Source: Deltaproteobacteria bacterium
GTDB lineage: Bacteria > Desulfobacterota > Binatia > HRBIN30 > CADEER01
Length of the DNA stretch: 64,000 nt
Assembly: GCA_029262455.1 (NCBI GenBank)
Contig: JAJCZJ010000122.1
Span: 1-64,000 of the forward strand
Reading direction: 5' to 3'
Each line of letters begins with the position of its first letter. The first letter of the stretch is position 1. Shown in pieces: positions 1 through 64,000 of this stretch. The notes under the pieces are model-generated. The model was not told the origin of the DNA and made no database searches. It saw only the letters and a list, made by a program, of their open reading frames with translations. The translations under genes were made by a program, and so were the position numbers.

Positions 1-139
1 ACCCTTTGGGTTCGTTTTCCTGGCCAGGCTTGGCGATTTGCCTTCCATTCCGTTATCTCTCAACCGATCCGGACGAAACAGTGATTCCCTCCGCATCCCG
101 CAAGAACCACGATTTGAACCCTGCATTGTTCGACAGCCT

Positions 140-203
140 CCTCCGGGAGAGGGTTAAGGGTGAGGGGATCGAAATGCCAACTTCCTTCATGCCCTTGTGC
201 CGC
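140..203. repeat. Dispersed intergenic repeat (copy A)
   Basis: A 64-bp stretch reappears in reverse complement at 37304-37367 with only a couple of mismatches (for example AAATGCC versus AAACGCC). It contains the phrase GGGAGAGGGTTAAGGGTGAG. The rest of bases 1-287 shows no convincing gene. The repeat lies just past the stop codon of the minus-strand ATPase gene. Confidence 0.8.
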
Positions 204-287
204 GGGCGTGCAATGCGGGAGAGGAGATCTTGTTGGGCTTGGCCCGTCATTTCGAGAGAAATCGACAGTCTCCCAAGGGGTGGGAAT

Positions 288-2003
288 TCAAGGTCCCGCG
301 ATCTTTAGCGAGCGGACGCGGTTCAGTGCGGCGGCGATCTCGAATCGCCGGGCCCGGGCGCGATCGCCAAAGCCGTCGGCGCATACGCTGGCCAAGCCGC
401 CGCGCTCGATCCTCGCGTCGAGCTCGTCGAGAATTTCGCCGATCGGACGAACACCGTCGCACAGCTCCCGCACGCAAAGAAGTAGCGCATCACCAATCAT
501 GCGGCACTGCGCCGGGTCTACCAGCTGCGCAAGCAGTGATACATCCACCTCCTCCGGTCCGATCTCGATCGCTCGCGTCTTGACGCTGCGCACGCGCTCG
601 CTGCGCTTGCCGCGACTCGTATCGATCGTGCCTCGCAACGGAACCCTGACCGCAGCCATCGGCCACTTTCCTGGATTGCCCGGAGCCGCATCACCCAACG
701 GCATCGAACGCGCCACCTCGTGCGCGCGTTCGGTGGCATCACATGGGCGATACTCGGCCATCCGCACGACCGCATCGGCGACGTCGAGGTACTCGCCCGC
801 CCCGCCGACGACGAGGATCGATGACACACCGATCGTGTCGCGCAGCTGGCGCACACGATCGAGGTACGGAGTGATCGGCTCCTCGGCACTTGGTATCAAA
901 GCACGCATCCGGGCGTCGCGAATCATGAAGTTCGTCGCCGCCGTATCCTCGTCGATCAGCAGCACTCCAGCTCCGGCTTCCACTGCCTCGACGATCGACG
1001 CCGCCTGCGAAGTACTGCCGGACGCGTCATCCGTGGTGAACGCCTGCGTCGAGCGACCGAGCGGCAGATTCGAGATGAACGGCCGCAGATCGACGCCACG
1101 CACCGAGCGACCATCTTCGGCGCGGACGTTGACGGTGTTGGCAAGACTGACACAGTGCTCGCGGCCGTCGCCTGGAACGTGATCGTAGACGCCACGTGAG
1201 ATCGCCTGCAACAAGGTCGACTTGCCGTGGTAGCCGCCTCCGACAATCAACGTGACGCCCTCGCGCACGCCGAACCCTTGGCAAATACCGCGATGCGGAG
1301 CCTCCAGCGAAACACGCATCGATCCCGGCGCCGAAAACGGAATCGCGCCAGACATTGGGCGATCGTCAGCGCCCGACCGACGCGGCAATTCGCTACCCTC
1401 CGCGAGAAACGCGACCAAGCCGGCGGCCGCCAGCGCTGCGCGCAACGCGACCTGATCTTCGACGCACGCGATGTGACCAGCCAACCCATCGCGGTCAAAG
1501 TCTGCAAAGACGCGCGCCACCACAGAGGGCACGACCCTCACCAATAGCTCGGTCGCTGCACGACCGAGAATCCGACGCCCCGACGCAGGTAGGCCAACCG
1601 ACAGTCGAAGCGTTACGCAGCCATCCGCACTCACACAGACCGCGGTTCGATCGAGAACCTCTTGCCCGAGCGCAACTATCTCGACGAGGCCACTCTTGCC
1701 ACTGCCGGACCGCGCATTCGACCCCGGCCGACCACGCCCGGCCAACGCGCCGCGAATCTGGCGATGAAAGAAGTCCGCGGTCGCGCGTCGCGCATCGCCA
1801 CCACTGGTGGCGATGTCGGGCAAGCCGACCGCCGAGGATGGCACTTCGATGCGCAATCGGCTCGGACTCGCGAAGGGATCGCCTTGAACGTGGTCGAGAC
1901 ACAGCGACAAGTCCCCGACCAGATACGATCGACCACGCAGGTCGCGGTAAGCGGGATAGGGTCGGTTGTCGAGGCGGCCGAGGTCGCTGACCAGATCGGG
2001 CAT
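288..2003 (-). CDS. Predicted ATPase of the ABC class (PF09818-like)
   Basis: This 571-residue protein resembles the 'predicted ATPase of the ABC class' family. A P-loop-like GGGYHGKSTLLQAI sits near residue 250, and a Walker B-like GVLLIDEDTAATNF near residue 350 is followed by the family's SSILVVGGAGEYLDVAD segment. The N-terminal 200 residues carry the FRxEVPS-type region seen before the ATPase core. No transmembrane segments or partner permease are visible, so it is not a transporter ATPase. Its cellular role is unknown in the family. It stands alone, convergent with nothing on its left. The ATG start at 2003 gives the full conserved N-terminus (MPDLVSDLGRLDNRPYPAYRDL). Confidence 0.85.
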   Translation of the reverse strand: MPDLVSDLGRLDNRPYPAYRDLRGRSYLVGDLSLCLDHVQGDPFASPSRLRIEVPSSAVGLPDIATSGGDARRATADFFHRQIRGALAGRGRPGSNARSGSGKSGLVEIVALGQEVLDRTAVCVSADGCVTLRLSVGLPASGRRILGRAATELLVRVVPSVVARVFADFDRDGLAGHIACVEDQVALRAALAAAGLVAFLAEGSELPRRSGADDRPMSGAIPFSAPGSMRVSLEAPHRGICQGFGVREGVTLIVGGGYHGKSTLLQAISRGVYDHVPGDGREHCVSLANTVNVRAEDGRSVRGVDLRPFISNLPLGRSTQAFTTDDASGSTSQAASIVEAVEAGAGVLLIDEDTAATNFMIRDARMRALIPSAEEPITPYLDRVRQLRDTIGVSSILVVGGAGEYLDVADAVVRMAEYRPCDATERAHEVARSMPLGDAAPGNPGKWPMAAVRVPLRGTIDTSRGKRSERVRSVKTRAIEIGPEEVDVSLLAQLVDPAQCRMIGDALLLCVRELCDGVRPIGEILDELDARIERGGLASVCADGFGDRARARRFEIAAALNRVRSLKIAGP

Positions 2004-2328
2004 TCAGCGGCCCGTGGAACAGATAGGTCGGGCTGCAAATGGATCGATCGCCCGAACTCCGCGTTGCCTAATCCTCAGTAAAAGCTTTGGCTTTGCTGGA
2101 CAGGCCGGCTCGGCGCCTTGATCTCGGACCACATACCTCATTTTCGCTCCCGCCCTACTGGTTCAGGACACTGCCCGCATAGCAGGCTGCCGACGTACCG
2201 CAAACAGCAAACTTCTGTTTGCCGGAGCCTTGCCTCCAGCTTATGCTGCTCTCAGCCCAAAAGAAGGATGGAATTGCAACGGTAGCGAACCCAATTCCAC
2301 GATTCGCGCAGGCTAGGAGGTACGATCG
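2004..2328. other. Intergenic region without recognised gene
   Basis: About 325 bp lie between two divergently transcribed genes and must hold both promoters. I see no clear -35/-10 pair. Only the Shine-Dalgarno sequence of the downstream gene (AGGAGG at 2315-2320) stands out. Confidence 0.5.
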
Positions 2329-3561
2329 ATGGCAAAACTCACTCGACGCAAGATGTTGGCGGCAGGCGGCGTGGCAGGACTCGCGGGCGTAGCGGCGACC
2401 TGCAAGTATCAAACCCAGCTACACCTCTTGCGTAGCACCCCAGAGCACGACGGACCGATTCCATCGGGTTGGGCAGCGTCGCGAGTCCAAGGGTACCGCA
2501 AGCTCGGTAGCACTGGTTTCGATATGTCCGACATTTCCTTCGGTTGTAGCGGCTTGAACGACCCCAAAGTCGTGCACCGGGCACTCGAGCGCGGCATCAA
2601 CTACTTCGACACCTCCCCCGATTACTCCCACACCGAATCAGAACGCGCGCTCGGCCAAGGCATCAAAGCGACGACACGCGACAAGGTGTTCGTGGCGTCG
2701 AAGTTCTGCACACCGAGCGGCCACCTGGATTCCGACACACCGGTCGACGAAGTGGTGAAGTCCGTCGAAGACAGCCTGCGCCGCATCGGCACCGACTATC
2801 TCGACGTCGTACACATCCATGCCGTCAACTCGATCGACCGCCTCATGTCACCGACCATCCACGAGGCCTTCGATCGACTCAAAGAAACCGGCAAGGTCCG
2901 CAACCTCGGTGTATCCAGCCACACTCCCGACCTCGAGACCGTCATGCAGACAGCGGTCGAAAGCGGGCGTTTCGACATCATCATGGTCGCGTACAACTTC
3001 AAACACTGGCCCAAGCTCGAGCAGATTTTCGCCAACGCGCACCAGCGCGGTGTCGGCGTCGTCGCCATGAAGACTCTCAAGGGCGCCTACCACTCCCAAC
3101 TGTCGGACTTCACGCCGACCGAGCGGCAGTCGTTTCCGCAAGCGGCGTTCAAATGGGTTTTGTCCAACCAGGACGTAAGTGGACTGGTCGTAACGATGAA
3201 GGGATTCGAGCAGATCGACGAGTACCTTTACGCATCCGGACAGTCGATGACCGATCGCGACCTCGCCTTGCTCGCGCACTACGATCAGTTGATCGACGAT
3301 CACTACTGTCGCCCCGGCTGCGGAGACTGCCTCGACTCCTGCCCGAGCGACGTCCCGGTGAACGACATTTTGCGCTACCAAATGTACGCGCGCAGTTACG
3401 GACAAGAGCGAGTCGCCATGACCGACTACGCGCGCCTCGATCCAGCGCACAATGCCAGTCAATGCGCCGGCTGTCCGGCGCCGTGCGAAGCAGCCTGCCC
3501 ACACGGATTGTCGATCCGCCAACGCCTGACGGACGCCCACCGCGAATTGCGCTTGGCGTAG
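2329..3561 (+). CDS. Exported aldo/keto reductase with C-terminal Fe-S cysteine clusters
   Basis: This 410-residue NAD(P)H-dependent oxidoreductase has the aldo/keto reductase tetrad: Asp94 (YFDTSP), Tyr99, Lys125 (VASKF) and His164 (DVVHIH). The N-terminus starts LTRRKMLAAGG followed by a small-residue hydrophobic stretch, which looks like a Tat-type signal, so the enzyme may be exported already folded with cofactors. The C-terminal 80 residues hold two Cys groups: CRPGCGDCLDSCP, a ferredoxin-like 4Fe-4S pattern, and CAGCPAPCEAACP. This places it in the Fe-S-containing AKR subgroup. The start is well supported by AGGAGG 8 bp upstream. The substrate cannot be told from the sequence. Confidence 0.87.
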   Translation: MAKLTRRKMLAAGGVAGLAGVAATCKYQTQLHLLRSTPEHDGPIPSGWAASRVQGYRKLGSTGFDMSDISFGCSGLNDPKVVHRALERGINYFDTSPDYSHTESERALGQGIKATTRDKVFVASKFCTPSGHLDSDTPVDEVVKSVEDSLRRIGTDYLDVVHIHAVNSIDRLMSPTIHEAFDRLKETGKVRNLGVSSHTPDLETVMQTAVESGRFDIIMVAYNFKHWPKLEQIFANAHQRGVGVVAMKTLKGAYHSQLSDFTPTERQSFPQAAFKWVLSNQDVSGLVVTMKGFEQIDEYLYASGQSMTDRDLALLAHYDQLIDDHYCRPGCGDCLDSCPSDVPVNDILRYQMYARSYGQERVAMTDYARLDPAHNASQCAGCPAPCEAACPHGLSIRQRLTDAHRELRLA

Positions 3562-3591
3562 GGGGCGGCGCCGATGGCCTCCAATGCGTGA

Positions 3592-3652
3592 GGTTGGCTT
3601 CAGCCTACCGTTTCTCCGCTGTCCAGCATTGGTAGGCTAAAGCCTACCCTAC
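3592..3652. repeat. GTAGGCT-family inverted repeat (REP-like)
   Basis: Two arms, GGTTGGCTTCAGCCTACC (3592-3609) and GGTAGGCTAAAGCCTACC (3631-3648), are reverse complements with two mismatches, separated by about 20 bp and followed by CTAC. The same family recurs at 21546-21624 and 63886-63907. It lies between convergent gene ends and could act as a bidirectional terminator or a mobile REP element. Confidence 0.8.
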
Positions 3653-3720
3653 GCGGACTTACCGCGTCCCAGCGAAACCTCCGTCGGTAGAAAACTGGCT
3701 CTTGGGAAATTGATTCTTAC

Positions 3721-4941
3721 TCAGCTTCTAGTCACGAGCGCCACCGTTTCGATGTGTTCGGTTTGCGGCAAGAAGTCGAACGGCTGCACGGTGGTGGTGC
3801 GGTATCCGGAATGAGCCAACGCCTCGAGGTCGCGCGCTAGGGTGTCGGGGTCGCAGGACATGTAGACGATCCGGCGTGGAGCGGCGCCGACGATTTCGTC
3901 GAGTAGCTCGGAGGTTGCTCCTTTGCGCGGCGGGTTCAGGGTGACGACATCGATCTTCGGTAGCTCCGCACGCAACTGGCGCAGGCCCTCCAGGGCTCCC
4001 GCGACGCGAAAACGGACGTTGTGAAATCCATTGATACGGGTGTTCTCGCGCGCGTCGAGGATCGAGGACTCAGAGGATTCGATGCCGAATACATTCGCCG
4101 CCGAGACCCCGAGCAGAAGCGAAATCGCCCCGACCCCGCAAAAAAGATCCACCACGGTATCTTCGCCCGAAGCCGCGGCTAGCTTCGTCACGGTTTCGTA
4201 GGCGCGTCGCGCCGCACTGAGATTGGCCTGCACGAACGAACCAGCGTGAAACTTCAGCTGCAGGACCCCGACGCGTTCGACCAGCGCGTCATAGCGCGTC
4301 ATCGGCACAAAGGTTTGACCAAAGATCGTGTTCCCCTTCGTATCGTTCTCATTCAACACGACGCTACCGACGCCGCGGCTTTCGCGCAGTCGGCGAATCA
4401 GCTTGGCTTCACCGCGCCAGGAACGGTCGCGTACAACCAGCACCACTTGGGTCGTACGCCGCATCCAAGAGGAACGAACCGCAACGTAGCGCAACCACCC
4501 GGTACGCTCGTCTTCGTCGTAAATCGGTACTTGTTCGCGCTCGACCGCACCGCCAACGACTTCGAGCGCCCTCTGCACGAGCTGATCATGGACTGAGCAG
4601 TGCGACGCATCGACGACCTCGTGGGTACCGGGCTTGTAGACCCCGAGCACCAAGCCGCGCTCGCTCCGGCGTGCTACCAGCTTGACCTGGTTGCGATAGC
4701 CGAAGACACGCTGCGATCCGATCGGGCGAGCGACCTCGACGTCAAGCGACGGAGCCAAGCGCTCGATCGAATGCCGCACCCGTAGCCGCTTGCGCTCGAG
4801 TTGCTCGCCATAGCGGATCCCCACCAGGGGACAGCCGAAACAGGCGGGTGCGTGTGGACAGGACTGTTTCGCGCCACTCGTCGCGAAACTGGTGAGCGCC
4901 GCCGATGGTTGCCTGACTCTGCCGTTCGACCGCGCTCCCAT
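3721..4941 (-). CDS. rlmD: 23S rRNA m5U methyltransferase, RlmD/RlmC family
   Basis: This 406-residue SAM-dependent RNA methyltransferase is of the TrmA/RlmD superfamily. Fe-S ligands are visible as Cys28-x5-Cys34-x2-Cys37 plus the later HCSVH cysteine. The methyltransferase core carries VDLFCGVGAISLLLG (SAM binding), TLNPPRKGA and the catalytic-cysteine motif YMSCDPDTLARDL near the C-terminus. It would form 5-methyluridine in 23S rRNA. The N-terminal TRAM domain usual in RlmD is missing, as in RlmC, so the exact target uridine is uncertain. It lies 48 bp downstream of, and on the same strand as, the secreted-protein/anti-sigma/sigma block, and is probably unrelated to it in function. Confidence 0.85.
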   Translation of the reverse strand: MGARSNGRVRQPSAALTSFATSGAKQSCPHAPACFGCPLVGIRYGEQLERKRLRVRHSIERLAPSLDVEVARPIGSQRVFGYRNQVKLVARRSERGLVLGVYKPGTHEVVDASHCSVHDQLVQRALEVVGGAVEREQVPIYDEDERTGWLRYVAVRSSWMRRTTQVVLVVRDRSWRGEAKLIRRLRESRGVGSVVLNENDTKGNTIFGQTFVPMTRYDALVERVGVLQLKFHAGSFVQANLSAARRAYETVTKLAAASGEDTVVDLFCGVGAISLLLGVSAANVFGIESSESSILDARENTRINGFHNVRFRVAGALEGLRQLRAELPKIDVVTLNPPRKGATSELLDEIVGAAPRRIVYMSCDPDTLARDLEALAHSGYRTTTVQPFDFLPQTEHIETVALVTRS

Positions 4942-4989
4942 CCTCGCTAGTGCATACGCGGGCCAGCAGACGCGGACAACCCGCCGCTA

Positions 4990-6636
4990 CTACTCCGGCG
5001 GAGGGCAGCCGATCAGCGCATTATTGACCGCCTCGATCAGCTCGCCGATCATCACCACGCCATCACCGTCCGCATCGGCGCCGCGACAATCAGCCAGACT
5101 GCGCCTTCCCAGGGCAATCAGTACGCAGCGGGTCAGCTCTGCTACACGAACTCTGCCATCGCGATTGCAATCCCCGGTACACGGCCCACTCGGCCGGATC
5201 GTCGGCGGCGGCGTCCGCGTCCGCGTGCGCGTCCGCGTCGCTGTGGCGCGCATACGCGTGTGGGTCGCTGTCGGCCGGGGAGTACGAGTACGCGTGGAGG
5301 TCGGCGGTGGCCCTTCGACACGGACCACAATCTCTCGCTTCTCTCCGAGATTCCCGGCCCTGTCACGCAGCCGCGCAGCCACGATCGTATCCCCGGGAGG
5401 AAAACCGTCATTCCTCGTTGTCACTCGGCCGCAGAATTGAACCTCGCTCGCGGGGTCCGCAAAGTCCAAGGCCAGAGACGGCAGTCTGACGCAGGAATCG
5501 ATCGGATCGATTTGTCCCGCCGGGCCATCCAGGTCTTCGTCAAATCGACATCCGAGATCATTCAGGCGCTGCGGTGTCGCGGCATCTCCAGAGAAGGAAA
5601 ACGGAACGGTAGCAGGGACGCCGCTCATCGTTGGATCCGCCTCGAACTGATCACAGATCACCGGATTCCCCTGGCCAAGCGGTCGCGACACGATCATCTG
5701 GAGATCGGGGGACCCTAAATCCTGCACCGAATTCAGACCAACCAACTCGAGAGACGCACCAGCCCGGCCCTCGACCAACAACCAGTTTAGCGTCCCAGAA
5801 GCCATGTAGATCGGTCTGCCTGCGGCATCGAACCCCCTAGGGAGCACAAACTCGAGGTCATCGGGCAACAGGGAGAATGTCGTGATTGTCGGGCCGGACG
5901 GGCACATCGGATCGATTCTCGCGAGACGATACCGCCCATCGCTCAGCGATCCACAGGCGCTGACCAAGACGGTGTAGACGCCCGTCACAGAAGTCGTGAG
6001 GGTGAAATTCTCACCACCACACACGTCGAGGATCGCCTGTCCGCGCGGGTTGAAGGCACGCACCAAATACTCGTCGCCATCGCGTCCGAGATCATTGATC
6101 CTCAGCCGGACCCTAGCGCCAGCAACGCCAGGAAACTGGAAGGAGTCGACTTCGCCCAGCTCGGACAAGCCGACATCGTCCGTGGTCGCCGCACAGCCGA
6201 GGGGCGCCCCACAATTCGCATCGCCGCCCGAAACAATGTCGGCGTTGAGACGATAGGCGCCACTCCCGCCAAGACACGGCGAGACGCGAATGGTGAGCGG
6301 TGCCGCGGGGGTCGGGATTTCAAACACACTCCGACAGGAGTCTTCGTTGATCCCACCACCGGTGATCCTCAGCCGAACCCCATTGAGATTTCCCGAGGTC
6401 GCAGAGACCTGTAGGAAGAGGACCGAACCGGGCCGCTCGGGGATAAAGGTGAAGACATCCTCGCCATTGAGTTGGAGAAAACCGGCTGCCGAGTCACCAC
6501 AGCGAAGCGACCTCTGCGCCTCGGCGGTCTGAGCGACGCCGAAAAAAAACGCGACCACCAGTAGTGACGCTAACCACCGCCTATTGCGGAAAGGACTACC
6601 CCACCCTCGTCGCTCCGTGCAGTCCCTACATGCCAC
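4990..6636 (-). CDS. Secreted PPC-domain protein with Thr/Arg-Pro linker and dockerin-like tail
   Basis: This 548-residue protein has a signal peptide (hydrophobic SLLVVAFFFGVAQTAEAQ, residues about 24-41). At least two beta-rich regions resemble bacterial pre-peptidase C-terminal (PPC) domains, around residues 45-125 and 140-240. A low-complexity linker rich in T-R-T-R-T-P follows near residue 450. The C-terminus (CTGDCNRDGRV... DADGDGVV... NNALIGCP) has two calcium-loop-like dockerin segments. It starts 3 bp after the anti-sigma gene stops, so the two are very likely cotranscribed. The context suggests a surface protein controlled by, or sensed by, the adjacent sigma/anti-sigma pair. No catalytic motif was recognised. 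Confidence 0.75.
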   Translation of the reverse strand: MACRDCTERRGWGSPFRNRRWLASLLVVAFFFGVAQTAEAQRSLRCGDSAAGFLQLNGEDVFTFIPERPGSVLFLQVSATSGNLNGVRLRITGGGINEDSCRSVFEIPTPAAPLTIRVSPCLGGSGAYRLNADIVSGGDANCGAPLGCAATTDDVGLSELGEVDSFQFPGVAGARVRLRINDLGRDGDEYLVRAFNPRGQAILDVCGGENFTLTTSVTGVYTVLVSACGSLSDGRYRLARIDPMCPSGPTITTFSLLPDDLEFVLPRGFDAAGRPIYMASGTLNWLLVEGRAGASLELVGLNSVQDLGSPDLQMIVSRPLGQGNPVICDQFEADPTMSGVPATVPFSFSGDAATPQRLNDLGCRFDEDLDGPAGQIDPIDSCVRLPSLALDFADPASEVQFCGRVTTRNDGFPPGDTIVAARLRDRAGNLGEKREIVVRVEGPPPTSTRTRTPRPTATHTRMRATATRTRTRTRTPPPTIRPSGPCTGDCNRDGRVRVAELTRCVLIALGRRSLADCRGADADGDGVVMIGELIEAVNNALIGCPPPE

Positions 6637-6639
6637 AGC

Positions 6640-7422
6640 TCACTCGAACGCTTCCCTCTCAACCCAGCCGCTCTGCTCCGGCGACAGCATCACTCGGTAC
6701 CAATCGCGGTCTTCTCCCGCAACCCGCACGAGATCGCCGCGTTGGAATTCGCCGAGCACTCCGGCATTGGGGCGAGGCACTTCGCGCACAAAGACGCGAT
6801 TCACCGTGACCCGCATCTCTGAGACCCGTTCGATCGCACGTACACCTGAGTGTTCGTTCAACTGCTGGTTTTGCACACCGACAGCGAGCAGAGCACCAGC
6901 GGCAACCGCTGCTGGCACCAGGACCGGCAAGCGCAGAGAACGATCGAGCGCCTCGCGGACGCGATGCATCCAAGACGCCGCCTCCGGCTCCGCTTTGGCA
7001 AGATCGCGCGCACCATGCTCGATCAGATCCCGCACACGTCCCTGCAATGCAGTCGGTACTGGCTGGTCGACCATGTCCTCAATGCGCAACCGCTTGCGAA
7101 GAAGAGACAGCCCGTAAACGCACGAATCACATCGCGAGAGATGGGTTTCGACCGCCTTCCGTTCTCGATCCGACAAGTCCTGGGTCAGATAGAGGATCAA
7201 ACCCTCTTCGTCCGCGCACCCGGAGCCCGACATTCCACCATCAATGGCTGGGTACGAGCCATGAAAGTCGTGCTGAAGTCGGCCGCTCAGGCTCGAACAA
7301 CGCTCGCAACTATCAAGATGCTCACGTACGGACTGCGCCATTGTTGAATCCAGCTCGTCGTCGATAAAACACGATAGGTCCTCGAAGTCAGGGCAAGGGC
7401 CCAGAGTAGCGCTGATCGACAT
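6640..7422 (-). CDS. Membrane anti-sigma factor: two zinc-finger motifs, TM helix, SH3-like domain
   Basis: This 260-residue protein has two zinc-binding anti-sigma (ZAS) motifs of the H-x3-C-x2-C type: His35/Cys39/Cys42 and His94/Cys98/Cys101. A single membrane helix follows at about residues 165-183 (LPVLVPAAVAAGALLAVGV). The C-terminal region (about 205-258) resembles a bacterial SH3 domain (VFVREVPRPNAGVL... VRVAGEDRDWYRV). The layout predicts a cytoplasmic sigma-binding part and a periplasmic sensor that could bind cell wall. It begins 21 bp after the stop of the sigma factor gene, the classical sigma/anti-sigma arrangement. Doubling of the ZAS motif in one chain is unusual. Confidence 0.82.
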   Translation of the reverse strand: MSISATLGPCPDFEDLSCFIDDELDSTMAQSVREHLDSCERCSSLSGRLQHDFHGSYPAIDGGMSGSGCADEEGLILYLTQDLSDRERKAVETHLSRCDSCVYGLSLLRKRLRIEDMVDQPVPTALQGRVRDLIEHGARDLAKAEPEAASWMHRVREALDRSLRLPVLVPAAVAAGALLAVGVQNQQLNEHSGVRAIERVSEMRVTVNRVFVREVPRPNAGVLGEFQRGDLVRVAGEDRDWYRVMLSPEQSGWVEREAFE

Positions 7423-7443
7423 GGTCGTCCTCCTAAAAGTTAC

Positions 7444-8412
7444 CTACGAGCGTACTTCGATCGAACCGCGTGAGTCCGCGGAGGGCCGGTTGTCACTCGC
7501 ATTGCTCACCTTCGTCATCAGATCCCGCCGCAAGCGCGCGATCTGCGATCCAATGTTGCCGATGCTGGTGTTGAGCAGGCCTGCAATATCCTTATAGGGA
7601 GCTGTCACTTTGCGGCGCTGTGCTTGCGCCAGCAGCTTGGTTCGCTGGGTTCGCCGTCGCTCGATCTTGCGCTCGAGCTGTGCTCGCTCCTCACGCAAAC
7701 GCTCGGCGGCACCGTTGGTCGGCGGTAGCGCGGCTAGATCTTCGTTGATCCGCTGAATCCGACGTTCGTACAGGTGAACCCAAGCCTGCACCGCGTCGAG
7801 CGCGTCCTCCATCTTCTTTAGACCCGCTTCGCGCTCGCGGACTGTCGCCCGCAAACCTTCAATTCGGTCCAGAACCTCTGGAATCGCATTGCCAGACACC
7901 TGCGACAGGTAACGCACCTCTGACGGGTCGAACTCATGGTCCTCTACATACAACAACTTCATGACCACCGCCTTTGGCGTCGAGAGATCCGAAAGCAGCT
8001 CACGCATCGTTGATCGATCCACATCCATAACGCTAAATTCACCTTCCTGTTCGGCGCGGTCAGTCAGGGCCGGGTCGGCCAGCTCACCGATGCTCTCCAA
8101 GGAGATCGTCTCGATCTCGCGCACGCCGCGCTTCCACTCCAGCACGAGATCGTCGAGCACGAATCCGAGAAGATAAGCCCGAAATGGAGCCCTCCCCTCG
8201 AAAGTCCGCACACGCCGGAAGATCCGGCCCCGGTCGAAGGCAAATACATAAAAATCTCCGGCCTCGTCGGGGGGCACCCGATAGACCCGAATGGGATAAC
8301 CGTAAATTAGCTCGCCGTAGCGATCCTGGAATGTCTTTGCGGCTTCCACATCCCCGGCTACACACCGGCGAATGAGGCTCCGCGCTTCCTCTGCCTCGCT
8401 CAGCGACTCCAC
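7444..8412 (-). CDS. ECF-like RNA polymerase sigma factor with long coiled-coil insertion
   Basis: This 322-residue protein has an N-terminal sigma-2-like helix region (SLIRRCVAGDVEAAKTFQDRYGELIYGY, through FRAYLLGFVLDDLVLEWKRG, about residues 8-115). A C-terminal helix-turn-helix like sigma region 4 follows (APYKDIAGLLNTSIGNIGSQIARLRRDL, about 270-300). About 90 residues of heptad-like charged sequence lie between them (REREAGLKKMEDALDAV... LERKIERRRTQRTKLLAQ), predicting a coiled coil. Typical ECF sigma factors are near 190 residues, so the excess is this insertion. It heads the operon with the anti-sigma gene and is divergent from a caspase gene. Assignment rests on the ends and the neighbour. 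Confidence 0.75.
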   Translation of the reverse strand: MESLSEAEEARSLIRRCVAGDVEAAKTFQDRYGELIYGYPIRVYRVPPDEAGDFYVFAFDRGRIFRRVRTFEGRAPFRAYLLGFVLDDLVLEWKRGVREIETISLESIGELADPALTDRAEQEGEFSVMDVDRSTMRELLSDLSTPKAVVMKLLYVEDHEFDPSEVRYLSQVSGNAIPEVLDRIEGLRATVREREAGLKKMEDALDAVQAWVHLYERRIQRINEDLAALPPTNGAAERLREERAQLERKIERRRTQRTKLLAQAQRRKVTAPYKDIAGLLNTSIGNIGSQIARLRRDLMTKVSNASDNRPSADSRGSIEVRS

Positions 8413-8630
8413 GGTCCCTTCCCGCCCGGAATCCTGCCCGCATGCAAAATCGCGCAGTCATCACGTTCACACCTGTAAGATGGTTTCAGCAAAACCTTTA
8501 TTGCACTGATCGCCGATTTTTTTCCACAAAATCCTTCTGGGAAGATTTTGCAGCAAATTCAACAGGAAACACTGTTATAGTGCGAGTCGATTCTTCATCG
8601 TTGATCCGCTAGACCTTTCGCGGTTAGGAA
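8413..8630. promoter_or_regulatory. Divergent promoter region between sigma factor and caspase genes
   Basis: A 218-bp spacer that is clearly AT-richer than its surroundings (about 8490-8600), with a TATAGT -10-like hexamer at 8576-8581 facing the caspase gene. No matching -35 box at normal spacing is evident; TTGCAG at 8548-8553 is 22 bp away. The sigma factor may read this region itself, but the sequence does not prove that. Confidence 0.4.
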
Positions 8631-10580
8631 ATGCATCGAGTCATGACATTGGGAACACGACTTTCACTGGCGGCGGCTTGCCTGGCTGGCAGTGCGCTCA
8701 TCACGTGGGCGATCTACGAGCCGCACGGTCTCAGCGACCGGGCGACCGACTACATTGAATATGAGCGCGTCGAGCGCCCGGCTCCGGGTGCGAAGTCTAC
8801 CTTATGGCTGCTCTCCGTGGGAGTCAGCCGCTATCAGGACACCTCACTGTCCCTCGAATTCGCCGACGACGACGCCAAGGAAATCGCCGAGTCGCTGCGC
8901 GAAGCTGCCCACGGCGGGCGCTACAGCGCCATTCAAAGCTTGGTCCTGACCGACGAAAAGGTCACCCGCGCGACGCTGCTCGACGGTTTGGCCAATTTCC
9001 TCGGATCCGCCGGTCCGGACGATGTCGCCATGATCTTCTTCGCCGGCCATGGCGTGCGCGATCTAAATAGCGGCAGCTACTACTTCCTGCCCCACCCCGC
9101 GACATCCGACAACCTTCTGACTGAGGGCTTGAGGATGACCGACTTCGACGAGATGTTGCGGGTCATCCGGCGCAACGTACGCGCCGTCGTCGTCATGCTC
9201 GACACCTGTCATGCGGGTTCACTCGGTGTGACCTCGCCACAAGTGGTCTCGGCCGACGAAATCGCAGGGCAAATGTCGGCCGGCGAAGGCTTCTTTCTGC
9301 TGGCAGCGTCGCGTCCTGGCGAAGAATCGAAAGAAGATCGTGAGATCGGGCACGGCGCCTTCACGTTCTCCATTCTCGAAGCCCTCGACGGTCGCGCCGA
9401 CGGCGATCAAGACGGCGCATTGTCGGTATCCGAACTATTCGGCTACGTCGCGAAACGCGTTCCCAGCCTGACCGGCGGTAAGCAGCACCCATACAGCAAG
9501 ACCGAGGGCACCGATTTGATTCTGGTGTCGACCCAGACCTCCGAGAAAGTTCGCAACACTCGGATCGCAGCCAAACCAGAGACGGAGCGAGCCGAAACCA
9601 CTCCCGCCGCACCAAATGCCAAGGCGCTGAACTCCATCGCCGTACTCGAGTTCGACAACCTCCGCGCCAATCGCGACTTCGACTGGATCAGCAAGGCGTT
9701 GCGGGTCGCCTTCGACACAGAGCTCAGCAAAGTCACCGCGCTGCGGGTGTTTTCCCCCGAGCTAATCGACCACACCTCGCGTGTTCGCGGCGCCGACTCA
9801 TTGTACACCGCACGCGAGCTCGGCGTGTCCCGGCTCGTCGCCGGGGCCTTTCACGTCACCGGCGACACCTTGCGGATCGACGCACGTATCATCGACGCCA
9901 ACAGCGGCGTCAACGAAGCCTCGGACAGCGTCGAAGGGGAGCTCGATGACTTCTTCGCTCTGCAAAAGCAGCTGGTTCTCAGCATGTTGCGCCGACTGAG
10001 GGTTCAGATTTTACCGGCCGAGGGCGCATCGATTCAGACCGAAACCAACACCGACGTCGATGCCTACCGGCTCCTGCTCGAATCCGAAGGCCTTCTGCGC
10101 GACTCCGAAGAAGCGAACGCCGATCCGGGTCCCCAATCCGGAGTGGAAGCCTGGCACGGCCTACTCGACCTCTTCGTCGGCCGAGCTTACGGCGACGAGA
10201 TCCCCGCAACAGAGTCTCCGGTCGTTCGGACTCCCGACGTCGACACGCTCACGCAAGAGATTGCCGACTTTCTCGAGACATTGCGCACTTCGATCGAAGC
10301 AAAAGATATCGATCGCGTGGCCGAACAATACATCAAGTTCTCAGACCGCCAACGCAAAGCACTCCAGTCCTACATGGAGGCGGCAAATAACCTAAAGGTT
10401 ACGTTTAGCGACATTGCGGTCGAAGAGGAGGCATCGGATCTCGTCGTCTCCTTTACCCGGCGAGACCAGTTCGACGACCACAAGACCGATCGTGAGGTGC
10501 GACTCGAGGTGCGCATCTCAAAGGTCCTCGTCCGCCTGGACGGCGCCATCCAGATCGGCCCAAAGTCCCCACCGCGCTGA
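8631..10580 (+). CDS. Membrane-anchored caspase-family (peptidase C14) protein with FlgO/TolB-N-like domain
   Basis: This 649-residue protein has an N-terminal membrane helix or signal anchor (LAAACLAGSALITWAIY) and then a caspase-fold domain (about residues 55-290). The catalytic dyad is visible: His140 in FFAGHGV and Cys193 in LDTCHAG. A second domain (about 335-460: SIAVLEFDNLRANRDFDWISKALRVAF... VSRLVAGAFHVTGDTLRIDARIID) looks like the FlgO/TolB-N-type fold common next to bacterial adenylyl cyclases and TPR proteins. The last 190 residues are charged and unassigned. The gene is divergent from the sigma/anti-sigma operon. It is expected to be a surface-facing cysteine protease of clan CD, cleaving after basic residues if it follows orthocaspases (inference). 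Confidence 0.85.
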   Translation: MHRVMTLGTRLSLAAACLAGSALITWAIYEPHGLSDRATDYIEYERVERPAPGAKSTLWLLSVGVSRYQDTSLSLEFADDDAKEIAESLREAAHGGRYSAIQSLVLTDEKVTRATLLDGLANFLGSAGPDDVAMIFFAGHGVRDLNSGSYYFLPHPATSDNLLTEGLRMTDFDEMLRVIRRNVRAVVVMLDTCHAGSLGVTSPQVVSADEIAGQMSAGEGFFLLAASRPGEESKEDREIGHGAFTFSILEALDGRADGDQDGALSVSELFGYVAKRVPSLTGGKQHPYSKTEGTDLILVSTQTSEKVRNTRIAAKPETERAETTPAAPNAKALNSIAVLEFDNLRANRDFDWISKALRVAFDTELSKVTALRVFSPELIDHTSRVRGADSLYTARELGVSRLVAGAFHVTGDTLRIDARIIDANSGVNEASDSVEGELDDFFALQKQLVLSMLRRLRVQILPAEGASIQTETNTDVDAYRLLLESEGLLRDSEEANADPGPQSGVEAWHGLLDLFVGRAYGDEIPATESPVVRTPDVDTLTQEIADFLETLRTSIEAKDIDRVAEQYIKFSDRQRKALQSYMEAANNLKVTFSDIAVEEEASDLVVSFTRRDQFDDHKTDREVRLEVRISKVLVRLDGAIQIGPKSPPR

Positions 10581-10775
10581 GAAAAAGCGCGACATGGATC
10601 TCCGCACATCATTCAACACGCAAACAAATCGCCTGCAAATCGCCTCACGCGACAGCAGCAATCGATCGAAAGCTGTGGAATCAGCGGCGCCTGGAAGCGA
10701 TCGCAGCGAAAGCAAAACCGCCACTTTCGCTACAGACCACTATTCTTCCGGTCGCCTCTCAGCCTAAACTAAGGC

Positions 10776-12077
10776 GTGGTCTCGGCGAAAGGCAAGATTT
10801 CGACCGAACAGCGCCAGAGACAATCTGGGCGCGGCTGGCGCCCACGTTCGGCGATCGGCTTGTTCGTTCTGACAACAGTGGTGGGCGCTGCCGCAGCGGC
10901 TCGGGCCGAAGACCTCAGCCGGGTCATCCCGAATCTGTTCGGCGGCTCGCTCGGGACCACCACCTTCCTCGACGGTGTATCGAGCGCAACCCAAGAACCC
11001 GCTCTCGCCCGTCGGTTCCGCGCATTGCCGGCCACCTTGGCCGCTGCCAGGTCGCAGGCTCCCATCCCCTCGGCGACCGGGGCCTTCCGTTTCGGGTGGG
11101 ACCCGGACCTCGACACCTTCGTACGCTCAGAACAAAGCCTCGGCCCGGCGCTCGCCGAACGCGCAACCACGCTGGGTAAAGGCGTACTGACGATCGGTTT
11201 CTCCTATACGCACAGTGACTTCGACACCCTCGAGGGCGACGACCTGTCATCGATCCGGACCCGCCAACCAGCTCTCGAGGCAGAGTTTCTCACGATGCTG
11301 ACGCCAGGCGATCAGGTCCTATTCGGCGACGACCTACTCGAGACGTCGCTGGCAATGTCCTTCCGATTGGATCTCTTCTACCTCAGTGCAGCCTACGGAA
11401 TCACCGACGACATCGATCTGTCGGTCGCCCTCGCACTCAACCGAATCCGAATGCGCGGCCGCGCCATGGCGCAAATTCTCGACCCGCTCGGCAACGGCTC
11501 GACCCAATTCGGAGCCGACCAACAAGGCGTCCTCGGTAACGGCAACGGGCCGATCTGCAGTCTCAGATTCCGCTGCGTCGAAGACTCGTTCGACGAATCA
11601 GCCACCGGCACAGGGGATATCTATCTGCGCGGCAAATGGAACTTCGCGAAGACAGAATGGGGCGACCTCGCGGCCGCCGCGGTCCTGACTGTGCCGACGG
11701 GCAACGCCGACGACTTATTGGGTTTCAGGGACCCGACATTTACACCGTCGATTATCGCGTCAAGGACTCTAGGGCCGATCTCGCCACACCTGAATCTCGC
11801 ATACGCACTGCGCAGCGGGCGCGACGTCAGTCAGTTCCAGTGGATCATCGGGGCCGACGCGCGCGCCACCGAATGGTTGACCGTCGGGGCTGACTTCCTC
11901 GGGTACCACGACGACAAGCGCGATGGCAGCAACGACGACGTGCTGCAATCGGCCGTCGGCTTCAAGGTGAATCCGTTTGCCCAGTTCGTTCTCGGAGCGA
12001 GCTTACAGTTCCCCCTGAATCGGGACGGATTGCGCGCCGATATCGTCTATTCAGGCCAGATCGAATACACATTCTGA
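10776..12077 (+). CDS. Outer-membrane beta-barrel, phenol_MetA_deg/transporter-like
   Basis: This 433-residue protein has a signal peptide (AIGLFVLTTVVGAAAAARAE). Alternating amphipathic strands (LTIGFSYTHSDFD, LSVALALNRIRM, IYLRGKWNFAKTE, AAAAVLTVPTG) lead to a C-terminal IEYTF that fits the BAM recognition signal. The pattern matches the 'putative MetA-pathway of phenol degradation' family of outer-membrane channels. The start is GTG at 10776. It lies about 195 bp after the caspase gene on the same strand; that gap shows no recognisable gene. The substrate is unknown. Confidence 0.75.
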   Translation: MVSAKGKISTEQRQRQSGRGWRPRSAIGLFVLTTVVGAAAAARAEDLSRVIPNLFGGSLGTTTFLDGVSSATQEPALARRFRALPATLAAARSQAPIPSATGAFRFGWDPDLDTFVRSEQSLGPALAERATTLGKGVLTIGFSYTHSDFDTLEGDDLSSIRTRQPALEAEFLTMLTPGDQVLFGDDLLETSLAMSFRLDLFYLSAAYGITDDIDLSVALALNRIRMRGRAMAQILDPLGNGSTQFGADQQGVLGNGNGPICSLRFRCVEDSFDESATGTGDIYLRGKWNFAKTEWGDLAAAAVLTVPTGNADDLLGFRDPTFTPSIIASRTLGPISPHLNLAYALRSGRDVSQFQWIIGADARATEWLTVGADFLGYHDDKRDGSNDDVLQSAVGFKVNPFAQFVLGASLQFPLNRDGLRADIVYSGQIEYTF

Positions 12078-12210
12078 CGATCTGTCGTAGGATCACCCGT
12101 CGGCGGCTGCGAGATATCGAGTTTCCCGCGCTAGCAGGTAGTGCTAGGCTGAGGAGGTTCGATGGATCTCCGCACGCCGTACACACTCGATGCCCGAGAG
12201 GAGGACAAAC

Positions 12211-12621
12211 ATGCTGAAATCATGCTTCAACGTCGGACTGTTCGTCCTGCTGCTCACCAATGCCGCCCACGCAGGACCCGAGTGGAAACCACAAGACTGG
12301 GAAGAGATTCCAACCCTACAGTTCCAGACCATCAACCCCGACCAAGAGGAGCATTGGTCCACCGTTTGGTTCGTTTTCCTAGACGGCGACATTTACCTCC
12401 GGCTCGGCACGACCGCCGCCGACTACGTCGACTCAAACATCAAACGCCCCTACGTCAAAGTGCGTATACGCGGGATGGTATTCCGTGACGTCCGCGCCGA
12501 CCCGGCCAACAGCATGGCGGTCCGTGTCGCCGACGCCATGGCCGAGAAGTACCCAACCGATTTCTTGATCCGCTACATGCCGCACCCGCTCACCGTACGA
12601 CTCCGGGCCGCCTCGTTCTGA
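12211..12621 (+). CDS. Small secreted protein, DUF2255/split-barrel-like
   Basis: This 136-residue protein starts at ATG 12211, supported by a strong GAGGAGG 7-8 bp upstream; an in-frame ATG 21 bp earlier lacks one. The signal peptide is MLKSCFNVGLFVLLLTNAAHAG. The mature part (VWFVFLDGDIYLRLG... YVKVRIRGMVFRDVRA... ADAMAEKYPTDFL... LTVRL) follows the pattern of split beta-barrel (PNPOx-like/DUF2255) proteins, which are normally cytoplasmic. No catalytic function can be assigned. Confidence 0.65.
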   Translation: MLKSCFNVGLFVLLLTNAAHAGPEWKPQDWEEIPTLQFQTINPDQEEHWSTVWFVFLDGDIYLRLGTTAADYVDSNIKRPYVKVRIRGMVFRDVRADPANSMAVRVADAMAEKYPTDFLIRYMPHPLTVRLRAASF

Positions 12622-12675
12622 GCCGCTGACTTGCATCCGGCCGGATTTCCAGCAGGATGATAGCGAACCGGAGCT

Positions 12676-13539
12676 ATGAGGATATCGTCGTTATTCGGAG
12701 AAACTCGCCCAGTTTTCTCCTTTGAGTTCTTCCCGCCCAAGACTCCCGCGGGCGAGCGAGCTCTCCTCCAAGCTGTCGAGAACTTGCATCACTTGGAGCC
12801 CAGCTTCGTCTCCGTGACCTACGGCGCCGGTGGCACTACGCGCGACAAGACTCTCGATATCGTGACGCGTATCAAGCGCGACTACGACATCGAGGCGATG
12901 GCACACCTGACATGCGTCGGCCATACCGAGGCGGAAATCGGCTCGATTCTCGAGCGACTCGCCGCCGGTAACATCGAAAACATCCTGGCGCTGCGCGGGG
13001 ACCCGCCGCAAGGGCAGGATACGTTCGTCCGCACCGAGGGTGGCTTCGGCTACGCCAACGAGCTTGTGGCCTTCATCCAAAGCCATCGGGCCGACTTTTG
13101 CCTCGGTGGCGCCGGTTACCCCGAGGGACACACAGAATGCCGTGATTTGGACAAGGATATCGCGCACCTGCGCCAAAAGGTCGAAGCCGGTCTCGACTTC
13201 GTCGTCACGCAGCTCTTCTACGACAACCAAGACTATTTCGCATTCGTCGAACGGGCCCGCTCTGTTGGCATTACCGTCCCGATCGTTCCAGGCATCATGC
13301 CGATCACCGACCTCCCGCAGATCAAACGCATCGCCAGCATGTGCGGTGCTCGGATCCCCGACCAGCTCCGCCAGGGTCTCGAATCCGCCGACTCGGCTGA
13401 AGGCATTCAGACATCCGGTATCGATTGGGCACAGCGGCAGTGCCGCGAACTACTCGACGGCGGGGCTCCCGGCATTCACTTCTATACCCTGAACAAGTCA
13501 CCGGCGACGGCCGCAATCCTTTCGGCGTTGCGCGGGTAA
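12676..13539 (+). CDS. metF: 5,10-methylenetetrahydrofolate reductase
   Basis: This 287-residue FAD-dependent TIM-barrel enzyme reduces methylene-THF to methyl-THF for methionine synthesis. Signature segments are FSFEFFPPKT near the N-terminus with the proton-relay Glu, the VTYGAGGTTR loop, HLTCVGHT, NILALRGDPP, and FVVTQLFYDNQDYF. Length matches the bacterial MetF family. No metH or metE is nearby. Confidence 0.96.
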   Translation: MRISSLFGETRPVFSFEFFPPKTPAGERALLQAVENLHHLEPSFVSVTYGAGGTTRDKTLDIVTRIKRDYDIEAMAHLTCVGHTEAEIGSILERLAAGNIENILALRGDPPQGQDTFVRTEGGFGYANELVAFIQSHRADFCLGGAGYPEGHTECRDLDKDIAHLRQKVEAGLDFVVTQLFYDNQDYFAFVERARSVGITVPIVPGIMPITDLPQIKRIASMCGARIPDQLRQGLESADSAEGIQTSGIDWAQRQCRELLDGGAPGIHFYTLNKSPATAAILSALRG

Positions 13540-13552
13540 CGGCCAAACTTCC

Positions 13553-13834
13553 GTGCCTACCATCATCACCGTACCCCCAGCGCAGCCGGCGCACCGAATT
13601 TCGGTGAAGGGAATCGGGCGGATGGTATCCCACGAATGCACCGACAATACCGGAGAGGACCATCGCCAGCGGCTCGCCCTCGGCAGTGTTCGCGGGGTTT
13701 TCTATCTCGACGCGATCTGCTTGCATTGCGGTGCCCATCTGATCTGGGTAGACGAGGATGCGCCCGACCTGGAAGAATTCGAGCGAGCTCGTTCCAAGAC
13801 TTCGCCGAAACCGGGCGAATCAATCGAAAAGTAA
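13553..13834 (+). CDS. Small hypothetical protein with a CxxC motif
   Basis: A 93-codon frame opens with GTG 13 bp after metF and runs to a TAA. The second half (GVFYLDAICLHCGAHLIWVDEDAPDLEEFERAR) has protein-like composition with CLHC, and HEC sits earlier at about residue 28, so a zinc-ribbon-like fold is possible. The first 25 residues look weaker, and translation may begin later at the internal ATG (MVSHECTDN). No family was recognised. Confidence 0.45.
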   Translation: MPTIITVPPAQPAHRISVKGIGRMVSHECTDNTGEDHRQRLALGSVRGVFYLDAICLHCGAHLIWVDEDAPDLEEFERARSKTSPKPGESIEK

Positions 13835-13958
13835 TCGGCACTGTGCTTACAATATAGACCCACAACGCACGGCCCAATCCAACACCAACCCTAGCAAATC
13901 CTACGCGACCATCGGAGCGTAGACGGAAGCGCCAAGTGCGCTCGGGAGTGAACAGATC

Positions 13959-15002
13959 ATGACCTTCGGCAACGGCGACTGGCCTCCGAATCGAGGCACA
14001 GAAGAGGGTATCGAAGGGCTTCGCGAACTGCGCGAACGCTGGGGCGGCATGTTCGACCGCATAGGGCCGGGACTGATCGTCGCCTTTCTGACAATCGCTT
14101 ATCTCGCCAGCGGAATCTTCATCATCGCGCCCGACGAGAGAGGCGTTGTGCTGCGCTTCGGCAAAGCTGTACGCGAAGTCGGACCCGGTCCGCACTATCG
14201 ATTCCCGGCGCCGGTCGAGCGTGAGATCAAGGTCAAGGTGACCAACATCCGGAAAGAGGAAATCGGTTTTCGCACAACCAACCCCGGCCCACCTGCTCGC
14301 TACACCCAGGTAGACCGCGAAGCTCTCATGCTCACCGGCGACAACAACATCGTCGAGCTCGACTTCATCGTTCAATACCGTATCAGCCAAGAGCCGAACG
14401 GAACGACCGACTTCCTCTTCAACGTCGCCGATCCGCAACAGGCGGTACGCGACTCCGCCGAAGCGGCGATGCGCGAAGTCATCGGCGCCAGCAAAATCGA
14501 CGACGCTCTCACCGAGGGCAAGGAAAAGATTCAAGTCGACGCCGAAGCGCTCCTGCAGTCCGTGTTGGACGAATACAAGGCCGGCATCGAAATCGTGACG
14601 GTTAAACTCCAGGATGTATCGCCACCGAAAGACGTCAATGACGCCTTCAAGGACGTCATCAGCGCCGAACAAGACAAAGAGCGCCTGATCAACGAATCCC
14701 GCGGCTACGCCAACGACGTCGTCCCGAAAGCCCGCGGCCAGGCCGCGCAGATCTTGAACGAAGCGCAGGCCTACGCGCAGACAGTCGTCGCGAACGCAGA
14801 AGGCGCCGCCGACCGCTTCGTCAAAGTCTACGACGAATACGCCAAGGCAAAAGAAGTCACCAAACGCCGCCTCTACTTGGAAACCATGGAACGGGTCATG
14901 CAGCGCTCCGACAAGATCATACTCGGCAAGAAAGCAGGCGAACAAGTCATCCCATACCTACCGTTGGACGCGTTGCGGCGCGAGGAAAGTGAAGCTCCAT
15001 GA
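13959..15002 (+). CDS. hflK: HflK, SPFH/band 7 membrane protease modulator
   Basis: This 347-residue protein has a Gly/Arg-rich N-terminus, one TM helix (GPGLIVAFLTIAYLASGIFII, about 43-63) and the SPFH domain (PDERGVVLRFGKAVREVGPGPHYRFPAPVE). A long helical region rich in Ala, Glu and Lys follows (AQILNEAQAYAQTVVANAEGAADRF). HflK pairs with HflC to form a periplasm-facing cage around the FtsH protease. It overlaps hflC by 4 bp (ATGA). Confidence 0.96.
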   Translation: MTFGNGDWPPNRGTEEGIEGLRELRERWGGMFDRIGPGLIVAFLTIAYLASGIFIIAPDERGVVLRFGKAVREVGPGPHYRFPAPVEREIKVKVTNIRKEEIGFRTTNPGPPARYTQVDREALMLTGDNNIVELDFIVQYRISQEPNGTTDFLFNVADPQQAVRDSAEAAMREVIGASKIDDALTEGKEKIQVDAEALLQSVLDEYKAGIEIVTVKLQDVSPPKDVNDAFKDVISAEQDKERLINESRGYANDVVPKARGQAAQILNEAQAYAQTVVANAEGAADRFVKVYDEYAKAKEVTKRRLYLETMERVMQRSDKIILGKKAGEQVIPYLPLDALRREESEAP

Positions 15003-15865
15003 GCCGAATTTGGACAGCACTCGGAATAGGAGTCTTGGCCGCAGTCGTTGTGTGGAACACTGCATTCTACCGGGTCGATCAATGGACTCAGGCCTTGGTC
15101 ATTCAATTGGGTGAGCCCGTCCGCACCGTCAAGGAGCCCGGACTGTACTTCAAACTACCGTTCGTGCAGGAGGTCGAGTACTTCGACAAACGGCTTCTGC
15201 TCTACGACGCGTCGCCGAAAGAACTGCTGACCAAAGACAAACAACAGCTAGTCGTCGACAACTTCGCGCGCTGGCGTATCATCGAGCCGCTCGACTACTA
15301 CCGCACGTTGCGAACGATCTCCGCCGCACAGTCACGACTCGACGACATCGTCTACTCGAACGTGCGCGAGAATTTGGGACGCCAAACACTCTTGGAAATC
15401 GTCAGCACCCGACGCTCGGAGCTGATGCGCGAGATTACCCGGGCCAGCGACAAACGCGTCCGTGAATTTGGCATCGAAGTCGTCGACGTACGGATCAAGC
15501 GCGCCGATCTGCCCGAGAAGAACGAGAAGAATGTCTTCCGTAGAATGAGGGCGGAGCGCGAACGGCAAGCGAAGAAGTTTCGCGCAGAGGGCGACGAAGA
15601 GGCGCGGAAGATTCGTTCGGAATCCGACAAGCAGCGCAGGATCATCATGGCCGAGGCCAACAAGCAATCCGAAATCATCCGCGGTAGCGGTGAAGCAAAG
15701 GCAACTTCGATCTTCGCAGAAGCGTACGGCCGAGACGTAGAGTTCTTCGAGCTCCAGCGCACTCTCGAGGCCTACGACAAGGCCATCGGGGAAGGCACAC
15801 GGCTCGTGGTCTCACCCGATTCGGATTTCTTCCGATACCTCGGCGACATCGACGGCGGACGTTAG
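14999..15865 (+). CDS. hflC: HflC, SPFH/band 7 protease modulator
   Basis: This 288-residue partner of HflK has an N-terminal TM helix (ALGIGVLAAVVVWNTAFY) and an SPFH domain (DQWTQALVIQLGEPVRTVKEPGLYFKLPF). The coiled-coil region is marked by the conserved MRAERERQAKKFRAEGDEEARKI-type segment, which is typical of HflC. The start codon overlaps the hflK stop, so the two should be translationally coupled. FtsH itself is not in the window. Confidence 0.96.
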   Translation: MSRIWTALGIGVLAAVVVWNTAFYRVDQWTQALVIQLGEPVRTVKEPGLYFKLPFVQEVEYFDKRLLLYDASPKELLTKDKQQLVVDNFARWRIIEPLDYYRTLRTISAAQSRLDDIVYSNVRENLGRQTLLEIVSTRRSELMREITRASDKRVREFGIEVVDVRIKRADLPEKNEKNVFRRMRAERERQAKKFRAEGDEEARKIRSESDKQRRIIMAEANKQSEIIRGSGEAKATSIFAEAYGRDVEFFELQRTLEAYDKAIGEGTRLVVSPDSDFFRYLGDIDGGR

Positions 15866-15870
15866 CGTTG

Positions 15871-15953
15871 GGGTACGGGGTACGGGGTACGGGGTACGGA
15901 ATAGAGAAATGATTCGCGACCTGAAGTACAGCGGATAACCCGAAAGCCTTCCA
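15871..15953. repeat. GTACGGGG run and linked dispersed repeat
   Basis: Four GGGGTAC units are followed by about 55 bp (AGAGAAATGATTCGCGACC through GCGGATAACCCGAAAGCC) that recur in reverse complement at 37377-37447, again abutting GTACCCC runs. The adjacency of the same two elements at both places suggests one dispersed composite repeat. Confidence 0.8.
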
Positions 15954-16008
15954 CGCAAGCCACCGCCGATTCGTACGAAATAGTTCCGGCGATCGGGCGA
16001 ACCCGGCC

Positions 16009-16845
16009 CTACTCGCCGCTGGTACTGACCGTTCGAACCGCTGCGGCGAACATCACCGCCGCGAACACAGCGGTCACCAGGATCGACACCGCCATCTCTG
16101 GAAGCACCGCGACCTCCGGCGGCACGGTTGCGCCGACGTAGAGGCTGCGACGCAACGCCGCAACACCGTAGGTGAGCGGATTGATCGCCATGATCCAGCT
16201 GAGCCAGCTCGACGCACCGCCCGCCGGGAAGAACGCTCCGGACAACATCCACATCGGCAACAACAGCAGATTCATGATGGCGTGGAAGCCCTGCGTCGAA
16301 TCCATACGCCAGGCGATCACCAAACCAAGACTGGCGAGCCCGAAACCGACCAAGATCATCACCACCACGCCAATCAACGCACCGAGCGCACTGAGCGGGA
16401 ATCCAACCAGCGGCGCCAACAGCAAGAACAGGACCCCCTGCCCCACAGCCAAGGTCGTACATCCAAGCGCCTGCCCCAGCACGATCGAAAATCGCGACAC
16501 CGGGGCAACCAAGACACCCTGTAAGAAGCCGCCCTGGCGGTCTTCGACGACGGCGATCGTCGCGAAGATTGCGGTGAACAGAAGCACCATCGCGATGACA
16601 CCGGGAAAGAAATAGCTGATGTAGTTCCCCGCTTCGACGGCCCCAGGAGCTTGAAAGGATTGGTTGAGCCCGCCCCCGAGAAGCAGCCAGAACACCAATG
16701 GCTGGGCGAATGCACCGGTCACTCGACTGCGCTGGCGCAGGAATCGAATAATCTCGCGCCACCAGAGAGTCGTCACCGAACCAAAGTTCGACGTACGCTG
16801 CTCCACTGGCGTCAGCGACACCCTCTCGACTTGAGCCTGGCTCAC
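16009..16845 (-). CDS. ABC-2 type exporter permease (DrrB-like)
   Basis: This 278-residue protein has six predicted membrane helices, the first at FAQPLVFWLLLGGG and the last at AVSILVTAVFAAVMFAA. The loop NYISYFFPGVIAMVLLFTAIFATIAVVEDRQGGFLQGVLVAPVSR is characteristic of DrrB/NodJ-like permeases. Its start overlaps the ATPase stop by 4 bp. Together they form a two-gene exporter of unknown substrate. Confidence 0.92.
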   Translation of the reverse strand: MSQAQVERVSLTPVEQRTSNFGSVTTLWWREIIRFLRQRSRVTGAFAQPLVFWLLLGGGLNQSFQAPGAVEAGNYISYFFPGVIAMVLLFTAIFATIAVVEDRQGGFLQGVLVAPVSRFSIVLGQALGCTTLAVGQGVLFLLLAPLVGFPLSALGALIGVVVMILVGFGLASLGLVIAWRMDSTQGFHAIMNLLLLPMWMLSGAFFPAGGASSWLSWIMAINPLTYGVAALRRSLYVGATVPPEVAVLPEMAVSILVTAVFAAVMFAAAVRTVSTSGE

Positions 16846-17780
16846 GCCGCCTCCTCTACCGACTCCCAGAGGCGGCGACCGGTCACATGGATAAAGGCGT
16901 CTTCCAACGTCGGTTTGCCGAAGGTCACCGTGCGAATCTCGTCGGGGAACGCTTCGACCAAATCGCGCACTAGCTCGTGACCACGCTCCTGCTCGATCCG
17001 CAACGTCCCGTCGACCTCCGCCGCGTCAAAACCGAAACGCTGGCGAATCTTCTCGCCAAGCGCCGCGCAGTCTTCGCTGTGAACGACGACAACATCGCCA
17101 CCAACGCTCTCCTTGAGAGCCAGAGGCGTATCGACGCGGGCAAGCCGCCCCTCGTCCATGATACCAACGCGATCACAGCGCTCGGCCTCTTCCATGTAAT
17201 GCGTCGTCAGGACGATCGTCACCCCGTCGCGATCTCGCAGATCGAGTAAATGGCGATTGAACTCGCGACGCGCACCCGGATCGAGCCCGGTCGAGGGCTC
17301 GTCCAGCAGAAGTAACCGCGGCGAGTGCAGTAACCCTTTCGCCAGCTCGACGCGCCGCTGCAGCCCGCCGGACAGCGTTTCGACGCGGTCGGAAGCGCGA
17401 TCGGCCAGACCGACTCGATCCAGCATCTCGCGACAGCGCTGCGCCAATTCACTGCCACGCATCCCGTACAATCTTCCGTGATGCGTCAGATTTTCATCGA
17501 CGCTCAGTTTCGGATCGACGCTCGGACGCTGGAAGACCACACCAAACGAACGCCGCGCCAAACCCGGATCGACACCGATATCGACGCCAAAAATCTCGGC
17601 CCGGCCCGACGTCGGACGCATCAGCGTCGACAAGATGCGAAACATCGTCGTCTTGCCACTGCCGTTCGGCCCGAGCAAGCCGAAGATCTCTCCCGGCGCA
17701 ACCGAGAACGAAACCTCATCGAGGGCCGTGCGCTCGCCATACCGATGTGACAAGCGGTCTATCTGAATCGCGGAAAGCAC
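16842..17780 (-). CDS. ABC transporter ATP-binding protein (DrrA-like)
   Basis: This 312-residue nucleotide-binding subunit has Walker A LLGPNGSGKTT, the signature LSGGLQRRVELAKGLLHSP, Walker B LLLLDEPSTGLDP and switch His in LTTHYMEEAERC. The C-terminal extension (EKIRQRFGF... PTLEDAFIHVTGR) is DrrA-type. I place the start at GTG 17780, where similarity begins. A longer reading to 17909 would translate the GTACGGGG repeat into Tyr-Pro-rich nonsense (YPVPLTPYPGPRPLYPVP), so it is unlikely. Confidence 0.92.
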   Translation of the reverse strand: MLSAIQIDRLSHRYGERTALDEVSFSVAPGEIFGLLGPNGSGKTTMFRILSTLMRPTSGRAEIFGVDIGVDPGLARRSFGVVFQRPSVDPKLSVDENLTHHGRLYGMRGSELAQRCREMLDRVGLADRASDRVETLSGGLQRRVELAKGLLHSPRLLLLDEPSTGLDPGARREFNRHLLDLRDRDGVTIVLTTHYMEEAERCDRVGIMDEGRLARVDTPLALKESVGGDVVVVHSEDCAALGEKIRQRFGFDAAEVDGTLRIEQERGHELVRDLVEAFPDEIRTVTFGKPTLEDAFIHVTGRRLWESVEEAA

Positions 17781-17785
17781 GGAGC

Positions 17786-17870
17786 CAGGGTACAGGGTAC
17801 AGGGGACGGGGTACAGGGGACGGGGGCCGGGGTACGGGGTAAGGGGTACGGGGTACGGGACCCGGTACGG
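17786..17870. repeat. Degenerate GTACGGGG/GTACAGGG tandem run
   Basis: Roughly ten units of GGGGTACG or GGGGTACA with variations fill most of the gap between the divergent drrA-like and protease-fusion genes. The same motif occurs at 15871-15898 and about 37427-37447. It probably displaces or carries promoter sequences for both genes. Confidence 0.75.
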
Positions 17871-17911
17871 CAACTGGCAACTGGTACGTGGCTCATGTAG
17901 CCTCGGCATTC

Positions 17912-20260
17912 ATGAGAAGAACGACTGCCCGGGCTCACCGTGCCTCGATCGCCTGGGTTGTGGCCCTAGCGGCCGTACTTTCCGCCTGCAACTCGGTTCA
18001 AAAACCCGCTAGCTCTCCTCAAGAGAGGCGTGAGGGACAGACGTTCGCCATCCTCATCAACGGCGGCGGCAGACCTCGGATCAACTTCCAGTCGCACCTC
18101 ACGCACGTTCGCGGCTTTGTCGACCTGCTCGACGAGTACGGCGTCGCACGCAAGAACACCGTGATCTTCGCGTCAGACGGCAGCGACCCGACAGAGGATC
18201 TGGCGACCCGTGAAGTCAACGACATCGACGACTTCTGGATCCTGCCGCGAGGCGCCCAGCAGGCCCTGCGCCCGCGCATCGAGTACGTCGACTCCAAGGT
18301 CGAAGGATACGAACTTCAGCCGGCTCGCAAAGTCGCGATCGAGAATTGGTTCGTCAGCAATGCCTGGAGATTCCAAGCCGACGATACGCTGTTCTTCTAC
18401 GTAACCGACCACGGGGAGATCAACAAAGACGATCTGACCAACAACACGATCGTGCTGTGGAAGGAGCGACTCAGCGTCGATGAGTTGGGTGAGATTCTCG
18501 ACATTCTGCCCAAAGGAGTCCGCACAGTGATGCTCATGTCGCAGTGTTTCTCGGGCTCTTTCGCCGGCATCACCAGCGCCGAAAAAAACATCTGCGGGTA
18601 CTTCGCGTCGAGTGCGGATCGGCCGGCCTACGGCTGCTATCCGGAGAATCGCGGCGTCGACGGAGTCGGCCACTCACACCACTTTCTGCGCGGCATCGAA
18701 GACCTAGGCAGCCTTTCCGAAGCGCAGTCGCACGTGCTGGTTTTCGATGACTCGCCCGACGTTCCCCACACCAGCAGCGACGCTTTCCTGCGCGGCAAGC
18801 TCGAAGCCGTCGCCAAGGGTGATGGCGATAAGGACCTCGACGAAACCGTCGACAAGTACCTCGAGAAGGCCTGGCTCGACCGCTCCCGCTGGGAGCCGGA
18901 GATCCGGCTGCTCGATCGCATCGGCAAAGCCTATGGAATCTACAGTCCCCGGTCGCTCAAAGAATTAGAGACCCAGATCTCGCTCCTGCCGAAGGTCAGC
19001 AAGGAGCTGTCGACCTACGCCCAGCGCTGGCAGGAGGCGTTCAACTCGGTGCGACAACAGAATCTGCGCGCCTTACTCGAGTCGAACGAGGCATGGTCCG
19101 AGCGTTTGAAACCAGAGGTCCTGAAGGAACTCACTCCGGAACAGCGCACCGAGCTCAGCGTCGAGCTCGTGAAAGAGTTACTACCCCTCGCCAAAAGTAG
19201 CGGGCGTATCGCTCGCATGAACACTCTACGCACTCGCGCCGAGGACGCCGCAGCAGCCGCTTACCGTATGGAGGTTCGACTCGGCGTGCTGCTGCGCATG
19301 CACAATCAACTCACCTCGATTGCCGGTAGGACTCTCATCGAGGAGCCTGGCCAAGAAGAAGCAAAGGCTAGCTACGAGGCACTCACCGAATGCGAAGATC
19401 TACGCCTCGACGATCCCGCCGGCGCCTCCCCGCTGCGGCGCCTGACGCGAGCACCCGGCAACTGGTGGCAGCAACTAAGTCAGAGCGAAGAGTCCGTCGA
19501 GGACCCCGAGCCGTTCCCCCACCTCGCCGATGATCAAGATCTCGTCGACGACGTTCGACCCGCATGGATGGGGATTCGCTATCGGCCGCCCTCGAAAGAA
19601 GAAAGGGACGGCGACAAGCGCAGCCCCGGCGCGGTAACCGTGGTCACCGTCTATCCTGAATCCGCCGCGGCGAAAGCCGGCTTGCAGATCGGTGACGTCA
19701 TTCTCGGACCGCCCGACAATCGTTTTCTCGAACCAAACCAGGTGCGCGAGTGGACCATGCAGCGCGAGGTCGGCGAGCCCGCCCCGATCGACGTCGATCG
19801 CGACGGTGAGGTCATTCACCTGACACTTCGCCCCGACCCTTTTCCAATCGATCTACCAAAGCTGCCCGGTCCACCGAAAGTCGGAGCCACGGCGCCAAAG
19901 GTCGAGGTCGAAGCGTTCCGCGGGGACGTCACCGTTCACGCCGGTACCAAGACGATGCTTTTCTTCTGGGCGACATGGTGCGCTCCGTGCAAATTCGCTC
20001 TTCCCGAGGTGATGCGGGTCGCCCGCGAGGAAGGCGTGCACGTGATCGCGATTACTGACGAAAAGCCCAAACTCCTGGAGAAGTTCTTCGCCGACTTCGA
20101 CGAACCGTTCCCGGCCGATGTCGCCTACGACCCTTTTCGTCAATCGTTTCAGGCATACGGGGTCAGCGGTACGCCGACCTTCGTCCTGATCGATGGCAGC
20201 GGCCAGGTCGAGTACTACAATACCGGGTACAACGCCCAAGTCGGACTGGCGTTGCCGTAG
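17912..20260 (+). CDS. Lipoprotein fusion: caspase/C13-like protease + PDZ + TlpA-type thioredoxin
   Basis: This 782-residue protein starts at ATG 17912; an upstream in-frame ATG at 17888 gives a less normal signal. The lipobox is VLSAC with Cys26. Residues about 45-290 form a clan-CD protease-like domain with candidate dyad His167 (FYVTDHGEIN) and Cys212 (LMSQCFSGSF), closest in style to legumain/C13 or caspase-like proteins. A helical middle (about 340-500) is followed by a PDZ-like segment (about 545-640, VTVVTVYPESAAAKAGLQIGDVI). The last part is a TlpA/redoxin domain with Cys690-Ala-Pro-Cys693 (FFWATWCAPC) and a cis-Pro loop (GVSGTPTFVL). I know of no standard family with this order. It follows a repeat-filled divergent gap. 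Confidence 0.82.
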   Translation: MRRTTARAHRASIAWVVALAAVLSACNSVQKPASSPQERREGQTFAILINGGGRPRINFQSHLTHVRGFVDLLDEYGVARKNTVIFASDGSDPTEDLATREVNDIDDFWILPRGAQQALRPRIEYVDSKVEGYELQPARKVAIENWFVSNAWRFQADDTLFFYVTDHGEINKDDLTNNTIVLWKERLSVDELGEILDILPKGVRTVMLMSQCFSGSFAGITSAEKNICGYFASSADRPAYGCYPENRGVDGVGHSHHFLRGIEDLGSLSEAQSHVLVFDDSPDVPHTSSDAFLRGKLEAVAKGDGDKDLDETVDKYLEKAWLDRSRWEPEIRLLDRIGKAYGIYSPRSLKELETQISLLPKVSKELSTYAQRWQEAFNSVRQQNLRALLESNEAWSERLKPEVLKELTPEQRTELSVELVKELLPLAKSSGRIARMNTLRTRAEDAAAAAYRMEVRLGVLLRMHNQLTSIAGRTLIEEPGQEEAKASYEALTECEDLRLDDPAGASPLRRLTRAPGNWWQQLSQSEESVEDPEPFPHLADDQDLVDDVRPAWMGIRYRPPSKEERDGDKRSPGAVTVVTVYPESAAAKAGLQIGDVILGPPDNRFLEPNQVREWTMQREVGEPAPIDVDRDGEVIHLTLRPDPFPIDLPKLPGPPKVGATAPKVEVEAFRGDVTVHAGTKTMLFFWATWCAPCKFALPEVMRVAREEGVHVIAITDEKPKLLEKFFADFDEPFPADVAYDPFRQSFQAYGVSGTPTFVLIDGSGQVEYYNTGYNAQVGLALP

Positions 20261-20463
20261 GCGCAGCTTTCCGGGCGAGGCGCCGCCGCGCCGCGTACAA
20301 CTCACCGGGTGGCGGCTGCGACACGCCTCGCTCCCTGAACGACTCGGCGGCGCCTCTCGCTCCCAGCCGCGCTCCCATTGCGCCGAGCTCAAAATCCGTG
20401 ACCTGCTGATAAAGAACCCCGGGCGTTTACTCCACCGGGCTGAGGGGCCATAATTCGGGGTTC

Positions 20464-21486
20464 ATGAGTACGCGGGACACACACGGCAGGCCGCTACAGA
20501 ATCTGCGGATCTCCGTAACGGACAGGTGTAACTTGCGATGTCAGTACTGCATGCCGGAGGAGAGCTACACCTGGCTGCCGCGCAAGGACATTCTCGACTT
20601 CGAAGAAATCGCCACGCTGGTCGACGCGTTCACCGACTTAGGGGTAGACAAAGTCCGCCTCACTGGCGGCGAGCCGCTCCTGCGGCACGATCTGCCAGAT
20701 CTCGTCCGCATGCTGGCGACGAAACAGCCCATCCGTGATCTCGCACTGACCACCAACGGGATCCTGCTCAGCGATCAAGCGGAAGCGCTCAAAGCAGCTG
20801 GACTCCACCGCCTGACCGTAAGCCTCGACACACTACGCGAGGATCGATTCGTCGATCTCACCCGTCGCGACTCGTTGGCGAAAGTGCTCGAGGGAATCGC
20901 GGCCGCCGACGCCGCCGGTTTCAAACCGATTAAGATCGACACCGTCGTCATGCGCGGAATCAACGACGACGAGCTCATCGATCTCATCGAATTCGGAAAG
21001 CGGTATGAAGCCGAGGTCCGATTCATCGAGTACATGGACGTCGGCGGTGCGACACTCTGGTCCCGCGACCGCGTCGTTTCTCGCGACCAGATCCTCGAGA
21101 CGCTGGCGGCGCACTACGGCGACACCAAGACAGCGTCGAGCGACGCCAGCGCCCCGGCCGATCGCTACACACTGCCCGACGGGACCGCGTTCGGAATCAT
21201 CGCCTCGACTACGGCGCCGTTCTGTTCCGCTTGCGATCGCGCCCGGCTGACGGCCGACGGCATGTGGTACCTGTGCCTTTACGCGCGCATCGGGACCGAC
21301 CTACGGGGGGCACTCCGAGGCGGCGCAAGCCGCGAAGAGATTTCCGCACTACTCCAGCGCGTGTGGGGGCGCCGGGACGACCGCGGCGCCGAGCGCCGCT
21401 TGGCCGAGCGCGACCGCGACGCCCTGCTCTCAGCGGAGCAACTGCGCGACGATCCGCACCTCGAGATGCACACCCGCGGCGGATGA
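20464..21486 (+). CDS. moaA: GTP 3',8-cyclase MoaA (molybdenum cofactor biosynthesis)
   Basis: This 340-residue radical-SAM enzyme makes 3',8-cH2GTP in molybdopterin synthesis. The SAM-cluster motif is Cys22-x3-Cys26-x2-Cys29 (CNLRCQYC). The second Fe-S cluster is Cys254-x2-Cys257-x13-Cys271, and the essential C-terminal Gly-Gly is present (HTRGG). Other family marks are VRLTGGEPLLR and TNG in ALTTNG. The remaining moa/moe genes are absent from the window. Confidence 0.97.
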   Translation: MSTRDTHGRPLQNLRISVTDRCNLRCQYCMPEESYTWLPRKDILDFEEIATLVDAFTDLGVDKVRLTGGEPLLRHDLPDLVRMLATKQPIRDLALTTNGILLSDQAEALKAAGLHRLTVSLDTLREDRFVDLTRRDSLAKVLEGIAAADAAGFKPIKIDTVVMRGINDDELIDLIEFGKRYEAEVRFIEYMDVGGATLWSRDRVVSRDQILETLAAHYGDTKTASSDASAPADRYTLPDGTAFGIIASTTAPFCSACDRARLTADGMWYLCLYARIGTDLRGALRGGASREEISALLQRVWGRRDDRGAERRLAERDRDALLSAEQLRDDPHLEMHTRGG

Positions 21487-21545
21487 CACCTTCGGCAAAC
21501 ACGCGTAATCGCACAACATGTGACGGCGACAGCGTTGAACAACTT

Positions 21546-21624
21546 GGTAGGCTAAAGCCAACCCTACGCTTCGCCGTACACATCGTGCACACCGGACGAG
21601 CTGTAGGGTTGGCTTTAGCCTACC
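21546..21624. terminator. GTAGGCT-family inverted repeat, possible moaA terminator
   Basis: Two perfect 22-bp arms (21546-21567 and 21603-21624, beginning GGTAGGCTAAAGCC) are separated by 35 bp. Transcribed, they would form a long stem without a T tract. It belongs to the same family as 3592-3652 and 63886-63907. Placement after moaA fits a transcript end, but the element may simply be a REP-like repeat. Confidence 0.6.
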
Positions 21625-21655
21625 AGACGGTCGATCAGCATCTCCCCAGCGCCGC

Positions 21656-22657
21656 ATGGGATGCCACTTGATCCAAGTGGAAACCATCGTCGGCAACTCT
21701 CTGACCGACAACCCGATGGGTGACCCGGTTGAACGGCGTGTTCCGGTCGTCACCCCACCCGGCTATTCAACCAGCGATCGCTCGTACCCCACCGTGTACT
21801 TCCTCGCCGGATTCGCCGGTGGCGGCGTCCACACCATGGGCACTTCCATCTGGTCGGAAAACACCCCACAGCGCGTCGAGCGACTGATGGCGGCAGGCGA
21901 AATTTCGCCGATGATCTTCGTCATCCCCGATTGCATCACGCGACTCGGCGGCAGCCAGTACGTCAACTCGGACGCCACCGGTCGCTACGAGGATCATCTG
22001 ATCGAGGACGTGGTGCCGTTCATCGACGGCAAGTTCCGCACGATCAAAGACCGCGACCACCGTGCTGTCATGGGGAAGAGTTCTGGAGGCTACGGCGCGA
22101 CGATGCTCGCGATGCACTACCCGGAAATCTTCGGCCACGTCGCCGACCATTCGGGCGATCGCTATTTCGACTTCTGTTACCAAGCGGACATCCCGGTGGT
22201 CGTCGCCTCTCTCGGACCGTACGGCAACTCACCGGCAAAGTTCTTGTCCGAGTTTCCGCATCCACCAAAGCAACGCGGTCGCAACTGGTTCACCATCATC
22301 AACATGCTGGCGATGGCATCGTGCTATTCACCAAACCCGGCCAGCGAGATCGGCTTCGATCTGCCCTTTGATTCAGAAACCGGCGAACGAGTCGAGGCGG
22401 TCTGGCAGCGCTGGCTAAAACACGACCCGGTTCACGTCGTCGAGCAGCACGCCGACGCGCTGCGCTCACTGCGGACCTACTTCATCGACTGCGGCAAGTG
22501 GGACGAACACCACCTACAACTCGGCAACCGGATCTATTGCAAGAAGCTCCGCGAGCTGGGCATCGAACATACCTACGAAGAGTTCGACGGCGGGCATATG
22601 GGCACCGCGCATCGCTACGAAAGATCCTTACAAATCTTCTCCTCTGCCTTTGTCTGA
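21656..22657 (+). CDS. Putative esterase (esterase D family alpha/beta hydrolase)
   Basis: This 333-residue protein has the family layout: RVPVVTPPGYSTSDRSYPTVYFLAGFAGG near the N-terminus, the nucleophile elbow GKSSGGYGA (about residue 142), and a late acid/His pair (DCGKWDEHHLQ, FDGGHMG near the end). This matches PF00756, which covers esterases and S-formylglutathione hydrolases. No signal peptide is visible. It is separated from moaA by the inverted repeat and is probably transcribed alone. Confidence 0.82.
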   Translation: MGCHLIQVETIVGNSLTDNPMGDPVERRVPVVTPPGYSTSDRSYPTVYFLAGFAGGGVHTMGTSIWSENTPQRVERLMAAGEISPMIFVIPDCITRLGGSQYVNSDATGRYEDHLIEDVVPFIDGKFRTIKDRDHRAVMGKSSGGYGATMLAMHYPEIFGHVADHSGDRYFDFCYQADIPVVVASLGPYGNSPAKFLSEFPHPPKQRGRNWFTIINMLAMASCYSPNPASEIGFDLPFDSETGERVEAVWQRWLKHDPVHVVEQHADALRSLRTYFIDCGKWDEHHLQLGNRIYCKKLRELGIEHTYEEFDGGHMGTAHRYERSLQIFSSAFV

Positions 22658-22826
22658 GCCCGAGCCTCTGCCTAGCCGGAGGTGGCAGATACCGGCAGGG
22701 CAAGGGCACCGGCTGACGAAGGCACAGGCACAGCCTGAGGAGGAGCGCTTGAATCGGCTTTCACACCCTGCCTAAACACTCTGATACGCGCGGCCGTGCG
22801 CAGCGGCCCAGCCAGAGGAGTAGCGG

Positions 22827-25800
22827 ATGTCCACCACGAAACGATTCAACCGATTCCCGATCCTTATCTTGTGCCTCGCCTTCGTGGCCTGCTCCAGCGA
22901 CGACGGCGGCAGCCGTCCGGACCCAATCGCAGAGCTGCCGGTCGACGCGACGGTCACCCTCCCCGGCCTGCCCGCTGCCGTCGAGGTCGTCACCGACGAG
23001 CTCGGCATCATTCATATCTACGGTCCCGACGAAAGTGCCGTGACGTTTACCCAAGGCTACGAAACGGCGCGTTCGCGATTCTGGGAAATGGACGCGTTCC
23101 GGCGGGTCGCCACCGGGCGACTGTCCGAGATCTTCGGCAACTTCACCATCGGGTCGGACGTCGATATGCGAACCTTCTTCACGACGCGCGACGGTCGCCG
23201 ACTCGAAGATGCACTGTGGGAACGCGTCCAGGTCGACGCCCCGGAAGTCGCTTCGCTGATCCAAGACTACACCGACGGCGTCAACGCCTGGCTCGCCGAT
23301 GTGCGCGCCGGCCGCAACGGCGCCACCATGCCCGCGGAGTATACCTTCGCCATCATCGCCAATTTCACGGAAGACGACCTCGTCAATTGGCGACCGCAAG
23401 ACACGCTCGCTGTCGGCCGTCTGCAAGCCTCCAACCTATCGGACGATACCGGATCCGACATCGGTCGCGGCGAACGCATGGCCGCCCTACCCGCAGCCAT
23501 CCACGACGACTTGTATCGCAGCGCCCCAGCCACCAACGCGACCATCATTCCCGCCGGTGCGCAGCAGAATGCCCGCGCCGCGCTTCGCAGAGCCATCGAC
23601 AAGCTCCCACCGCTCGAAGTTCTGGCGGCAGTGCGCAGATCCCTCAATGAAACGACCTTGCTGAATCCAGTCACACGCGGCAGCGAGTTTGTCGGCAGCA
23701 ACAACTGGATCGTCAGCCCGGCGATGTCGGAGAGCGGCAACGCTCTCCTCGCCAACGACCCGCACCTGGCGCATTTCAATCCACCTGTCTGGCACATGGT
23801 GCACCTGGAAACCGCCGACGGTCTGTCCGTGAGCGGCGTCAATTTCCCCGGCCTCGCGGGGGTGATCCTCGGACACAACAAATTCGGCGCATGGGGCGCG
23901 ACGACGTCAAACATGGACGTCACCGACGTCTACGTCGAAACCGTGACCACTCCCGACGACTATCCGGCTTCACCGCGAACCGTGCTCTTCAACGGCGAAC
24001 AAGTGCCGGTGCAGCGCGTCGTCGAACGCCTGCGCGTGCGCAACCCCCAGGGTGAGTTCGATGTGATTCCGTTGCCCATCGAGATCGTTCCACACCACGG
24101 CCCGATGGTCGCAGATCCTGACATCAACGATGACGTCGAGGGCTTGGCCGCCACCAACATGTCCGTTCGTTGGACCGGCCACGAGGTCACTCTCGACGCA
24201 GTCTTTCTCAATAGTCTGATCAAGGCCCGCAACGTGGAAGAGTTCAAAGCGGCCGTTCGGTTCTTTGCCGTCGGCGGTCAGAACTGGGTCTGGGCGGATA
24301 CGACTGGCGACATCGCCTACTTTCCGTTCGCCTTGCTACCGCAACGGCCCGAAGGCGCAATCCCCTGGATGCCGATGCCCGGCACGGGCGAAGCGGAGTG
24401 GCTCACAGACGCGAACGGCAACACTCTTTGGCTGCCAGAAGAGCAGTTTCCGCAATCGGTCAATCCGGCCGAGGGCTACCTGGCGTCATCGAACAACGAC
24501 CACAACGGCAACACCCTCGACAACGACCCACTCAATGACGACATCTATCTAGCGTACTCCAACGCCATCGGCTTTCGACAGGAACGCATCCTTTCGCTGC
24601 TTTCGAACGATGCCGGGGTTCGCCCCGCCGGTGCGAAGATGACGTTGGCCGACATGGCGGCTTACCAGTACGACCACGTCAGCCTCGAGGCCTCGCGTCT
24701 CCTGCCGTTCCTGTTCGCCGCAGCCGACAATCGGCCCGACCTGGTCACTACCGAGCTGGGCGCTGCAATCGCGCGCCTGCGCGAATGGGGCACTGGCAAA
24801 GACGGCTCTCCAGCCTGGGATATGCTTTCCGGCGTGGACGCCGCCGATTTTCGCGACGACGTCGACCCGCGCTCGTCCGCGGTATCCGCTGAAGAAGTCG
24901 CCGACTCGATCGCGACGTCAATTTTCGTGGGCTGGTCGACTCGTTTAGCGCGCGCAACCTTCAGCGACGACCTCGACGGTACGGGCGTCGGTTCCCCAGG
25001 CGGCTCCGACGCGACGAAGGCTCTACTTCACCTGCTCGAGGACATCGACAGAACCGACCCGGGATTCGTCGTCCACACCAAAGGCGCCAATGGCGAGAGC
25101 TCGCTTTGGGACGACAAGGCGACCTCGGCGGTCGAGACCCGCGACGAGGTTCTACTAGGGGCGCTGCGCGATGGCCTCGCGTTCCTCAGCGGCGCCTTCG
25201 AGACCGACGATCCCGACGACTGGCAATGGGGCAAGATCCACGGCCTCCGCTTTCAGCACTTCTTCGGACAAGCCGGAGTGCCGACGTTCGACCTCGGAAA
25301 CTTCCCGTCACACGGGGGACGTTTTACCGTCAATCCCGCTTCCTACAGTCTCAATTCAAACTCCTTCAACTTTGTTGCCGGCCCGTCGATGCGATTGGTC
25401 ACTGAGCTGGACCCAGCGGGCGTCCGCACTTTCAATTCACTTCCCGGCGGCAACTTCGGCAACCCCGGAGAGCTCACTGAAGAAACTTACAACCGCATCA
25501 ATCCGGAGATCCACTACGGCGACCTGACCAGCCGCTACCTGAACGGCGAAACCTTCGAGGTACCGTTCACCCGCGACCAAGTCGTCGCAGCAGCCGAGCG
25601 GAAAGTGCGCTACGAGCCGGCGCCGGTCGACCAGACCGCCCTGCCACTTTACCAGGGCCCGGGGCCTTACCCGGTCGGAGTGCGGACCTTCAGCCTTGGA
25701 GTCGAGCCCGACCGTGATGTCGATATCTGGTACCCAGCGGTGCCCGGTAGCGAAGTCGGCGTCGAACGCGCACGCTACGAAAGCCTCGATTCGCTGCCCG

Positions 25801-26660
25801 CAAATCTCGTCGAACCGATTCGCGAGGCATTCCCGGAGCTCAACTCGGTCATTGAGATGACTGCTTACCCCGAGTTGCCCATCAGCGAAGACGGCCCCTT
25901 TCCGATTGTATTGTTCAGCCACGGGTTCGGCGGCTTTCGCCAAGCCAACTCGATGAACGCAGCAGGGGTTGCTTCCTGGGGCTTCATCGTCGCCTCGACG
26001 GATCATCTCGAACGCGGCCTCACCGAGGTTTCGCTACCCGGAACCCATCCCGGTCCGATTCGCGATACCGAAGACATGCTGGCCATGATCGACCTGCTGG
26101 AATCGGAGAACGTTACCGCCGGCGGTCCCTTCGCCGGCGCCGTCGATGCGTCGCTGGTCGCAGCAACCGGCCACTCCGCCGGTGGCGGCGCTTCCCTGCG
26201 CATCCTCGAAGATCCGCGCATCGACGCCGTGGTCGGTTACGCAGCAGCCGGTAGCGCCACCAACGAGTCGAACAAGCCGGTGATGCTGATCGGTGCCGCC
26301 GGCGACATTGCCGTGACATCAGAGCGAACACGCGAAGCCTTCGACGGTCTCAATCCACCGAAGCGGCTCGTCATTGTCGCCGAGACCGGGCACAACAGCT
26401 TCACCGACCAATGTCCGGGAATCCGCGAGCTCGGCGGACTCGCCAGCCTGCCACTGCCGATTCCCGACAATCTCGTCCGCCTCGGCGACGACGGCTGCTC
26501 GGATCTAGAGTTCCCGGCCGAGCGCGCCTACGGCATCTTCCAGCACTTCACGGTCGCACATCTGCGCGACGCCTTCGGCATCGACGAAACGCCAACCGGA
26601 CTCGGTCCGGGCATCGCCAACGCATTCGACGTAGCGATCGAATACCGCGACACCGAATAG
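22827..26660 (+). CDS. Lipoprotein: penicillin acylase (Ntn hydrolase) fused to C-terminal alpha/beta hydrolase
   Basis: This 1277-residue protein has a lipobox with Cys22 (AFVACSS). Residues about 40-930 match penicillin acylase: an alpha-chain-like start (TFTQGYETARSRFWEMDAFRRVATGRLSE) and the self-cleaving nucleophile Ser291 in VGSNNWIVSP, followed by ANDPHL. Then come the NFPGLAGVILGHN segment and conserved FNFVAGPSMRLV and NFGNPGELT late in the beta chain. Residues about 940-1277 are a second hydrolase related to dienelactone hydrolase/PAF-acetylhydrolase: VDIWYPA, IVLFSHGFGG, nucleophile Ser1117 in GHSAGGGA, and a late GHNSF histidine. Penicillin acylases are normally near 750-850 residues, so the second enzyme is an appended fusion. 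An amide or acyl-homoserine-lactone substrate is a guess. Confidence 0.88.
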   Translation: MSTTKRFNRFPILILCLAFVACSSDDGGSRPDPIAELPVDATVTLPGLPAAVEVVTDELGIIHIYGPDESAVTFTQGYETARSRFWEMDAFRRVATGRLSEIFGNFTIGSDVDMRTFFTTRDGRRLEDALWERVQVDAPEVASLIQDYTDGVNAWLADVRAGRNGATMPAEYTFAIIANFTEDDLVNWRPQDTLAVGRLQASNLSDDTGSDIGRGERMAALPAAIHDDLYRSAPATNATIIPAGAQQNARAALRRAIDKLPPLEVLAAVRRSLNETTLLNPVTRGSEFVGSNNWIVSPAMSESGNALLANDPHLAHFNPPVWHMVHLETADGLSVSGVNFPGLAGVILGHNKFGAWGATTSNMDVTDVYVETVTTPDDYPASPRTVLFNGEQVPVQRVVERLRVRNPQGEFDVIPLPIEIVPHHGPMVADPDINDDVEGLAATNMSVRWTGHEVTLDAVFLNSLIKARNVEEFKAAVRFFAVGGQNWVWADTTGDIAYFPFALLPQRPEGAIPWMPMPGTGEAEWLTDANGNTLWLPEEQFPQSVNPAEGYLASSNNDHNGNTLDNDPLNDDIYLAYSNAIGFRQERILSLLSNDAGVRPAGAKMTLADMAAYQYDHVSLEASRLLPFLFAAADNRPDLVTTELGAAIARLREWGTGKDGSPAWDMLSGVDAADFRDDVDPRSSAVSAEEVADSIATSIFVGWSTRLARATFSDDLDGTGVGSPGGSDATKALLHLLEDIDRTDPGFVVHTKGANGESSLWDDKATSAVETRDEVLLGALRDGLAFLSGAFETDDPDDWQWGKIHGLRFQHFFGQAGVPTFDLGNFPSHGGRFTVNPASYSLNSNSFNFVAGPSMRLVTELDPAGVRTFNSLPGGNFGNPGELTEETYNRINPEIHYGDLTSRYLNGETFEVPFTRDQVVAAAERKVRYEPAPVDQTALPLYQGPGPYPVGVRTFSLGVEPDRDVDIWYPAVPGSEVGVERARYESLDSLPANLVEPIREAFPELNSVIEMTAYPELPISEDGPFPIVLFSHGFGGFRQANSMNAAGVASWGFIVASTDHLERGLTEVSLPGTHPGPIRDTEDMLAMIDLLESENVTAGGPFAGAVDASLVAATGHSAGGGASLRILEDPRIDAVVGYAAAGSATNESNKPVMLIGAAGDIAVTSERTREAFDGLNPPKRLVIVAETGHNSFTDQCPGIRELGGLASLPLPIPDNLVRLGDDGCSDLEFPAERAYGIFQHFTVAHLRDAFGIDETPTGLGPGIANAFDVAIEYRDTE

Positions 26661-26901
26661 ACACCACCATACATCCCAGCCGGCGCGAAAGGCCAACTTC
26701 GGATGGTCTTTCGCGCTCCGGCCAGCCCGCATTTCTCACCAGGTTTCGTCGCGAGAGCGTGGAGGGGCGTGCGGATCAAGGCCGCACGGAGTGAGGCGCC
26801 CGGAGGCATCCCTTAACAGGCTGTCGAGGACGGCGAGGGAGTACGGCCTTGAGACGCTTGCCCATCTGCGCTCGCAGCAGAAAGCTGGTGAGATATGCGG
26901 G
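26661..26901. other. Intergenic region with possible degenerate repeat
   Basis: 241 bp between convergent genes. Read on the minus strand, about 26810-26900 encodes a Leu/Arg-rich phrase (SFLLRAQMGKRLKAVLP) without a start. It may be a decayed coding or repeat remnant. Nothing else is recognised. Confidence 0.3.
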
Positions 26902-27336
26902 CTAGGACAATGGATTCCGCAGCCGTAGCTCCGGGAACAGAGCAAAGTCGCGATCGGCGGTGAGCAGTTCGTCGACACCATGCGCCACGCAGATCGCAGC
27001 AACTCTGGCGTCGTGAACCACCGCACCAAGAACACGAGGCCGACAGACGAAGGACTCGAGAACCGCAAGGAAGTCCTCCGTTTCGCCCAGCAACAAGCTC
27101 GTCGGAGAACCTGTCCACGCTTCGATCTGCCGCCAAGCCTGCGCGGTCGAACTCGCCGAGTCCTTCCAGATGCGGGGATTCGTCACGACGCTGACGAACT
27201 CATAAAGACATGGCCATGGAATCGCCCACCCGCCGCGCCCCTGCGCCAACGCACGCATCTCGGCCTTGGCAGCATCGTGATGGCGCGACTCGCGGCGGTG
27301 CGCATAAACGAGAATATTGGTGTCGACAGCGATCAC
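26902..27336 (-). CDS. vapC: PIN-domain ribonuclease toxin, VapC family
   Basis: This 144-residue PIN-domain protein begins MIAVDTNILVYAHR with the first acidic ligand Asp5. It has a central Glu (PCLYEFVSVVTNP) and the final acidic motif LLTADRDFALF. VapC toxins cleave RNA using these carboxylates with Mg2+. Its start overlaps the stop of the upstream antitoxin gene by 4 bp. It is paralogous to the PIN gene at 48416-48844. Confidence 0.93.
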   Translation of the reverse strand: MIAVDTNILVYAHRRESRHHDAAKAEMRALAQGRGGWAIPWPCLYEFVSVVTNPRIWKDSASSTAQAWRQIEAWTGSPTSLLLGETEDFLAVLESFVCRPRVLGAVVHDARVAAICVAHGVDELLTADRDFALFPELRLRNPLS

Positions 27337-27581
27337 TGAGAATGCGATCCGCCGTAAATCTCGGCTCGCAGGTCCTGCCAGGACAGTGCCTCGAGCGGAT
27401 CGGACGCTTCTGGGTCGCCCACACTCGCGTCGGGCATCGCGTAGGCACCGGGCAAAGCGCGCTCCGACAATATTCGACGCAAGCCCTCTTCCACGACAGC
27501 CCTGAACGGCTTGCCTACACTCTTCGCGTAGCGCTTCGCGCGATCCAGCAGAACATCCTGGATCTCAATCGTCGTCTTCAT
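27333..27581 (-). CDS. vapB: Antitoxin, ribbon-helix-helix/VapB type
   Basis: This 82-residue protein starts MKTTIEIQDVLLDRAKRYAKSVGKPFRAVVEEGLRRIL, a ribbon-helix-helix DNA-binding N-terminus. The tail, rich in Asp, Glu and Pro, would wrap the toxin. It comes first in the pair and overlaps vapC by 4 bp. An inverted repeat immediately upstream (27587-27615) is a likely autoregulatory operator. Confidence 0.9.
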   Translation of the reverse strand: MKTTIEIQDVLLDRAKRYAKSVGKPFRAVVEEGLRRILSERALPGAYAMPDASVGDPEASDPLEALSWQDLRAEIYGGSHSQ

Positions 27582-27586
27582 GGGGG

Positions 27587-27615
27587 CCCATACTACCCAC
27601 CCCTACTAGTATGGG
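27587..27615. promoter_or_regulatory. Candidate vapB operator (inverted repeat)
   Basis: CCCATACTA (27587-27595) and TAGTATGGG (27607-27615) are perfect 9-bp inverted arms separated by 11 bp, starting 6 bp upstream of the vapB ATG on the minus strand. The half-site TATGGG also occurs in the palindrome at the second vapBC promoter (49079-49095), supporting recognition by related antitoxins. Confidence 0.65.
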
Positions 27616-27803
27616 CAACCCGTACCACAACTCCCAGCCACGTATCGGCGCATCGGCGCGCTTCGTACTGCCGGCCTCTCTAAGGGCCCGCCACTTCGCA
27701 TTTTCTTTGCGAATCAGCTCGGAGTCGGCACCCGATCTCCGCCCAAGCCTCAGGCTCTTCGGCCAAGAACAACCCTCGGGGAAGTCGTTGGGCTTCCCCC
27801 AAA

Positions 27804-30581
27804 TTGTTTTGCAGTTTCGGTTACTATTGTGCTAGTTGCGCAAGAAGTTTTCGAGGATGTCTGGCTGCGGCCGGGTTGGTATGCCTTGTGTCCTACAGTG
27901 CGCCGGCTGCGTCCGCACAAATGTTGCAGACGCAGCGCGTTGGCATCGATCTCCTGGGTGGCGCGGCGCCCAGTGTGGGCTGCGACTTCGACCTTGGGAC
28001 GGTGGCTCCGCCCCTTGCCGACTTCGACCTCGAGCTTACGGTTGTCTTGGATAGTGACTTTTCGCCGCCGCAGGTGGTCTCGGCCGAGATTGCCACGTGC
28101 AACACCGGTAGCGGCTCGTTTGTCGGTCCCGTACCGGCGACAGTCCAGGTGCAGGTCAATGGCGGTTTCCTCAGTGCGGACTCGGTGATTGCCAGCATCC
28201 CGGGCGGATTGATCGGCAACGCCTCGGGGGGTCGCCTGGCGTTTCATGCAATGTCGACGACTCCTCCATCCGAGGATGCGCTGTTTACGACCGACGGCAC
28301 GCTTGGTGGTCCGGCGATTCAGCTCGCACTTGCCCAGCCTTCCCCTGCCCCAGCTCTCAATCCGCTAGGAGTCTTCCTGGCTCTCGGCGTCTTGATGCTT
28401 CTTGCCTACACACAGTGGAAGAGGGGCCGTTGGCAGGGTTTATCAGCTCTCATTGTGCTCGTGATCGGCGGCACCGCTGTGATCGCCTACGCGGTATTTG
28501 GCGCGCCGGTTGGTATCGATGATCCGGCCGACTCCAATCCTTTGAACGAGCGGGCTGAGCTCCTTGCTGGGTTCGCGATGGAAGAGCAAGGCGGTCTTGC
28601 AGTCCGCGTCGATATCGCCAACCTCGAGCGACCGACCTTTACGCCGACCGTCACTCCCACCGATACCCCGACCGCGACCCCAACGAACACGCCAACGGAT
28701 ACTCCGACACCGACACCAACGGACACGCCAACGGACACTCCGACGCTGACACCAACAGGCACGCCGACGGATACTCCGACACAGACACAATCGGGCACAC
28801 CGACGGATACTCCTACTGCAACGCCGACGAGCACGCCGACGGAGACTCCAACCCAGACTCCGACGGACACACCGACGGATACTCCCACCGATACACCGAC
28901 ACAGACACCGACAGGCACACCGACGGAGACTCCTACGGAGACACCAACCGGTACGCCGACGGATACTCCAACCCAGACACCGACGATCACCCCGACTGAG
29001 ACACCGACGGAAACGCCGACGGATACGCCGACGGAGACTCCTTCGGAGACACCGACAGAAACACCCACGGCTACCCCGACTGCCACACCGAGCAGCACCC
29101 CGGACCCACGATGCAACGGTCTCACCTCCGGCATGACGTGCGACGCAGACGTTGGTGGCGTGCCGAGCACATGCGACAACGGGGCTTGCGCAAGCTGCGA
29201 ACCGATGAGGGATCCTTCCCCCCGGTACGTCGACAACCTGGACGGAACGGTCACCGATCGGACGACGTGTTTCGTATGGGAGAAGAAAGAAGACGCGAGC
29301 GGTCTACACGACAAAGACGACACCTATCCCTGGGCTTGTTACGATCAGGGATCGACTCCGTCTAGCTGCGCAGGGGCTTGCTGGTGCCAACCCGACGCCG
29401 CGTCCGCTGCATCATGCCCGGGTCTAATGGACAATCCTGGCCACCCCGACACCGGATGCGCGGAGTGCACCGGGCCCTTTACCTGTGACGGCAACACTTC
29501 GATGACGGTGCCGCAGTGGGTGAATCAACTAAACGACGTGAGCAACGGCGGCGCCAATTGTTTTGCGGGCTCCTGCAATTGGCGCATGGCCAAGGCTAAT
29601 CCTGGCCCGAAAGAGTTGGAGGACATCCTCGATCCTCCGTGTAACGGCACCGACCCCTGCATCGACCCGATCTTCGGTCCGCTTCCGCCAAACGGTACGC
29701 AAGAGTACTGGTCGGCCACCCTGGGCTCTGGCTTTACTCGCGCTACGGTGGCCGTCAATTCTCGAAGCGGATCGCTGACGAGCCGCGACCGATATCAAGA
29801 CGTGAGGGTTCGAGCCGTGCGAGGCGTGCCGCTTGACCCGTGCACGGGCAAGGTCGATGGGACGGCATGCGACGGGCCCGCGGACTCGGCAGTGCGAACA
29901 TGCTCGAACCAGGCCTGCGGACCCTGTGTGCCGATCGCGAATCCCAATCCCCGCTACGTCGACAACATGGACGGGACGGTCACCGATCGGACGACGTGTT
30001 TCGTATGGGAGAAAAAAGAAGACGCGATCGGTCTACACGACAAGGACGCCACCTACCCCTGGGCTTGTTACGATCAGGGATCCACTCCGTCTACCTGCGC
30101 AGGGGCCTGCTGGTGCCAACCCGACGCCGCGTCCGCTGCGGCATGCGTGGCTCTAATGGATAATCTGGGTCAACCTGATCACGGCTGCGCGCAGTGCACC
30201 GGGGCCTTCACCTGTAACGGCAGCACTTCGATGACGGTGCCGCAGTGGATTAACCAGCTCAACGAGGCGAGCAACGGCGGCATCAATTGCTTTGCGGGTT
30301 CTTGCAATTGGCGCATGGCTAAGGCGGACAACAAACCGCCAGGATTTACTCCTGGCCCGAAAGAATTGGAAGCCATCCTCGATCCTCCGTGTAACGGCAC
30401 CGATCCCTGTATCGACCCGATCTTTGGTCCGCTTCCGCCAGTCGGTGATCAAGAGTACTGGTCGGCGACCGTGGGCTTTGGCAGTACACGTTCTACGGTG
30501 ACTGTCAATTTTCGAAACGGATCGGTGGCGCCCCGTGACCGATATATCGCCAATAGGGTTCGTGCTGTGCGGGGTCCGTAG
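27804..30581 (+). CDS. Surface protein: membrane hairpin, (PT)n linker, two tandem DUF1566/Lcl domains
   Basis: This 925-residue reading begins at TTG 27804 with a signal-like stretch ([21 protein letters not shown]). Residues about 35-170 form a beta-rich domain. Two hydrophobic segments follow ([44 protein letters not shown]); the first resembles a CTERM-type sorting tail placed internally. About 155 residues of TPTDTPT-type repeats (about 279-433) lead to two homologous DUF1566/Lcl-like domains of about 240 residues, each with YVDN(L/M)[30 protein letters not shown] and a closing RVRAVRG. Cys-rich pairs suggest extracytoplasmic disulfides. The start codon is uncertain. Confidence 0.78.
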
Positions 30582-30871
30582 GAGGGCCCGGGGCCAATCT
30601 TAGAATAGCTACCAACGCTGAAGTTGACGCCAGCTGCGAGCACCACACGCCAACGCTGGAATGCAACAAATCTCCAACTAATTGGGCTATCCGCTCCGCT
30701 GTGCTCTCTGCAGTACTATCCGCTTCTCTTGCAATAGTTCAATTGCAGTCGTAAAACCGCAGCTCACGATGATCTAGTTGGGTAAGAAACGCCCTTGAAC
30801 CGGGATGCTTCAGGGAATTGTGATCAAGGTTCTTCGGCGCCTTCGACCAGATGGTGAGGGAGAAGCAACGC

Positions 30872-33800
30872 ATGGCACACGACCTGACGATCTCTTCGCT
30901 TCTTCGCTCCTCCTTCCGGCGATCCTCCCGCCGAACTCTCGCCGCAACCGCGATCACTACGCTCATTGTCGCGACAGCGAGCACGAGCGCAGCAGCTCCG
31001 TTGGACCCCGCGGCGTTCACCTCGCTCGGAGCGTGGCCGGTCGCTGACGGTACCTACACGATCGACTCCGATGCACTCACGCTGAACGGACCCGGTGGGA
31101 TGTTCACCGGAGTTCTCAGCAGCGGCATCGCAGTATTCACGTTCGACAGTATCAGCGTAAGCGCTGGGCAAATCGTTCTCGGCCAGGGATGCGCGCGTCC
31201 CGCGGCTCTCCTGTCGAAGGCGGGTCTAACGGTGCTTGGGCTCATCGATTTCAACGGAGGCGTCGGCGTGGAAGGCGCGGGCGGCGTGGGCGGCGGCGGC
31301 GTTCGTGGTTGCGGCGGCAACGCCGGCGGAGCACCCGCCAGCGGGTGCTCCTTTTGCAATGGCAGCCCTGGCGCGGGTAGCGGTGGCGGCAACGCCAGCG
31401 GTTCGCGGGGCGGCGGCGGCGGCGGGTTTGGCGGGTTCGGCGGCGGCGGGCAAGGTGGCGGCTCCGGCGGCGGGACCTATGGCGATATCCAAGTTTCGCT
31501 CGACGGCGGCAGCGGCGGAGGTGGAGCCGGACGACTTACGAGCCCCGCATTCGGTGGAGGGGGCGGAGGAGGAGCCCTCGAGTTGGGAGCTATCGGCTCA
31601 GTGACCGTTAGCAGTGGCGGTCTGGTTCGGGCGAACGGCGGCCCCAGCAGCCAGGGTGGAGGCGGAAATTCCGGCGGCGGCGGTAGCGGGGGAGGCATCT
31701 TGGTTCACGGGATGAACGTCAACCTCTTTAGCGAGCCGAGCATCACTGCCGTCGGCGGTGCCGGTCGTGCCGGCGGCGGCAACGGCGGCGGCGGCGGCGG
31801 CGGCGGGCGAGTCGCAATCGTCGCACAGCTCCTCGCCGGGATGAGCAATGTCAATGTCGACGGTGGCATCGCCGCGAAAGCGGGCTTCGCCGGGGATGGT
31901 GCCGACGGCAGCATCGTCGCTAATGTTACGACGACCGCGACGCCAACCGTCACGCAGACGCCCACCGAGACGCCGACATTCACGCCGACCTCCACGCCCA
32001 CCGAAACGCCGACACATACACCGACTCAGACCGGTGGCACATCGACTCCGACCAGCACACCAACCGACACACCGACCGAAACCCCTACAGAGACCCCGAC
32101 CCACACGCCGACGCAAACGCCGACGGCAACAATGACCAATACTCCGGACCTTGACGGGCTGCTGTCGCCCGACGACTTCACCTCGCTCGGGCCGTGGCCG
32201 GTCACGGGCGGTACGTACACGATCGACTCTGACGCACTCACGCTGAACGGGCCCGGCGGGAATTTCACCGGAGTTCTCAGCGGCGGCATCGCCGTGTTCA
32301 CTTTCGACAGCATTACGATAGGAGCCGGCCAGACCGTCGAAGCTCACGGATGCTCGCGTCCGGTGGCGCTCCTATCGAAGTTGGATCTATCGGTGCTGGG
32401 CCTGATCGACCTCGACGGAGGTACCGGTGCGCAAGGCGCGGGCGGCGGTGGCGCCCGTGGCTGCGGCGGCGACGCCGGCGGAGCACCCGCCAGCGGGTGC
32501 TCCTTTTGCAGTGGCAGCCCTGGCGCGGGTAGCGGCGGCGGCGGCGCCAGCGGTTCGCGGGGCGGCGGCGGCGGCGGGTTCGGCGGCGCGGGCGGCGGCG
32601 GGCAGGATGGAGGCGCCGGCGGTCCGCTCTATGGCGATCTCCTGTTTGCACTTGAGGGAGGCAGCGGCGGTGGTGGAGCCGGAATGTTGCAGGCAAACCC
32701 AGCGTTCGGAGGAGGAGGAGGAGGAGGAGCCGTCGAGTTGGGAGCCGCCGGCTCGATGACTGTTGGCAGCGGCGGTCTCGTTCGGGCGAACGGCGGCGCC
32801 AGCGGCCAGGCCGCATCCGGAAACTCTGGTGGTGGAGGTAGCGGCGGTGGCATCCTCGCCCACGCCCCGAGCGTCACCCTCTCGAGCGTGCCGAGCCTCA
32901 CTGCGATCGGCGGTGCCGGTCGCGCTGGCGACAGCAACGGCGGCGGCGGTGGTGGTGGCGGGCGAATCGTTATCGTCACGGACAACCTTTCCGGGATGGC
33001 CAATGTGGACTTATCCGGCGGAATCGCCGCGAAAGTTTTCTTCGCCGACGACGGCTCCGACGGGGACTTGACCCTCCGGAGCCTGTCGAGCCCAACGCCA
33101 ACTTCTACGCCGACTCAGACCCCGACTCAGACACCGACGGACACACCGACAGACACGCCGACGGACACGCCGACACAGACTCCGACCGATATACCGACCC
33201 AGACTCCGACGGACACACCCACACACACACCGACGGACACACCGACTCACACTCCCACGTACACACCAACTCAGACCCCGACGGACACACCGAGCCTGAC
33301 CCCGACGGACACCCCTACTCACACTCCCACAGAGACGCCAACCATTACCCCGACCGAGACTCCAACCGACACCCCGACCGACACACCAACCCAGACACCA
33401 ACTGATACACCAACCGACACGCCGACACAGACCCCGACCGATACACCAACCAACACACCGACCGAGACTCCAACCCAGACCCCGACCGATACACCGACTC
33501 ACACCCCGACCGACACCCCGACCAACACCCCGACCGACACACCGACCCAGACGCCGACGGATACGCCGACCGACACCCCGACGGACACGCCGACCAACAC
33601 CCCGACGGATACACCGACCCAGACCCCGACCGACACACCGACCAACACCCCGACCGACACACCAACCGAAACGCCCACACAGACTCCGACCAACACACCA
33701 ACAGCCACACCTACACCAATGGATGTGGACAACGATGGCGTCCCCGATCCAATCGAGGAGTCGGGACCGAACGGCGGCGACTCGAACGGCGACGGCACAG

Positions 33801-34378
33801 CCGATTCGCAGCAGGCCAACGTCTCAACGTTGCCCTTGCCGAACGGCAACTTCGTGACGATGGTGGCATCCGGAGGCTGTGGGGAAACCCGCGAGGTGGA
33901 AACGGTCAGCGAAGAGCAGGTTGGCGACGATCCGCAATTCCTCTATCCGCTCGGCTTGGTCGCGTTCGTGCTTCCGTGCACGAGTGCCGACATCACGTTA
34001 CTGTTCCACGGGGTTCCCGACCTATCCCAGGCCATCTACCGCAAGTTCGGTCCAGTAGCGCCGGCGTTTGGTGCCCCACAATTCTACACACTCCCCGGCG
34101 TCACCTTCGGAACGACACTGATCGCCGGGCAAACCGTGGCTACCGCGTCATTCTCGTTGACGGACGGCCTGCTCGGCGACGACACTCCCGCCGGCGACGG
34201 AATCGTCGATCAGGGTGGTCCGGCACTTCCCGGTATCGCCATGGCCCCAACACTCACGCCCTCGACGCTCGGAGTCGGGGTGCTCACCCTCATGTTACTC
34301 GGATTCTTCGCGATTGTGCGGCTCAGAGCCGAACGACCGATCCTCAACCCGACAAGGACCAGAAGGAGCTCGACGTAA
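30872..34378 (+). CDS. Large Gly-rich, (PT)n surface protein with duplicated module and CTERM-like tail
   Basis: This 1168-residue protein starts at ATG 30872, chosen over 30851 because AGGGAG lies 9 bp upstream. A signal-like stretch runs [21 protein letters not shown]. Two copies of a module of about 350 residues start FTSLG(A/P)WPV... [15 protein letters not shown] and continue into beta-helix-like sequence. Each then runs into Gly-rich sequence with a shared [11 protein letters not shown] phrase. (PT)n tracts follow the modules (nt about 31936-32150 and 33091-33720). The C-terminus ([32 protein letters not shown]) has a hydrophobic helix then Arg, like a CTERM sorting signal. It is likely anchored or exported to the surface; no enzyme motif was seen. 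Confidence 0.8.
31328..31355 (+). terminator. Intragenic terminator-like hairpin, copy 1
   Basis: Perfect 11-bp arms GGAGCACCCGC and GCGGGTGCTCC with a 2-nt centre (CA) are followed by TTTT, inside the first Gly-rich module. The steric minimum for an RNA loop would open the inner pairs, leaving a 9-10 bp GC-rich stem. The T tract is short. A second copy lies at 32480-32507. Confidence 0.4.
32480..32507 (+). terminator. Intragenic terminator-like hairpin, copy 2
   Basis: This has the same arms, centre and TTTT as at 31328-31355, in the equivalent position of the second module. Conservation could reflect recent module duplication or selection on the encoded GAPASGCSF phrase rather than on RNA structure. 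Confidence 0.4.
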
Positions 34379-34576
34379 TCCTACGATCCAACGCGTCGGC
34401 TCGCTTGCTGAGCTCGCGGGCAACATCCGGACGACATCAACGTTGCGATCCTCATTCCGGCCAGCACGCGGACAACGACCAAGTGAAGTACGCCTCGCCC
34501 GCTTGCGCTCAGCGCAGCCGAGGCCCTGCTGACGGGGCCCGCTGTCTCCTTGTCGGTGCGCGCAGTGTGATCCGAC

Positions 34577-36265
34577 TCAGCCCTTCTTCTCCATGCGAGC
34601 CCAGGCATCACGCAAAGTCACGGTTCGGTTGAACACCAAAGCTCCGGGCTTTGCGTCGACTTCGTCGGCGCAGAAATAGCCGAGCCTTTCGAACTGCACC
34701 GTCTCACCGGGTTTGACGCCGGCGAGTGCCGGTTCGAGGAAGCAGCGCGGGCGCACTTCCAGCGAATTCGGGTTGATTGTCTCCGTGAAGTCCGCGTCTT
34801 TGCCTGCGGCTTCGGGGTTCTCGACCTCGAACAGACGATCATAGAGACGCACCTCCGCCTCGACCGCATGCTCGGCGGACACCCAATGCAGCGTGCCTTT
34901 TACTTTGCGACCGTCCGGTGAGTCACCGCCTCGCGTCGCCGGATCATAGGTGCAGCGCAGCTCGACAATCTCACCCGCATCGTCCTTGATCACTTCGTTG
35001 CAGGTGATGAAGTACGCATAGCGCAACCGCACTTCGCGGCCCGGCGCCAGCCGGAAGAACTTGCGCGGCGCATCTTCGCGGAAATCTTCCCGCTCGATAT
35101 ACAGCACCTTGGAAAACGGCACCTTGCGCGAACCGGCACCGGGATCTTCCGGGTTGTTCACCGCATCGAGCTCATCCGACTCGCCTTCGGGATAGTTGTC
35201 GATGACGACGCGAAGCGGATCTATTACGGCCATATAGCGGTTGGAAACTGAATTTAGATGCTCGCGCACCGCATGCTCGAGCATGGCGACATCCACCGTG
35301 CTATCGCGCTTGGCAATCCCGATGCGCTCACAAAACGCGCGAATCGCTTCCGGCGGATAGCCGCGGCGACGCAGCCCGGCGATCGTCGGCATGCGCGGAT
35401 CGGTCCAACCATCGACGTGCTTCTCCGCAACCAGCCGCAGCAACTTGCGCTTACTCAACACCGTGTAGTTGAGGTTCAGCCGCGCGAATTCGATCTGCTG
35501 CGGATGGCTCGGTGTCTCCAACTCGTCGAGTACCCAGTTGTACAAGGGCCGGTGGTCTTCGAACTCGAGCGTGCAGAGGGAATGCGTGATCTTCTCCTCT
35601 GCATCAGAGAGGCAATGCGTGTAGTCGTACATCGGATAGATACACCACTTGTCGCCGGTGCGGTGATGCGTGACGCGACGAATCCGATACAGCGTCGGGT
35701 CGCGCATATTGATGTTGCCGGAGGCCATGTCGATCTTGGCGCGCAGCACGTGCGTGCCGTCCTCGAACTCGCCGGCGCGCATGCGGCGAAAGAGGTCCAA
35801 GTTCTCTTCGACCGATCGGTCCCGGTGCGGACTGTTCTTTCCCGGCTCCGTCAACGTACCGCGGTACTCGCGGATCTCCTCGGCGCTCAAGCTATCGACG
35901 TAGGCTTTGCCCTTTTCGATCAGGCGTTCGGCGTAAGCGTAAAGCAATTCGAAGTAGTCCGAGGCAAAGAACTCGTTCTCGCCCCACTCGAAGCCGAGCC
36001 AGCGCACATCGCGTTTGATCGAGTCGACGAACTCGGTGTCCTCTTTGGCGGGATTGGTATCGTCGAAGCGGAGATGGCATTTGCCGCCGTATTCCGACGC
36101 CACGCCAAAATTGAGGCAGATCGATTTGGCGTGACCGATATGCAAATACCCATTCGGCTCTGGGGGAAAGCGAGTTGCCACCCGACCGCCGTGCTTTCCG
36201 GAGCGACCATCATCGTCGATGATCGATCGGATAAAGTCCTTGGAATGTTTTTCGTCGTCGCTCAT
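34577..36265 (-). CDS. glnS: Glutaminyl-tRNA synthetase
   Basis: This 562-residue class I synthetase charges tRNA-Gln. The HIGH motif appears as [16 protein letters not shown] near residue 40 and the KMSKR-type loop as [11 protein letters not shown]. The [10 protein letters not shown] segment, the [12 protein letters not shown] motif and the C-terminal anticodon-binding beta-barrels ([25 protein letters not shown]) are all in place. ATG 36265 is preferred to a GTG 12 bp upstream. Presence of GlnS means the organism need not rely on GatCAB for Gln-tRNA. Confidence 0.97.
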
Positions 36266-36406
36266 TTTCGTTTCCACCGCCTCACCGCAACCGCTTTACG
36301 CCAAACAAGGCACGAAATCGACCGGAGCATAGCACCCAGCCGTGTACATCGGTCGGGGAATTCTCTACGAGGGTAGAATCCAGCAACCGCAAGGACGGCC
36401 CGACCC

Positions 36407-37213
36407 ATGATCCGATTCGAGCAACCAGGCGATCACCCGCACGTCGCCGTCGTCACCATCGACCGCCCCGAGCGCGCCAACTCGCTCAACCTTTCGATGC
36501 TGCGCGAGCTTGCCGAATCCTGGCGCCGCATCGCCGCTGACCGACAAATCCGCTGCGCGGTGCTGACAGGGGCCGGTGACCGAGCCTTCTGCGGCGGAAT
36601 GGACATGAAGAGCACGATTCCAGCCTCACAGCGTTTAGCGCGCGGCGAGCAGATCGATGCTGCCGAATTCGAGGGACTGCGCTCGGTCGCAACCGCCCTG
36701 CTCGCCGGATTCGATCTCGCCACTCCGCTGATCGCGGCCATCAACGGCCACGCCCGCGCCGGTGGCTTCGATCTGATGCTCGCTTCCGAGCTGCGCTACT
36801 CCGTACCGGACGCAACCTACGCGCTCGAAGAAGTCGCTCTCGGTCTCTACCCAACCGGCAACGCAACGGTGCTGTTGCCGCGCCAGATCCCTTGGGTTCA
36901 CGCCAACGAGATCCTCCTCAGCGGCAAACCGATCGACGCCGGGCGGGCGCAGGAGATCGGACTCATCAACGAGATCGTGCCCGCCGAAGAGCTGATGCCG
37001 CGCGCGCTCGCGATGGCCGACACAATTGCCGGCAACGCCCCGCTCGCCGTACGCGCAACGCGCGATGGCGTGCGCCAGATCATCGGCCGACCGCTCGACG
37101 AAGGCTACGTCCTACAAGAGAAGTTCGGATCGCCGCTGCGCAAGTCCAACGACGCCCGCGAAGCGCAACGCGCATTCGTCGAAAAACGCCGCCCCAAATT
37201 CAAGGGAGAGTAG
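36407..37213 (+). CDS. Enoyl-CoA hydratase/isomerase family protein
   Basis: This 268-residue crotonase-fold protein has HVAVVTIDRPERANSLNLSML at the start and the oxyanion-hole segments CAVLTGAGDRAFCGGMDMKS and AAINGHARAGGFDLMLASELRY. The Glu usually found after the GG.DL helix is present in the SELRY context. The substrate is uncertain because the family spans hydratases, isomerases and decarboxylases. It is divergent from glnS and followed by repeat DNA. Confidence 0.9.
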   Translation: MIRFEQPGDHPHVAVVTIDRPERANSLNLSMLRELAESWRRIAADRQIRCAVLTGAGDRAFCGGMDMKSTIPASQRLARGEQIDAAEFEGLRSVATALLAGFDLATPLIAAINGHARAGGFDLMLASELRYSVPDATYALEEVALGLYPTGNATVLLPRQIPWVHANEILLSGKPIDAGRAQEIGLINEIVPAEELMPRALAMADTIAGNAPLAVRATRDGVRQIIGRPLDEGYVLQEKFGSPLRKSNDAREAQRAFVEKRRPKFKGE

Positions 37214-37262
37214 AAGCGAGTCGTGGAGCAATTCGATTTCCAAAGGAGCTTTGAGCCTCCTC

Positions 37263-37447
37263 GCCAGGCCTGGGGTACTCCGTACCCCGCACGCGAAAGC
37301 ACTGCGGCACAAGGGCAAGAAGGAAGTTGGCGTTTCGATCCCCTCACCCTTAACCCTCTCCCGGAGGTAGAGGGGAAGGCTTTCGGGTTATCCGCTGTAG
37401 GTCAGGTCGCGGATCATTTCTCTTTTCCGTACCCCGTACCCCGTCAC
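37263..37447. repeat. Composite dispersed repeat block
   Basis: The block contains, in order: a GTACTCCGTACCCC run, the inverse of copy A (37304-37367), the inverse of the 15888-15953 element (37377-37427) and a GTACCCC run to 37447. It shows that the elements found separately at 140-203 and 15871-15953 belong to one modular repeat. Confidence 0.8.
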
Positions 37448-37470
37448 GCGTTTATCGCCGCTCCCACTCC

Positions 37471-38037
37471 TCAGCGGTGCGCGCTCTTCAGCATCGACAC
37501 GAACGCTTCGCGCTGCGCCTCGAGGGTCTTTTCGGGTCCGGTCGCCTTTAGGAACCACGGACCACCCGGCCCCTCGACAACCGCTCCCAGCAACAGCGAA
37601 TTGGGCTGTGGCTCTTTCGGCCCCATTCCCATGCGCCCCGCCTTGAGAGTCCCCGCAGCACTCAGCATCGTTACCGCGAAACCCGACTGCTCGAAATAGT
37701 CACGCTTCGGCTCACTTCCAGCCTGTAATTCGATCTGCCCGAGCCAGCGCACGAGATTGTCCTCGATGCGCCCCCCCTGGCCCTCACCGAAATGAAACAC
37801 CGCCAGCTCGGCATCGCCCGCGGGACCCGGGATCGTCAACTGTGCGGCTCGCATTCTCGATTTCGGCGTGGTCGGGTTCCAAGCAACCGGTACTTCCACT
37901 TTGAGCCCTTTGGCCTCGACGATTCGCCCGCCCAGAAGCTTTCCAGCGAGCGAACCAGACGGCTTCGATCCACCATCGCAACCACATAGTGCGACGCTCA
38001 GAGCCAGGGCTCCAATCCATCCATGTCTTACGGTCAT
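37471..38037 (-). CDS. Lipoprotein of unknown function
   Basis: This 188-residue protein starts at the third of three consecutive ATGs (38037), with AGAGGG 6 bp upstream. The lipobox is VALCGC, modified Cys20. The mature part begins GGSKPSGSLAGKLLGGRIVEAKGLKVEVPVAWN and includes AELAVFHFGEGQGGRIEDNLVRWLGQI and a terminal SMLKSAHR. No catalytic motif or known family was recognised with confidence; it resembles small 'hypothetical' lipoproteins seen in many delta-type genomes. Confidence 0.75.
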   Translation of the reverse strand: MTVRHGWIGALALSVALCGCDGGSKPSGSLAGKLLGGRIVEAKGLKVEVPVAWNPTTPKSRMRAAQLTIPGPAGDAELAVFHFGEGQGGRIEDNLVRWLGQIELQAGSEPKRDYFEQSGFAVTMLSAAGTLKAGRMGMGPKEPQPNSLLLGAVVEGPGGPWFLKATGPEKTLEAQREAFVSMLKSAHR

Positions 38038-38115
38038 CATCATCCCTCTTTGAACGAAAATCATCGCGCTACACCGCCGCACGAGGCCTGCTGCCCCGCA
38101 AGATACAGCGGGACG

Positions 38116-39294
38116 TCAGGCCTTCTCCGGGCGAAATAAAGCGAACGCGCTGGTGTAGCCATGCAGGTACGTGCGCCCTTGCACCGGCCCAATCTCACCG
38201 TTGCAGAAGAACCCCCCGAGAGGCACCGGACCGAGACACTCGCGCAGCACCTGCGTGTCGTGATCCGGCTTGCCGTAAAGTCCGGCGCCGCGTCCGAGGC
38301 ACGAGAACATCAGCCCGCCACACGGCGACCCCGCGCTCTCGTCGCGATGCCGCTGCAAGACGTTGCGGAGGTCCTCGGCGGAGGTCGCCGCGTCGCGCAA
38401 GTGAAACTGCAGAACCGCGCCGTCCTCCACCAATCCACCAATTCCGACCACTCCGCTTTCAGGATCGACGCCAACCAAATTGCGGATCAAGAAATCGCCC
38501 GGACCGTACTCCTCTCGGTTGCGATGCATCACCAATCCGGCGAAGAGAGAATGCTTGGCAAGCTCGAGATCGGCCGGAGACAGAACATCGACTAGTTCCT
38601 GCAACACCTCGAAGGCCGGACGACCGTCGAGCTGACGAACTAGGTTCCGATCGCTCCCGGTCACGAACATCGGCTCGCCGATGGGTCGGCAACCTTGCGC
38701 GACTACGGACTCGATACGCAGATCCCCGTCCAGCGCGATTCCAACCAAGCCTGAACGTTGCACCGCCGAGCCAAGGAAGAGCGCATTCTCACCGGGTTGA
38801 CTGCCACCGCTCGCCAGTCCACCGATCTTCACAGTCTGCGGCAGCGCAGAGTCCAGGCCGGTCAATACCGCCTCGGCGTCGATGGAGAACGGGTCCGGAA
38901 GCAAGATCAGGCCCTTGGGTGGCGCCGCGACCCCAAGCGCCGCTAGCCAATCTTCCGTTCCCCCGATAGACGCCAAATCCTCCATCTGACACTGAAAAGG
39001 CCGAATCGATACATTCGGCATCGAGGCCACCGTCAGTCCCAACCCCGGCGACTGCTCGATTTCACGTCCACCGGCGACGACGCCACCGGCACTGCACCCG
39101 AGAACCACGGCACCGCGCAACTCCTCTTCGAGGGCACCGGCGATCGCGTCGGCAGCCGGCACATGGTGCGGCGAAACGAACAGTACGGCAAGATCGAGAG
39201 TCCCACCATCCAGCGCACGAGACGCGCCGCTGACAACCTCCCCAACCGCACTCGCGGTATCTGACTCGATTGATACCGCCGACGCCCACTTCAT
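38116..39294 (-). CDS. FIST N/C domain sensory protein
   Basis: This 392-residue protein matches the FIST architecture. The N-terminal FIST_N includes SPHHVPAADAIAGALEEELRGAVVLGCSAGGVV. The C-terminal FIST_C includes LGRGAGLYGKPDHDTQVLRE and GGFFCNGEIGPVQGRTYLHGYTSAFALF. FIST domains are thought to bind small ligands such as amino acids. No kinase or cyclase output domain is attached, so it is a stand-alone sensor. It is transcribed in the same direction as the neighbouring lipoprotein gene, 78 bp apart. Confidence 0.9.
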   Translation of the reverse strand: MKWASAVSIESDTASAVGEVVSGASRALDGGTLDLAVLFVSPHHVPAADAIAGALEEELRGAVVLGCSAGGVVAGGREIEQSPGLGLTVASMPNVSIRPFQCQMEDLASIGGTEDWLAALGVAAPPKGLILLPDPFSIDAEAVLTGLDSALPQTVKIGGLASGGSQPGENALFLGSAVQRSGLVGIALDGDLRIESVVAQGCRPIGEPMFVTGSDRNLVRQLDGRPAFEVLQELVDVLSPADLELAKHSLFAGLVMHRNREEYGPGDFLIRNLVGVDPESGVVGIGGLVEDGAVLQFHLRDAATSAEDLRNVLQRHRDESAGSPCGGLMFSCLGRGAGLYGKPDHDTQVLRECLGPVPLGGFFCNGEIGPVQGRTYLHGYTSAFALFRPEKA

Positions 39295-39380
39295 GGGAAT
39301 ACCCTGCCACCACCGCGCTCTTATGCAAGGGTTGCGGCAGGATCAGCCCTCAATCCCCGAAGTACAATAGTCGAACCCGC

Positions 39381-39578
39381 CACGGGCTGGCGCGGCTCAG
39401 CGGGAGCTTCGCCCTCCACGGGCTGGCGCGGCTCAGCGGGAGCTTCGCCCTCCACGGGCCGGCGCGGCTCAGCGGGAGCTTCGCCCTCCACGGGCTGGCG
39501 CGGCTCAGCGGGAGCTTCGCCCTCCACGGGCTGGCGCTCCAATTGCTTGCGCGGCTCAGCGGGAGCTTCGCCCTCCAT
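39381..39578. repeat. 36-bp tandem array of the EGEAPAEPR repeat family
   Basis: Four near-identical 36-bp units start at 39381, 39417, 39453 and 39489 (CACGGGCTGGCGCGGCTCAG...), with a fifth unit interrupted by about 20 bp. The minus strand reads EGEAPAEPRQPV repeatedly because the period is 12 codons. No start signal supports real translation. It fills the 39295-39632 gap between the FIST and rnhA genes. Confidence 0.9.
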
Positions 39579-39632
39579 GCAGTGTAGGTCTCGGTGTGTT
39601 CCTGGCTTCCGAATTCTGTTAGCAAAAAAAAA

Positions 39633-40379
39633 GTGAGCGGCGAGATCATCATATTTACCGATGGCGCATCCAAGGGGAATCCTGGCCCCGGTGGTTGGGG
39701 CGCCGTGCTAAAGACTGCCGATACGGTCATCGAGCTCGGCGGTGCCAACCCGAGCACCACCAACAACAGGATGGAGATGGAAGCCGCACTGCAGGCGCTG
39801 CGTCAGATCCAGCCGGCCCCCTCCCCGGTCATCCTGCTCACCGATTCCACGTACATGATCAAAGGCATCACGCAGTGGATCCACGGCTGGCGGAAGAAGG
39901 GCTGGAAGACATCACAGGGCGGCGACGTACTCAATCGCGATCTGTGGGAAGAACTCGACCGACTCGCAAAGGGAACGGGAAAGCCGATCGACTGGCGCTA
40001 CGTTCGCGGACACGTCGGCATCGCAGGCAACGAGCGCGTCGACACGATCGCCTCGGAGCTGGCACTCGGCAACCACGTCGATCTCTATCGCGGGCCCACC
40101 GAGAGCTACACGGTCGATCTGACTCCACCCCATCCGTCAGCTAGCAAGGCCAGCGGCAGCAGCCGGAGCGCCAGCGCCCAGCGCAGCCCTTCCGGAAAAG
40201 GGCGCAAGGCATACAGCTACCTCAGCCTAGTCGGCGGCGTCGCCAAACGGCACAGTAACTGGGCCGACTGTGAACGACGTGTCAAAGGAGTCTCGGGCGC
40301 ACGCTTCAAGAAAGCGATGTCGGCCGAAGACGAAGGTTCGATCCTCGACGGCTGGGGCGCCAGCCTGCCGCGTTCATAA
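39633..40379 (+). CDS. rnhA: Ribonuclease HI with C-terminal hybrid-binding-like domain
   Basis: This 248-residue protein is placed at GTG 39633 directly after a poly-A run; an upstream GTG at 39594 falls next to repeat DNA. The RNase H core shows the acidic catalytic residues in FTDGASKGN, NNRMEMEA, LLTDSTYM and ERVDTIASE. A C-terminal extension (AYSYLSLVGGVAKRHSNWADCERRVKGVSGARFKKAMSAEDE) looks like the caulimovirus viroplasmin/RNase H1 hybrid-binding domain, usually found at the N-terminus. Its role is removal of RNA from RNA-DNA hybrids. Confidence 0.9.
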   Translation: MSGEIIIFTDGASKGNPGPGGWGAVLKTADTVIELGGANPSTTNNRMEMEAALQALRQIQPAPSPVILLTDSTYMIKGITQWIHGWRKKGWKTSQGGDVLNRDLWEELDRLAKGTGKPIDWRYVRGHVGIAGNERVDTIASELALGNHVDLYRGPTESYTVDLTPPHPSASKASGSSRSASAQRSPSGKGRKAYSYLSLVGGVAKRHSNWADCERRVKGVSGARFKKAMSAEDEGSILDGWGASLPRS

Positions 40380-40654
40380 GACCTCTCCAATCTCGGCGCG
40401 CAAGCAGCAAAGCCACCCGCACGAGCATCCCCTACGAAGAGCAATCCGTCGCGACAAAAGCTGTCGCGCACTGCGCATAGCAGAATACATGGGGAATCAA
40501 CGGCAAGTCGACACTTTACGGCACATCGGACGGAGGATTCGAGCGCGGCGCTCACCTGCCCCCGCTCCGTACAGAGAGATTCACTCACAACTCTGAGTGG
40601 CACTCTCGTTGCACACTTAGGTTGGCTCTGTAGATCGGGTTGGGGAGGGTGACA

Positions 40655-43600
40655 ATGATCAACCGCATGCGTGGGACATGCTGCGCATCATGGCGTTGCG
40701 CAGTCGCAGTACTTGCTGCAATCGCGAGCGCGACGACTGCCAACGCCGGAGCACCGGTCGTCGGGTACGACATCGTGTACGTCCGCCAAGTTCGATTCGG
40801 CGACACCACCAACACGACCTGGCCAGAAGTTTCACACCCCGGACGAATCGACCCAGGCGCCGACCTGATGCTGCTTCATCCGGACGGCAGCGAGGAAGTC
40901 TTGGTGGCGGGTGGTGTCGGTTCCGTCACCGACCCATTCATCTCGTTCGACGGCGAGTGGGTGTACTACAGCCTGTTCTATGACATGCGCCCGGAGGCCA
41001 TCAACAGTCAGCGCAGTTTGCCGCGCCTGGGTGCCGACATCTTTCGGATCAATCTCGCAACCCGCCAGATCGAACAACTGACGTTCGGGGAGTTCACGCC
41101 CAACACCGGGGCCGGCAATTACGACGAATCCAATCCGTTGGACCCAGGCTCGCAATACGATCGATTGGGTTACGGCATTCTCAACCTCGGCCCCGCACCC
41201 GTCGCCGGGGGCAAGATCGCCTTCACCAGCAACCGCAATGGCTTCATGCCGCCGCGCGGGCATACACGACCGACCCTGCAAATCTTCGTCATGGACGAGG
41301 ATGGCTCGAACGTCACGCCGATCGCACCCATGACCATTGGCAGCGTCCTGCACCCGACCCCGCTGCGCGACGGTCGCCTGATGTTCAGCACTCTCGAGAC
41401 GCAGGGGCTGCGCGATTTTCGGCTGTGGGGAATCTGGGCGATTCGGCCTGACGGGCGCACGTGGGAGCCCATCATCAGCGCCTTTCGCACCCCGCAAGCG
41501 TTTCATTTCATGACCCAGCTCTCGAACACCGACATCGTCGTCGTCGACTCCTACAACCTCAATAACAACGGCTTCGGCGCTCTCTACCGTCGCCCGCTCA
41601 ATCCACCTGCCGGCGAGCCCGCTTTCCACAGCGCCTTCCCGTCCGACAACCCACCGATCGACCAAACCGTCGGCGGCGGCTTCTCCTACCCATTCCGGAT
41701 GCCGTTCACGCCGCGCGGAATGTTTTCGATCACTCCGTTCACCCACGGCAACGACAACGCCGCGCCAATTGGCGCCGACGGCGTCCGCGTAGGCAAGTTC
41801 ACCCACCCGAGCGCTGCACCCAACAACGACCTGCTCACGGTCTGGACACCCGGACCGGCCAACGACCTCAATCGACCGACGACCGATCCACGCTACGACG
41901 CGGGAATCTACCTGATCCCCGGCGGCAACATCGTGAACAGCAAAGACGAGTTGGTCTTGATCAAGAACGATCCGAACTACAACGAATCATGGCCGCGCGC
42001 CGTGGTGTCATACGAGGACGTGCACGGTGTTCCCGAACCGCTCGAGCTTCCGTGGCTGCCAAACGACGGCACGGTCCATCCCGAGCTGCCGGCTGGTACC
42101 CCGTACGGACTGGTCGGCACCAGCAGCTTCTACAAGCGCGAAACCTTTCCCGGCAGCGCGTCATCGGGTACGAGTTCGTACGAAGGGCTCGACGTCTTCA
42201 ACACCACGCAGAACGGCCAGAGCACGAACTGGGGTTCGCAAGGCGCCGAGGCCGGCAAGTACAGCGATAGCGATATTTGGGCGGTTCGCATCGTCGGCAT
42301 GGAACCGAGCACGCACCGCAGCTACGGCCCCAATGGCGGTCCAAGCGGCGGTCAGCTCTTCAGCTCACATGCCAGCGAACGACTCCGCATCCTCGGAGAG
42401 ATCCCGCTGCGCAAGTACGATGCAAACGGCGACCCCATCCTCGACGCCGAAAACAACCCAGACACCAGCTTTCTAGCGCGGATCGCGGCGGATACACCAT
42501 TCACCTTCCAAACTCTCGACCGCAACGGAATGGTTCTCAATATCTCGCAGACTTGGCATCAAGTGCGGCCGGGTGAGATGCGCGCCGACTGCGGGGGTTG
42601 TCACGCCCACAGCCAGCAGCCACTTCCCTTCGAAGGCACCGCCGCTTCACAACCGGACTACGAGATCGTCGATCTCACCGTCGAGACACCGCTGTTGTCG
42701 AAAGATCTCAACGGCGACCCGTCGCTGCAGGTCCTCGCGCAATCGTTGCTCGACGTCGAGTTCTACACGGACATTCGGCCCCTTCTGGTCCGATCTTGCG
42801 TACCGTGCCACACCCAATCCGACCCCAACCCACCGGGAAATCTCGTTCTCGACGACTACCAGACGTACGGCCGTGTCCCGGGCGACTACGCACGACTCGC
42901 TGCGGACACGAACGCCGACTGGGGACATCCGCCCCTGGTCGGTTACCAAGGCAATCCACTGTGGAGACAAACGAACGCCAGCCGCTACGTGCGTCGGTTT
43001 CAGAGTCGGCGCAGCATGTTGATCTGGAAGATCTTCGGCGAACGCCTCGACGGCTGGACCAACGAAGACCACCCGACTGAAACAGTCCCCGGCGATCCCG
43101 ACACACTTCCCGCGGGTGCATCGATCAACCTGGCCGACGTCGACTTCACCGGCCAGATGATGCCGCCACCCGGAAGCGGCGTACCGCCCCTCAGTGAAGA
43201 CGAGAAGATGACCTTCGCTCGCTGGATCGATCTCGGAGCCCCGATCAATTGGGGCGACAACGGCAACACGCCGTGGGGCTGGTTCCTCGACGAGATCCGT
43301 CCGACGGTCGCCGTCAGCGCGCCGCGCCCCGGCCAGAACGACAACGCCCTGGACACGATCCGGGTCGGGGTCGCCGACGCCAACACCGGCCTCGACACGG
43401 CGACTCTTTCGATCCGGGCTAGTTTTTCGGTTGCCGGCCGAGCGGCCGACAGCGAGCTGTCCGACCTTGCCGTCGCCGCCGGCGACGGCATCTATGAGAT
43501 TCCGGTGTCGCCACCGCTGACCGCCGCAACCAACGAGACAGTACACGCCGAAATCGCCGACAACCAGGGCAACATCACACGCGTCGCATGCCGCTTCAGC

Positions 43601-44713
43601 ATCGCATCGGGCGCGCCGACAGCCACCGCGACGAACACCTCGCCGCCACAACCGACGCCGACCAACACGTCGCCGCCGACGCCAACGAATACATCCCCGG
43701 CGCCGCCGACTGCGACAAGCACGTCGTCGCCTACCGCGACACCGACAGCGACCCAGACCAACACCGCAACCCCAAATTCAGTCGTATCGGTCGGTGGCAT
43801 CATTCAACAGCTCGGTCAGTCCCAGCCATTGAGGGGGATCACCGTCGCAGCAAGCGGAGGGTCACAGCTAGGAACTCTCACAGACGACGCCGGCAGATAT
43901 CTCTTCGACGATATCGCACCTGGCGCTTGGACCATCGAGCCCAGCCACACCGATCGGGAAGTACCCTCCGTCGGCGCGCTCGACGCGGCTTGGATCCTGC
44001 AAGCTGCCGTCGGCTCACGCACTTTAACGGAAGCACAACAGCTCGTCTGCGACGTCACAGCGAACGGGTCGGTGTCTTCGTTCGATGCAGCCAGGGTGCT
44101 GCAGAAGCTGGTCGGCCGGATCGACCGTTTTTCGGTCGCCGAAGCCTGTCGTTCCGATTGGATGTTCGTCGGCAATCCGAGCACCAGCACTCCGACGCTC
44201 CCCCTCATCTCGGGCGACGGCTGCGTACCGGCCGCCGCGACCATCGACGACCTGCATGCGACGATCAGCGACGTCGACTTCGTTGGCGCCGCCTTCGGGG
44301 ACTGCACGCTGAGTGGAATCCCGACACAAGCAGCACGACTCTCGGGAGCAAGCGAACCCCCGACCGTCGTCATAGGCCCGGCCGTGCGCAGTCGCCGTCG
44401 CTACCTGCGCCTGCCAATCCGGGTGCACGGAACAAGCTCGTTCAACGCCGCCGATATCCGGCTGAGCTACGATCCGAAGCAACTGAGACTCCGGCGTATC
44501 CGCAAGGACAGAAGCCTACGCGGCGTGCTCGTCGAAGGCGGAGAGCTCGCCCCGGGGCAAGCACGTGCCGTTCTCGCTGCGCCCCAGCCGGTCACAACCT
44601 CCAGCGATCCGGTCATGATCGCAATCTTCGAGCGTCTCAACCGCCGCGGCGGAAGTGTGCGGATTGAGTCGGCCCTGATCGACGACCAAGCGGTGCCGGT
44701 GCGAACCCGCTGA
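40655..44713 (+). CDS. Giant secreted diheme protein (hydrazine-synthase-alpha-like/TolB-like) with dockerin and cohesin-like domains
   Basis: This 1352-residue protein starts at ATG 40655 after GGAGGG. A signal peptide ends near ATTANAG. A TolB-like propeller region (VYYSLFYDM, KIAFTSNRNGF, IFVMDEDGSNVTPI) is followed by two heme c sites: Cys646-GGC-His650 and Cys715-VPC-His719. The arrangement recalls proteins annotated with the HZS-alpha middle domain, which does not imply hydrazine synthesis. A P/T/S linker (about 987-1043) leads to a carboxypeptidase-regulatory-like domain, a dockerin-like pair (LDAAWILQAAVG, FDAARVLQKLVG) and a final cohesin-like domain (YLRLPIRVHGTSSFNAADIRLSYDP). It may take part in extracellular electron transfer or cell-surface assembly. 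Confidence 0.75.
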   Translation: MINRMRGTCCASWRCAVAVLAAIASATTANAGAPVVGYDIVYVRQVRFGDTTNTTWPEVSHPGRIDPGADLMLLHPDGSEEVLVAGGVGSVTDPFISFDGEWVYYSLFYDMRPEAINSQRSLPRLGADIFRINLATRQIEQLTFGEFTPNTGAGNYDESNPLDPGSQYDRLGYGILNLGPAPVAGGKIAFTSNRNGFMPPRGHTRPTLQIFVMDEDGSNVTPIAPMTIGSVLHPTPLRDGRLMFSTLETQGLRDFRLWGIWAIRPDGRTWEPIISAFRTPQAFHFMTQLSNTDIVVVDSYNLNNNGFGALYRRPLNPPAGEPAFHSAFPSDNPPIDQTVGGGFSYPFRMPFTPRGMFSITPFTHGNDNAAPIGADGVRVGKFTHPSAAPNNDLLTVWTPGPANDLNRPTTDPRYDAGIYLIPGGNIVNSKDELVLIKNDPNYNESWPRAVVSYEDVHGVPEPLELPWLPNDGTVHPELPAGTPYGLVGTSSFYKRETFPGSASSGTSSYEGLDVFNTTQNGQSTNWGSQGAEAGKYSDSDIWAVRIVGMEPSTHRSYGPNGGPSGGQLFSSHASERLRILGEIPLRKYDANGDPILDAENNPDTSFLARIAADTPFTFQTLDRNGMVLNISQTWHQVRPGEMRADCGGCHAHSQQPLPFEGTAASQPDYEIVDLTVETPLLSKDLNGDPSLQVLAQSLLDVEFYTDIRPLLVRSCVPCHTQSDPNPPGNLVLDDYQTYGRVPGDYARLAADTNADWGHPPLVGYQGNPLWRQTNASRYVRRFQSRRSMLIWKIFGERLDGWTNEDHPTETVPGDPDTLPAGASINLADVDFTGQMMPPPGSGVPPLSEDEKMTFARWIDLGAPINWGDNGNTPWGWFLDEIRPTVAVSAPRPGQNDNALDTIRVGVADANTGLDTATLSIRASFSVAGRAADSELSDLAVAAGDGIYEIPVSPPLTAATNETVHAEIADNQGNITRVACRFSIASGAPTATATNTSPPQPTPTNTSPPTPTNTSPAPPTATSTSSPTATPTATQTNTATPNSVVSVGGIIQQLGQSQPLRGITVAASGGSQLGTLTDDAGRYLFDDIAPGAWTIEPSHTDREVPSVGALDAAWILQAAVGSRTLTEAQQLVCDVTANGSVSSFDAARVLQKLVGRIDRFSVAEACRSDWMFVGNPSTSTPTLPLISGDGCVPAAATIDDLHATISDVDFVGAAFGDCTLSGIPTQAARLSGASEPPTVVIGPAVRSRRRYLRLPIRVHGTSSFNAADIRLSYDPKQLRLRRIRKDRSLRGVLVEGGELAPGQARAVLAAPQPVTTSSDPVMIAIFERLNRRGGSVRIESALIDDQAVPVRTR

Positions 44714-44750
44714 GGAATCGGCCAAACTCTCGCCAAAGATCCTCATCCCC

Positions 44751-44803
44751 AAATCACCCAATCACTAATCACCATTCACCAATCACTAATCACCAATCAC
44801 CAC
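44751..44803. repeat. AATCACC/AATCACT heptamer run
   Basis: About seven degenerate heptamers (AATCACC, AATCACT, ATTCACC) lie in the 177-bp gap between two large secreted-protein genes. No gene is evident there. Confidence 0.85.
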
Positions 44804-44890
44804 GCAGGCGGAAAAGCCGCGCCCCCTCTCGACGTAGCTTGTACCGTTCAGTAGGTAGTGACCTCCGCAACTCACCCAGGAGGATATCCA

Positions 44891-47137
44891 GTGCTGAACA
44901 CCCGACTCACCACGATTGTATTGACCGCCGCTCTTTTGGCCCTGGTCGGATGCTCGTCCGACGACTCCGGAGCTTCGGCAGCCCCGGCCGCGAGTATCTA
45001 CAGTTTTGCGAATGCATGTTACGCCATCCAGGACGCAAATCAGGGAACCTACCTTGCGGCCGACGGCAACGGGTACGCGTTCAAAGCGTCCGACATGGGT
45101 ACCGCGACACCGATATTCTTCAAGCCCTCGGCCTTGGGACGCTACCTTCTCTTCGATAGTGACGGCTACGTCATCTCGGACGGCACCACACTCGGACGAG
45201 GGACCGATCTAATGTCCGACATCAAACTCGTCGACGACAGCTTTGTATCCGAAGCGGAATGGGAGCTTCTCATCAGTTCCCGGAACCCGGCACATCACGA
45301 GTTGCGACACTTCAAGAGCCGGGGATTCGTCGCCGGCGACCAACTGGTAGATGCGGCCAGCGATGCAACCTCGATCTCCATCGTCGCGCACACCGGTTGC
45401 GCCGAGTTCCCGGAAGAGAAGACTCACAGCGAAGGCGCTGTTGAGCGAGCCCAATTCGACGACGGCACTCTGTTCGGATTCGTCGATACTCACTCGCACA
45501 TCTTTGCCAGCTTCGGTTTCGCTGGCGGAGGGTTGGTGCACGGCCTGCCCTACCACCCACTTGGGGTCGAGCATGCGCTACTCGATTGCGACCAGTTCCA
45601 CGGCGAAGGCGGACGCAAGGATCTCCTCGGCATCGGCTTCGACGCCGGGTCCGGCCTCAGTCTCGACGATCTCATCGAGATCGTTCAACAAGGGCAGGTG
45701 ACTGAGTTCAATCACAACACCGACGGGTACCCGACCTTCACCACATGGCCGAGCGGACCGTTCAGCTCGACCCACCAAACCCAGTACTACAAGTGGATCG
45801 AACGCGCCTATCAAAGTGGCCTGCGCCTCGTCGTTCAGCACGCCGTGAGCAATCAAGTCATCTGCGACTTCCTGATCAACGGCGGCATCCAGCCTGGCCG
45901 CTACTCGTGCAACGACATGGTCGGCGTCGATCGACAAATCGAAGAAACCTATCGCATGCAGGACTACATCGACGCACAAGAAGGTGGCCCCGGAGAGGGA
46001 TGGTTTCGCGTCGTGACGACCCCCGAGCAGGCGCGTGAGGTCATCGCCGCCGGTAAGATGGCGGTCATCTTGGGCATCGAGGTGCCGAACCTCTTCAACT
46101 GCAACCTGACGGCACCCCCGGAGCTGCCCGCTTGCACGGAGGAAGATGTCACCGAACGCATCGACGACTACTACGACCGAGGCATCCGTGTGCTGTTCCC
46201 GGTCCACAAGTACGATAACGCATTCTCCGCGGGAGACGGAAGCAAGGCGATCATCGAGCTCGGCAACATTCTACAAACCGGGCACTTTTCGAACTTCACA
46301 ACCGACTGTATCGACATCAATACAACGTTCGACCGCGGCCGCATGCAGTTCCCAGGCATGAACGAACCGCGCGAGGACTATCTCGCGCCGGCTCCAAACG
46401 ACTTCAGCGACTTCTTTCTCGATCCGCTCGGCACTCTTCAGCCCTTCCTCGGGCGTTTCCTCGAACCACAGATTCCGGACGAAGATAACCACTGCCAGGT
46501 CGCAGGAATGACACAGCTCGGCGAGCATCTCATCAACGAGATCATGCGCAAGGGAATGGTCCTCGAGCTCGACCACTTCCCGCGCCGGTCATATCAGCGC
46601 GCCTTTGAGATGATCCAAGAGAACGATTACCCAGCCACCGGGACCCACGGGCTCGACAACGACGGCAAGCTCTACGCTTTGGGCGGCGTCTCGAAGGCAA
46701 ACTTCGGACGCTGTCAGTCGCCGGACGAAGAATCGACGATGGACAACGGTTTCCAGAGCCGCTTGGCTCGCATCATCGAGAACGGCGGCTATCCCGGCCT
46801 GGGTTTCGGCTTCGATCTAAACGGATTTGCAGGCGCCCCAGGGCCGCGCTTCGGCGAGAGGAGCGGCTGCGGATCAACGCAAGAAGATCCGGTCACCTAC
46901 CCTTTCACCTCCTACGCCGGAGACGTGACCTTCACTGAGCCATCCGTCGGCGAACGTACACTCGATTTCAACACCGAGGGCATGGCCCACCTCGGCCTGG
47001 TCGCCGAGCTCATCGAAGATGTTCGCCACGACGGCGTAACCGACGAAGAACTCGAGCCGCTGTTCAAGTCGGCCGAGGCCTACATCCGCATGTGGGAGAA
47101 GGCCGAACGCAGGAGCGGCGAGATCGCGAGCCAGTAG
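44891..47137 (+). CDS. Lipoprotein, renal-dipeptidase/amidohydrolase-like metalloenzyme
   Basis: This 748-residue protein starts at GTG 44891, fixed by AGGAGG 7 bp upstream. The lipobox is ALVGC with Cys21. After about 190 residues of Trp/Tyr-rich N-terminal sequence comes a TIM-barrel amidohydrolase-like part. It opens with His201-x-His203 (GFVDTHSHIF) and includes VILGIEVPNLFNC, RVLFPVHKYDNAF and LELDHFPRRS, with a later GTHGLDN. This order resembles membrane dipeptidase (M19) and related hydrolases. The large insertions between strands are unusual for M19, so the substrate remains unknown. Confidence 0.7.
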   Translation: MLNTRLTTIVLTAALLALVGCSSDDSGASAAPAASIYSFANACYAIQDANQGTYLAADGNGYAFKASDMGTATPIFFKPSALGRYLLFDSDGYVISDGTTLGRGTDLMSDIKLVDDSFVSEAEWELLISSRNPAHHELRHFKSRGFVAGDQLVDAASDATSISIVAHTGCAEFPEEKTHSEGAVERAQFDDGTLFGFVDTHSHIFASFGFAGGGLVHGLPYHPLGVEHALLDCDQFHGEGGRKDLLGIGFDAGSGLSLDDLIEIVQQGQVTEFNHNTDGYPTFTTWPSGPFSSTHQTQYYKWIERAYQSGLRLVVQHAVSNQVICDFLINGGIQPGRYSCNDMVGVDRQIEETYRMQDYIDAQEGGPGEGWFRVVTTPEQAREVIAAGKMAVILGIEVPNLFNCNLTAPPELPACTEEDVTERIDDYYDRGIRVLFPVHKYDNAFSAGDGSKAIIELGNILQTGHFSNFTTDCIDINTTFDRGRMQFPGMNEPREDYLAPAPNDFSDFFLDPLGTLQPFLGRFLEPQIPDEDNHCQVAGMTQLGEHLINEIMRKGMVLELDHFPRRSYQRAFEMIQENDYPATGTHGLDNDGKLYALGGVSKANFGRCQSPDEESTMDNGFQSRLARIIENGGYPGLGFGFDLNGFAGAPGPRFGERSGCGSTQEDPVTYPFTSYAGDVTFTEPSVGERTLDFNTEGMAHLGLVAELIEDVRHDGVTDEELEPLFKSAEAYIRMWEKAERRSGEIASQ

Positions 47138-47187
47138 TTGCTCCGAGTGACCGCGGGTTGCCACGAGCCGATCGTTCTTATTTTTTT

Positions 47188-47491
47188 GGCCACGGATGAA
47201 CACCGATAAACACAGACCAGCCACTGGCCGGAACCAAACCGCTGATGAACGCCGTTGAACGCAAATCGAAAAGAATGGCTAGGGCTATGGCTCGAGGCTA
47301 AGGCTGAGGGCGGCGCTCGCTATTCATGTCGGTGGAGGTGTAGCGAGAAAAATGGAGGGCGAGGCTCCCTTCTTCGCCAAGGCTTCGAAGGCCAGGCCTG
47401 CCGAGCCGCGTAGCGGGTCTGGTTTTCTCGGATCGTCTCTGCCCTGTTTCGGTATTGCTCCCGTACGCGCAACGTGCCCCGCTGACCTCGC
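47188..47491. repeat. Composite repeat, left arm of an inverted pair
   Basis: Three elements lie in order: a CCACGGATGAACACCG element (47188-47213), an EGEAP-family element (47352-47417, GGAGGGCGAGGCTCCC... GAGCCGCGTAGCGG) and an element ending ...GCTGACCTCGC (47448-47491). All three recur in reverse order and orientation at 50229-50590. The 574-bp gap 47138-47711 holds no convincing gene. Confidence 0.85.
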
Positions 47492-47711
47492 AATGCTCCA
47501 TCGCCTTACGTCTGTCGGAGGCTCCCAACCTTCGTTGCCGATGAAATTCTACGCGCGCCGCGCAGGAACGGGACGTTTGTTACACCGATGCTTCGCGAAC
47601 CGAAGCTTGGCGACAATTCCAAGGATCTGTGGCGGTCACCCGAATCAGCGTTATCTGCTGTTTCGATTGTACGGGTATTGCCGCGTCTGATCCGCCCTTC
47701 GACGCTGAGTA

Positions 47712-48143
47712 CTACGGGAAGCAGGGGTGTTCGCGAGTCGTGTAGACCAGAGGCACGCTGGCGAGCGGGGCTCCTTTGTCGTCGGTGACGGTCATTGCAC
47801 CTTGCATGACTCTTTTGAACCTGGACTTCCCTTCACGCGCTGTCACTTCGATGACGCAAACGACGTTCGCCGGGGACAGGACTTCGCCCGACGTGCCCAA
47901 GGTCGATGAGCGACCCGGCGGGAGCACCTGTGAGTACTCGTTCGCGCTACCACAGTTCTCGGTAAAGTACTTGAGCAATATGAATGCATCTTGCGTCGGA
48001 TGCAGACTCGTCAGCGAACAGTTGGCCTCCTGACCAGGCGCCACCGGCATCGGTCCGCCAACGAAGAACTCAGCCGCCTCGGCACTCGGCACGAGCAACG
48101 CCACCGCCACCATGAGCTGAAAGAGTCTGTGCGTAGTCTTCAT
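47712..48143 (-). CDS. Small secreted protein of unknown function
   Basis: This 143-residue protein starts at ATG 48143 with GGGAG upstream. The signal peptide is LFQLMVAVALLVPSAEAAE. The mature protein has four cysteines, in NCSLTS, ENCGSAN, VVCVIEV and the C-terminal HPCFP, consistent with two disulfides. The beta-rich pattern (AFILLKYFTEN, VVCVIEVTAREGKSRFKRV, LASVPLVYTTR) may form a small immunoglobulin-like fold. No family was recognised. Confidence 0.65.
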   Translation of the reverse strand: MKTTHRLFQLMVAVALLVPSAEAAEFFVGGPMPVAPGQEANCSLTSLHPTQDAFILLKYFTENCGSANEYSQVLPPGRSSTLGTSGEVLSPANVVCVIEVTAREGKSRFKRVMQGAMTVTDDKGAPLASVPLVYTTREHPCFP

Positions 48144-48344
48144 CAATCTCGCTCCCTACAGTCAGATCGCGCACGTGCGCACGACACACTTCGTCGAGGT
48201 TAGGCGACCGAGACGAGATTTCAACAGAGAAATTGCGGCCGGCCGACGAGACTATCGACTCGACGCAGTCTCGCTCGGCCGAAGCTGAAAGCCGACCAAC
48301 GTGAATGCTTCGCGAGTTGATGTGGCAGAACACCACCTGGGTTG

Positions 48345-48413
48345 GATCCGTGTTCATCCGTGGCCAAGTTCATGCGCAGCATCCGCGTTGATCAGCGTTT
48401 ATCTGCGGTTTCT
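48345..48413. repeat. CCACGGATGAACAC-family repeat
   Basis: GTTCATCCGTGGCCAAGTTC followed by CGCGTTGATCAGCGTTTATC and TGCGG is related to copies at 47188, 49153 and 50560. It sits directly downstream of the second vapC gene. Confidence 0.8.
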
Positions 48414-48415
48414 TC

Positions 48416-48844
48416 TCATCCCAGTCGGACAGGGACAATACCGGCGAAGCGAACGAAATCGCGATCTTCCGAGATGATTTCCCTCACTCCGTGCTCGAGG
48501 CAAGTCGCCGCGATCTGAGCGTCGAAGACAAGGTTCCCGCGAACGCCAGCGTCCCGGCAAACCCGCGCGAAACGTCCGGGAAACTCAGGCCCCGGCGAGA
48601 GTAGTCGCACCGCCGGGCTGTCGACCAGATGTTCGATGAACCCCAGCGCTTGCTCGAGAGTGCTGGGCGGTCGGAATACCCGAGGGTGCGTAACCAGTCG
48701 GACGAACTCACCGATACAGAAGACTGGAAGCGACCACGGCACATCCCCCTCGACCAACTCGCGCAAACGCGAGGTCGCAGCCTCGTGTAACGGCATCTCT
48801 TCCCTGTGCGCGTACACCAGGATGTTGGTATCGACCGCGATCAC
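48416..48844 (-). CDS. vapC: PIN-domain ribonuclease toxin, VapC family (second copy)
   Basis: This 142-residue protein begins MIAVDTNILVYAHREEMPLHEAA and ends with the acidic segment REIISEDRDFVRFAG. It has the central Glu in CIGEFVRLVTHPRVF and FDAQIAATCLEHGV before the last acidic pair. It is closely related to the toxin at 26902-27336, suggesting duplication or repeated acquisition. It overlaps the antitoxin gene by 4 bp. Confidence 0.93.
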   Translation of the reverse strand: MIAVDTNILVYAHREEMPLHEAATSRLRELVEGDVPWSLPVFCIGEFVRLVTHPRVFRPPSTLEQALGFIEHLVDSPAVRLLSPGPEFPGRFARVCRDAGVRGNLVFDAQIAATCLEHGVREIISEDRDFVRFAGIVPVRLG

Positions 48845-49080
48845 GGCGTCTCGTCGAGCAGATCGAACAGCGCGTCCCGATCGGCGACGTCTACTGCGGG
48901 CGGCTGAGTGCCGCGCACCGTCGGCGGTGCGAAGTGATACTTCTCCTGCTTCCTCGGGCGCGGCGCGAGCCGCGCTCTGAGCGCCTCCTCCACGACGGCC
49001 CGGAGGGTAGTACCCCGATTCGCAGCGAAACGCTTGGCACGCTCGAGCAAGCGATCATCAAGGTCAATCGTCGTCTTCAT
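48841..49080 (-). CDS. vapB: Antitoxin, ribbon-helix-helix/VapB type (second copy)
   Basis: This 79-residue protein begins MKTTIDLDDRLLERAKRFAANRGTTLRAVVEEALRARL, plainly homologous to the first antitoxin. A longer in-frame extension upstream is not supported because the palindromic operator at 49079-49095 covers it. The acidic C-terminus (VADRDALFDLLDETP) is the probable toxin-binding part. Confidence 0.9.
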   Translation of the reverse strand: MKTTIDLDDRLLERAKRFAANRGTTLRAVVEEALRARLAPRPRKQEKYHFAPPTVRGTQPPAVDVADRDALFDLLDETP

Positions 49081-49095
49081 ATGGGTGACCCATAT
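49079..49095. promoter_or_regulatory. Perfect palindrome, candidate vapB operator
   Basis: ATATGGGTGACCCATAT is a perfect 17-bp palindrome centred on 49087 that overlaps the first two bases of the antitoxin start codon. It shares the half-site TATGGG with the operator candidate at 27587-27615. Confidence 0.7.
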
Positions 49096-49152
49096 CATGA
49101 ACCCGTATCTACGGCAATTTGAATTGGCGCGTCCGGGGAGACCACCCACAAG

Positions 49153-49217
49153 GATCGGTGTTCATCCGTGGCCAAATTCGAGCGCAGCATCAGCGCTGTT
49201 CCGCGTTCATCTGCGGT
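49153..49217. repeat. CCACGGATGAACAC-family repeat
   Basis: GATCGGTGTTCATCCGTGG followed by ATCAGCGCTGTTCCGCGTTC and ATCTGCGG is nearly the same arrangement as 48345-48413. With that copy it brackets the second vapBC operon in direct orientation. Confidence 0.8.
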
Positions 49218-49300
49218 TCCATTTCCCAAACAACATCGCCAGGATAGGTACCGTACCGACGACTCACCCCGAAAACCCCACTGACGACAGTTGAAGCTGA

Positions 49301-50128
49301 ATGATTTCGCCGACAGAAGATCTCCCACTCGCCCCCTGGCGGCGGCACTTACACGAGATCATCTTCGAGGCCGACACTCCGGCTGGTAAAGCGTTCGACG
49401 TCGCGGTCTTCGTCCTAATCGGTATCAGTCTGCTGGCCGTCATCCTGGAGAGTGTTCCGAGCATCCGATCCAGCCACGGAGATCTCCTGCGCGCTTTGGA
49501 GTGGGTCATCACCATCCTTTTCTCGATCGAGTACATACTCCGACTCATGAGCGTCAGGATCCCGCTGGCCTACGCTTCCACTTTTTTCGGAATCATCGAC
49601 TTGCTCGCTGTGCTCCCGACCTACGCAAGTCTCTTTTTCACGGGAGCACAGTCCCTGGTCGTCATCCGGGTTCTGAGGTTGCTGCGGATCTTCCGGGTCC
49701 TCAAGCTCGGACGATACGTCGGGGAATCGGAGATGCTCTGGCAGGCACTCGCCTCCAGCCGCCGCAAGATCTCGGTTTTCATGTTCACGGTACTGACCAT
49801 CGTCGTGATTGTCGGAACCAGCATGTACGTCATAGAAGGTGAGGAGAACGGCTTCGTCAGTATCCCGACAGCGATGTACTGGGCAGTCGTCACGATGACC
49901 ACCGTCGGGTACGGCGACGTCACACCGCAAACGCCGCTCGGCCGCGCTCTGGCGGCTGTCCTGATGATCATCGGGTACGGCATCATCGCCGTACCAACCG
50001 GAATCGTCTCCGCCGAGTTCGTGGAAGCCGCGCGCAAACCGATCAGTACCCAGGCCTGTCCGTCGTGCAGTAAGGAAGGGCACGCGGTCGATGCGGTCTT
50101 CTGCAAGTACTGCGGCGTGAAATTGTAG
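49301..50128 (+). CDS. Voltage-gated-type potassium channel with C-terminal zinc ribbon
   Basis: This 275-residue protein has six membrane helices. The S4-like helix VVIRVLRLLRIFRVLKLGR carries regularly spaced arginines. The pore loop AVVTMTTVGYGDVTP holds the selectivity filter TVGYGD (Thr201-Asp206), and a final helix follows. The C-terminus is CPSC (253-256)... CKYC (268-271), a zinc-ribbon pattern. This matches Kv-like bacterial ion-transport channels. The ribbon suggests cytoplasmic gating or assembly through a metal site. ATG 49301 begins shortly before MISPTEDLPLAPWRRHL. Confidence 0.92.
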   Translation: MISPTEDLPLAPWRRHLHEIIFEADTPAGKAFDVAVFVLIGISLLAVILESVPSIRSSHGDLLRALEWVITILFSIEYILRLMSVRIPLAYASTFFGIIDLLAVLPTYASLFFTGAQSLVVIRVLRLLRIFRVLKLGRYVGESEMLWQALASSRRKISVFMFTVLTIVVIVGTSMYVIEGEENGFVSIPTAMYWAVVTMTTVGYGDVTPQTPLGRALAAVLMIIGYGIIAVPTGIVSAEFVEAARKPISTQACPSCSKEGHAVDAVFCKYCGVKL

Positions 50129-50228
50129 CGTACCTAGAGCGCTAACGCACTATTCATAGAATTCTTTGCTGCCCCCGACCGACATCAATCGCGAAAAGTG
50201 GGACTCCGACTGACGTCAGGCATGGAGC

Positions 50229-50436
50229 GCAGCGAGGTCAGCGGAGCGCGTAGCGCGTACGGGAGCAATACCAAAACACCGCAGCGAGGTCAGCGGAGCG
50301 CGTAGCGCGTACGGGAGCAATACCAAAACACCGCAGCGAGGTCAGCGGAGCGCCTAGCGCGTACGGGAGCAATACCAAAACACCGCAGCGAGGTCAGCGG
50401 AGCGCGTAGCGCGTACGGGAGCAATACCAAAACGGC
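50229..50436. repeat. 52-bp tandem repeat, four copies
   Basis: Units start at 50229, 50281, 50333 and 50385, each reading GCAGCGAGGTCAGCGGAGCG then CGTAGCGCGTACGGGAGCAA and TACCAAAACACC. They are nearly identical (CGCCTAGCG replaces CGCGTAGCG in unit 3), so the array is recent. One inverted unit lies at 47448-47491. Confidence 0.95.
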
Positions 50437-50460
50437 GCAGACATGATGCGATACAACCAG

Positions 50461-50590
50461 ATCCGCTACGCGGCTCGGCAGGCCTGGCCTTCGAAGCCTT
50501 GGAGAAGAAGGGAGCCTCGCCCTCCATTTATTTCGATGCACTTCTCACCGACATCAAACGTTCATCTGCGGTTTTCATTTTCCGTGGCCA
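50461..50590. repeat. Composite repeat, right arm of the inverted pair
   Basis: Positions 50461-50527 are the reverse complement of 47352-47417 (ATCCGCTACGCGGCTCGGCA... GGGAGCCTCGCCCTCC). A CGTTCATCTGCGG/CCGTGGCC element follows, matching the opposite of 47188-47213. Together with the tandem array it fills the 50129-50597 gap, which has no gene. Confidence 0.85.
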
Positions 50591-50597
50591 AGATGCG

Positions 50598-51512
50598 CTA
50601 ACCGAGTCCTTCCGATTCGAACAGGAGCGCGAGTTCCTGCCGAGCAGCTCGATCCAACGCCAACTGCCGATCAGACCGCGGCATGCGTGCAGGCCCAACC
50701 GCAAAACCGCGCAGCGACACGCCCATCCGAAAGCCTTCCGGGAACTCCGCGGCGGCAAAGCAGGAGTCGAACAATCTTGTCACTCGACGCTGAAGTGATT
50801 TGGCTCGATCGAGATCCCCATCCTTGGCGGCATCGTACAACTGCCGGGTCAGCTCCGGCGCGACCCCACTCGATGCATGGGTCCCACCGTCACAACCGAC
50901 GTTCAGCATGGGCAGTAGGCACGGATCCCACCCGGTGAGGAACGAGAAGTCCGGGCGAGAGGGCCGCACCGTATCGATCAGCTTCATCATGAACGGAAGG
51001 TCGCCGGAAGAGTCCTTGATCGCGACGATACGCTCGAACTCGCCGGCCAGCCGCTCGACCGTCTCTACTTCAATCGGCGAGGCGAAGAGTGGAATGTTGT
51101 AGAGTGTGATGTCGATCGGCGAGCTGCGCGCGATCTCTGAAAAATATGCGTACACTGCTTCCGGTCCGAGGCGGTAGTAGAACGGCGATACGATCGCGAC
51201 AGCGGCGGCTCCGAGAGCGGCGTAGTGCTCGCAAGCGGCCAGCGTTTCTTTGACATTCGCTTCGGCAGCGCCGGCGAGAACCGGCACGCGTCCCGCCGCC
51301 TGGTCGATGACGATCTCATTGATACGACGGCGCTCCTCTTCGGTGAAGCGCAAGAACTCACCGGTCGAGCCATTCGGGTAGAGTCCGTGGACGCCACGAT
51401 CGATCAGCCAATCGACGTAGCGACGCACTTCCGCTTCGTGAACGTTTCCCTGCTCGTCGAGAGGGACGATGTTTGGACAGAAGATGCCACTGAATCGCGC
51501 GGTCGTCGCCAT
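50598..51512 (-). CDS. Dihydrodipicolinate-synthase-family aldolase, likely 2-keto-3-deoxy-L-fuconate aldolase
   Basis: This 304-residue class I aldolase starts at ATG 51512 (AAGGAAAC upstream), where similarity begins; the longer open frame is unlikely. The family marks are [42 protein letters not shown] with the catalytic Tyr, and the Schiff-base Lys in [10 protein letters not shown]. Neighbouring genes for L-fucose oxidation suggest it splits 2-keto-3-deoxy-L-fuconate into pyruvate and lactaldehyde (inference). It is the last gene of a three-gene minus-strand operon, 31 bp after the lactonase. Confidence 0.85.
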
Positions 51513-51543
51513 CAACGTTTCCTTTCGAGTTTTCTTGCCGCGG

Positions 51544-52380
51544 CTACTCGCCAACCGGAGGCAGTCCGTAGAATCGCTCGGCCGTGCCTCCGAGAACACT
51601 TGCTCGCGCCGACGCATCGAGTTCGGCCAATAAACGGAGGCTCGCCTCGCGCCAGGCCACGTAACCACCAGCGAGCTCAACCACCGGCCAGTCGCTCCCC
51701 CACATCAGCCGCTCCGGCCCAAAGTGTTCCATTAGGACATCCACATAGGGACGGAGGTCACCATCCGACCAATCCGCGCCAGCCTCGGTGACAAGACCCG
51801 ACATCTTGCAGCAAGCCTCCGTGTTGCGAGCGAGCCACCTCATGTCCGAAGCCCAAGCGTCGATCGCGCCTGCACGGATATCGGGCTTGGCGCCGTGATC
51901 GATGACGACGCGCAGTTCCGGGTGACGCGCCAGCAAGCGCCTCAACGGAGCGAGGTGCTGTGGTTGGACCAAGGCGTCAAACCGAAGGCCGAGCTGGGCC
52001 AGTGTCCGCAGCGGTGCATCGAGTGCGTCGCCGAGCATCCACTCCGGATCCGCAATATCTTGTATCATCGGACGGATTCCGACCAAGGCCGGATGCTCGA
52101 AGAGATCCTCAATTACTTGTTCAGCACTCGGACGATCCAAGTCCACCCAGCCGACGACACCGGCCACCCAGGACGTCTCCTTCGCGATACCGAGAAGAAA
52201 ACGCGTCTCCTCAACAGTCGGCGCCGCCTGGACGAGCACCGTGCGGTCGATGCCGGCAGCGCGCCGCAACGGATCGAGATCCTGTGGGGCGAAGTCGCGG
52301 TAGAGCACACCTTGGTCCGGCGTGAGCCATCCGTAGTCACCGCGATCGACGCGCCAGAAATGTTGGTGCGCGTCGATCAT
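51544..52380 (-). CDS. Amidohydrolase-2 family lactonase, likely L-fuconolactonase
   Basis: This 278-residue TIM-barrel metallohydrolase begins [20 protein letters not shown] with metal-binding His5 and His7. Later motifs are [23 protein letters not shown] and [10 protein letters not shown], typical of L-fuconolactonase and L-rhamnono-lactonase (COG3618). It overlaps the upstream dehydrogenase gene by 4 bp, supporting one pathway and one transcript. It would hydrolyse L-fucono-1,5-lactone. Confidence 0.88.
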
Positions 52381-53426
52381 TTAACTCGACTCTCTGTCGG
52401 CGCATCCTGCGCGAGAAGGCGGGCTTGTTTGAGCGCCGACCACAACTCGGAGGGGATCGGGTGCTGGAAGTGTCGCGAGTTCCACTCGACCTCGGACCTC
52501 GAACGAGCGCCCGGGATCACTGCGGCTACGCTCGGGTGCCGCAGCGGGAACTGGAGTGCGGCTGCGGGCAACGGCACCTTGTGCTGGTCGCAGATTGCCG
52601 CAATGCGCCGCACGCGATCCAACACATGCGGCGGTGAAGGCTCATAGTTGTATCGCGTATCGGAGGCCGGACCCTGCGCCAGGACACCGGAGTTGAACGG
52701 GCCGCCAACGATGACAGAAACGCCGCGCTCTGCGCACGTCGGCAGAAGTTCGTTGAGCGCGCCCTGCTCCAGAAGTGTGTAGCGCCCTGCGAGCAGGAAG
52801 CAATCGACATCGGTCCGGGCGAGGACCTCGAGACACACCGCACACTCGTTCACTCCCACCCCGATGGCGCGAATTGCGCCCCGAGCGCGCAGCTCTTCCA
52901 GCGCCCGGAACCCACCGACCAACAACTGCTCGAAATGTTCGCGATGTGCTGTCGCACCATGGGTTTCGGCTCCGATATCGTGCACCAGTGCGATATCAAT
53001 ATGGCTGACCCCCAATCGTTCTAGGCTTGCTTCGAACGATTGCATCACACCGTCGTAGGAATAGTCGAAAACCGGATCAAACGGCTCAGCGTCGATGAAG
53101 CCCTGGTCATTGCGAGCGCTATCGCGGGGCACTAGTAGACGCCCGACCTTGGTCGAGACCACCAAGTCGGTGGCCGAGTGCCTGGCGAGTGTGCGCGCCA
53201 ACCGTTTTTCCGCCAGCCCGTAGCCATAGTAAGGCGCTGTATCGATGTAGCGCACGCCGACGTCGATCGAGGCCTGGATCGTCGCGTCCGCATCCCCCTC
53301 TTCGACCGGCGAGTAGAGATTGCCGAGAGCGGCTGACCCCAACCCGAGAGCCGTCACTCGCACATCCGTGCGGCCGACGCGGAAGCGTGGCAGCAACGGC
53401 TCCGAACCGGCCACGTCAGTCGTCAC
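52377..53426 (-). CDS. Aldo/keto reductase, likely L-fucose dehydrogenase
   Basis: This 349-residue AKR has Asp62 and Tyr67 (YIDTAPYYGYG), Lys93 (VSTKVGR) and His149 (DIALVHDIG). The insert FDPVFDYSYDGVMQSFEASLERLG resembles the L-fucose/D-threo-aldose 1-dehydrogenase subgroup. Its neighbours supply the following steps of L-fucose oxidation. It heads the minus-strand operon and is divergent from the fuconate dehydratase gene. Confidence 0.87.
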   Translation of the reverse strand: MTTDVAGSEPLLPRFRVGRTDVRVTALGLGSAALGNLYSPVEEGDADATIQASIDVGVRYIDTAPYYGYGLAEKRLARTLARHSATDLVVSTKVGRLLVPRDSARNDQGFIDAEPFDPVFDYSYDGVMQSFEASLERLGVSHIDIALVHDIGAETHGATAHREHFEQLLVGGFRALEELRARGAIRAIGVGVNECAVCLEVLARTDVDCFLLAGRYTLLEQGALNELLPTCAERGVSVIVGGPFNSGVLAQGPASDTRYNYEPSPPHVLDRVRRIAAICDQHKVPLPAAALQFPLRHPSVAAVIPGARSRSEVEWNSRHFQHPIPSELWSALKQARLLAQDAPTESRVK

Positions 53427-53489
53427 AGCGCCAACGTCTCGCGGGCCGGAGCGCCGTACTGTTTGCGTTCAGGAACAGACATCGGGTGA

Positions 53490-53508
53490 TCATATAAAAA
53501 CTATGATT
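53490..53508. promoter_or_regulatory. Candidate operator between the divergent fucose operons
   Basis: ATCATA (53490-53495) and TATGAT (53503-53508) are perfect 6-bp inverted arms with a 7-bp AT spacer (TAAAAAC). They lie in an AT-rich island of an otherwise GC-rich 119-bp divergent gap. No regulator gene is adjacent, so the cognate protein is unknown. Confidence 0.4.
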
Positions 53509-53545
53509 GATTGAAAAACGTATCCGAAGTTCTAAGGATGCACCG

Positions 53546-54856
53546 ATGAGCCAGCGCATTACCGCACTGCAGTCACGGGACTTGCGATTTCCTACCTCCG
53601 ACTTCGCCCATGGCTCGGACGCCATGAACCCCGACCCCGACTACTCGGCCGCAACCGCCGTCCTCCTTACTGACGACGATACCCTTACGGGCCACGGGAT
53701 GACGTTCACGATCGGCCGGGGCAACGAGATCTGCGTCCAGGCGATTCGCGCCTTCGAGCGCCTCGTGGTCGGACGGTACTTGGACGAAATCGAATCCGAT
53801 CTGGGGGCTTTCTGGCGCTCCCTCGCCGGAGATAGCCAGTTGCGCTGGCTCGGCCCCGAAAAGGGAGTGATCCATCTCGCGACCGCGGCAGTGGTGAACG
53901 CAGTCTGGGATCTGCTCGCGCGGCGAGCCGGCAAGCCGCTGTGGAAATACATGGCCGACATGTCTCCCGAAGCCGTCGTACGAGCCGTCGACTTCAGACA
54001 CATCAGCGACGCGGTCTCGCCCGAAGCCGCGCGCGAGTTTCTCGAAGCGCAAAGCGCCGGCCGCTCGCAGCGCGAAGCTGAGCTCGTACGCGACGGATAT
54101 CCAGCCTACGTCACCAGTGCCGGATGGCTCGGCTACGACGAAGCAACGATTCGACGACTCTGCCGCGAGGCAATCACCGCCGGCTGGACCCACTTCAAGA
54201 TCAAGGTCGGAAGAGATTCGGCTTCGGACTTCGAACGCTGTCGCGTCGTCCGCGAGGAGATCGGCCCGGACCGATACCTCATGATCGACGCAAACCAGGT
54301 ATGGGATGTCGACGAGGCCATCGAGGCGATGAAGCCACTGGCCGCGTTCAACCCCCTCTGGATCGAAGAGCCGACCAGTCCCGACGATGTCCTCGGCCAC
54401 GCTCGTATCGCCGAGGCCGTACACCCGATCGGCGTCGCGACCGGAGAGCACTGCCAGAACCGTGTGATCGTCAAGCAGCTCCTGCAAGCCCGCGGCGTAG
54501 ACTTCCTACAGATCGACGGATGCCGCCTCGGCGGAGTCAACGAGATCATCGCCACCCTACTCCTGGCAGCGCATTTCGACATCCCAATCTGCCCACATGC
54601 CGGAGGTGTCGGGCTCTGCCAGCATGTACAACACTTTTCCGCCTTCGATTACATCGCCGTCAGCGGCAAGCTCGAAAGTCGAATCATCGAATTCGCCGAT
54701 CACCTGCACGAACACTTCGTGACTCCATTGGAAGTCCGTGACGGTCGCTATCGACTGCCAACCACGCCCGGCCTCGGGGTCGAGTTCCGCACGGAATCGA
54801 TCGACCGCTACTCCTATCCCGACGGACCGGAATGGCGCGCGCGCATTCGCGGCTGA
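53546..54856 (+). CDS. L-fuconate dehydratase (enolase superfamily)
   Basis: This 436-residue protein starts at ATG 53546, with AAGGA 7 bp upstream. The N-terminus (LQSRDLRFPTSDFAHGSDAMNPDPDYSAA) is distinctive for fuconate dehydratases. The barrel carries the KxK base (THFKIKVGRD), metal ligands in LMIDANQVWD, WIEEPTSPDD and GVATGEHCQNR, and CPHAGGVGLCQHVQH near the end. It converts L-fuconate to 2-keto-3-deoxy-L-fuconate. Confidence 0.95.
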   Translation: MSQRITALQSRDLRFPTSDFAHGSDAMNPDPDYSAATAVLLTDDDTLTGHGMTFTIGRGNEICVQAIRAFERLVVGRYLDEIESDLGAFWRSLAGDSQLRWLGPEKGVIHLATAAVVNAVWDLLARRAGKPLWKYMADMSPEAVVRAVDFRHISDAVSPEAAREFLEAQSAGRSQREAELVRDGYPAYVTSAGWLGYDEATIRRLCREAITAGWTHFKIKVGRDSASDFERCRVVREEIGPDRYLMIDANQVWDVDEAIEAMKPLAAFNPLWIEEPTSPDDVLGHARIAEAVHPIGVATGEHCQNRVIVKQLLQARGVDFLQIDGCRLGGVNEIIATLLLAAHFDIPICPHAGGVGLCQHVQHFSAFDYIAVSGKLESRIIEFADHLHEHFVTPLEVRDGRYRLPTTPGLGVEFRTESIDRYSYPDGPEWRARIRG

Positions 54857-54924
54857 AGAACACCACGGCAGAGCCGAGCGATCGAGCCGAGACTTCCAAG
54901 CAGCTATTTGAAGAAGGATAGACG

Positions 54925-55254
54925 ATGAGACGAATTGGCCAGACCCTGGGATTGGCACCCGAAAAACTCACCGAGTACAAGCGTTACCACGCCAAGATCT
55001 GGCCCGAGATCGCAGACGCGATTCGCGCCGCCGGCATCACGAACTATTCAATTTTCTATCGCCAAGGCCAGCTCTTTTCTTACCTCGAATACACCGGACC
55101 GGACGACGAGTTTGAAGCACGCATGGCAACGCTCGCCCAGGCTCCGCGCATGCGCGAATGGTGGGACATCATGGAACCGATGCAGATTCCCGATCCCAAT
55201 CGCCCCGCCGGCACATGGTGGTCCGACATGGACGAAGTGTTTCATCAGGACTGA
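54925..55254 (+). CDS. L-fucose mutarotase (RhaM/FucM-like)
   Basis: This 109-residue protein of the L-rhamnose/L-fucose mutarotase (DUF718) family has APEKLTEYKRYHAKIWPEI with the catalytic His, AGITNYSIFYRQGQLFSYLEY, and REWWDIMEPMQIP. It interconverts sugar anomers to feed the dehydrogenase. It follows the dehydratase gene by 68 bp on the same strand. Confidence 0.93.
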   Translation: MRRIGQTLGLAPEKLTEYKRYHAKIWPEIADAIRAAGITNYSIFYRQGQLFSYLEYTGPDDEFEARMATLAQAPRMREWWDIMEPMQIPDPNRPAGTWWSDMDEVFHQD

Positions 55255-55261
55255 AACGCGG

Positions 55262-55527
55262 ATGAACGCGGATGCTGCGGCAGTGCCCCCGCACGAGGAC
55301 ATTCTGACGGTGTCGCGCAACCCGGAGGTGTCTTACAATTCCGGGCGCCTCCGCCTTTTCTCCCGCGTCGAATACGAGCTGATGCAGCCGGACTCCGGGC
55401 GCAGGCCGAGCAGCGCGGCTGGGATCCCAAGGAGCCCCTCGACTTCATCTTCGTGGACGATCCGCGCCACCGCAGCTTTCGACTACGGACCTCGCGTTCC
55501 TTCACCCCCGGTCACCTGACGGGATGA
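55262..55527 (+). pseudogene. Possible frameshifted gene remnant
   Basis: The ATG frame at 55262 reads protein-like sequence ending ...LRLFSRVEYELMQ. Near 55400 the better frame shifts to AEQRGWDPKEPLDFIFVDDPRHRSF and closes with TGA at 55525-55527. Joining them would give about 88 residues, so this may be a small gene with one indel. The start overlaps a GGATGAACGCGG repeat, and the family is unknown. Confidence 0.25.
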
Positions 55528-55572
55528 ATTGGTCGCATGACGGAGCAGCGGACGCCGAGGACTTTTTGGCCG

Positions 55573-55626
55573 GATGAACGCGCGATGAACCCAGCCCGGC
55601 CGGGCGGGGTTCATCGCGCGTTCATC
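55573..55626. repeat. 54-bp near-perfect palindrome
   Basis: Two perfect 20-bp arms (55573-55592 and 55607-55626, GATGAACGCGCGATGAACCC and its complement) flank a centre that is itself self-complementary (GCCCGGCCGGGC, 55594-55605), with one mismatched pair. The arms contain the GGATGAACGCG family sequence. The 55255-55769 gap contains only this, the possible remnant at 55262, and the promoter region of the next gene. Confidence 0.95.
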
Positions 55627-55769
55627 AGTGGCGCGCCTTGGTCGATAGCGAACAGATCGCAACAATTCGACCGAGTCATCTTACAAGTGATGCAAATTAG
55701 TCCTTGCCGAGACCAGGACTGAGGAACATACTCTTTCGCGCAACTGGCGTATCGAAAGTAGGAGGCACG

Positions 55770-56120
55770 ATGATTGAGCGACGTGCGCAATCGAAAATCG
55801 TATTGCACCTCAGCAAGCCCTGGAAGATGGGTGAAGCGCTGGGATGGCCCTCAATGCCTGCGTCGGTGGACTACCAAGAAGGTGATCGGTGGCTCATCGA
55901 GCTGGAGAAGCCCTTCCGCTTCGGCAAGTCCGAGTACCGGTTCTTCGTCGTCGAACCCCGCCTGGAAGGATGGCATCTCGGCGACGCGGAATCACGCGAG
56001 GTCCCATGCAGAATCGTCCCGACAGCCGAAGACCAGCTGTCCTCCGACCATCCTTGCGAAATACCGCGGCGACGAAACGGAATACCGATCGTCGGATCCA
56101 TCACCGACTATCACCACTAG
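55770..56120 (+). CDS. Small hypothetical protein
   Basis: This 116-residue protein starts at ATG 55770, with AGGAGG ending 4 bp upstream. It reads MIERRAQSKIVLHLSKPWKMGEALGWPSMPASVDYQEGDRW, then SEYRFFVVEPRLEGWHLG and a closing PIVGSITDYHH. No signal peptide, membrane helix or known motif was seen. The strong ribosome-binding site makes it a likely real gene. Confidence 0.6.
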   Translation: MIERRAQSKIVLHLSKPWKMGEALGWPSMPASVDYQEGDRWLIELEKPFRFGKSEYRFFVVEPRLEGWHLGDAESREVPCRIVPTAEDQLSSDHPCEIPRRRNGIPIVGSITDYHH

Positions 56121-56237
56121 CCAGTTCTTCTCGAACCGAACCGCGGAACGAACAATCGTGTTCGGCTTGCGCGGAAGATCGGCTCGCGAAGAATCCGTAT
56201 ATCTGAGTTCATCTGCGGTTCCAAAACGCGACCGTAC

Positions 56238-57260
56238 CTAACGCGCAAGTTCGATGCGGTCGAGTGCGCTCACTCTCTTGCGTTCGTTCGCGGAGAATTC
56301 GCTCTCGAGCAGCGCCTCGACCCTCGCGGCCTTCTCTTCGCTACTCAAGCCGCTCGTCGACTCAACCACGGAGCGCCGCCGCCGAAACTCGTCGACTCTA
56401 GACCTCCACTCGCTGCGCCGCTGATCGAGGTTGGCCAACCGCTCGGCGGCTGCGACTCCAAAGCGCTCCTCGCGCAGGGAGCGGACCTCCTGGTCTGTTC
56501 CGCCAGCCGCCCGCAACGCCGCCTCGTCGCGCGACAGCTCGAGTGGCGCCCGTGCTTGCCGCTGAACTTCGCGCACTTCTTCAGGAAGTTCCGCCTCCAC
56601 TTCGGCAATGAGTCGTTCACGCTCCTCTGGCGAGAGAGTCGGGTCCGAAACCAATCGCCGCATCTCGACGGCTACCGCCGCTTGCCGGGCTTCGACCCCG
56701 AAGAGCTTCGCCGCGTCCGCGGTGCCAAAAATGTCCTCGCGCAAGGCAGACAGCGCGCCCAGACGATCGGCCAGCGAGGCGCTGCCGCTTCCGTCGGCGT
56801 GGAGACGCGCTGCGGCGCGGCGGTATTCGAGGAAGCGCGCCATGAGGTCACGCGCCTGCGACAAGGCCGGCTCCTCCAGTCGCGCATCGATTTCCGCGTC
56901 GATCCGGTTTCGAATCGCCGCATCAGACGTCTCCCCAGACGCGATGAAAAAGTACTCTAAGAATCGAAGGATATCCGGTCCAACGATGAGGTTTCCGTCA
57001 TCATCTACCGGCAACGCACCATCGATTTCCGTATCCCGCAGTGAGCCAGGGATTTCTTGCGACGCACTTGGAATGACCCCTTGCCCTCTGTCGAGATTGC
57101 GGCGCGGCGCGGCATCGAATTTGGCATCCGAAAGCCCGCGATCAACCACAGACTGTCTGTTGGGTCGGACGGAGGAGTCCTTGGAGACATCACTCCGGAT
57201 CGAAAGCCAGCCGAGCCCGAACAGCGCAATCGCAACGCCGAGCCACCGAACCCCGGTCAT
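56238..57260 (-). CDS. lifO: Lipase-specific foldase (lipase chaperone)
   Basis: This 340-residue protein has an N-terminal membrane anchor (GVRWLGVAIALFGLGWLSI). The family signature SLRDTEIDGALPVDDDGNLIVGPDILRFLEYFFIASGE lies at about residues 73-112. A long alpha-helical arm then wraps the lipase (ERLIAEVEAELPEEVREVQ... ALRAAGGTDQEVRSLREERFGVAAAERLANLDQ). It folds the secreted lipase in the periplasm. It lies 67 bp downstream of the lipase gene, the normal lipase-foldase order. Confidence 0.93.
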   Translation of the reverse strand: MTGVRWLGVAIALFGLGWLSIRSDVSKDSSVRPNRQSVVDRGLSDAKFDAAPRRNLDRGQGVIPSASQEIPGSLRDTEIDGALPVDDDGNLIVGPDILRFLEYFFIASGETSDAAIRNRIDAEIDARLEEPALSQARDLMARFLEYRRAAARLHADGSGSASLADRLGALSALREDIFGTADAAKLFGVEARQAAVAVEMRRLVSDPTLSPEERERLIAEVEAELPEEVREVQRQARAPLELSRDEAALRAAGGTDQEVRSLREERFGVAAAERLANLDQRRSEWRSRVDEFRRRRSVVESTSGLSSEEKAARVEALLESEFSANERKRVSALDRIELAR

Positions 57261-57327
57261 TCGTCGTCATCCTCGCGGGCGGCGGCGTCGGCTGACGACG
57301 CCGCCCGCGTCGATTGAAGTGTTCCGA

Positions 57328-58383
<1,056 letters not shown>

Positions 58384-58409
58384 TCAAACCCGGGCGATTG
58401 AAAATATCC

Positions 58410-58739
58410 ATGGAGGGAGAGGCTCCTGCCGAGCCGCGTCTCAATCAACGCAGCCCCTGCGCGCCAACTCCACAACACCGCACACTGGCAGGGACCGCGG
58501 TTCGGCAGGAGCCTCTCCCTCATGCAATGCCGCGCACCGGGCAGGGACCGCGACTCGGCGGGAGCCTCTCCCTCCATGAAATGCCGCGCACCGGGCAGGG
58601 ACCGCGACTCGGCGGGAGCCTCTCCCTCCATGGAATGCCGCGCACCGGGCAGGGACCGCGGCTCGGCGGGAGCCTCTCCCTCCATGCAATGCCGCGGACT
58701 GACATGGACCGCGGCTCGGCGGGAGCCTCTCCCTCCATG
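58410..58739. repeat. 54-bp tandem array and inverted copy of the EGEAPAEPR family
   Basis: Units starting at ATG 58522, 58576, 58630 and 58684 (ATGCAATGCCGCGCACCGGG...) have periods of 54, 54, 54 and 53 bp. An inverted copy (ATGGAGGGAGAGGCTCCTGC) lies at 58410-58438. The 58279-58842 gap between the lipase and the HExxH gene has no other recognisable content. Confidence 0.92.
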
Positions 58740-58842
58740 GGCGGGCGTGTGGTCGCCCGGGGAAACGCCCCTTGGCTCGTCTGGAAACCGAGGTGCGGCA
58801 CGGAGGTCCGCCGCCCCTCCGTGCCGCACCGGAACTTACAAC

Positions 58843-60492
58843 CTATTCAGCCTTGGCTTTGAAGTTCTCCGGATCGCTCTTGAGGACGTTGCTTTGAAAC
58901 GAAGACTCCCAGCACTGCGTGCCGTTGCTCAGCTGTACGGTGAGCGGCAAGTCTAGCGCAGTCAAATCTGTCATCGGGAGATTGACGCCCTTCCCCTTGA
59001 CGATGATCTTGGCTTTTCCCGCATCGCCGGCTTTCGCCACGATGACTTTGACGCCGTCCGGGGTCGTCGACTTGTCCTTGTATTTGAAGCCGGTCGTCTT
59101 CGACTGCCAATCCGCGCCGCTCGGAATCTCGAGAGACATGATGATCGTGTCCTGCGCACCGGTTTGATCGTAGACACACAGCAAGTAATCAGTGGTTGCC
59201 ACAGGATTACCGAAGTCGCCGAGAGTGGTTTCCTCGCCTTTGAGGAGCTTCCAAATCAGCTTGTCGCTCTTGTCGGTCGCTTTGTCTTTGAGCAGCAAGA
59301 GCCCCTTACCCGCCTGCGTGCCGGTGATACAGCCGGTGAGCGGCGTCGCGTCTCCGACACATACCCCTGCCTGACAGCTATCGGTCGCCGTGCATGCCTG
59401 ACCGTCGTCGCAAGCCGCACCGTTATCCGGGGAGCAAACCGACGGCGCGCCGGCGCACACGAAGCACTCGTCGATCACGCAAGACGTACAGCCGTCGTCC
59501 GGGACCAACGCGCCATCGTCGCACTCTTCTCCGACATCGATAACGCCGTCACCGCAGGTTTCGCTCGCCCACCCCAGGTCGAACATCAGGTCGAGAGCGA
59601 GGCCCGGGTCATGTTCCGGCCCGGTGTAGGAGGGTTCCATGACCTCGTTCGGCGACAGCGAGGTACTGAAGTGAGACACCGACGATCCCTGCTCAATGGG
59701 GTCCGGAGCGTAAATCTCGACGTGCCCCGAAATCGGTTCGCGGCCGCTGGAGAGGCCGCCCCCGTTGGCGACAACATCGGCGCCGGTCCAATGCAGATCG
59801 CCGGTGTCGACATTGGCGGTAGCGCGCTGGCCATTCGTCATGGTCGGGTAGCTACCGCCCGTAGAATGGTCTTCCAAGTGCACCATGTAGCTATCGTCTC
59901 GATCCTGAAAACGTGCACCTGTCGCGAGGTCTACCAAGGTCAGGAAACCAATCCCGTGGCCGATCTCGTGCAACACCACCGTTGCGAAGTCGATATCGAA
60001 CCCAGGTGGCGACTGATCGAGGCCGTAGTACCAACCGTTCGGAAAGGCGCATGTCGTACCGACAACGCTATTGAAGGTCGCAAACACATCGCTTTGCCCG
60101 TTCAAGTCCATACCGGCAATCGAGTTTGCCAACGCCTGCGGATACCAGGTATCGGCCAGCGGAGCGCCGGCAAAGTCGCGATGTACCGTGGTCGGACCCG
60201 CACCTCCCAGCGTCGCCCCAAAAGCATCGCAGCTCAGCGGATCGAAATTCGCGTCGACGGAAATCGTAATATCGCTGCCAAGCAGGGATCCCCAAATGTC
60301 GGCGGCGTGTTGAAAAGCGATCAAACGTTGGGCACCGATCGTGACACCGGTATTCCCCCCTATCGGCACAGCCGGCGTCGTATCGTTGAAGCCCTCACCC
60401 GGGCCGTCGAGATTGACCACATTCACAGTCGCCGCAACAGTCGGCGACACAGAAACTAAAATCGATACCACCGCCGCAAAAAATCGGGACAT
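58843..60492 (-). CDS. Secreted HExxH metalloprotease-like protein with Cys-rich and Lys-rich C-terminal domains
   Basis: This 549-residue protein has a signal peptide (FFAAVVSILVSVSPTVAA). The zinc motif is His175-Glu-Ile-Gly-His179 (VVLHEIGHGIGFLTLVD), and a downstream Met-turn-like segment reads SHFSTSLSPNEVMEPSY. A Cys-rich 'CGDGVIDVGEECDDG... DDGCTSC' repeat of the myxobacterial/DUF4215 type follows. The last 150 residues (GLLLLKDKATDKSDKLIWKLLKG... DYLLCVYDQTGAQ) form a beta-rich domain repeated in uncultured delta-like genomes. Its stop overlaps nothing, but its start overlaps the stop of the small secreted gene (TGATG). Confidence 0.8.
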   Translation of the reverse strand: MSRFFAAVVSILVSVSPTVAATVNVVNLDGPGEGFNDTTPAVPIGGNTGVTIGAQRLIAFQHAADIWGSLLGSDITISVDANFDPLSCDAFGATLGGAGPTTVHRDFAGAPLADTWYPQALANSIAGMDLNGQSDVFATFNSVVGTTCAFPNGWYYGLDQSPPGFDIDFATVVLHEIGHGIGFLTLVDLATGARFQDRDDSYMVHLEDHSTGGSYPTMTNGQRATANVDTGDLHWTGADVVANGGGLSSGREPISGHVEIYAPDPIEQGSSVSHFSTSLSPNEVMEPSYTGPEHDPGLALDLMFDLGWASETCGDGVIDVGEECDDGALVPDDGCTSCVIDECFVCAGAPSVCSPDNGAACDDGQACTATDSCQAGVCVGDATPLTGCITGTQAGKGLLLLKDKATDKSDKLIWKLLKGEETTLGDFGNPVATTDYLLCVYDQTGAQDTIIMSLEIPSGADWQSKTTGFKYKDKSTTPDGVKVIVAKAGDAGKAKIIVKGKGVNLPMTDLTALDLPLTVQLSNGTQCWESSFQSNVLKSDPENFKAKAE

Positions 60493-60854
60493 CAGCGGTC
60501 GCCCTCAGGCTTGGCGTCCGTTTCACAGTCCACCGCCACCTTGCCGTCGGATCCAACACTCGCCCGCGCGACGCCGCCAAACCGCCTCTGGAGATCGACC
60601 GTGAAGCCGCCAGCCGGGTTCACCTCTTCGACGAGATCCGCAGTCGGAACCGACCCTGTGAACATCGCGGCAGGCTGCTCAGTGCCACTCGGCGCGCTGC
60701 GTCGCTCCCCCGTGTCTGGATCAATGTGCACACGCATGCCGGCCGCCGGAACCGCGACCTGGCTCTGCCCGGAAGAGGCTGTGTCATCCGCCATGGCAGG
60801 CATACTCAGCGCGAGCCCTACCATCCCGGCGCCAAAAGCAATTGCAGTTCTCAT
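60492..60854 (-). CDS. Small secreted protein coupled to the HExxH protease
   Basis: This 120-residue protein has a signal peptide (AIAFGAGMVGLALSMPAMADD). It continues with AGMRVHIDPDTGERRSAPSG and GGFTVDLQRRFGGVARASVGSDGKVAVDCETD. The TGATG stop/start overlap with the following protease gene points to translational coupling. It may be a propeptide-like inhibitor, chaperone or secretion partner, but this is only inferred from the context. Confidence 0.75.
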   Translation of the reverse strand: MRTAIAFGAGMVGLALSMPAMADDTASSGQSQVAVPAAGMRVHIDPDTGERRSAPSGTEQPAAMFTGSVPTADLVEEVNPAGGFTVDLQRRFGGVARASVGSDGKVAVDCETDAKPEGDR

Positions 60855-60995
60855 CGTCGTTTACCCTTTCCGGAGTTGGATCGAATCGAGGCATCCTAGA
60901 CGGACGCCGGGTTGAATCAAAGCGAGAATTTGCAAATCCCTGCGGGGCAACAAATAGGCAAGAGATATCGTGCCCTCGAAAATGCGGGCCAGCCA

Positions 60996-61337
60996 CTAGA
61001 GACGGGCACCACCAGAGAGCCGACCCAGCAGCCCGGCGACAACGACTCCGACAGTGTTTGCAACGACGTCACCGAAGTCGGGTGTTCGAAAAGGAACAAA
61101 TCCTTGGAGCACTTCCAAGACGCCACCCAACAGCGCTAGGCACAGCAAGACCACCGCGCGTTGGCGTGCTCCACGGAACGCCATCAGGGCGAGAACTCCA
61201 TCCAGAGCGAACATGGAAAAGTGAACGATCTTGTCGCCTTGAGCCGGCAGCGGCGGCGCGCCTTCCAACGGAGCCAGACAGGCATAGGCTGTTGCAACCA
61301 CTCCGAGTCCAAAAAGACTGCGCCAGAACCAAACCAT
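60996..61337 (-). CDS. VanZ-like membrane protein
   Basis: This 113-residue protein has four hydrophobic segments and the VanZ-like layout PPLPAQGDKIVHFSMFALDGVLALMAF followed by GGVLEVLQGFVPFRTPDFGDVVANTVGVVVAG. I start it at ATG 61337 (MVWFWRSLFGL); a GTG at 61361 is possible. The longer frame to 61661 runs through a 12-bp tandem repeat and across the start of plsB, so it is not believed. Function is unknown; VanZ is linked to teicoplanin resistance in other bacteria. Confidence 0.85.
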   Translation of the reverse strand: MVWFWRSLFGLGVVATAYACLAPLEGAPPLPAQGDKIVHFSMFALDGVLALMAFRGARQRAVVLLCLALLGGVLEVLQGFVPFRTPDFGDVVANTVGVVVAGLLGRLSGGARL

Positions 61338-61383
61338 GTGCGATGCAATCCTCGACAACACCGCAACGGAAAGCAAACCCAGG

Positions 61384-61431
61384 TCGGAGCCGATGTCGGA
61401 GCCGATGTCGGGGCCGATGTCGGGGCCGATG
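61384..61431. repeat. 12-bp tandem repeat, four units
   Basis: Units of GTCGGAGCCGAT or GTCGGGGCCGAT repeat four times between the divergent VanZ-like and plsB genes, less than 50 bp upstream of the plsB start. Confidence 0.9.
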
Positions 61432-61477
61432 TGGCCCCGGTTGGACGAGTCGGTCTGGTTGGCGATAACCTCCCCCC

Positions 61478-63799
61478 GTGACCGAATCGAAACAGAACAC
61501 AGTTTACCTGGTCGACGCGTGCAGCAGAGTCGAGAAAAAGCTGATCGAAGATTGGATTTCCGACAGCAGCAACGGCAAGCGCTGCTCAACCCTGCCGATT
61601 CCTCCATCGCGCGGTCGCGCCCGACCGGCCATCGACCCGCAGCTGGAGGCTGTTCTCGCAACCGACGACGACCCTCTCCTCACACCACTACGGGTCGCGT
61701 GGTTCCCAAAGACCCGCGATGGGATCCGCGCGGCACGTGTTTCGGATCTCTGGACGTTCGGGGACCCGCGCGATCCCGGGCCGATCCGCCAATCGTGGAT
61801 TGTGCGCAACTCGCCGGAGCGCTACCGCGTCGTCGAGGCTGACCCCGCCCCGTTGTCCGAGCTCCGCGGTCGCTGGCGCGAAGCCAGCAGTACCGACAGT
61901 GGTCACACCATTGGACTCGCAGAGTTCGTCGCGAGACAAGCTGCCCTGGCGCTCGAGCGCGCCGAGCGCCGGCTGCGCGGCGCCAGGTACAAAGTACCCC
62001 GCTTCGTCGCCGAGGATATTCTCACCCGTCCGGGCTTTCGCGGTGGCATTGCTCAACTCGGGGCGGCCAAAGGAGATTCCGGCGACGCGGCCGAACGCGA
62101 AGCCACGAGCTATCTTGCGGAGATTGCCGCAACCCACACGGCGTACGTGATCGACCTCGCAGCGCAGCTAATCCGGCTACTCTACACACGTGGATACAAC
62201 GAGGAGCTTCGCTACGACCACAAACGCCTCGAGGAGATCCTCGCTCTCGGCCAGCGCCACCCCTTGGTCATGCTGCCGACGCACAAGTCCAACCTCGACC
62301 ATCTCGTACTTCAATACATCCTGTACGAGACCGGACACCCGCCGAATCACACCGCGGGCGGCATCAACATGAACTTCTTCCCAATCGGACCAATCCTCCG
62401 GCGCAGCGGAATCTTTTTTATCCGACGCACGTTCAAGGACAATCCGGTCTACAAGTTCGTATTGCAGCACTACATCGACTACCTGATCGAGAAGCGTTTC
62501 TCCCTAGAGTGGTATCTCGAAGGAGGCCGTTCGAGGTCGGGAAAACTCCTGCCGCCAAGGTTCGGATTGTTTGCGAACGTCGTCGAAGCGTTCCGTCGCG
62601 GCAAATCCGAAGACGTCTTTCTGATCCCGATATCGATTGCCTACGAGCAGATCGGCGATGTGGGCGACTACGTCGCTGAGCAAAGAGGTGCCGAGAAACA
62701 GAAGGAGAGCTTCGGGTGGTTGGTCGGCTTCGTCTCGAAGCTTCGCCGCAAGCAGGGAGACATTCATATCCGCTTCGGCGAGCCGCTCTCCCTGAGCGAA
62801 GCGACTGCGGCGACCAAGGCCGGCCCTGGGACGCCGAACGAGAAGAGTCTTACGATCCAAAAGATCGCTTTCGAAACCGCAGTCCGCATCAATCGGGTGA
62901 CCCCGATCACACCGACGTCCCTCGTCACAATGGCCCTACTCGGCTTCGGCGATCGAGCCCTTACCTTAGCCGAAACCGCAGAGTCGGTTGGCGACCTATT
63001 GCGCTACGCCTCGTCGAAGGAACTTCCGGCCACGTTCCCACTGGACAACGTCGACACCGAGCTGATCGAAGCCACACTCGCCGCCCTCCTCGACTCAGGT
63101 GTCGTAACAGCCTTCACCGACGGCACGGAAGCAGTCTACGCCATCGGCCCCGAGCAACATTTAGCCGCGGCATACTACCGCAACACAATCATTCACTTCT
63201 TCGTCAATGCCGCGATCGCCGAGCTCTCGCTCGTGCGCGCTGCGGAACCCGACGTCACCGATCCTCTAGCCGAGTTTTGGAGCGCCACTCTGCGGTTACG
63301 CGATCTATTGAAGTTCGAATTCTTTTTCGCGGAGAAAGAGGCCTACCAAGATGAGCTGCGCCGTGAAGTCGAGATCCACGACCCCAACTGGGAGACGAGG
63401 ATTGTCGGCGGCCCGGAAGAAGTCCTCAAGACTCTGCGCCATATTCGCCCTTACAACGCCCACCGCGTACTGCGCCCCTTTCTCGAGGCGTACCGCGTCG
63501 TCACCGACAGCCTCGAACACAGCGCGACACCGGCCCACAACAAGAGCTTCACCGCCGATTGCCTCGCCCTCGGGCAGCAGTACCGACTGCAAAGGCGAAT
63601 CAACAGTCCCGAGTCAATCTCAAAGGCGCTGTTTGGAACCGCCCTGAAGCTCGCGTCGAACCGAGGACTCCTCGAAGGCGAGGAAAGCGAAGTGCGCCAG
63701 AGGCGTCAGGAGCTCGCCGGCGAAATCCGCGACGCGATTCGATACATCGACGCGATCGAGGCCTTGGCCAAAGCCCGGCAGGCGGGGCTGCTAAAGTAG
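61478..63799 (+). CDS. plsB: Glycerol-3-phosphate acyltransferase PlsB
   Basis: This 773-residue membrane-associated enzyme acylates sn-glycerol-3-phosphate, the first step of phospholipid synthesis. The four acyltransferase blocks are clear: His269-x4-Asp274 (PTHKSNLDHLV), GIFFIRRTF, EWYLEGGRSRSGK and VFLIPISIAYE. The C-terminal half (TPTSLVTMALLGFGDRALT... YYRNTIIHFFVNAAIAELSL) matches bacterial PlsB. The start is GTG 61478. It ends about 100 bp before the next convergent gene. Confidence 0.95.
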   Translation: MTESKQNTVYLVDACSRVEKKLIEDWISDSSNGKRCSTLPIPPSRGRARPAIDPQLEAVLATDDDPLLTPLRVAWFPKTRDGIRAARVSDLWTFGDPRDPGPIRQSWIVRNSPERYRVVEADPAPLSELRGRWREASSTDSGHTIGLAEFVARQAALALERAERRLRGARYKVPRFVAEDILTRPGFRGGIAQLGAAKGDSGDAAEREATSYLAEIAATHTAYVIDLAAQLIRLLYTRGYNEELRYDHKRLEEILALGQRHPLVMLPTHKSNLDHLVLQYILYETGHPPNHTAGGINMNFFPIGPILRRSGIFFIRRTFKDNPVYKFVLQHYIDYLIEKRFSLEWYLEGGRSRSGKLLPPRFGLFANVVEAFRRGKSEDVFLIPISIAYEQIGDVGDYVAEQRGAEKQKESFGWLVGFVSKLRRKQGDIHIRFGEPLSLSEATAATKAGPGTPNEKSLTIQKIAFETAVRINRVTPITPTSLVTMALLGFGDRALTLAETAESVGDLLRYASSKELPATFPLDNVDTELIEATLAALLDSGVVTAFTDGTEAVYAIGPEQHLAAAYYRNTIIHFFVNAAIAELSLVRAAEPDVTDPLAEFWSATLRLRDLLKFEFFFAEKEAYQDELRREVEIHDPNWETRIVGGPEEVLKTLRHIRPYNAHRVLRPFLEAYRVVTDSLEHSATPAHNKSFTADCLALGQQYRLQRRINSPESISKALFGTALKLASNRGLLEGEESEVRQRRQELAGEIRDAIRYIDAIEALAKARQAGLLK

Positions 63800-63830
63800 G
63801 CGTCCCCCCATCGAGGCCGATTGAAAAAGT

Positions 63831-63858
63831 CCATGGAGGGAGAGGCTCCCTCCATGAG
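63831..63858. repeat. EGEAP-family element
   Basis: ATGGAGGGAGAGGCTCCCTC is a short copy of the EGEAP family, seen in arrays at 39381 and 58410 and in the composite repeats at 47352 and 50461. Confidence 0.8.
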
Positions 63859-63885
63859 ACGTTTGGTCCGCGCTATCGCTGCTCT

Positions 63886-63907
63886 GGTAGGCTGAAGCCT
63901 ACCCTAC
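63886..63907. repeat. GTAGGCT-family repeat
   Basis: The 22-bp element opening GGTAGGCTGAAGCCTACC is the same as the arms at 3631 and 21546. It overlaps the stop codon of the minus-strand gene at the window edge. Confidence 0.85.
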
Positions 63908-64000
63908 ATTGGGTCCTCTAAGATGTAGGTCAGGTCGTCCTTGGTGAGCGCACCTGCAAAGCTTTGCTCGCCGAGCACGTTGTCCAGCATTTTGGCTTTG
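63904..64000 (-). CDS. 3' end of an unidentified gene (truncated by the window)
   Basis: The minus strand reads an open frame entering from the right edge and ending in TAG at 63904-63906: KAKMLDNVLGEQSF... LTKDDLTYILEDPM. Composition and helical pattern look like a real C-terminus; it recalls the end of SNF2-type helicases, but 32 residues are too few to decide. Confidence 0.5.
   Translation of the reverse strand, partial: KAKMLDNVLGEQSFAGALTKDDLTYILEDPM

Follow-up and report, generated by a model that had tools for sequence, protein, structure and literature searches.

To our knowledge, few bacterial caspases have a known function. DegS, the protease of RseA/DegS-type regulated intramembrane proteolysis, is a PDZ serine protease. 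In the CASP/Craspase system of type III-E CRISPR (Csx29-Csx30-CASP-sigma), a protease cuts a sigma inhibitor, and positive autoregulation of the locus is suggested by its authors (PMC10028731). EACC2-type neighbourhoods include an ECF sigma factor, and caspases with variable partners are described in the sections of PMC8195603 and PMC7159879 that treat them. Prokaryotic metacaspases with an N-terminal membrane helix account for 46 sequences in the relevant part of a 2012 survey, which also names sigma factors among metacaspase operon partners in general (PMC3501461).

The locus described here occupies positions 4990-12077 of the window, the 64,000-nucleotide stretch of DNA that was analysed, and comprises five open reading frames, all located where a sequence-only reading had put them. 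The module is conserved in Binatia: 13 loci in 12 genomes show the divergent sigma/caspase pair. The Binatia that carry the module are little-known environmental bacteria. The sequence-only reading had drawn a functional link from gene order, to be abandoned if the pair were never neighbours elsewhere or if the sigma-like protein lacked sigma2/sigma4 profile matches. The pair recurs at 12 further loci and both types of match were found, albeit below curated cut-offs, so the link is upheld. Flanks are common to the loci of family f1, which suggests a stable chromosomal locus. The envelope-sensing switch that had been proposed here is plausible. We propose, with about equal expectation of being right and wrong, that the locus works as a sigma switch which spans the membrane and is triggered by a protease: the caspase would cut the anti-sigma and free a self-amplifying sigma.

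The sigma gene (7444..8412, minus strand) encodes an ECF-type protein with a predicted coiled-coil hairpin (residues 177-266; 7615..7884, minus strand) between the sigma2 domain and the region 4 helix-turn-helix. Its description as a sigma factor with a coiled coil agrees with the ECF-type matches and with the predicted helices at 177-228 and 234-266. Among Pfam models, it displayed a weak match to region 4 alone (Sigma70_r4_2, 9.3e-4 at residues 272-298, below cut-off). The NCBIfam model TIGR02937 (sigma70-ECF) covered residues 23-298 (3.8e-8, 33.1 bits, short of the 42.9 cut-off), and residues 9-103 matched the PRK11924 subfamily (8.6e-4, below the curated cut-off). Profile positions 275-307 matched region 4 of SigR (1.5e-4) and SigH (3.4e-4). 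Residues 2-99 of the AlphaFold model aligned with the sigmaE chain 1or7_B (Z 9.5, rmsd 3.5, 93 residues, rank 33), a score to be read with the tool's warning that Z under ~13 is common for helical models; the rest of that list was mostly meaningless coiled-coil rows. Foldseek with the same model gave nothing below E 0.1, the best match being an ECF sigma (E 0.13). Sigma2 and the region 4 helix-turn-helix are both present, and the short sigma2-sigma4 linker of ECF factors is replaced by the predicted hairpin of ~90 residues, so we regard the protein as a divergent ECF-type sigma rather than a standard ECF member. An internal duplication of its helix-turn-helix was unsupported (hhalign of residues 134-205 against 255-308, probability 0.4%).

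The adjoining gene (6640..7422, minus strand) encodes an anti-sigma factor that is predicted to bind and inhibit this sigma. It had been read as a double-zinc membrane protein with an SH3-like domain, and the membrane and SH3 parts of this reading hold: Pfam matches zf-HC2 over two stretches (2.3e-12) and SH3_3 (7.8e-8), and hydropathy gives one hydrophobic helix (residues 165-183; 6874..6930, minus strand), followed by a predicted periplasmic stalk. The window protein does carry two HxxxCxxC zinc motifs, at residues 35 and 94, in keeping with zf-HC2; as a constant trait the doubling fails, since two motifs occur in 7 of the 13 anti-sigmas and one in the other 6. Charge bias agrees with the topology in 9/13, being opposite in L057 and equal in three. 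Within stalk residues 184-204, Arg195 (codon 6838..6840, minus strand) is the sole invariant residue (13/13), the next being V205 on the SH3 side. It is followed by A in 8 proteins, S in 3, D in 1 and G in 1. We propose Arg195 as the cleavage site. Its distance to the membrane varies; that to the SH3 domain is near-fixed, so the residue may be structural.

On the other side of the divergent gap lies the gene of a caspase-TolB-N-like-NTF2-like protein (8631..10580, plus strand), with an N-terminal membrane helix by hydropathy (residues 11-29; 8661..8717, plus strand). Its identification as a membrane caspase is borne out by the match of its caspase domain (residues 54-300; 8790..9530, plus strand) to PF00656 (1.6e-16) and of its model to MALT1 (Z 22.4, rmsd 3.1, 211 aligned). 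The fold and the His-Cys dyad, H140 (9048-9050) and C193 (9207-9209), place it in peptidase family C14. H140, C193 and D191 (9201-9203) are kept in 13/13 proteins, and D81 (8871-8873) in the 8 aligned, all on the plus strand. In weak alignments (E ~1), D81 stands opposite the 'CCND' Asp of T. brucei MCA2 (D95 in the numbering of the MCA2 paper, provided that the 20-residue offset of the chain applies), and D191 opposite the Asp of 'DSCHSG' in metacaspase-1, which we take to be TbMCA2 D211. The caspase thereby appears to retain the acidic positions of Arg/Lys-cutting metacaspases, D81 and D191 being putative acids of the S1 pocket; C14B enzymes, whose pocket residues were taken from PMC4357240, cleave after Arg/Lys according to that paper. 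Searched against PDB sequences, the caspase profile gave no match below 0.01 and only metacaspases near E 1; with the single sequence, GSU0716 reached 0.06. The best NCBIfam match was the EACC1-associated caspase NF047832 (2.4e-25), whose 89.3 bits fall short of the curated cut-off of 140 for that system, and the PADLOC caspase model also matched (3e-15). A paralogue, L068 in G000:C31, reads DTCYSG in the alignment, with the catalytic Cys present. Charge bias fits the predicted topology in 10/13 caspases. The protease had been called a cell-surface protein; from its hydropathy, periplasmic and anchored in the inner membrane is the better description.

A caspase-fold peptidase neighbours the sigma at 19 of 22 loci (13 C14, 5 CHAT and 1 both), the remaining 3 being cut by contig ends. 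In G019 and G045 this neighbour is the sole CHAT or C14 gene found (E<=1e-5), and G004, which lacks CHAT, has its two C14 genes beside its two sigmas. Weak matches in G041, G049, G053 and G055 (21-25 bits) were dropped as ordinary ECF sigmas. G132 and G123 were left out of the 22 loci as lying outside the class, and neither supports the linkage: the former has a partial sigma match, with an anti-sigma neighbour and no peptidase in the 3.5 kb read, while the latter offers a 2.6 kb read, with no CHAT in its genome. On the readable side of the G018 sigma, anti-sigma, CHAT and caspase are all absent. The anti-sigma has a membrane helix by hydropathy in 13/13 C14-type loci versus 0/7 CHAT-type loci (the CHAT partner of L081, one of the seven, is unseen). 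A helix in the anti-sigma goes strictly together with an N-terminal helix in the protease. The sigma tree requires only one change between the C14 and CHAT types, so this covariation counts as one event, not many.

The caspase protein had been described as having a FlgO-like domain. No Pfam match to such a domain was found in the protein; its C-terminal tail (9621..10565, plus strand) starts with a domain that is by fold closer to the TolB N-terminal domain (E 9e-5), followed by an NTF2/CaMKII-hub-like domain (E 8e-6, also by fold) that the earlier description had not listed. The same tail occurs in kinase, cyclase, CHAT and weakly TIR-like proteins, fused behind a membrane helix; these proteins are mostly near the same barrel family. 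The helix lies between effector and tail in 12/12 non-caspase tail proteins examined, versus ahead of the caspase in 13/13 caspase proteins, none of which has one between caspase and tail. The predicted outer-membrane barrel, the usual neighbour of the tail, is encoded next (10776..12077, plus strand). For this protein, described earlier as a beta-barrel, Pfam gave no match up to E 1; its hydrophobic N-terminal stretch and an aromatic residue at the C-terminal end (21/22 homologues) fit, without proving, an outer-membrane protein. In G001 the barrel does not adjoin the caspase.

The third gene of the sigma operon (4990..6636, minus strand), the proposed output of that operon, encodes a secreted protein with PPC-like domains, a T/R-rich linker and C-terminal dockerin/EF-hand-like repeats (~5002-5187). 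The PPC/dockerin-like label survives in the legible DGDG-type repeats and is weak in Pfam (PPC 0.027, EF-hand 0.1). A homologue is present at 11/11 orthologous loci, shorter in G006 and on the barrel side in G014, and the barrel at 10/11. With a predicted periplasmic caspase, these counts would also suit parallel pathways, in which the dockerin-type protein or the barrel is what the caspase matures or degrades, and service to one surface structure keeps the genes together. We consider this unlikely. The barrel family also occurs near the tail of kinase, cyclase and CHAT proteins at loci where the caspase and this sigma are both unseen, and is therefore no dedicated substrate of the caspase. 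Where the flanks of CHAT-type sigma loci are readable, sigma, anti-sigma and peptidase are retained, and nothing there matches the dockerin-type gene.

The gap between the divergent genes bears on who controls whom. A search for a shared sigma-specific promoter motif had been suggested for 8413-8630, and an ECF-like one, GCAATAAA-N13-CCATC, was found there (8479..8504, minus strand), directed toward the sigma operon and lying 66 bases ahead of the sigma start codon. The discovery scan recovered it at 9/13 loci, against a shuffled maximum of 6 (3/30 shuffles). Toward the sigma, it is present at 11/11 orthologous loci (P<=0.005 each, 200 shuffles); toward the caspase, 0/13 loci beat shuffles at P<0.05, the nearest being G006 (3 mismatches, P 0.075). 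In the sequence-only reading, the sigma responds to envelope stress on its own, by way of the SH3 domain, and controls the divergent caspase and barrel. The single shared gap and the SH3 domain behind the membrane helix speak for such an arrangement, which we nevertheless hold to be quite unlikely, as the motif is conserved only on the sigma side and the matching compartments of protease and anti-sigma are left unexplained. The predicted compartment of the protease, its putative pocket residues and the invariant stalk Arg point instead to the protease acting on the anti-sigma; the direction first proposed is not supported by the one-sided motif and is probably reversed.

Because the motif was derived from the same loci, there is some circularity in its P values and exact matches, and common descent could have preserved it for a different reason. 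It was not found at the diverged C14 loci (G004 copy 2 and G008), the tested CHAT loci or L085. The exact motif has a single match in the window's genome, which says little, since a pattern of this length itself allows about one exact copy per genome. Of 20 one-mismatch copies inspected, 12 lie within called genes (9/12 in G000, 3/7 in G001 and 0/1 in G002) and 8 outside, some of the intergenic ones 59-234 bases ahead of a called gene. The reversed pattern gave 0-5 matches per genome, against 4-13 for the real one (own locus counted). Because of this control and the copies inside genes, most copies look like chance and a wider regulon was rejected; a small regulon may exist. No sigma-70 promoters or terminators were found in 8300-8700.

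We can sketch the proposed switch as follows. At rest, the zinc-finger anti-sigma in the inner membrane would hold the ECF-type sigma. The N-terminal helix would anchor the caspase protein, so that, on the topology predicted from hydropathy, the caspase domain and the TolB-N/NTF2 tail would lie in the periplasm alongside the anti-sigma stalk. The tail and the neighbouring barrel may sense an envelope event and activate the caspase, which would cleave after Arg195, in the stretch of the anti-sigma that links its membrane helix to the SH3 domain. Once processed further, the anti-sigma would release the sigma, which would drive its own operon (sigma, anti-sigma and secreted dockerin-type protein) from the GCAATAAA-N13-SCATC promoter. 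A system for conflict or cell death, in which phage attack or damage makes the caspase kill the cell and the sigma gives transcriptional feedback, as proposed for the EACC type, is very improbable: the EACC1 and PADLOC matches and the CHAT and weak TIR-like domains on the same tail elsewhere recall one, but a predicted periplasmic caspase is an odd place for a suicide effector, the six proteins scanned gave no STAND or DUF1822 matches, and the f1 flanks suggest chromosomal stability.

Under the protease-triggered switch, this caspase gains candidates for its substrate, for the bond that it cuts and for a read-out promoter, which makes its role directly testable. If the switch is real, sigma factors come under caspase-fold proteases outside CRISPR too, and one sigma family has swapped clan CD proteases while its anti-sigma changed compartment. 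We propose the TolB-N/NTF2 tail as a plug-in envelope sensor. More tentatively, and with rather less than even expectation, Binatia may possess a modular trans-envelope receptor of barrel and tail with swappable outputs. Behind a membrane helix, these would be a cytosolic Ser/Thr kinase, a class III cyclase, a CHAT protease or a TIR-like domain; with the helix in front, the output would be a periplasmic caspase serving as first-cut anti-sigma protease for a self-amplifying sigma response. Such a receptor type would connect the state of the outer membrane to effector domains familiar mainly from immune and death pathways.

The locus shares features with each of the described systems. An N-terminal-helix architecture is already known from metacaspases; the dedicated sigma/anti-sigma pair and the TolB-N/NTF2 tail are not described in the relevant part of the 2012 survey. 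As in the EACC systems, a caspase occurs with variable partners, including an ECF sigma in the EACC2 type, and EACC1 supplies the nearest NCBIfam caspase model; unlike there, the bit score stays below the cut-off and the fixed parts are the predicted periplasmic tail and the barrel. With RseA/DegS it shares a single-pass anti-sigma with a periplasmic domain and a membrane-anchored periplasmic protease as proposed first cutter, in our case a caspase instead of a serine protease; our literature search found no paper with a caspase in this DegS-like role. As in CASP/Craspase, a caspase-fold protease is encoded with an ECF-like sigma and its inhibitor. That system is RNA-guided, with Csx30 as inhibitor and the TPR-CHAT protease Csx29, whereas the window has a predicted periplasmic C14 protease with a TolB-N/NTF2 tail, CHAT occurring in relatives only, and a zf-HC2/SH3 membrane anti-sigma. 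Closer to it are those relatives in the sigma family that have a CHAT protease, predicted to be cytosolic and combined with TPR or AAA+TPR. By analogy, we propose that the locus may be a membrane counterpart of the CRISPR Craspase logic.

The five genes described in the sequence-only reading are borne out. A secreted PPC/dockerin-like protein (4990-6636), an anti-sigma factor (6640-7422) and a sigma factor (7444-8412) lie on the minus strand of this 7.34 Mb genome, taken here as Binatia, divergent from a caspase protein (8631-10580) and a predicted barrel (10776-12077) on the plus strand. The domain names want minor revision, as with the TolB-N-like and NTF2/CaMKII-hub-like tail of the caspase protein (9621-10565). 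Downstream of the module, 12190-12621 encodes a small secreted protein with weak likeness to DUF2255 (0.004, below cut-off); a similar small gene follows the module in genomes G002, G003 and G004, and was not found at loci of other families.

The sigma factor appears to be of unusual build. In its AlphaFold model (15 sequences, mean pLDDT 76.5), a sigma2-like part (Z 9.5 against 1or7_B) and a small helical domain precede two long helices paired as a hairpin (177-266), after which comes an HTH that matches region 4. The hairpin stretch is found in 17/17 aligned sigmas, its fold being predicted for the window protein alone.

Sigma protein matches were obtained in 20 of 58 related genomes, including four weak ones that were dropped; genes in the other loci were called with a custom script. 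The neighbourhood comparison suggested in the sequence-only reading recovered the divergent pair, with a caspase of the same architecture, in 13 loci of 12 among the order's 15 genomes (G000-G014, G000 being the window's own). G004 carries two such loci, and no sigma match was found in G005, G010 and G012. The order dockerin-type/anti-sigma/sigma - caspase/barrel is retained in the 11 orthologous loci, with three exceptions: G001 has no barrel there, the dockerin-type gene of G014 is on the barrel side, and that of G006 is shorter. Flanking rumA, mthfr and hflKC have matches only inside family f1, and hence conservation of the module reaches further than that of its surroundings. The linkage is strong, and the five genes form a conserved module rather than a chance neighbourhood.

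Searched with a profile of 17 sigmas, 148 Binatia genomes gave 21 loci, spread over 20 of them; scanning named genomes added one more, L085, from a Desulfobacteraceae MAG. The partners at these 22 loci are a C14 caspase (13), a CHAT protease (five: G019, G045, G051, G444/L079 and G494/L083), a CHAT followed by a C14 (L085), or cut (three). CHAT identity was established by Pfam for four of six partners and by genome search for the remaining two. Among the cut loci, G445/L081 ends within the anti-sigma gene, G497/L082 ends right after the sigma, and the contig of G018 begins ~1.4 kb before its own sigma. The cut upstream gene of G018 resembles the repeats at the C-terminus of three CHAT-type partners (26-33% identity, best E 5e-32); no anti-sigma was found on its readable downstream side, nor any CHAT or caspase match on the contig. 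The usual partner of this sigma family is a caspase-fold peptidase, and such peptidases are scarce in most genomes checked: seven genomes have 0-3 CHAT and 0-7 C14 matches apiece, and twelve others, for which the count covers CHAT only, have 0-11 (11 in the fragmented G445). The sigma's neighbour in G019 and G045 is the sole match of either family in the genome, while the only two C14 genes of G004, which has no CHAT gene, flank both its sigmas. Two results count against the linkage: in a search across the phylum 3/395 genomes had the sigma, the two other than G000 having no readable partner, and in the sigma tree a single C14/CHAT switch suffices (97/94 support, with L085 as a long branch).

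At L085 (9938-15413) both protease types are adjacent outside Binatia: sigma and anti-sigma are followed by a CHAT-membrane helix-TPR protein, after which comes a C14 caspase carrying a PEGA domain. The CHAT partner in G045 (L066), a single gene in relatives, reads as two ORFs, 5836-7329 (CHAT/AAA start) and 7398-9641 (repeat end), through a frameshift or a true split. A Binatia-type sigma/CHAT locus (L080) also occurs in a public record titled 'MAG: Klebsiella pneumoniae isolate TH-08apr19-175', a title that seems wrong.

A motif discovery scan of the 13 divergent gaps (8413-8630 in the window) yielded a best spaced pair common to nine, the shuffled maximum being 4-6 (30 shuffles). The motif GCAATAAA-N13-SCATC, whose spacing we take to be that of ECF promoters, faces the sigma with 0-2 mismatches in 11/11 orthologous loci (each P<=0.005, 200 shuffles), P values that are partly circular because these very gaps had yielded the motif. 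Any match in L085, in the five CHAT loci or in either diverged C14 locus was no better than shuffles. Across nine whole genomes, seven have precisely one exact copy, always within the divergent gap. There is good support for this putative one-sided motif toward the sigma operon, and the main target of the sigma is thus probably its own operon. Control of the caspase by the sigma, as proposed in the sequence-only reading, is not favoured, since toward the protease the motif reached P<0.05 in 0/13 loci. The gap of G001 (L052, 7575-8260) is ~450 bases longer than those of its sisters and contains GTAC-rich palindromic stretches, as read by eye, likely an inserted repeat.

A membrane helix is present in 13/13 C14-type anti-sigmas (best 19-residue hydropathy 1.73-2.52) and at the N-terminus of 13/13 module caspases (1.68-2.12), and in 0/7 CHAT-type anti-sigmas (maximum 1.29; the protease partner of one, L081, is unseen). 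Charge bias agrees in 9/13 anti-sigmas and 10/13 caspases, and the compartments of protease and anti-sigma appear to match, with moderate support for the topology. The caspase, of MALT1-like fold (Z 22.4), retains the His-Cys dyad. In a weak alignment (E about 1), its D81 falls on the Asp of CCND in T. brucei MCA2 and its D191 on the Asp of DSCHSG in metacaspase-1; presumably D191 holds the position of MCA2 D211, and on our reading, via a 20-residue offset, D81 would hold that of D95. According to a review, Asp95 and Asp211 belong to the pocket of MCA2, and C14B peptidases cleave after Arg or Lys (PMC4357240). Between the membrane helix and the SH3 domain of the anti-sigma (184-204), the sole invariant position is Arg195 (13/13), after which the residue is Ala (8), Ser (3), Asp or Gly; the next invariant residue is V205, on the SH3 side. 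Arg195 may play a structural role, given its near-fixed distance to the SH3 domain. From its invariance and the putative likeness of the caspase pocket to that of Arg/Lys-cutting C14B enzymes, we predict that the caspase cuts the anti-sigma after R195.

The caspase model (8 sequences, mean pLDDT 67.7) ends in the tail, whose profile matched in 31/145 Binatia genomes. The 29 matches >200 bits comprise the 13 module caspases, one further C14 (L068), four kinases (three by Pfam, L176 by eye), four cyclases plus one cyclase-like protein without a Pfam match in its N-terminal part, four CHATs (two cut), one TIR-like protein (TIR_2 0.0046, below cut-off) and one cut at a contig edge. All 12 non-caspase tail proteins tested have a hydrophobic helix (1.54-2.52) between effector and tail and charge bias agrees in 11/12, so the effector would be cytosolic and the tail outside. 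Among the tail proteins compared, only caspases have a helix in front of the effector. A barrel homologue adjoins or lies within ~5 kb of 12 of the 16 tail proteins besides the module caspases; the remaining four involve a short contig or stretch read, or a gene at a contig end. We propose that tail and barrel form an envelope receptor with a swappable effector, the barrel family being mostly nearby. Fusions of the tail to kinase, cyclase, CHAT or TIR-like domains occur at L159, L160, L161, L162, L163, L164, L166, L069, L070 and L071.

In the cut CHAT-tail protein L179 (10-1821, G444), in which the CHAT start is missing, the CHAT domain shares 55-72% identity with the five Binatia sigma-linked CHATs, 39% with that of L085 and 33-34% with the two other tail CHATs compared. 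By these identities its CHAT domain appears to belong to the sigma-linked family, and L179 to connect the tail module with sigma loci of CHAT type. L068 (8122-10107, contig G000:C31) is a second caspase-tail gene in the window's genome, with no match to the module's sigma nearby; its neighbours are a 1314-residue protein starting with dockerin-like repeats and a barrel gene ~4.5 kb off.

Our best reading of the module is a caspase-triggered, self-amplifying sigma switch: the envelope receptor would feed the caspase, which would trigger the switch through the predicted cut at R195, and the sigma would then amplify itself via its own operon. A search of open-access papers found no report in which a caspase targets a membrane anti-sigma, and nothing on Binatota caspases. 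The nearest precedents are CASP/Craspase, in which the inhibitor of a sigma is cut by a TPR-CHAT protease (PMC10028731), and the EACC2 caspase neighbourhoods, which contain ECF sigmas (PMC8195603).
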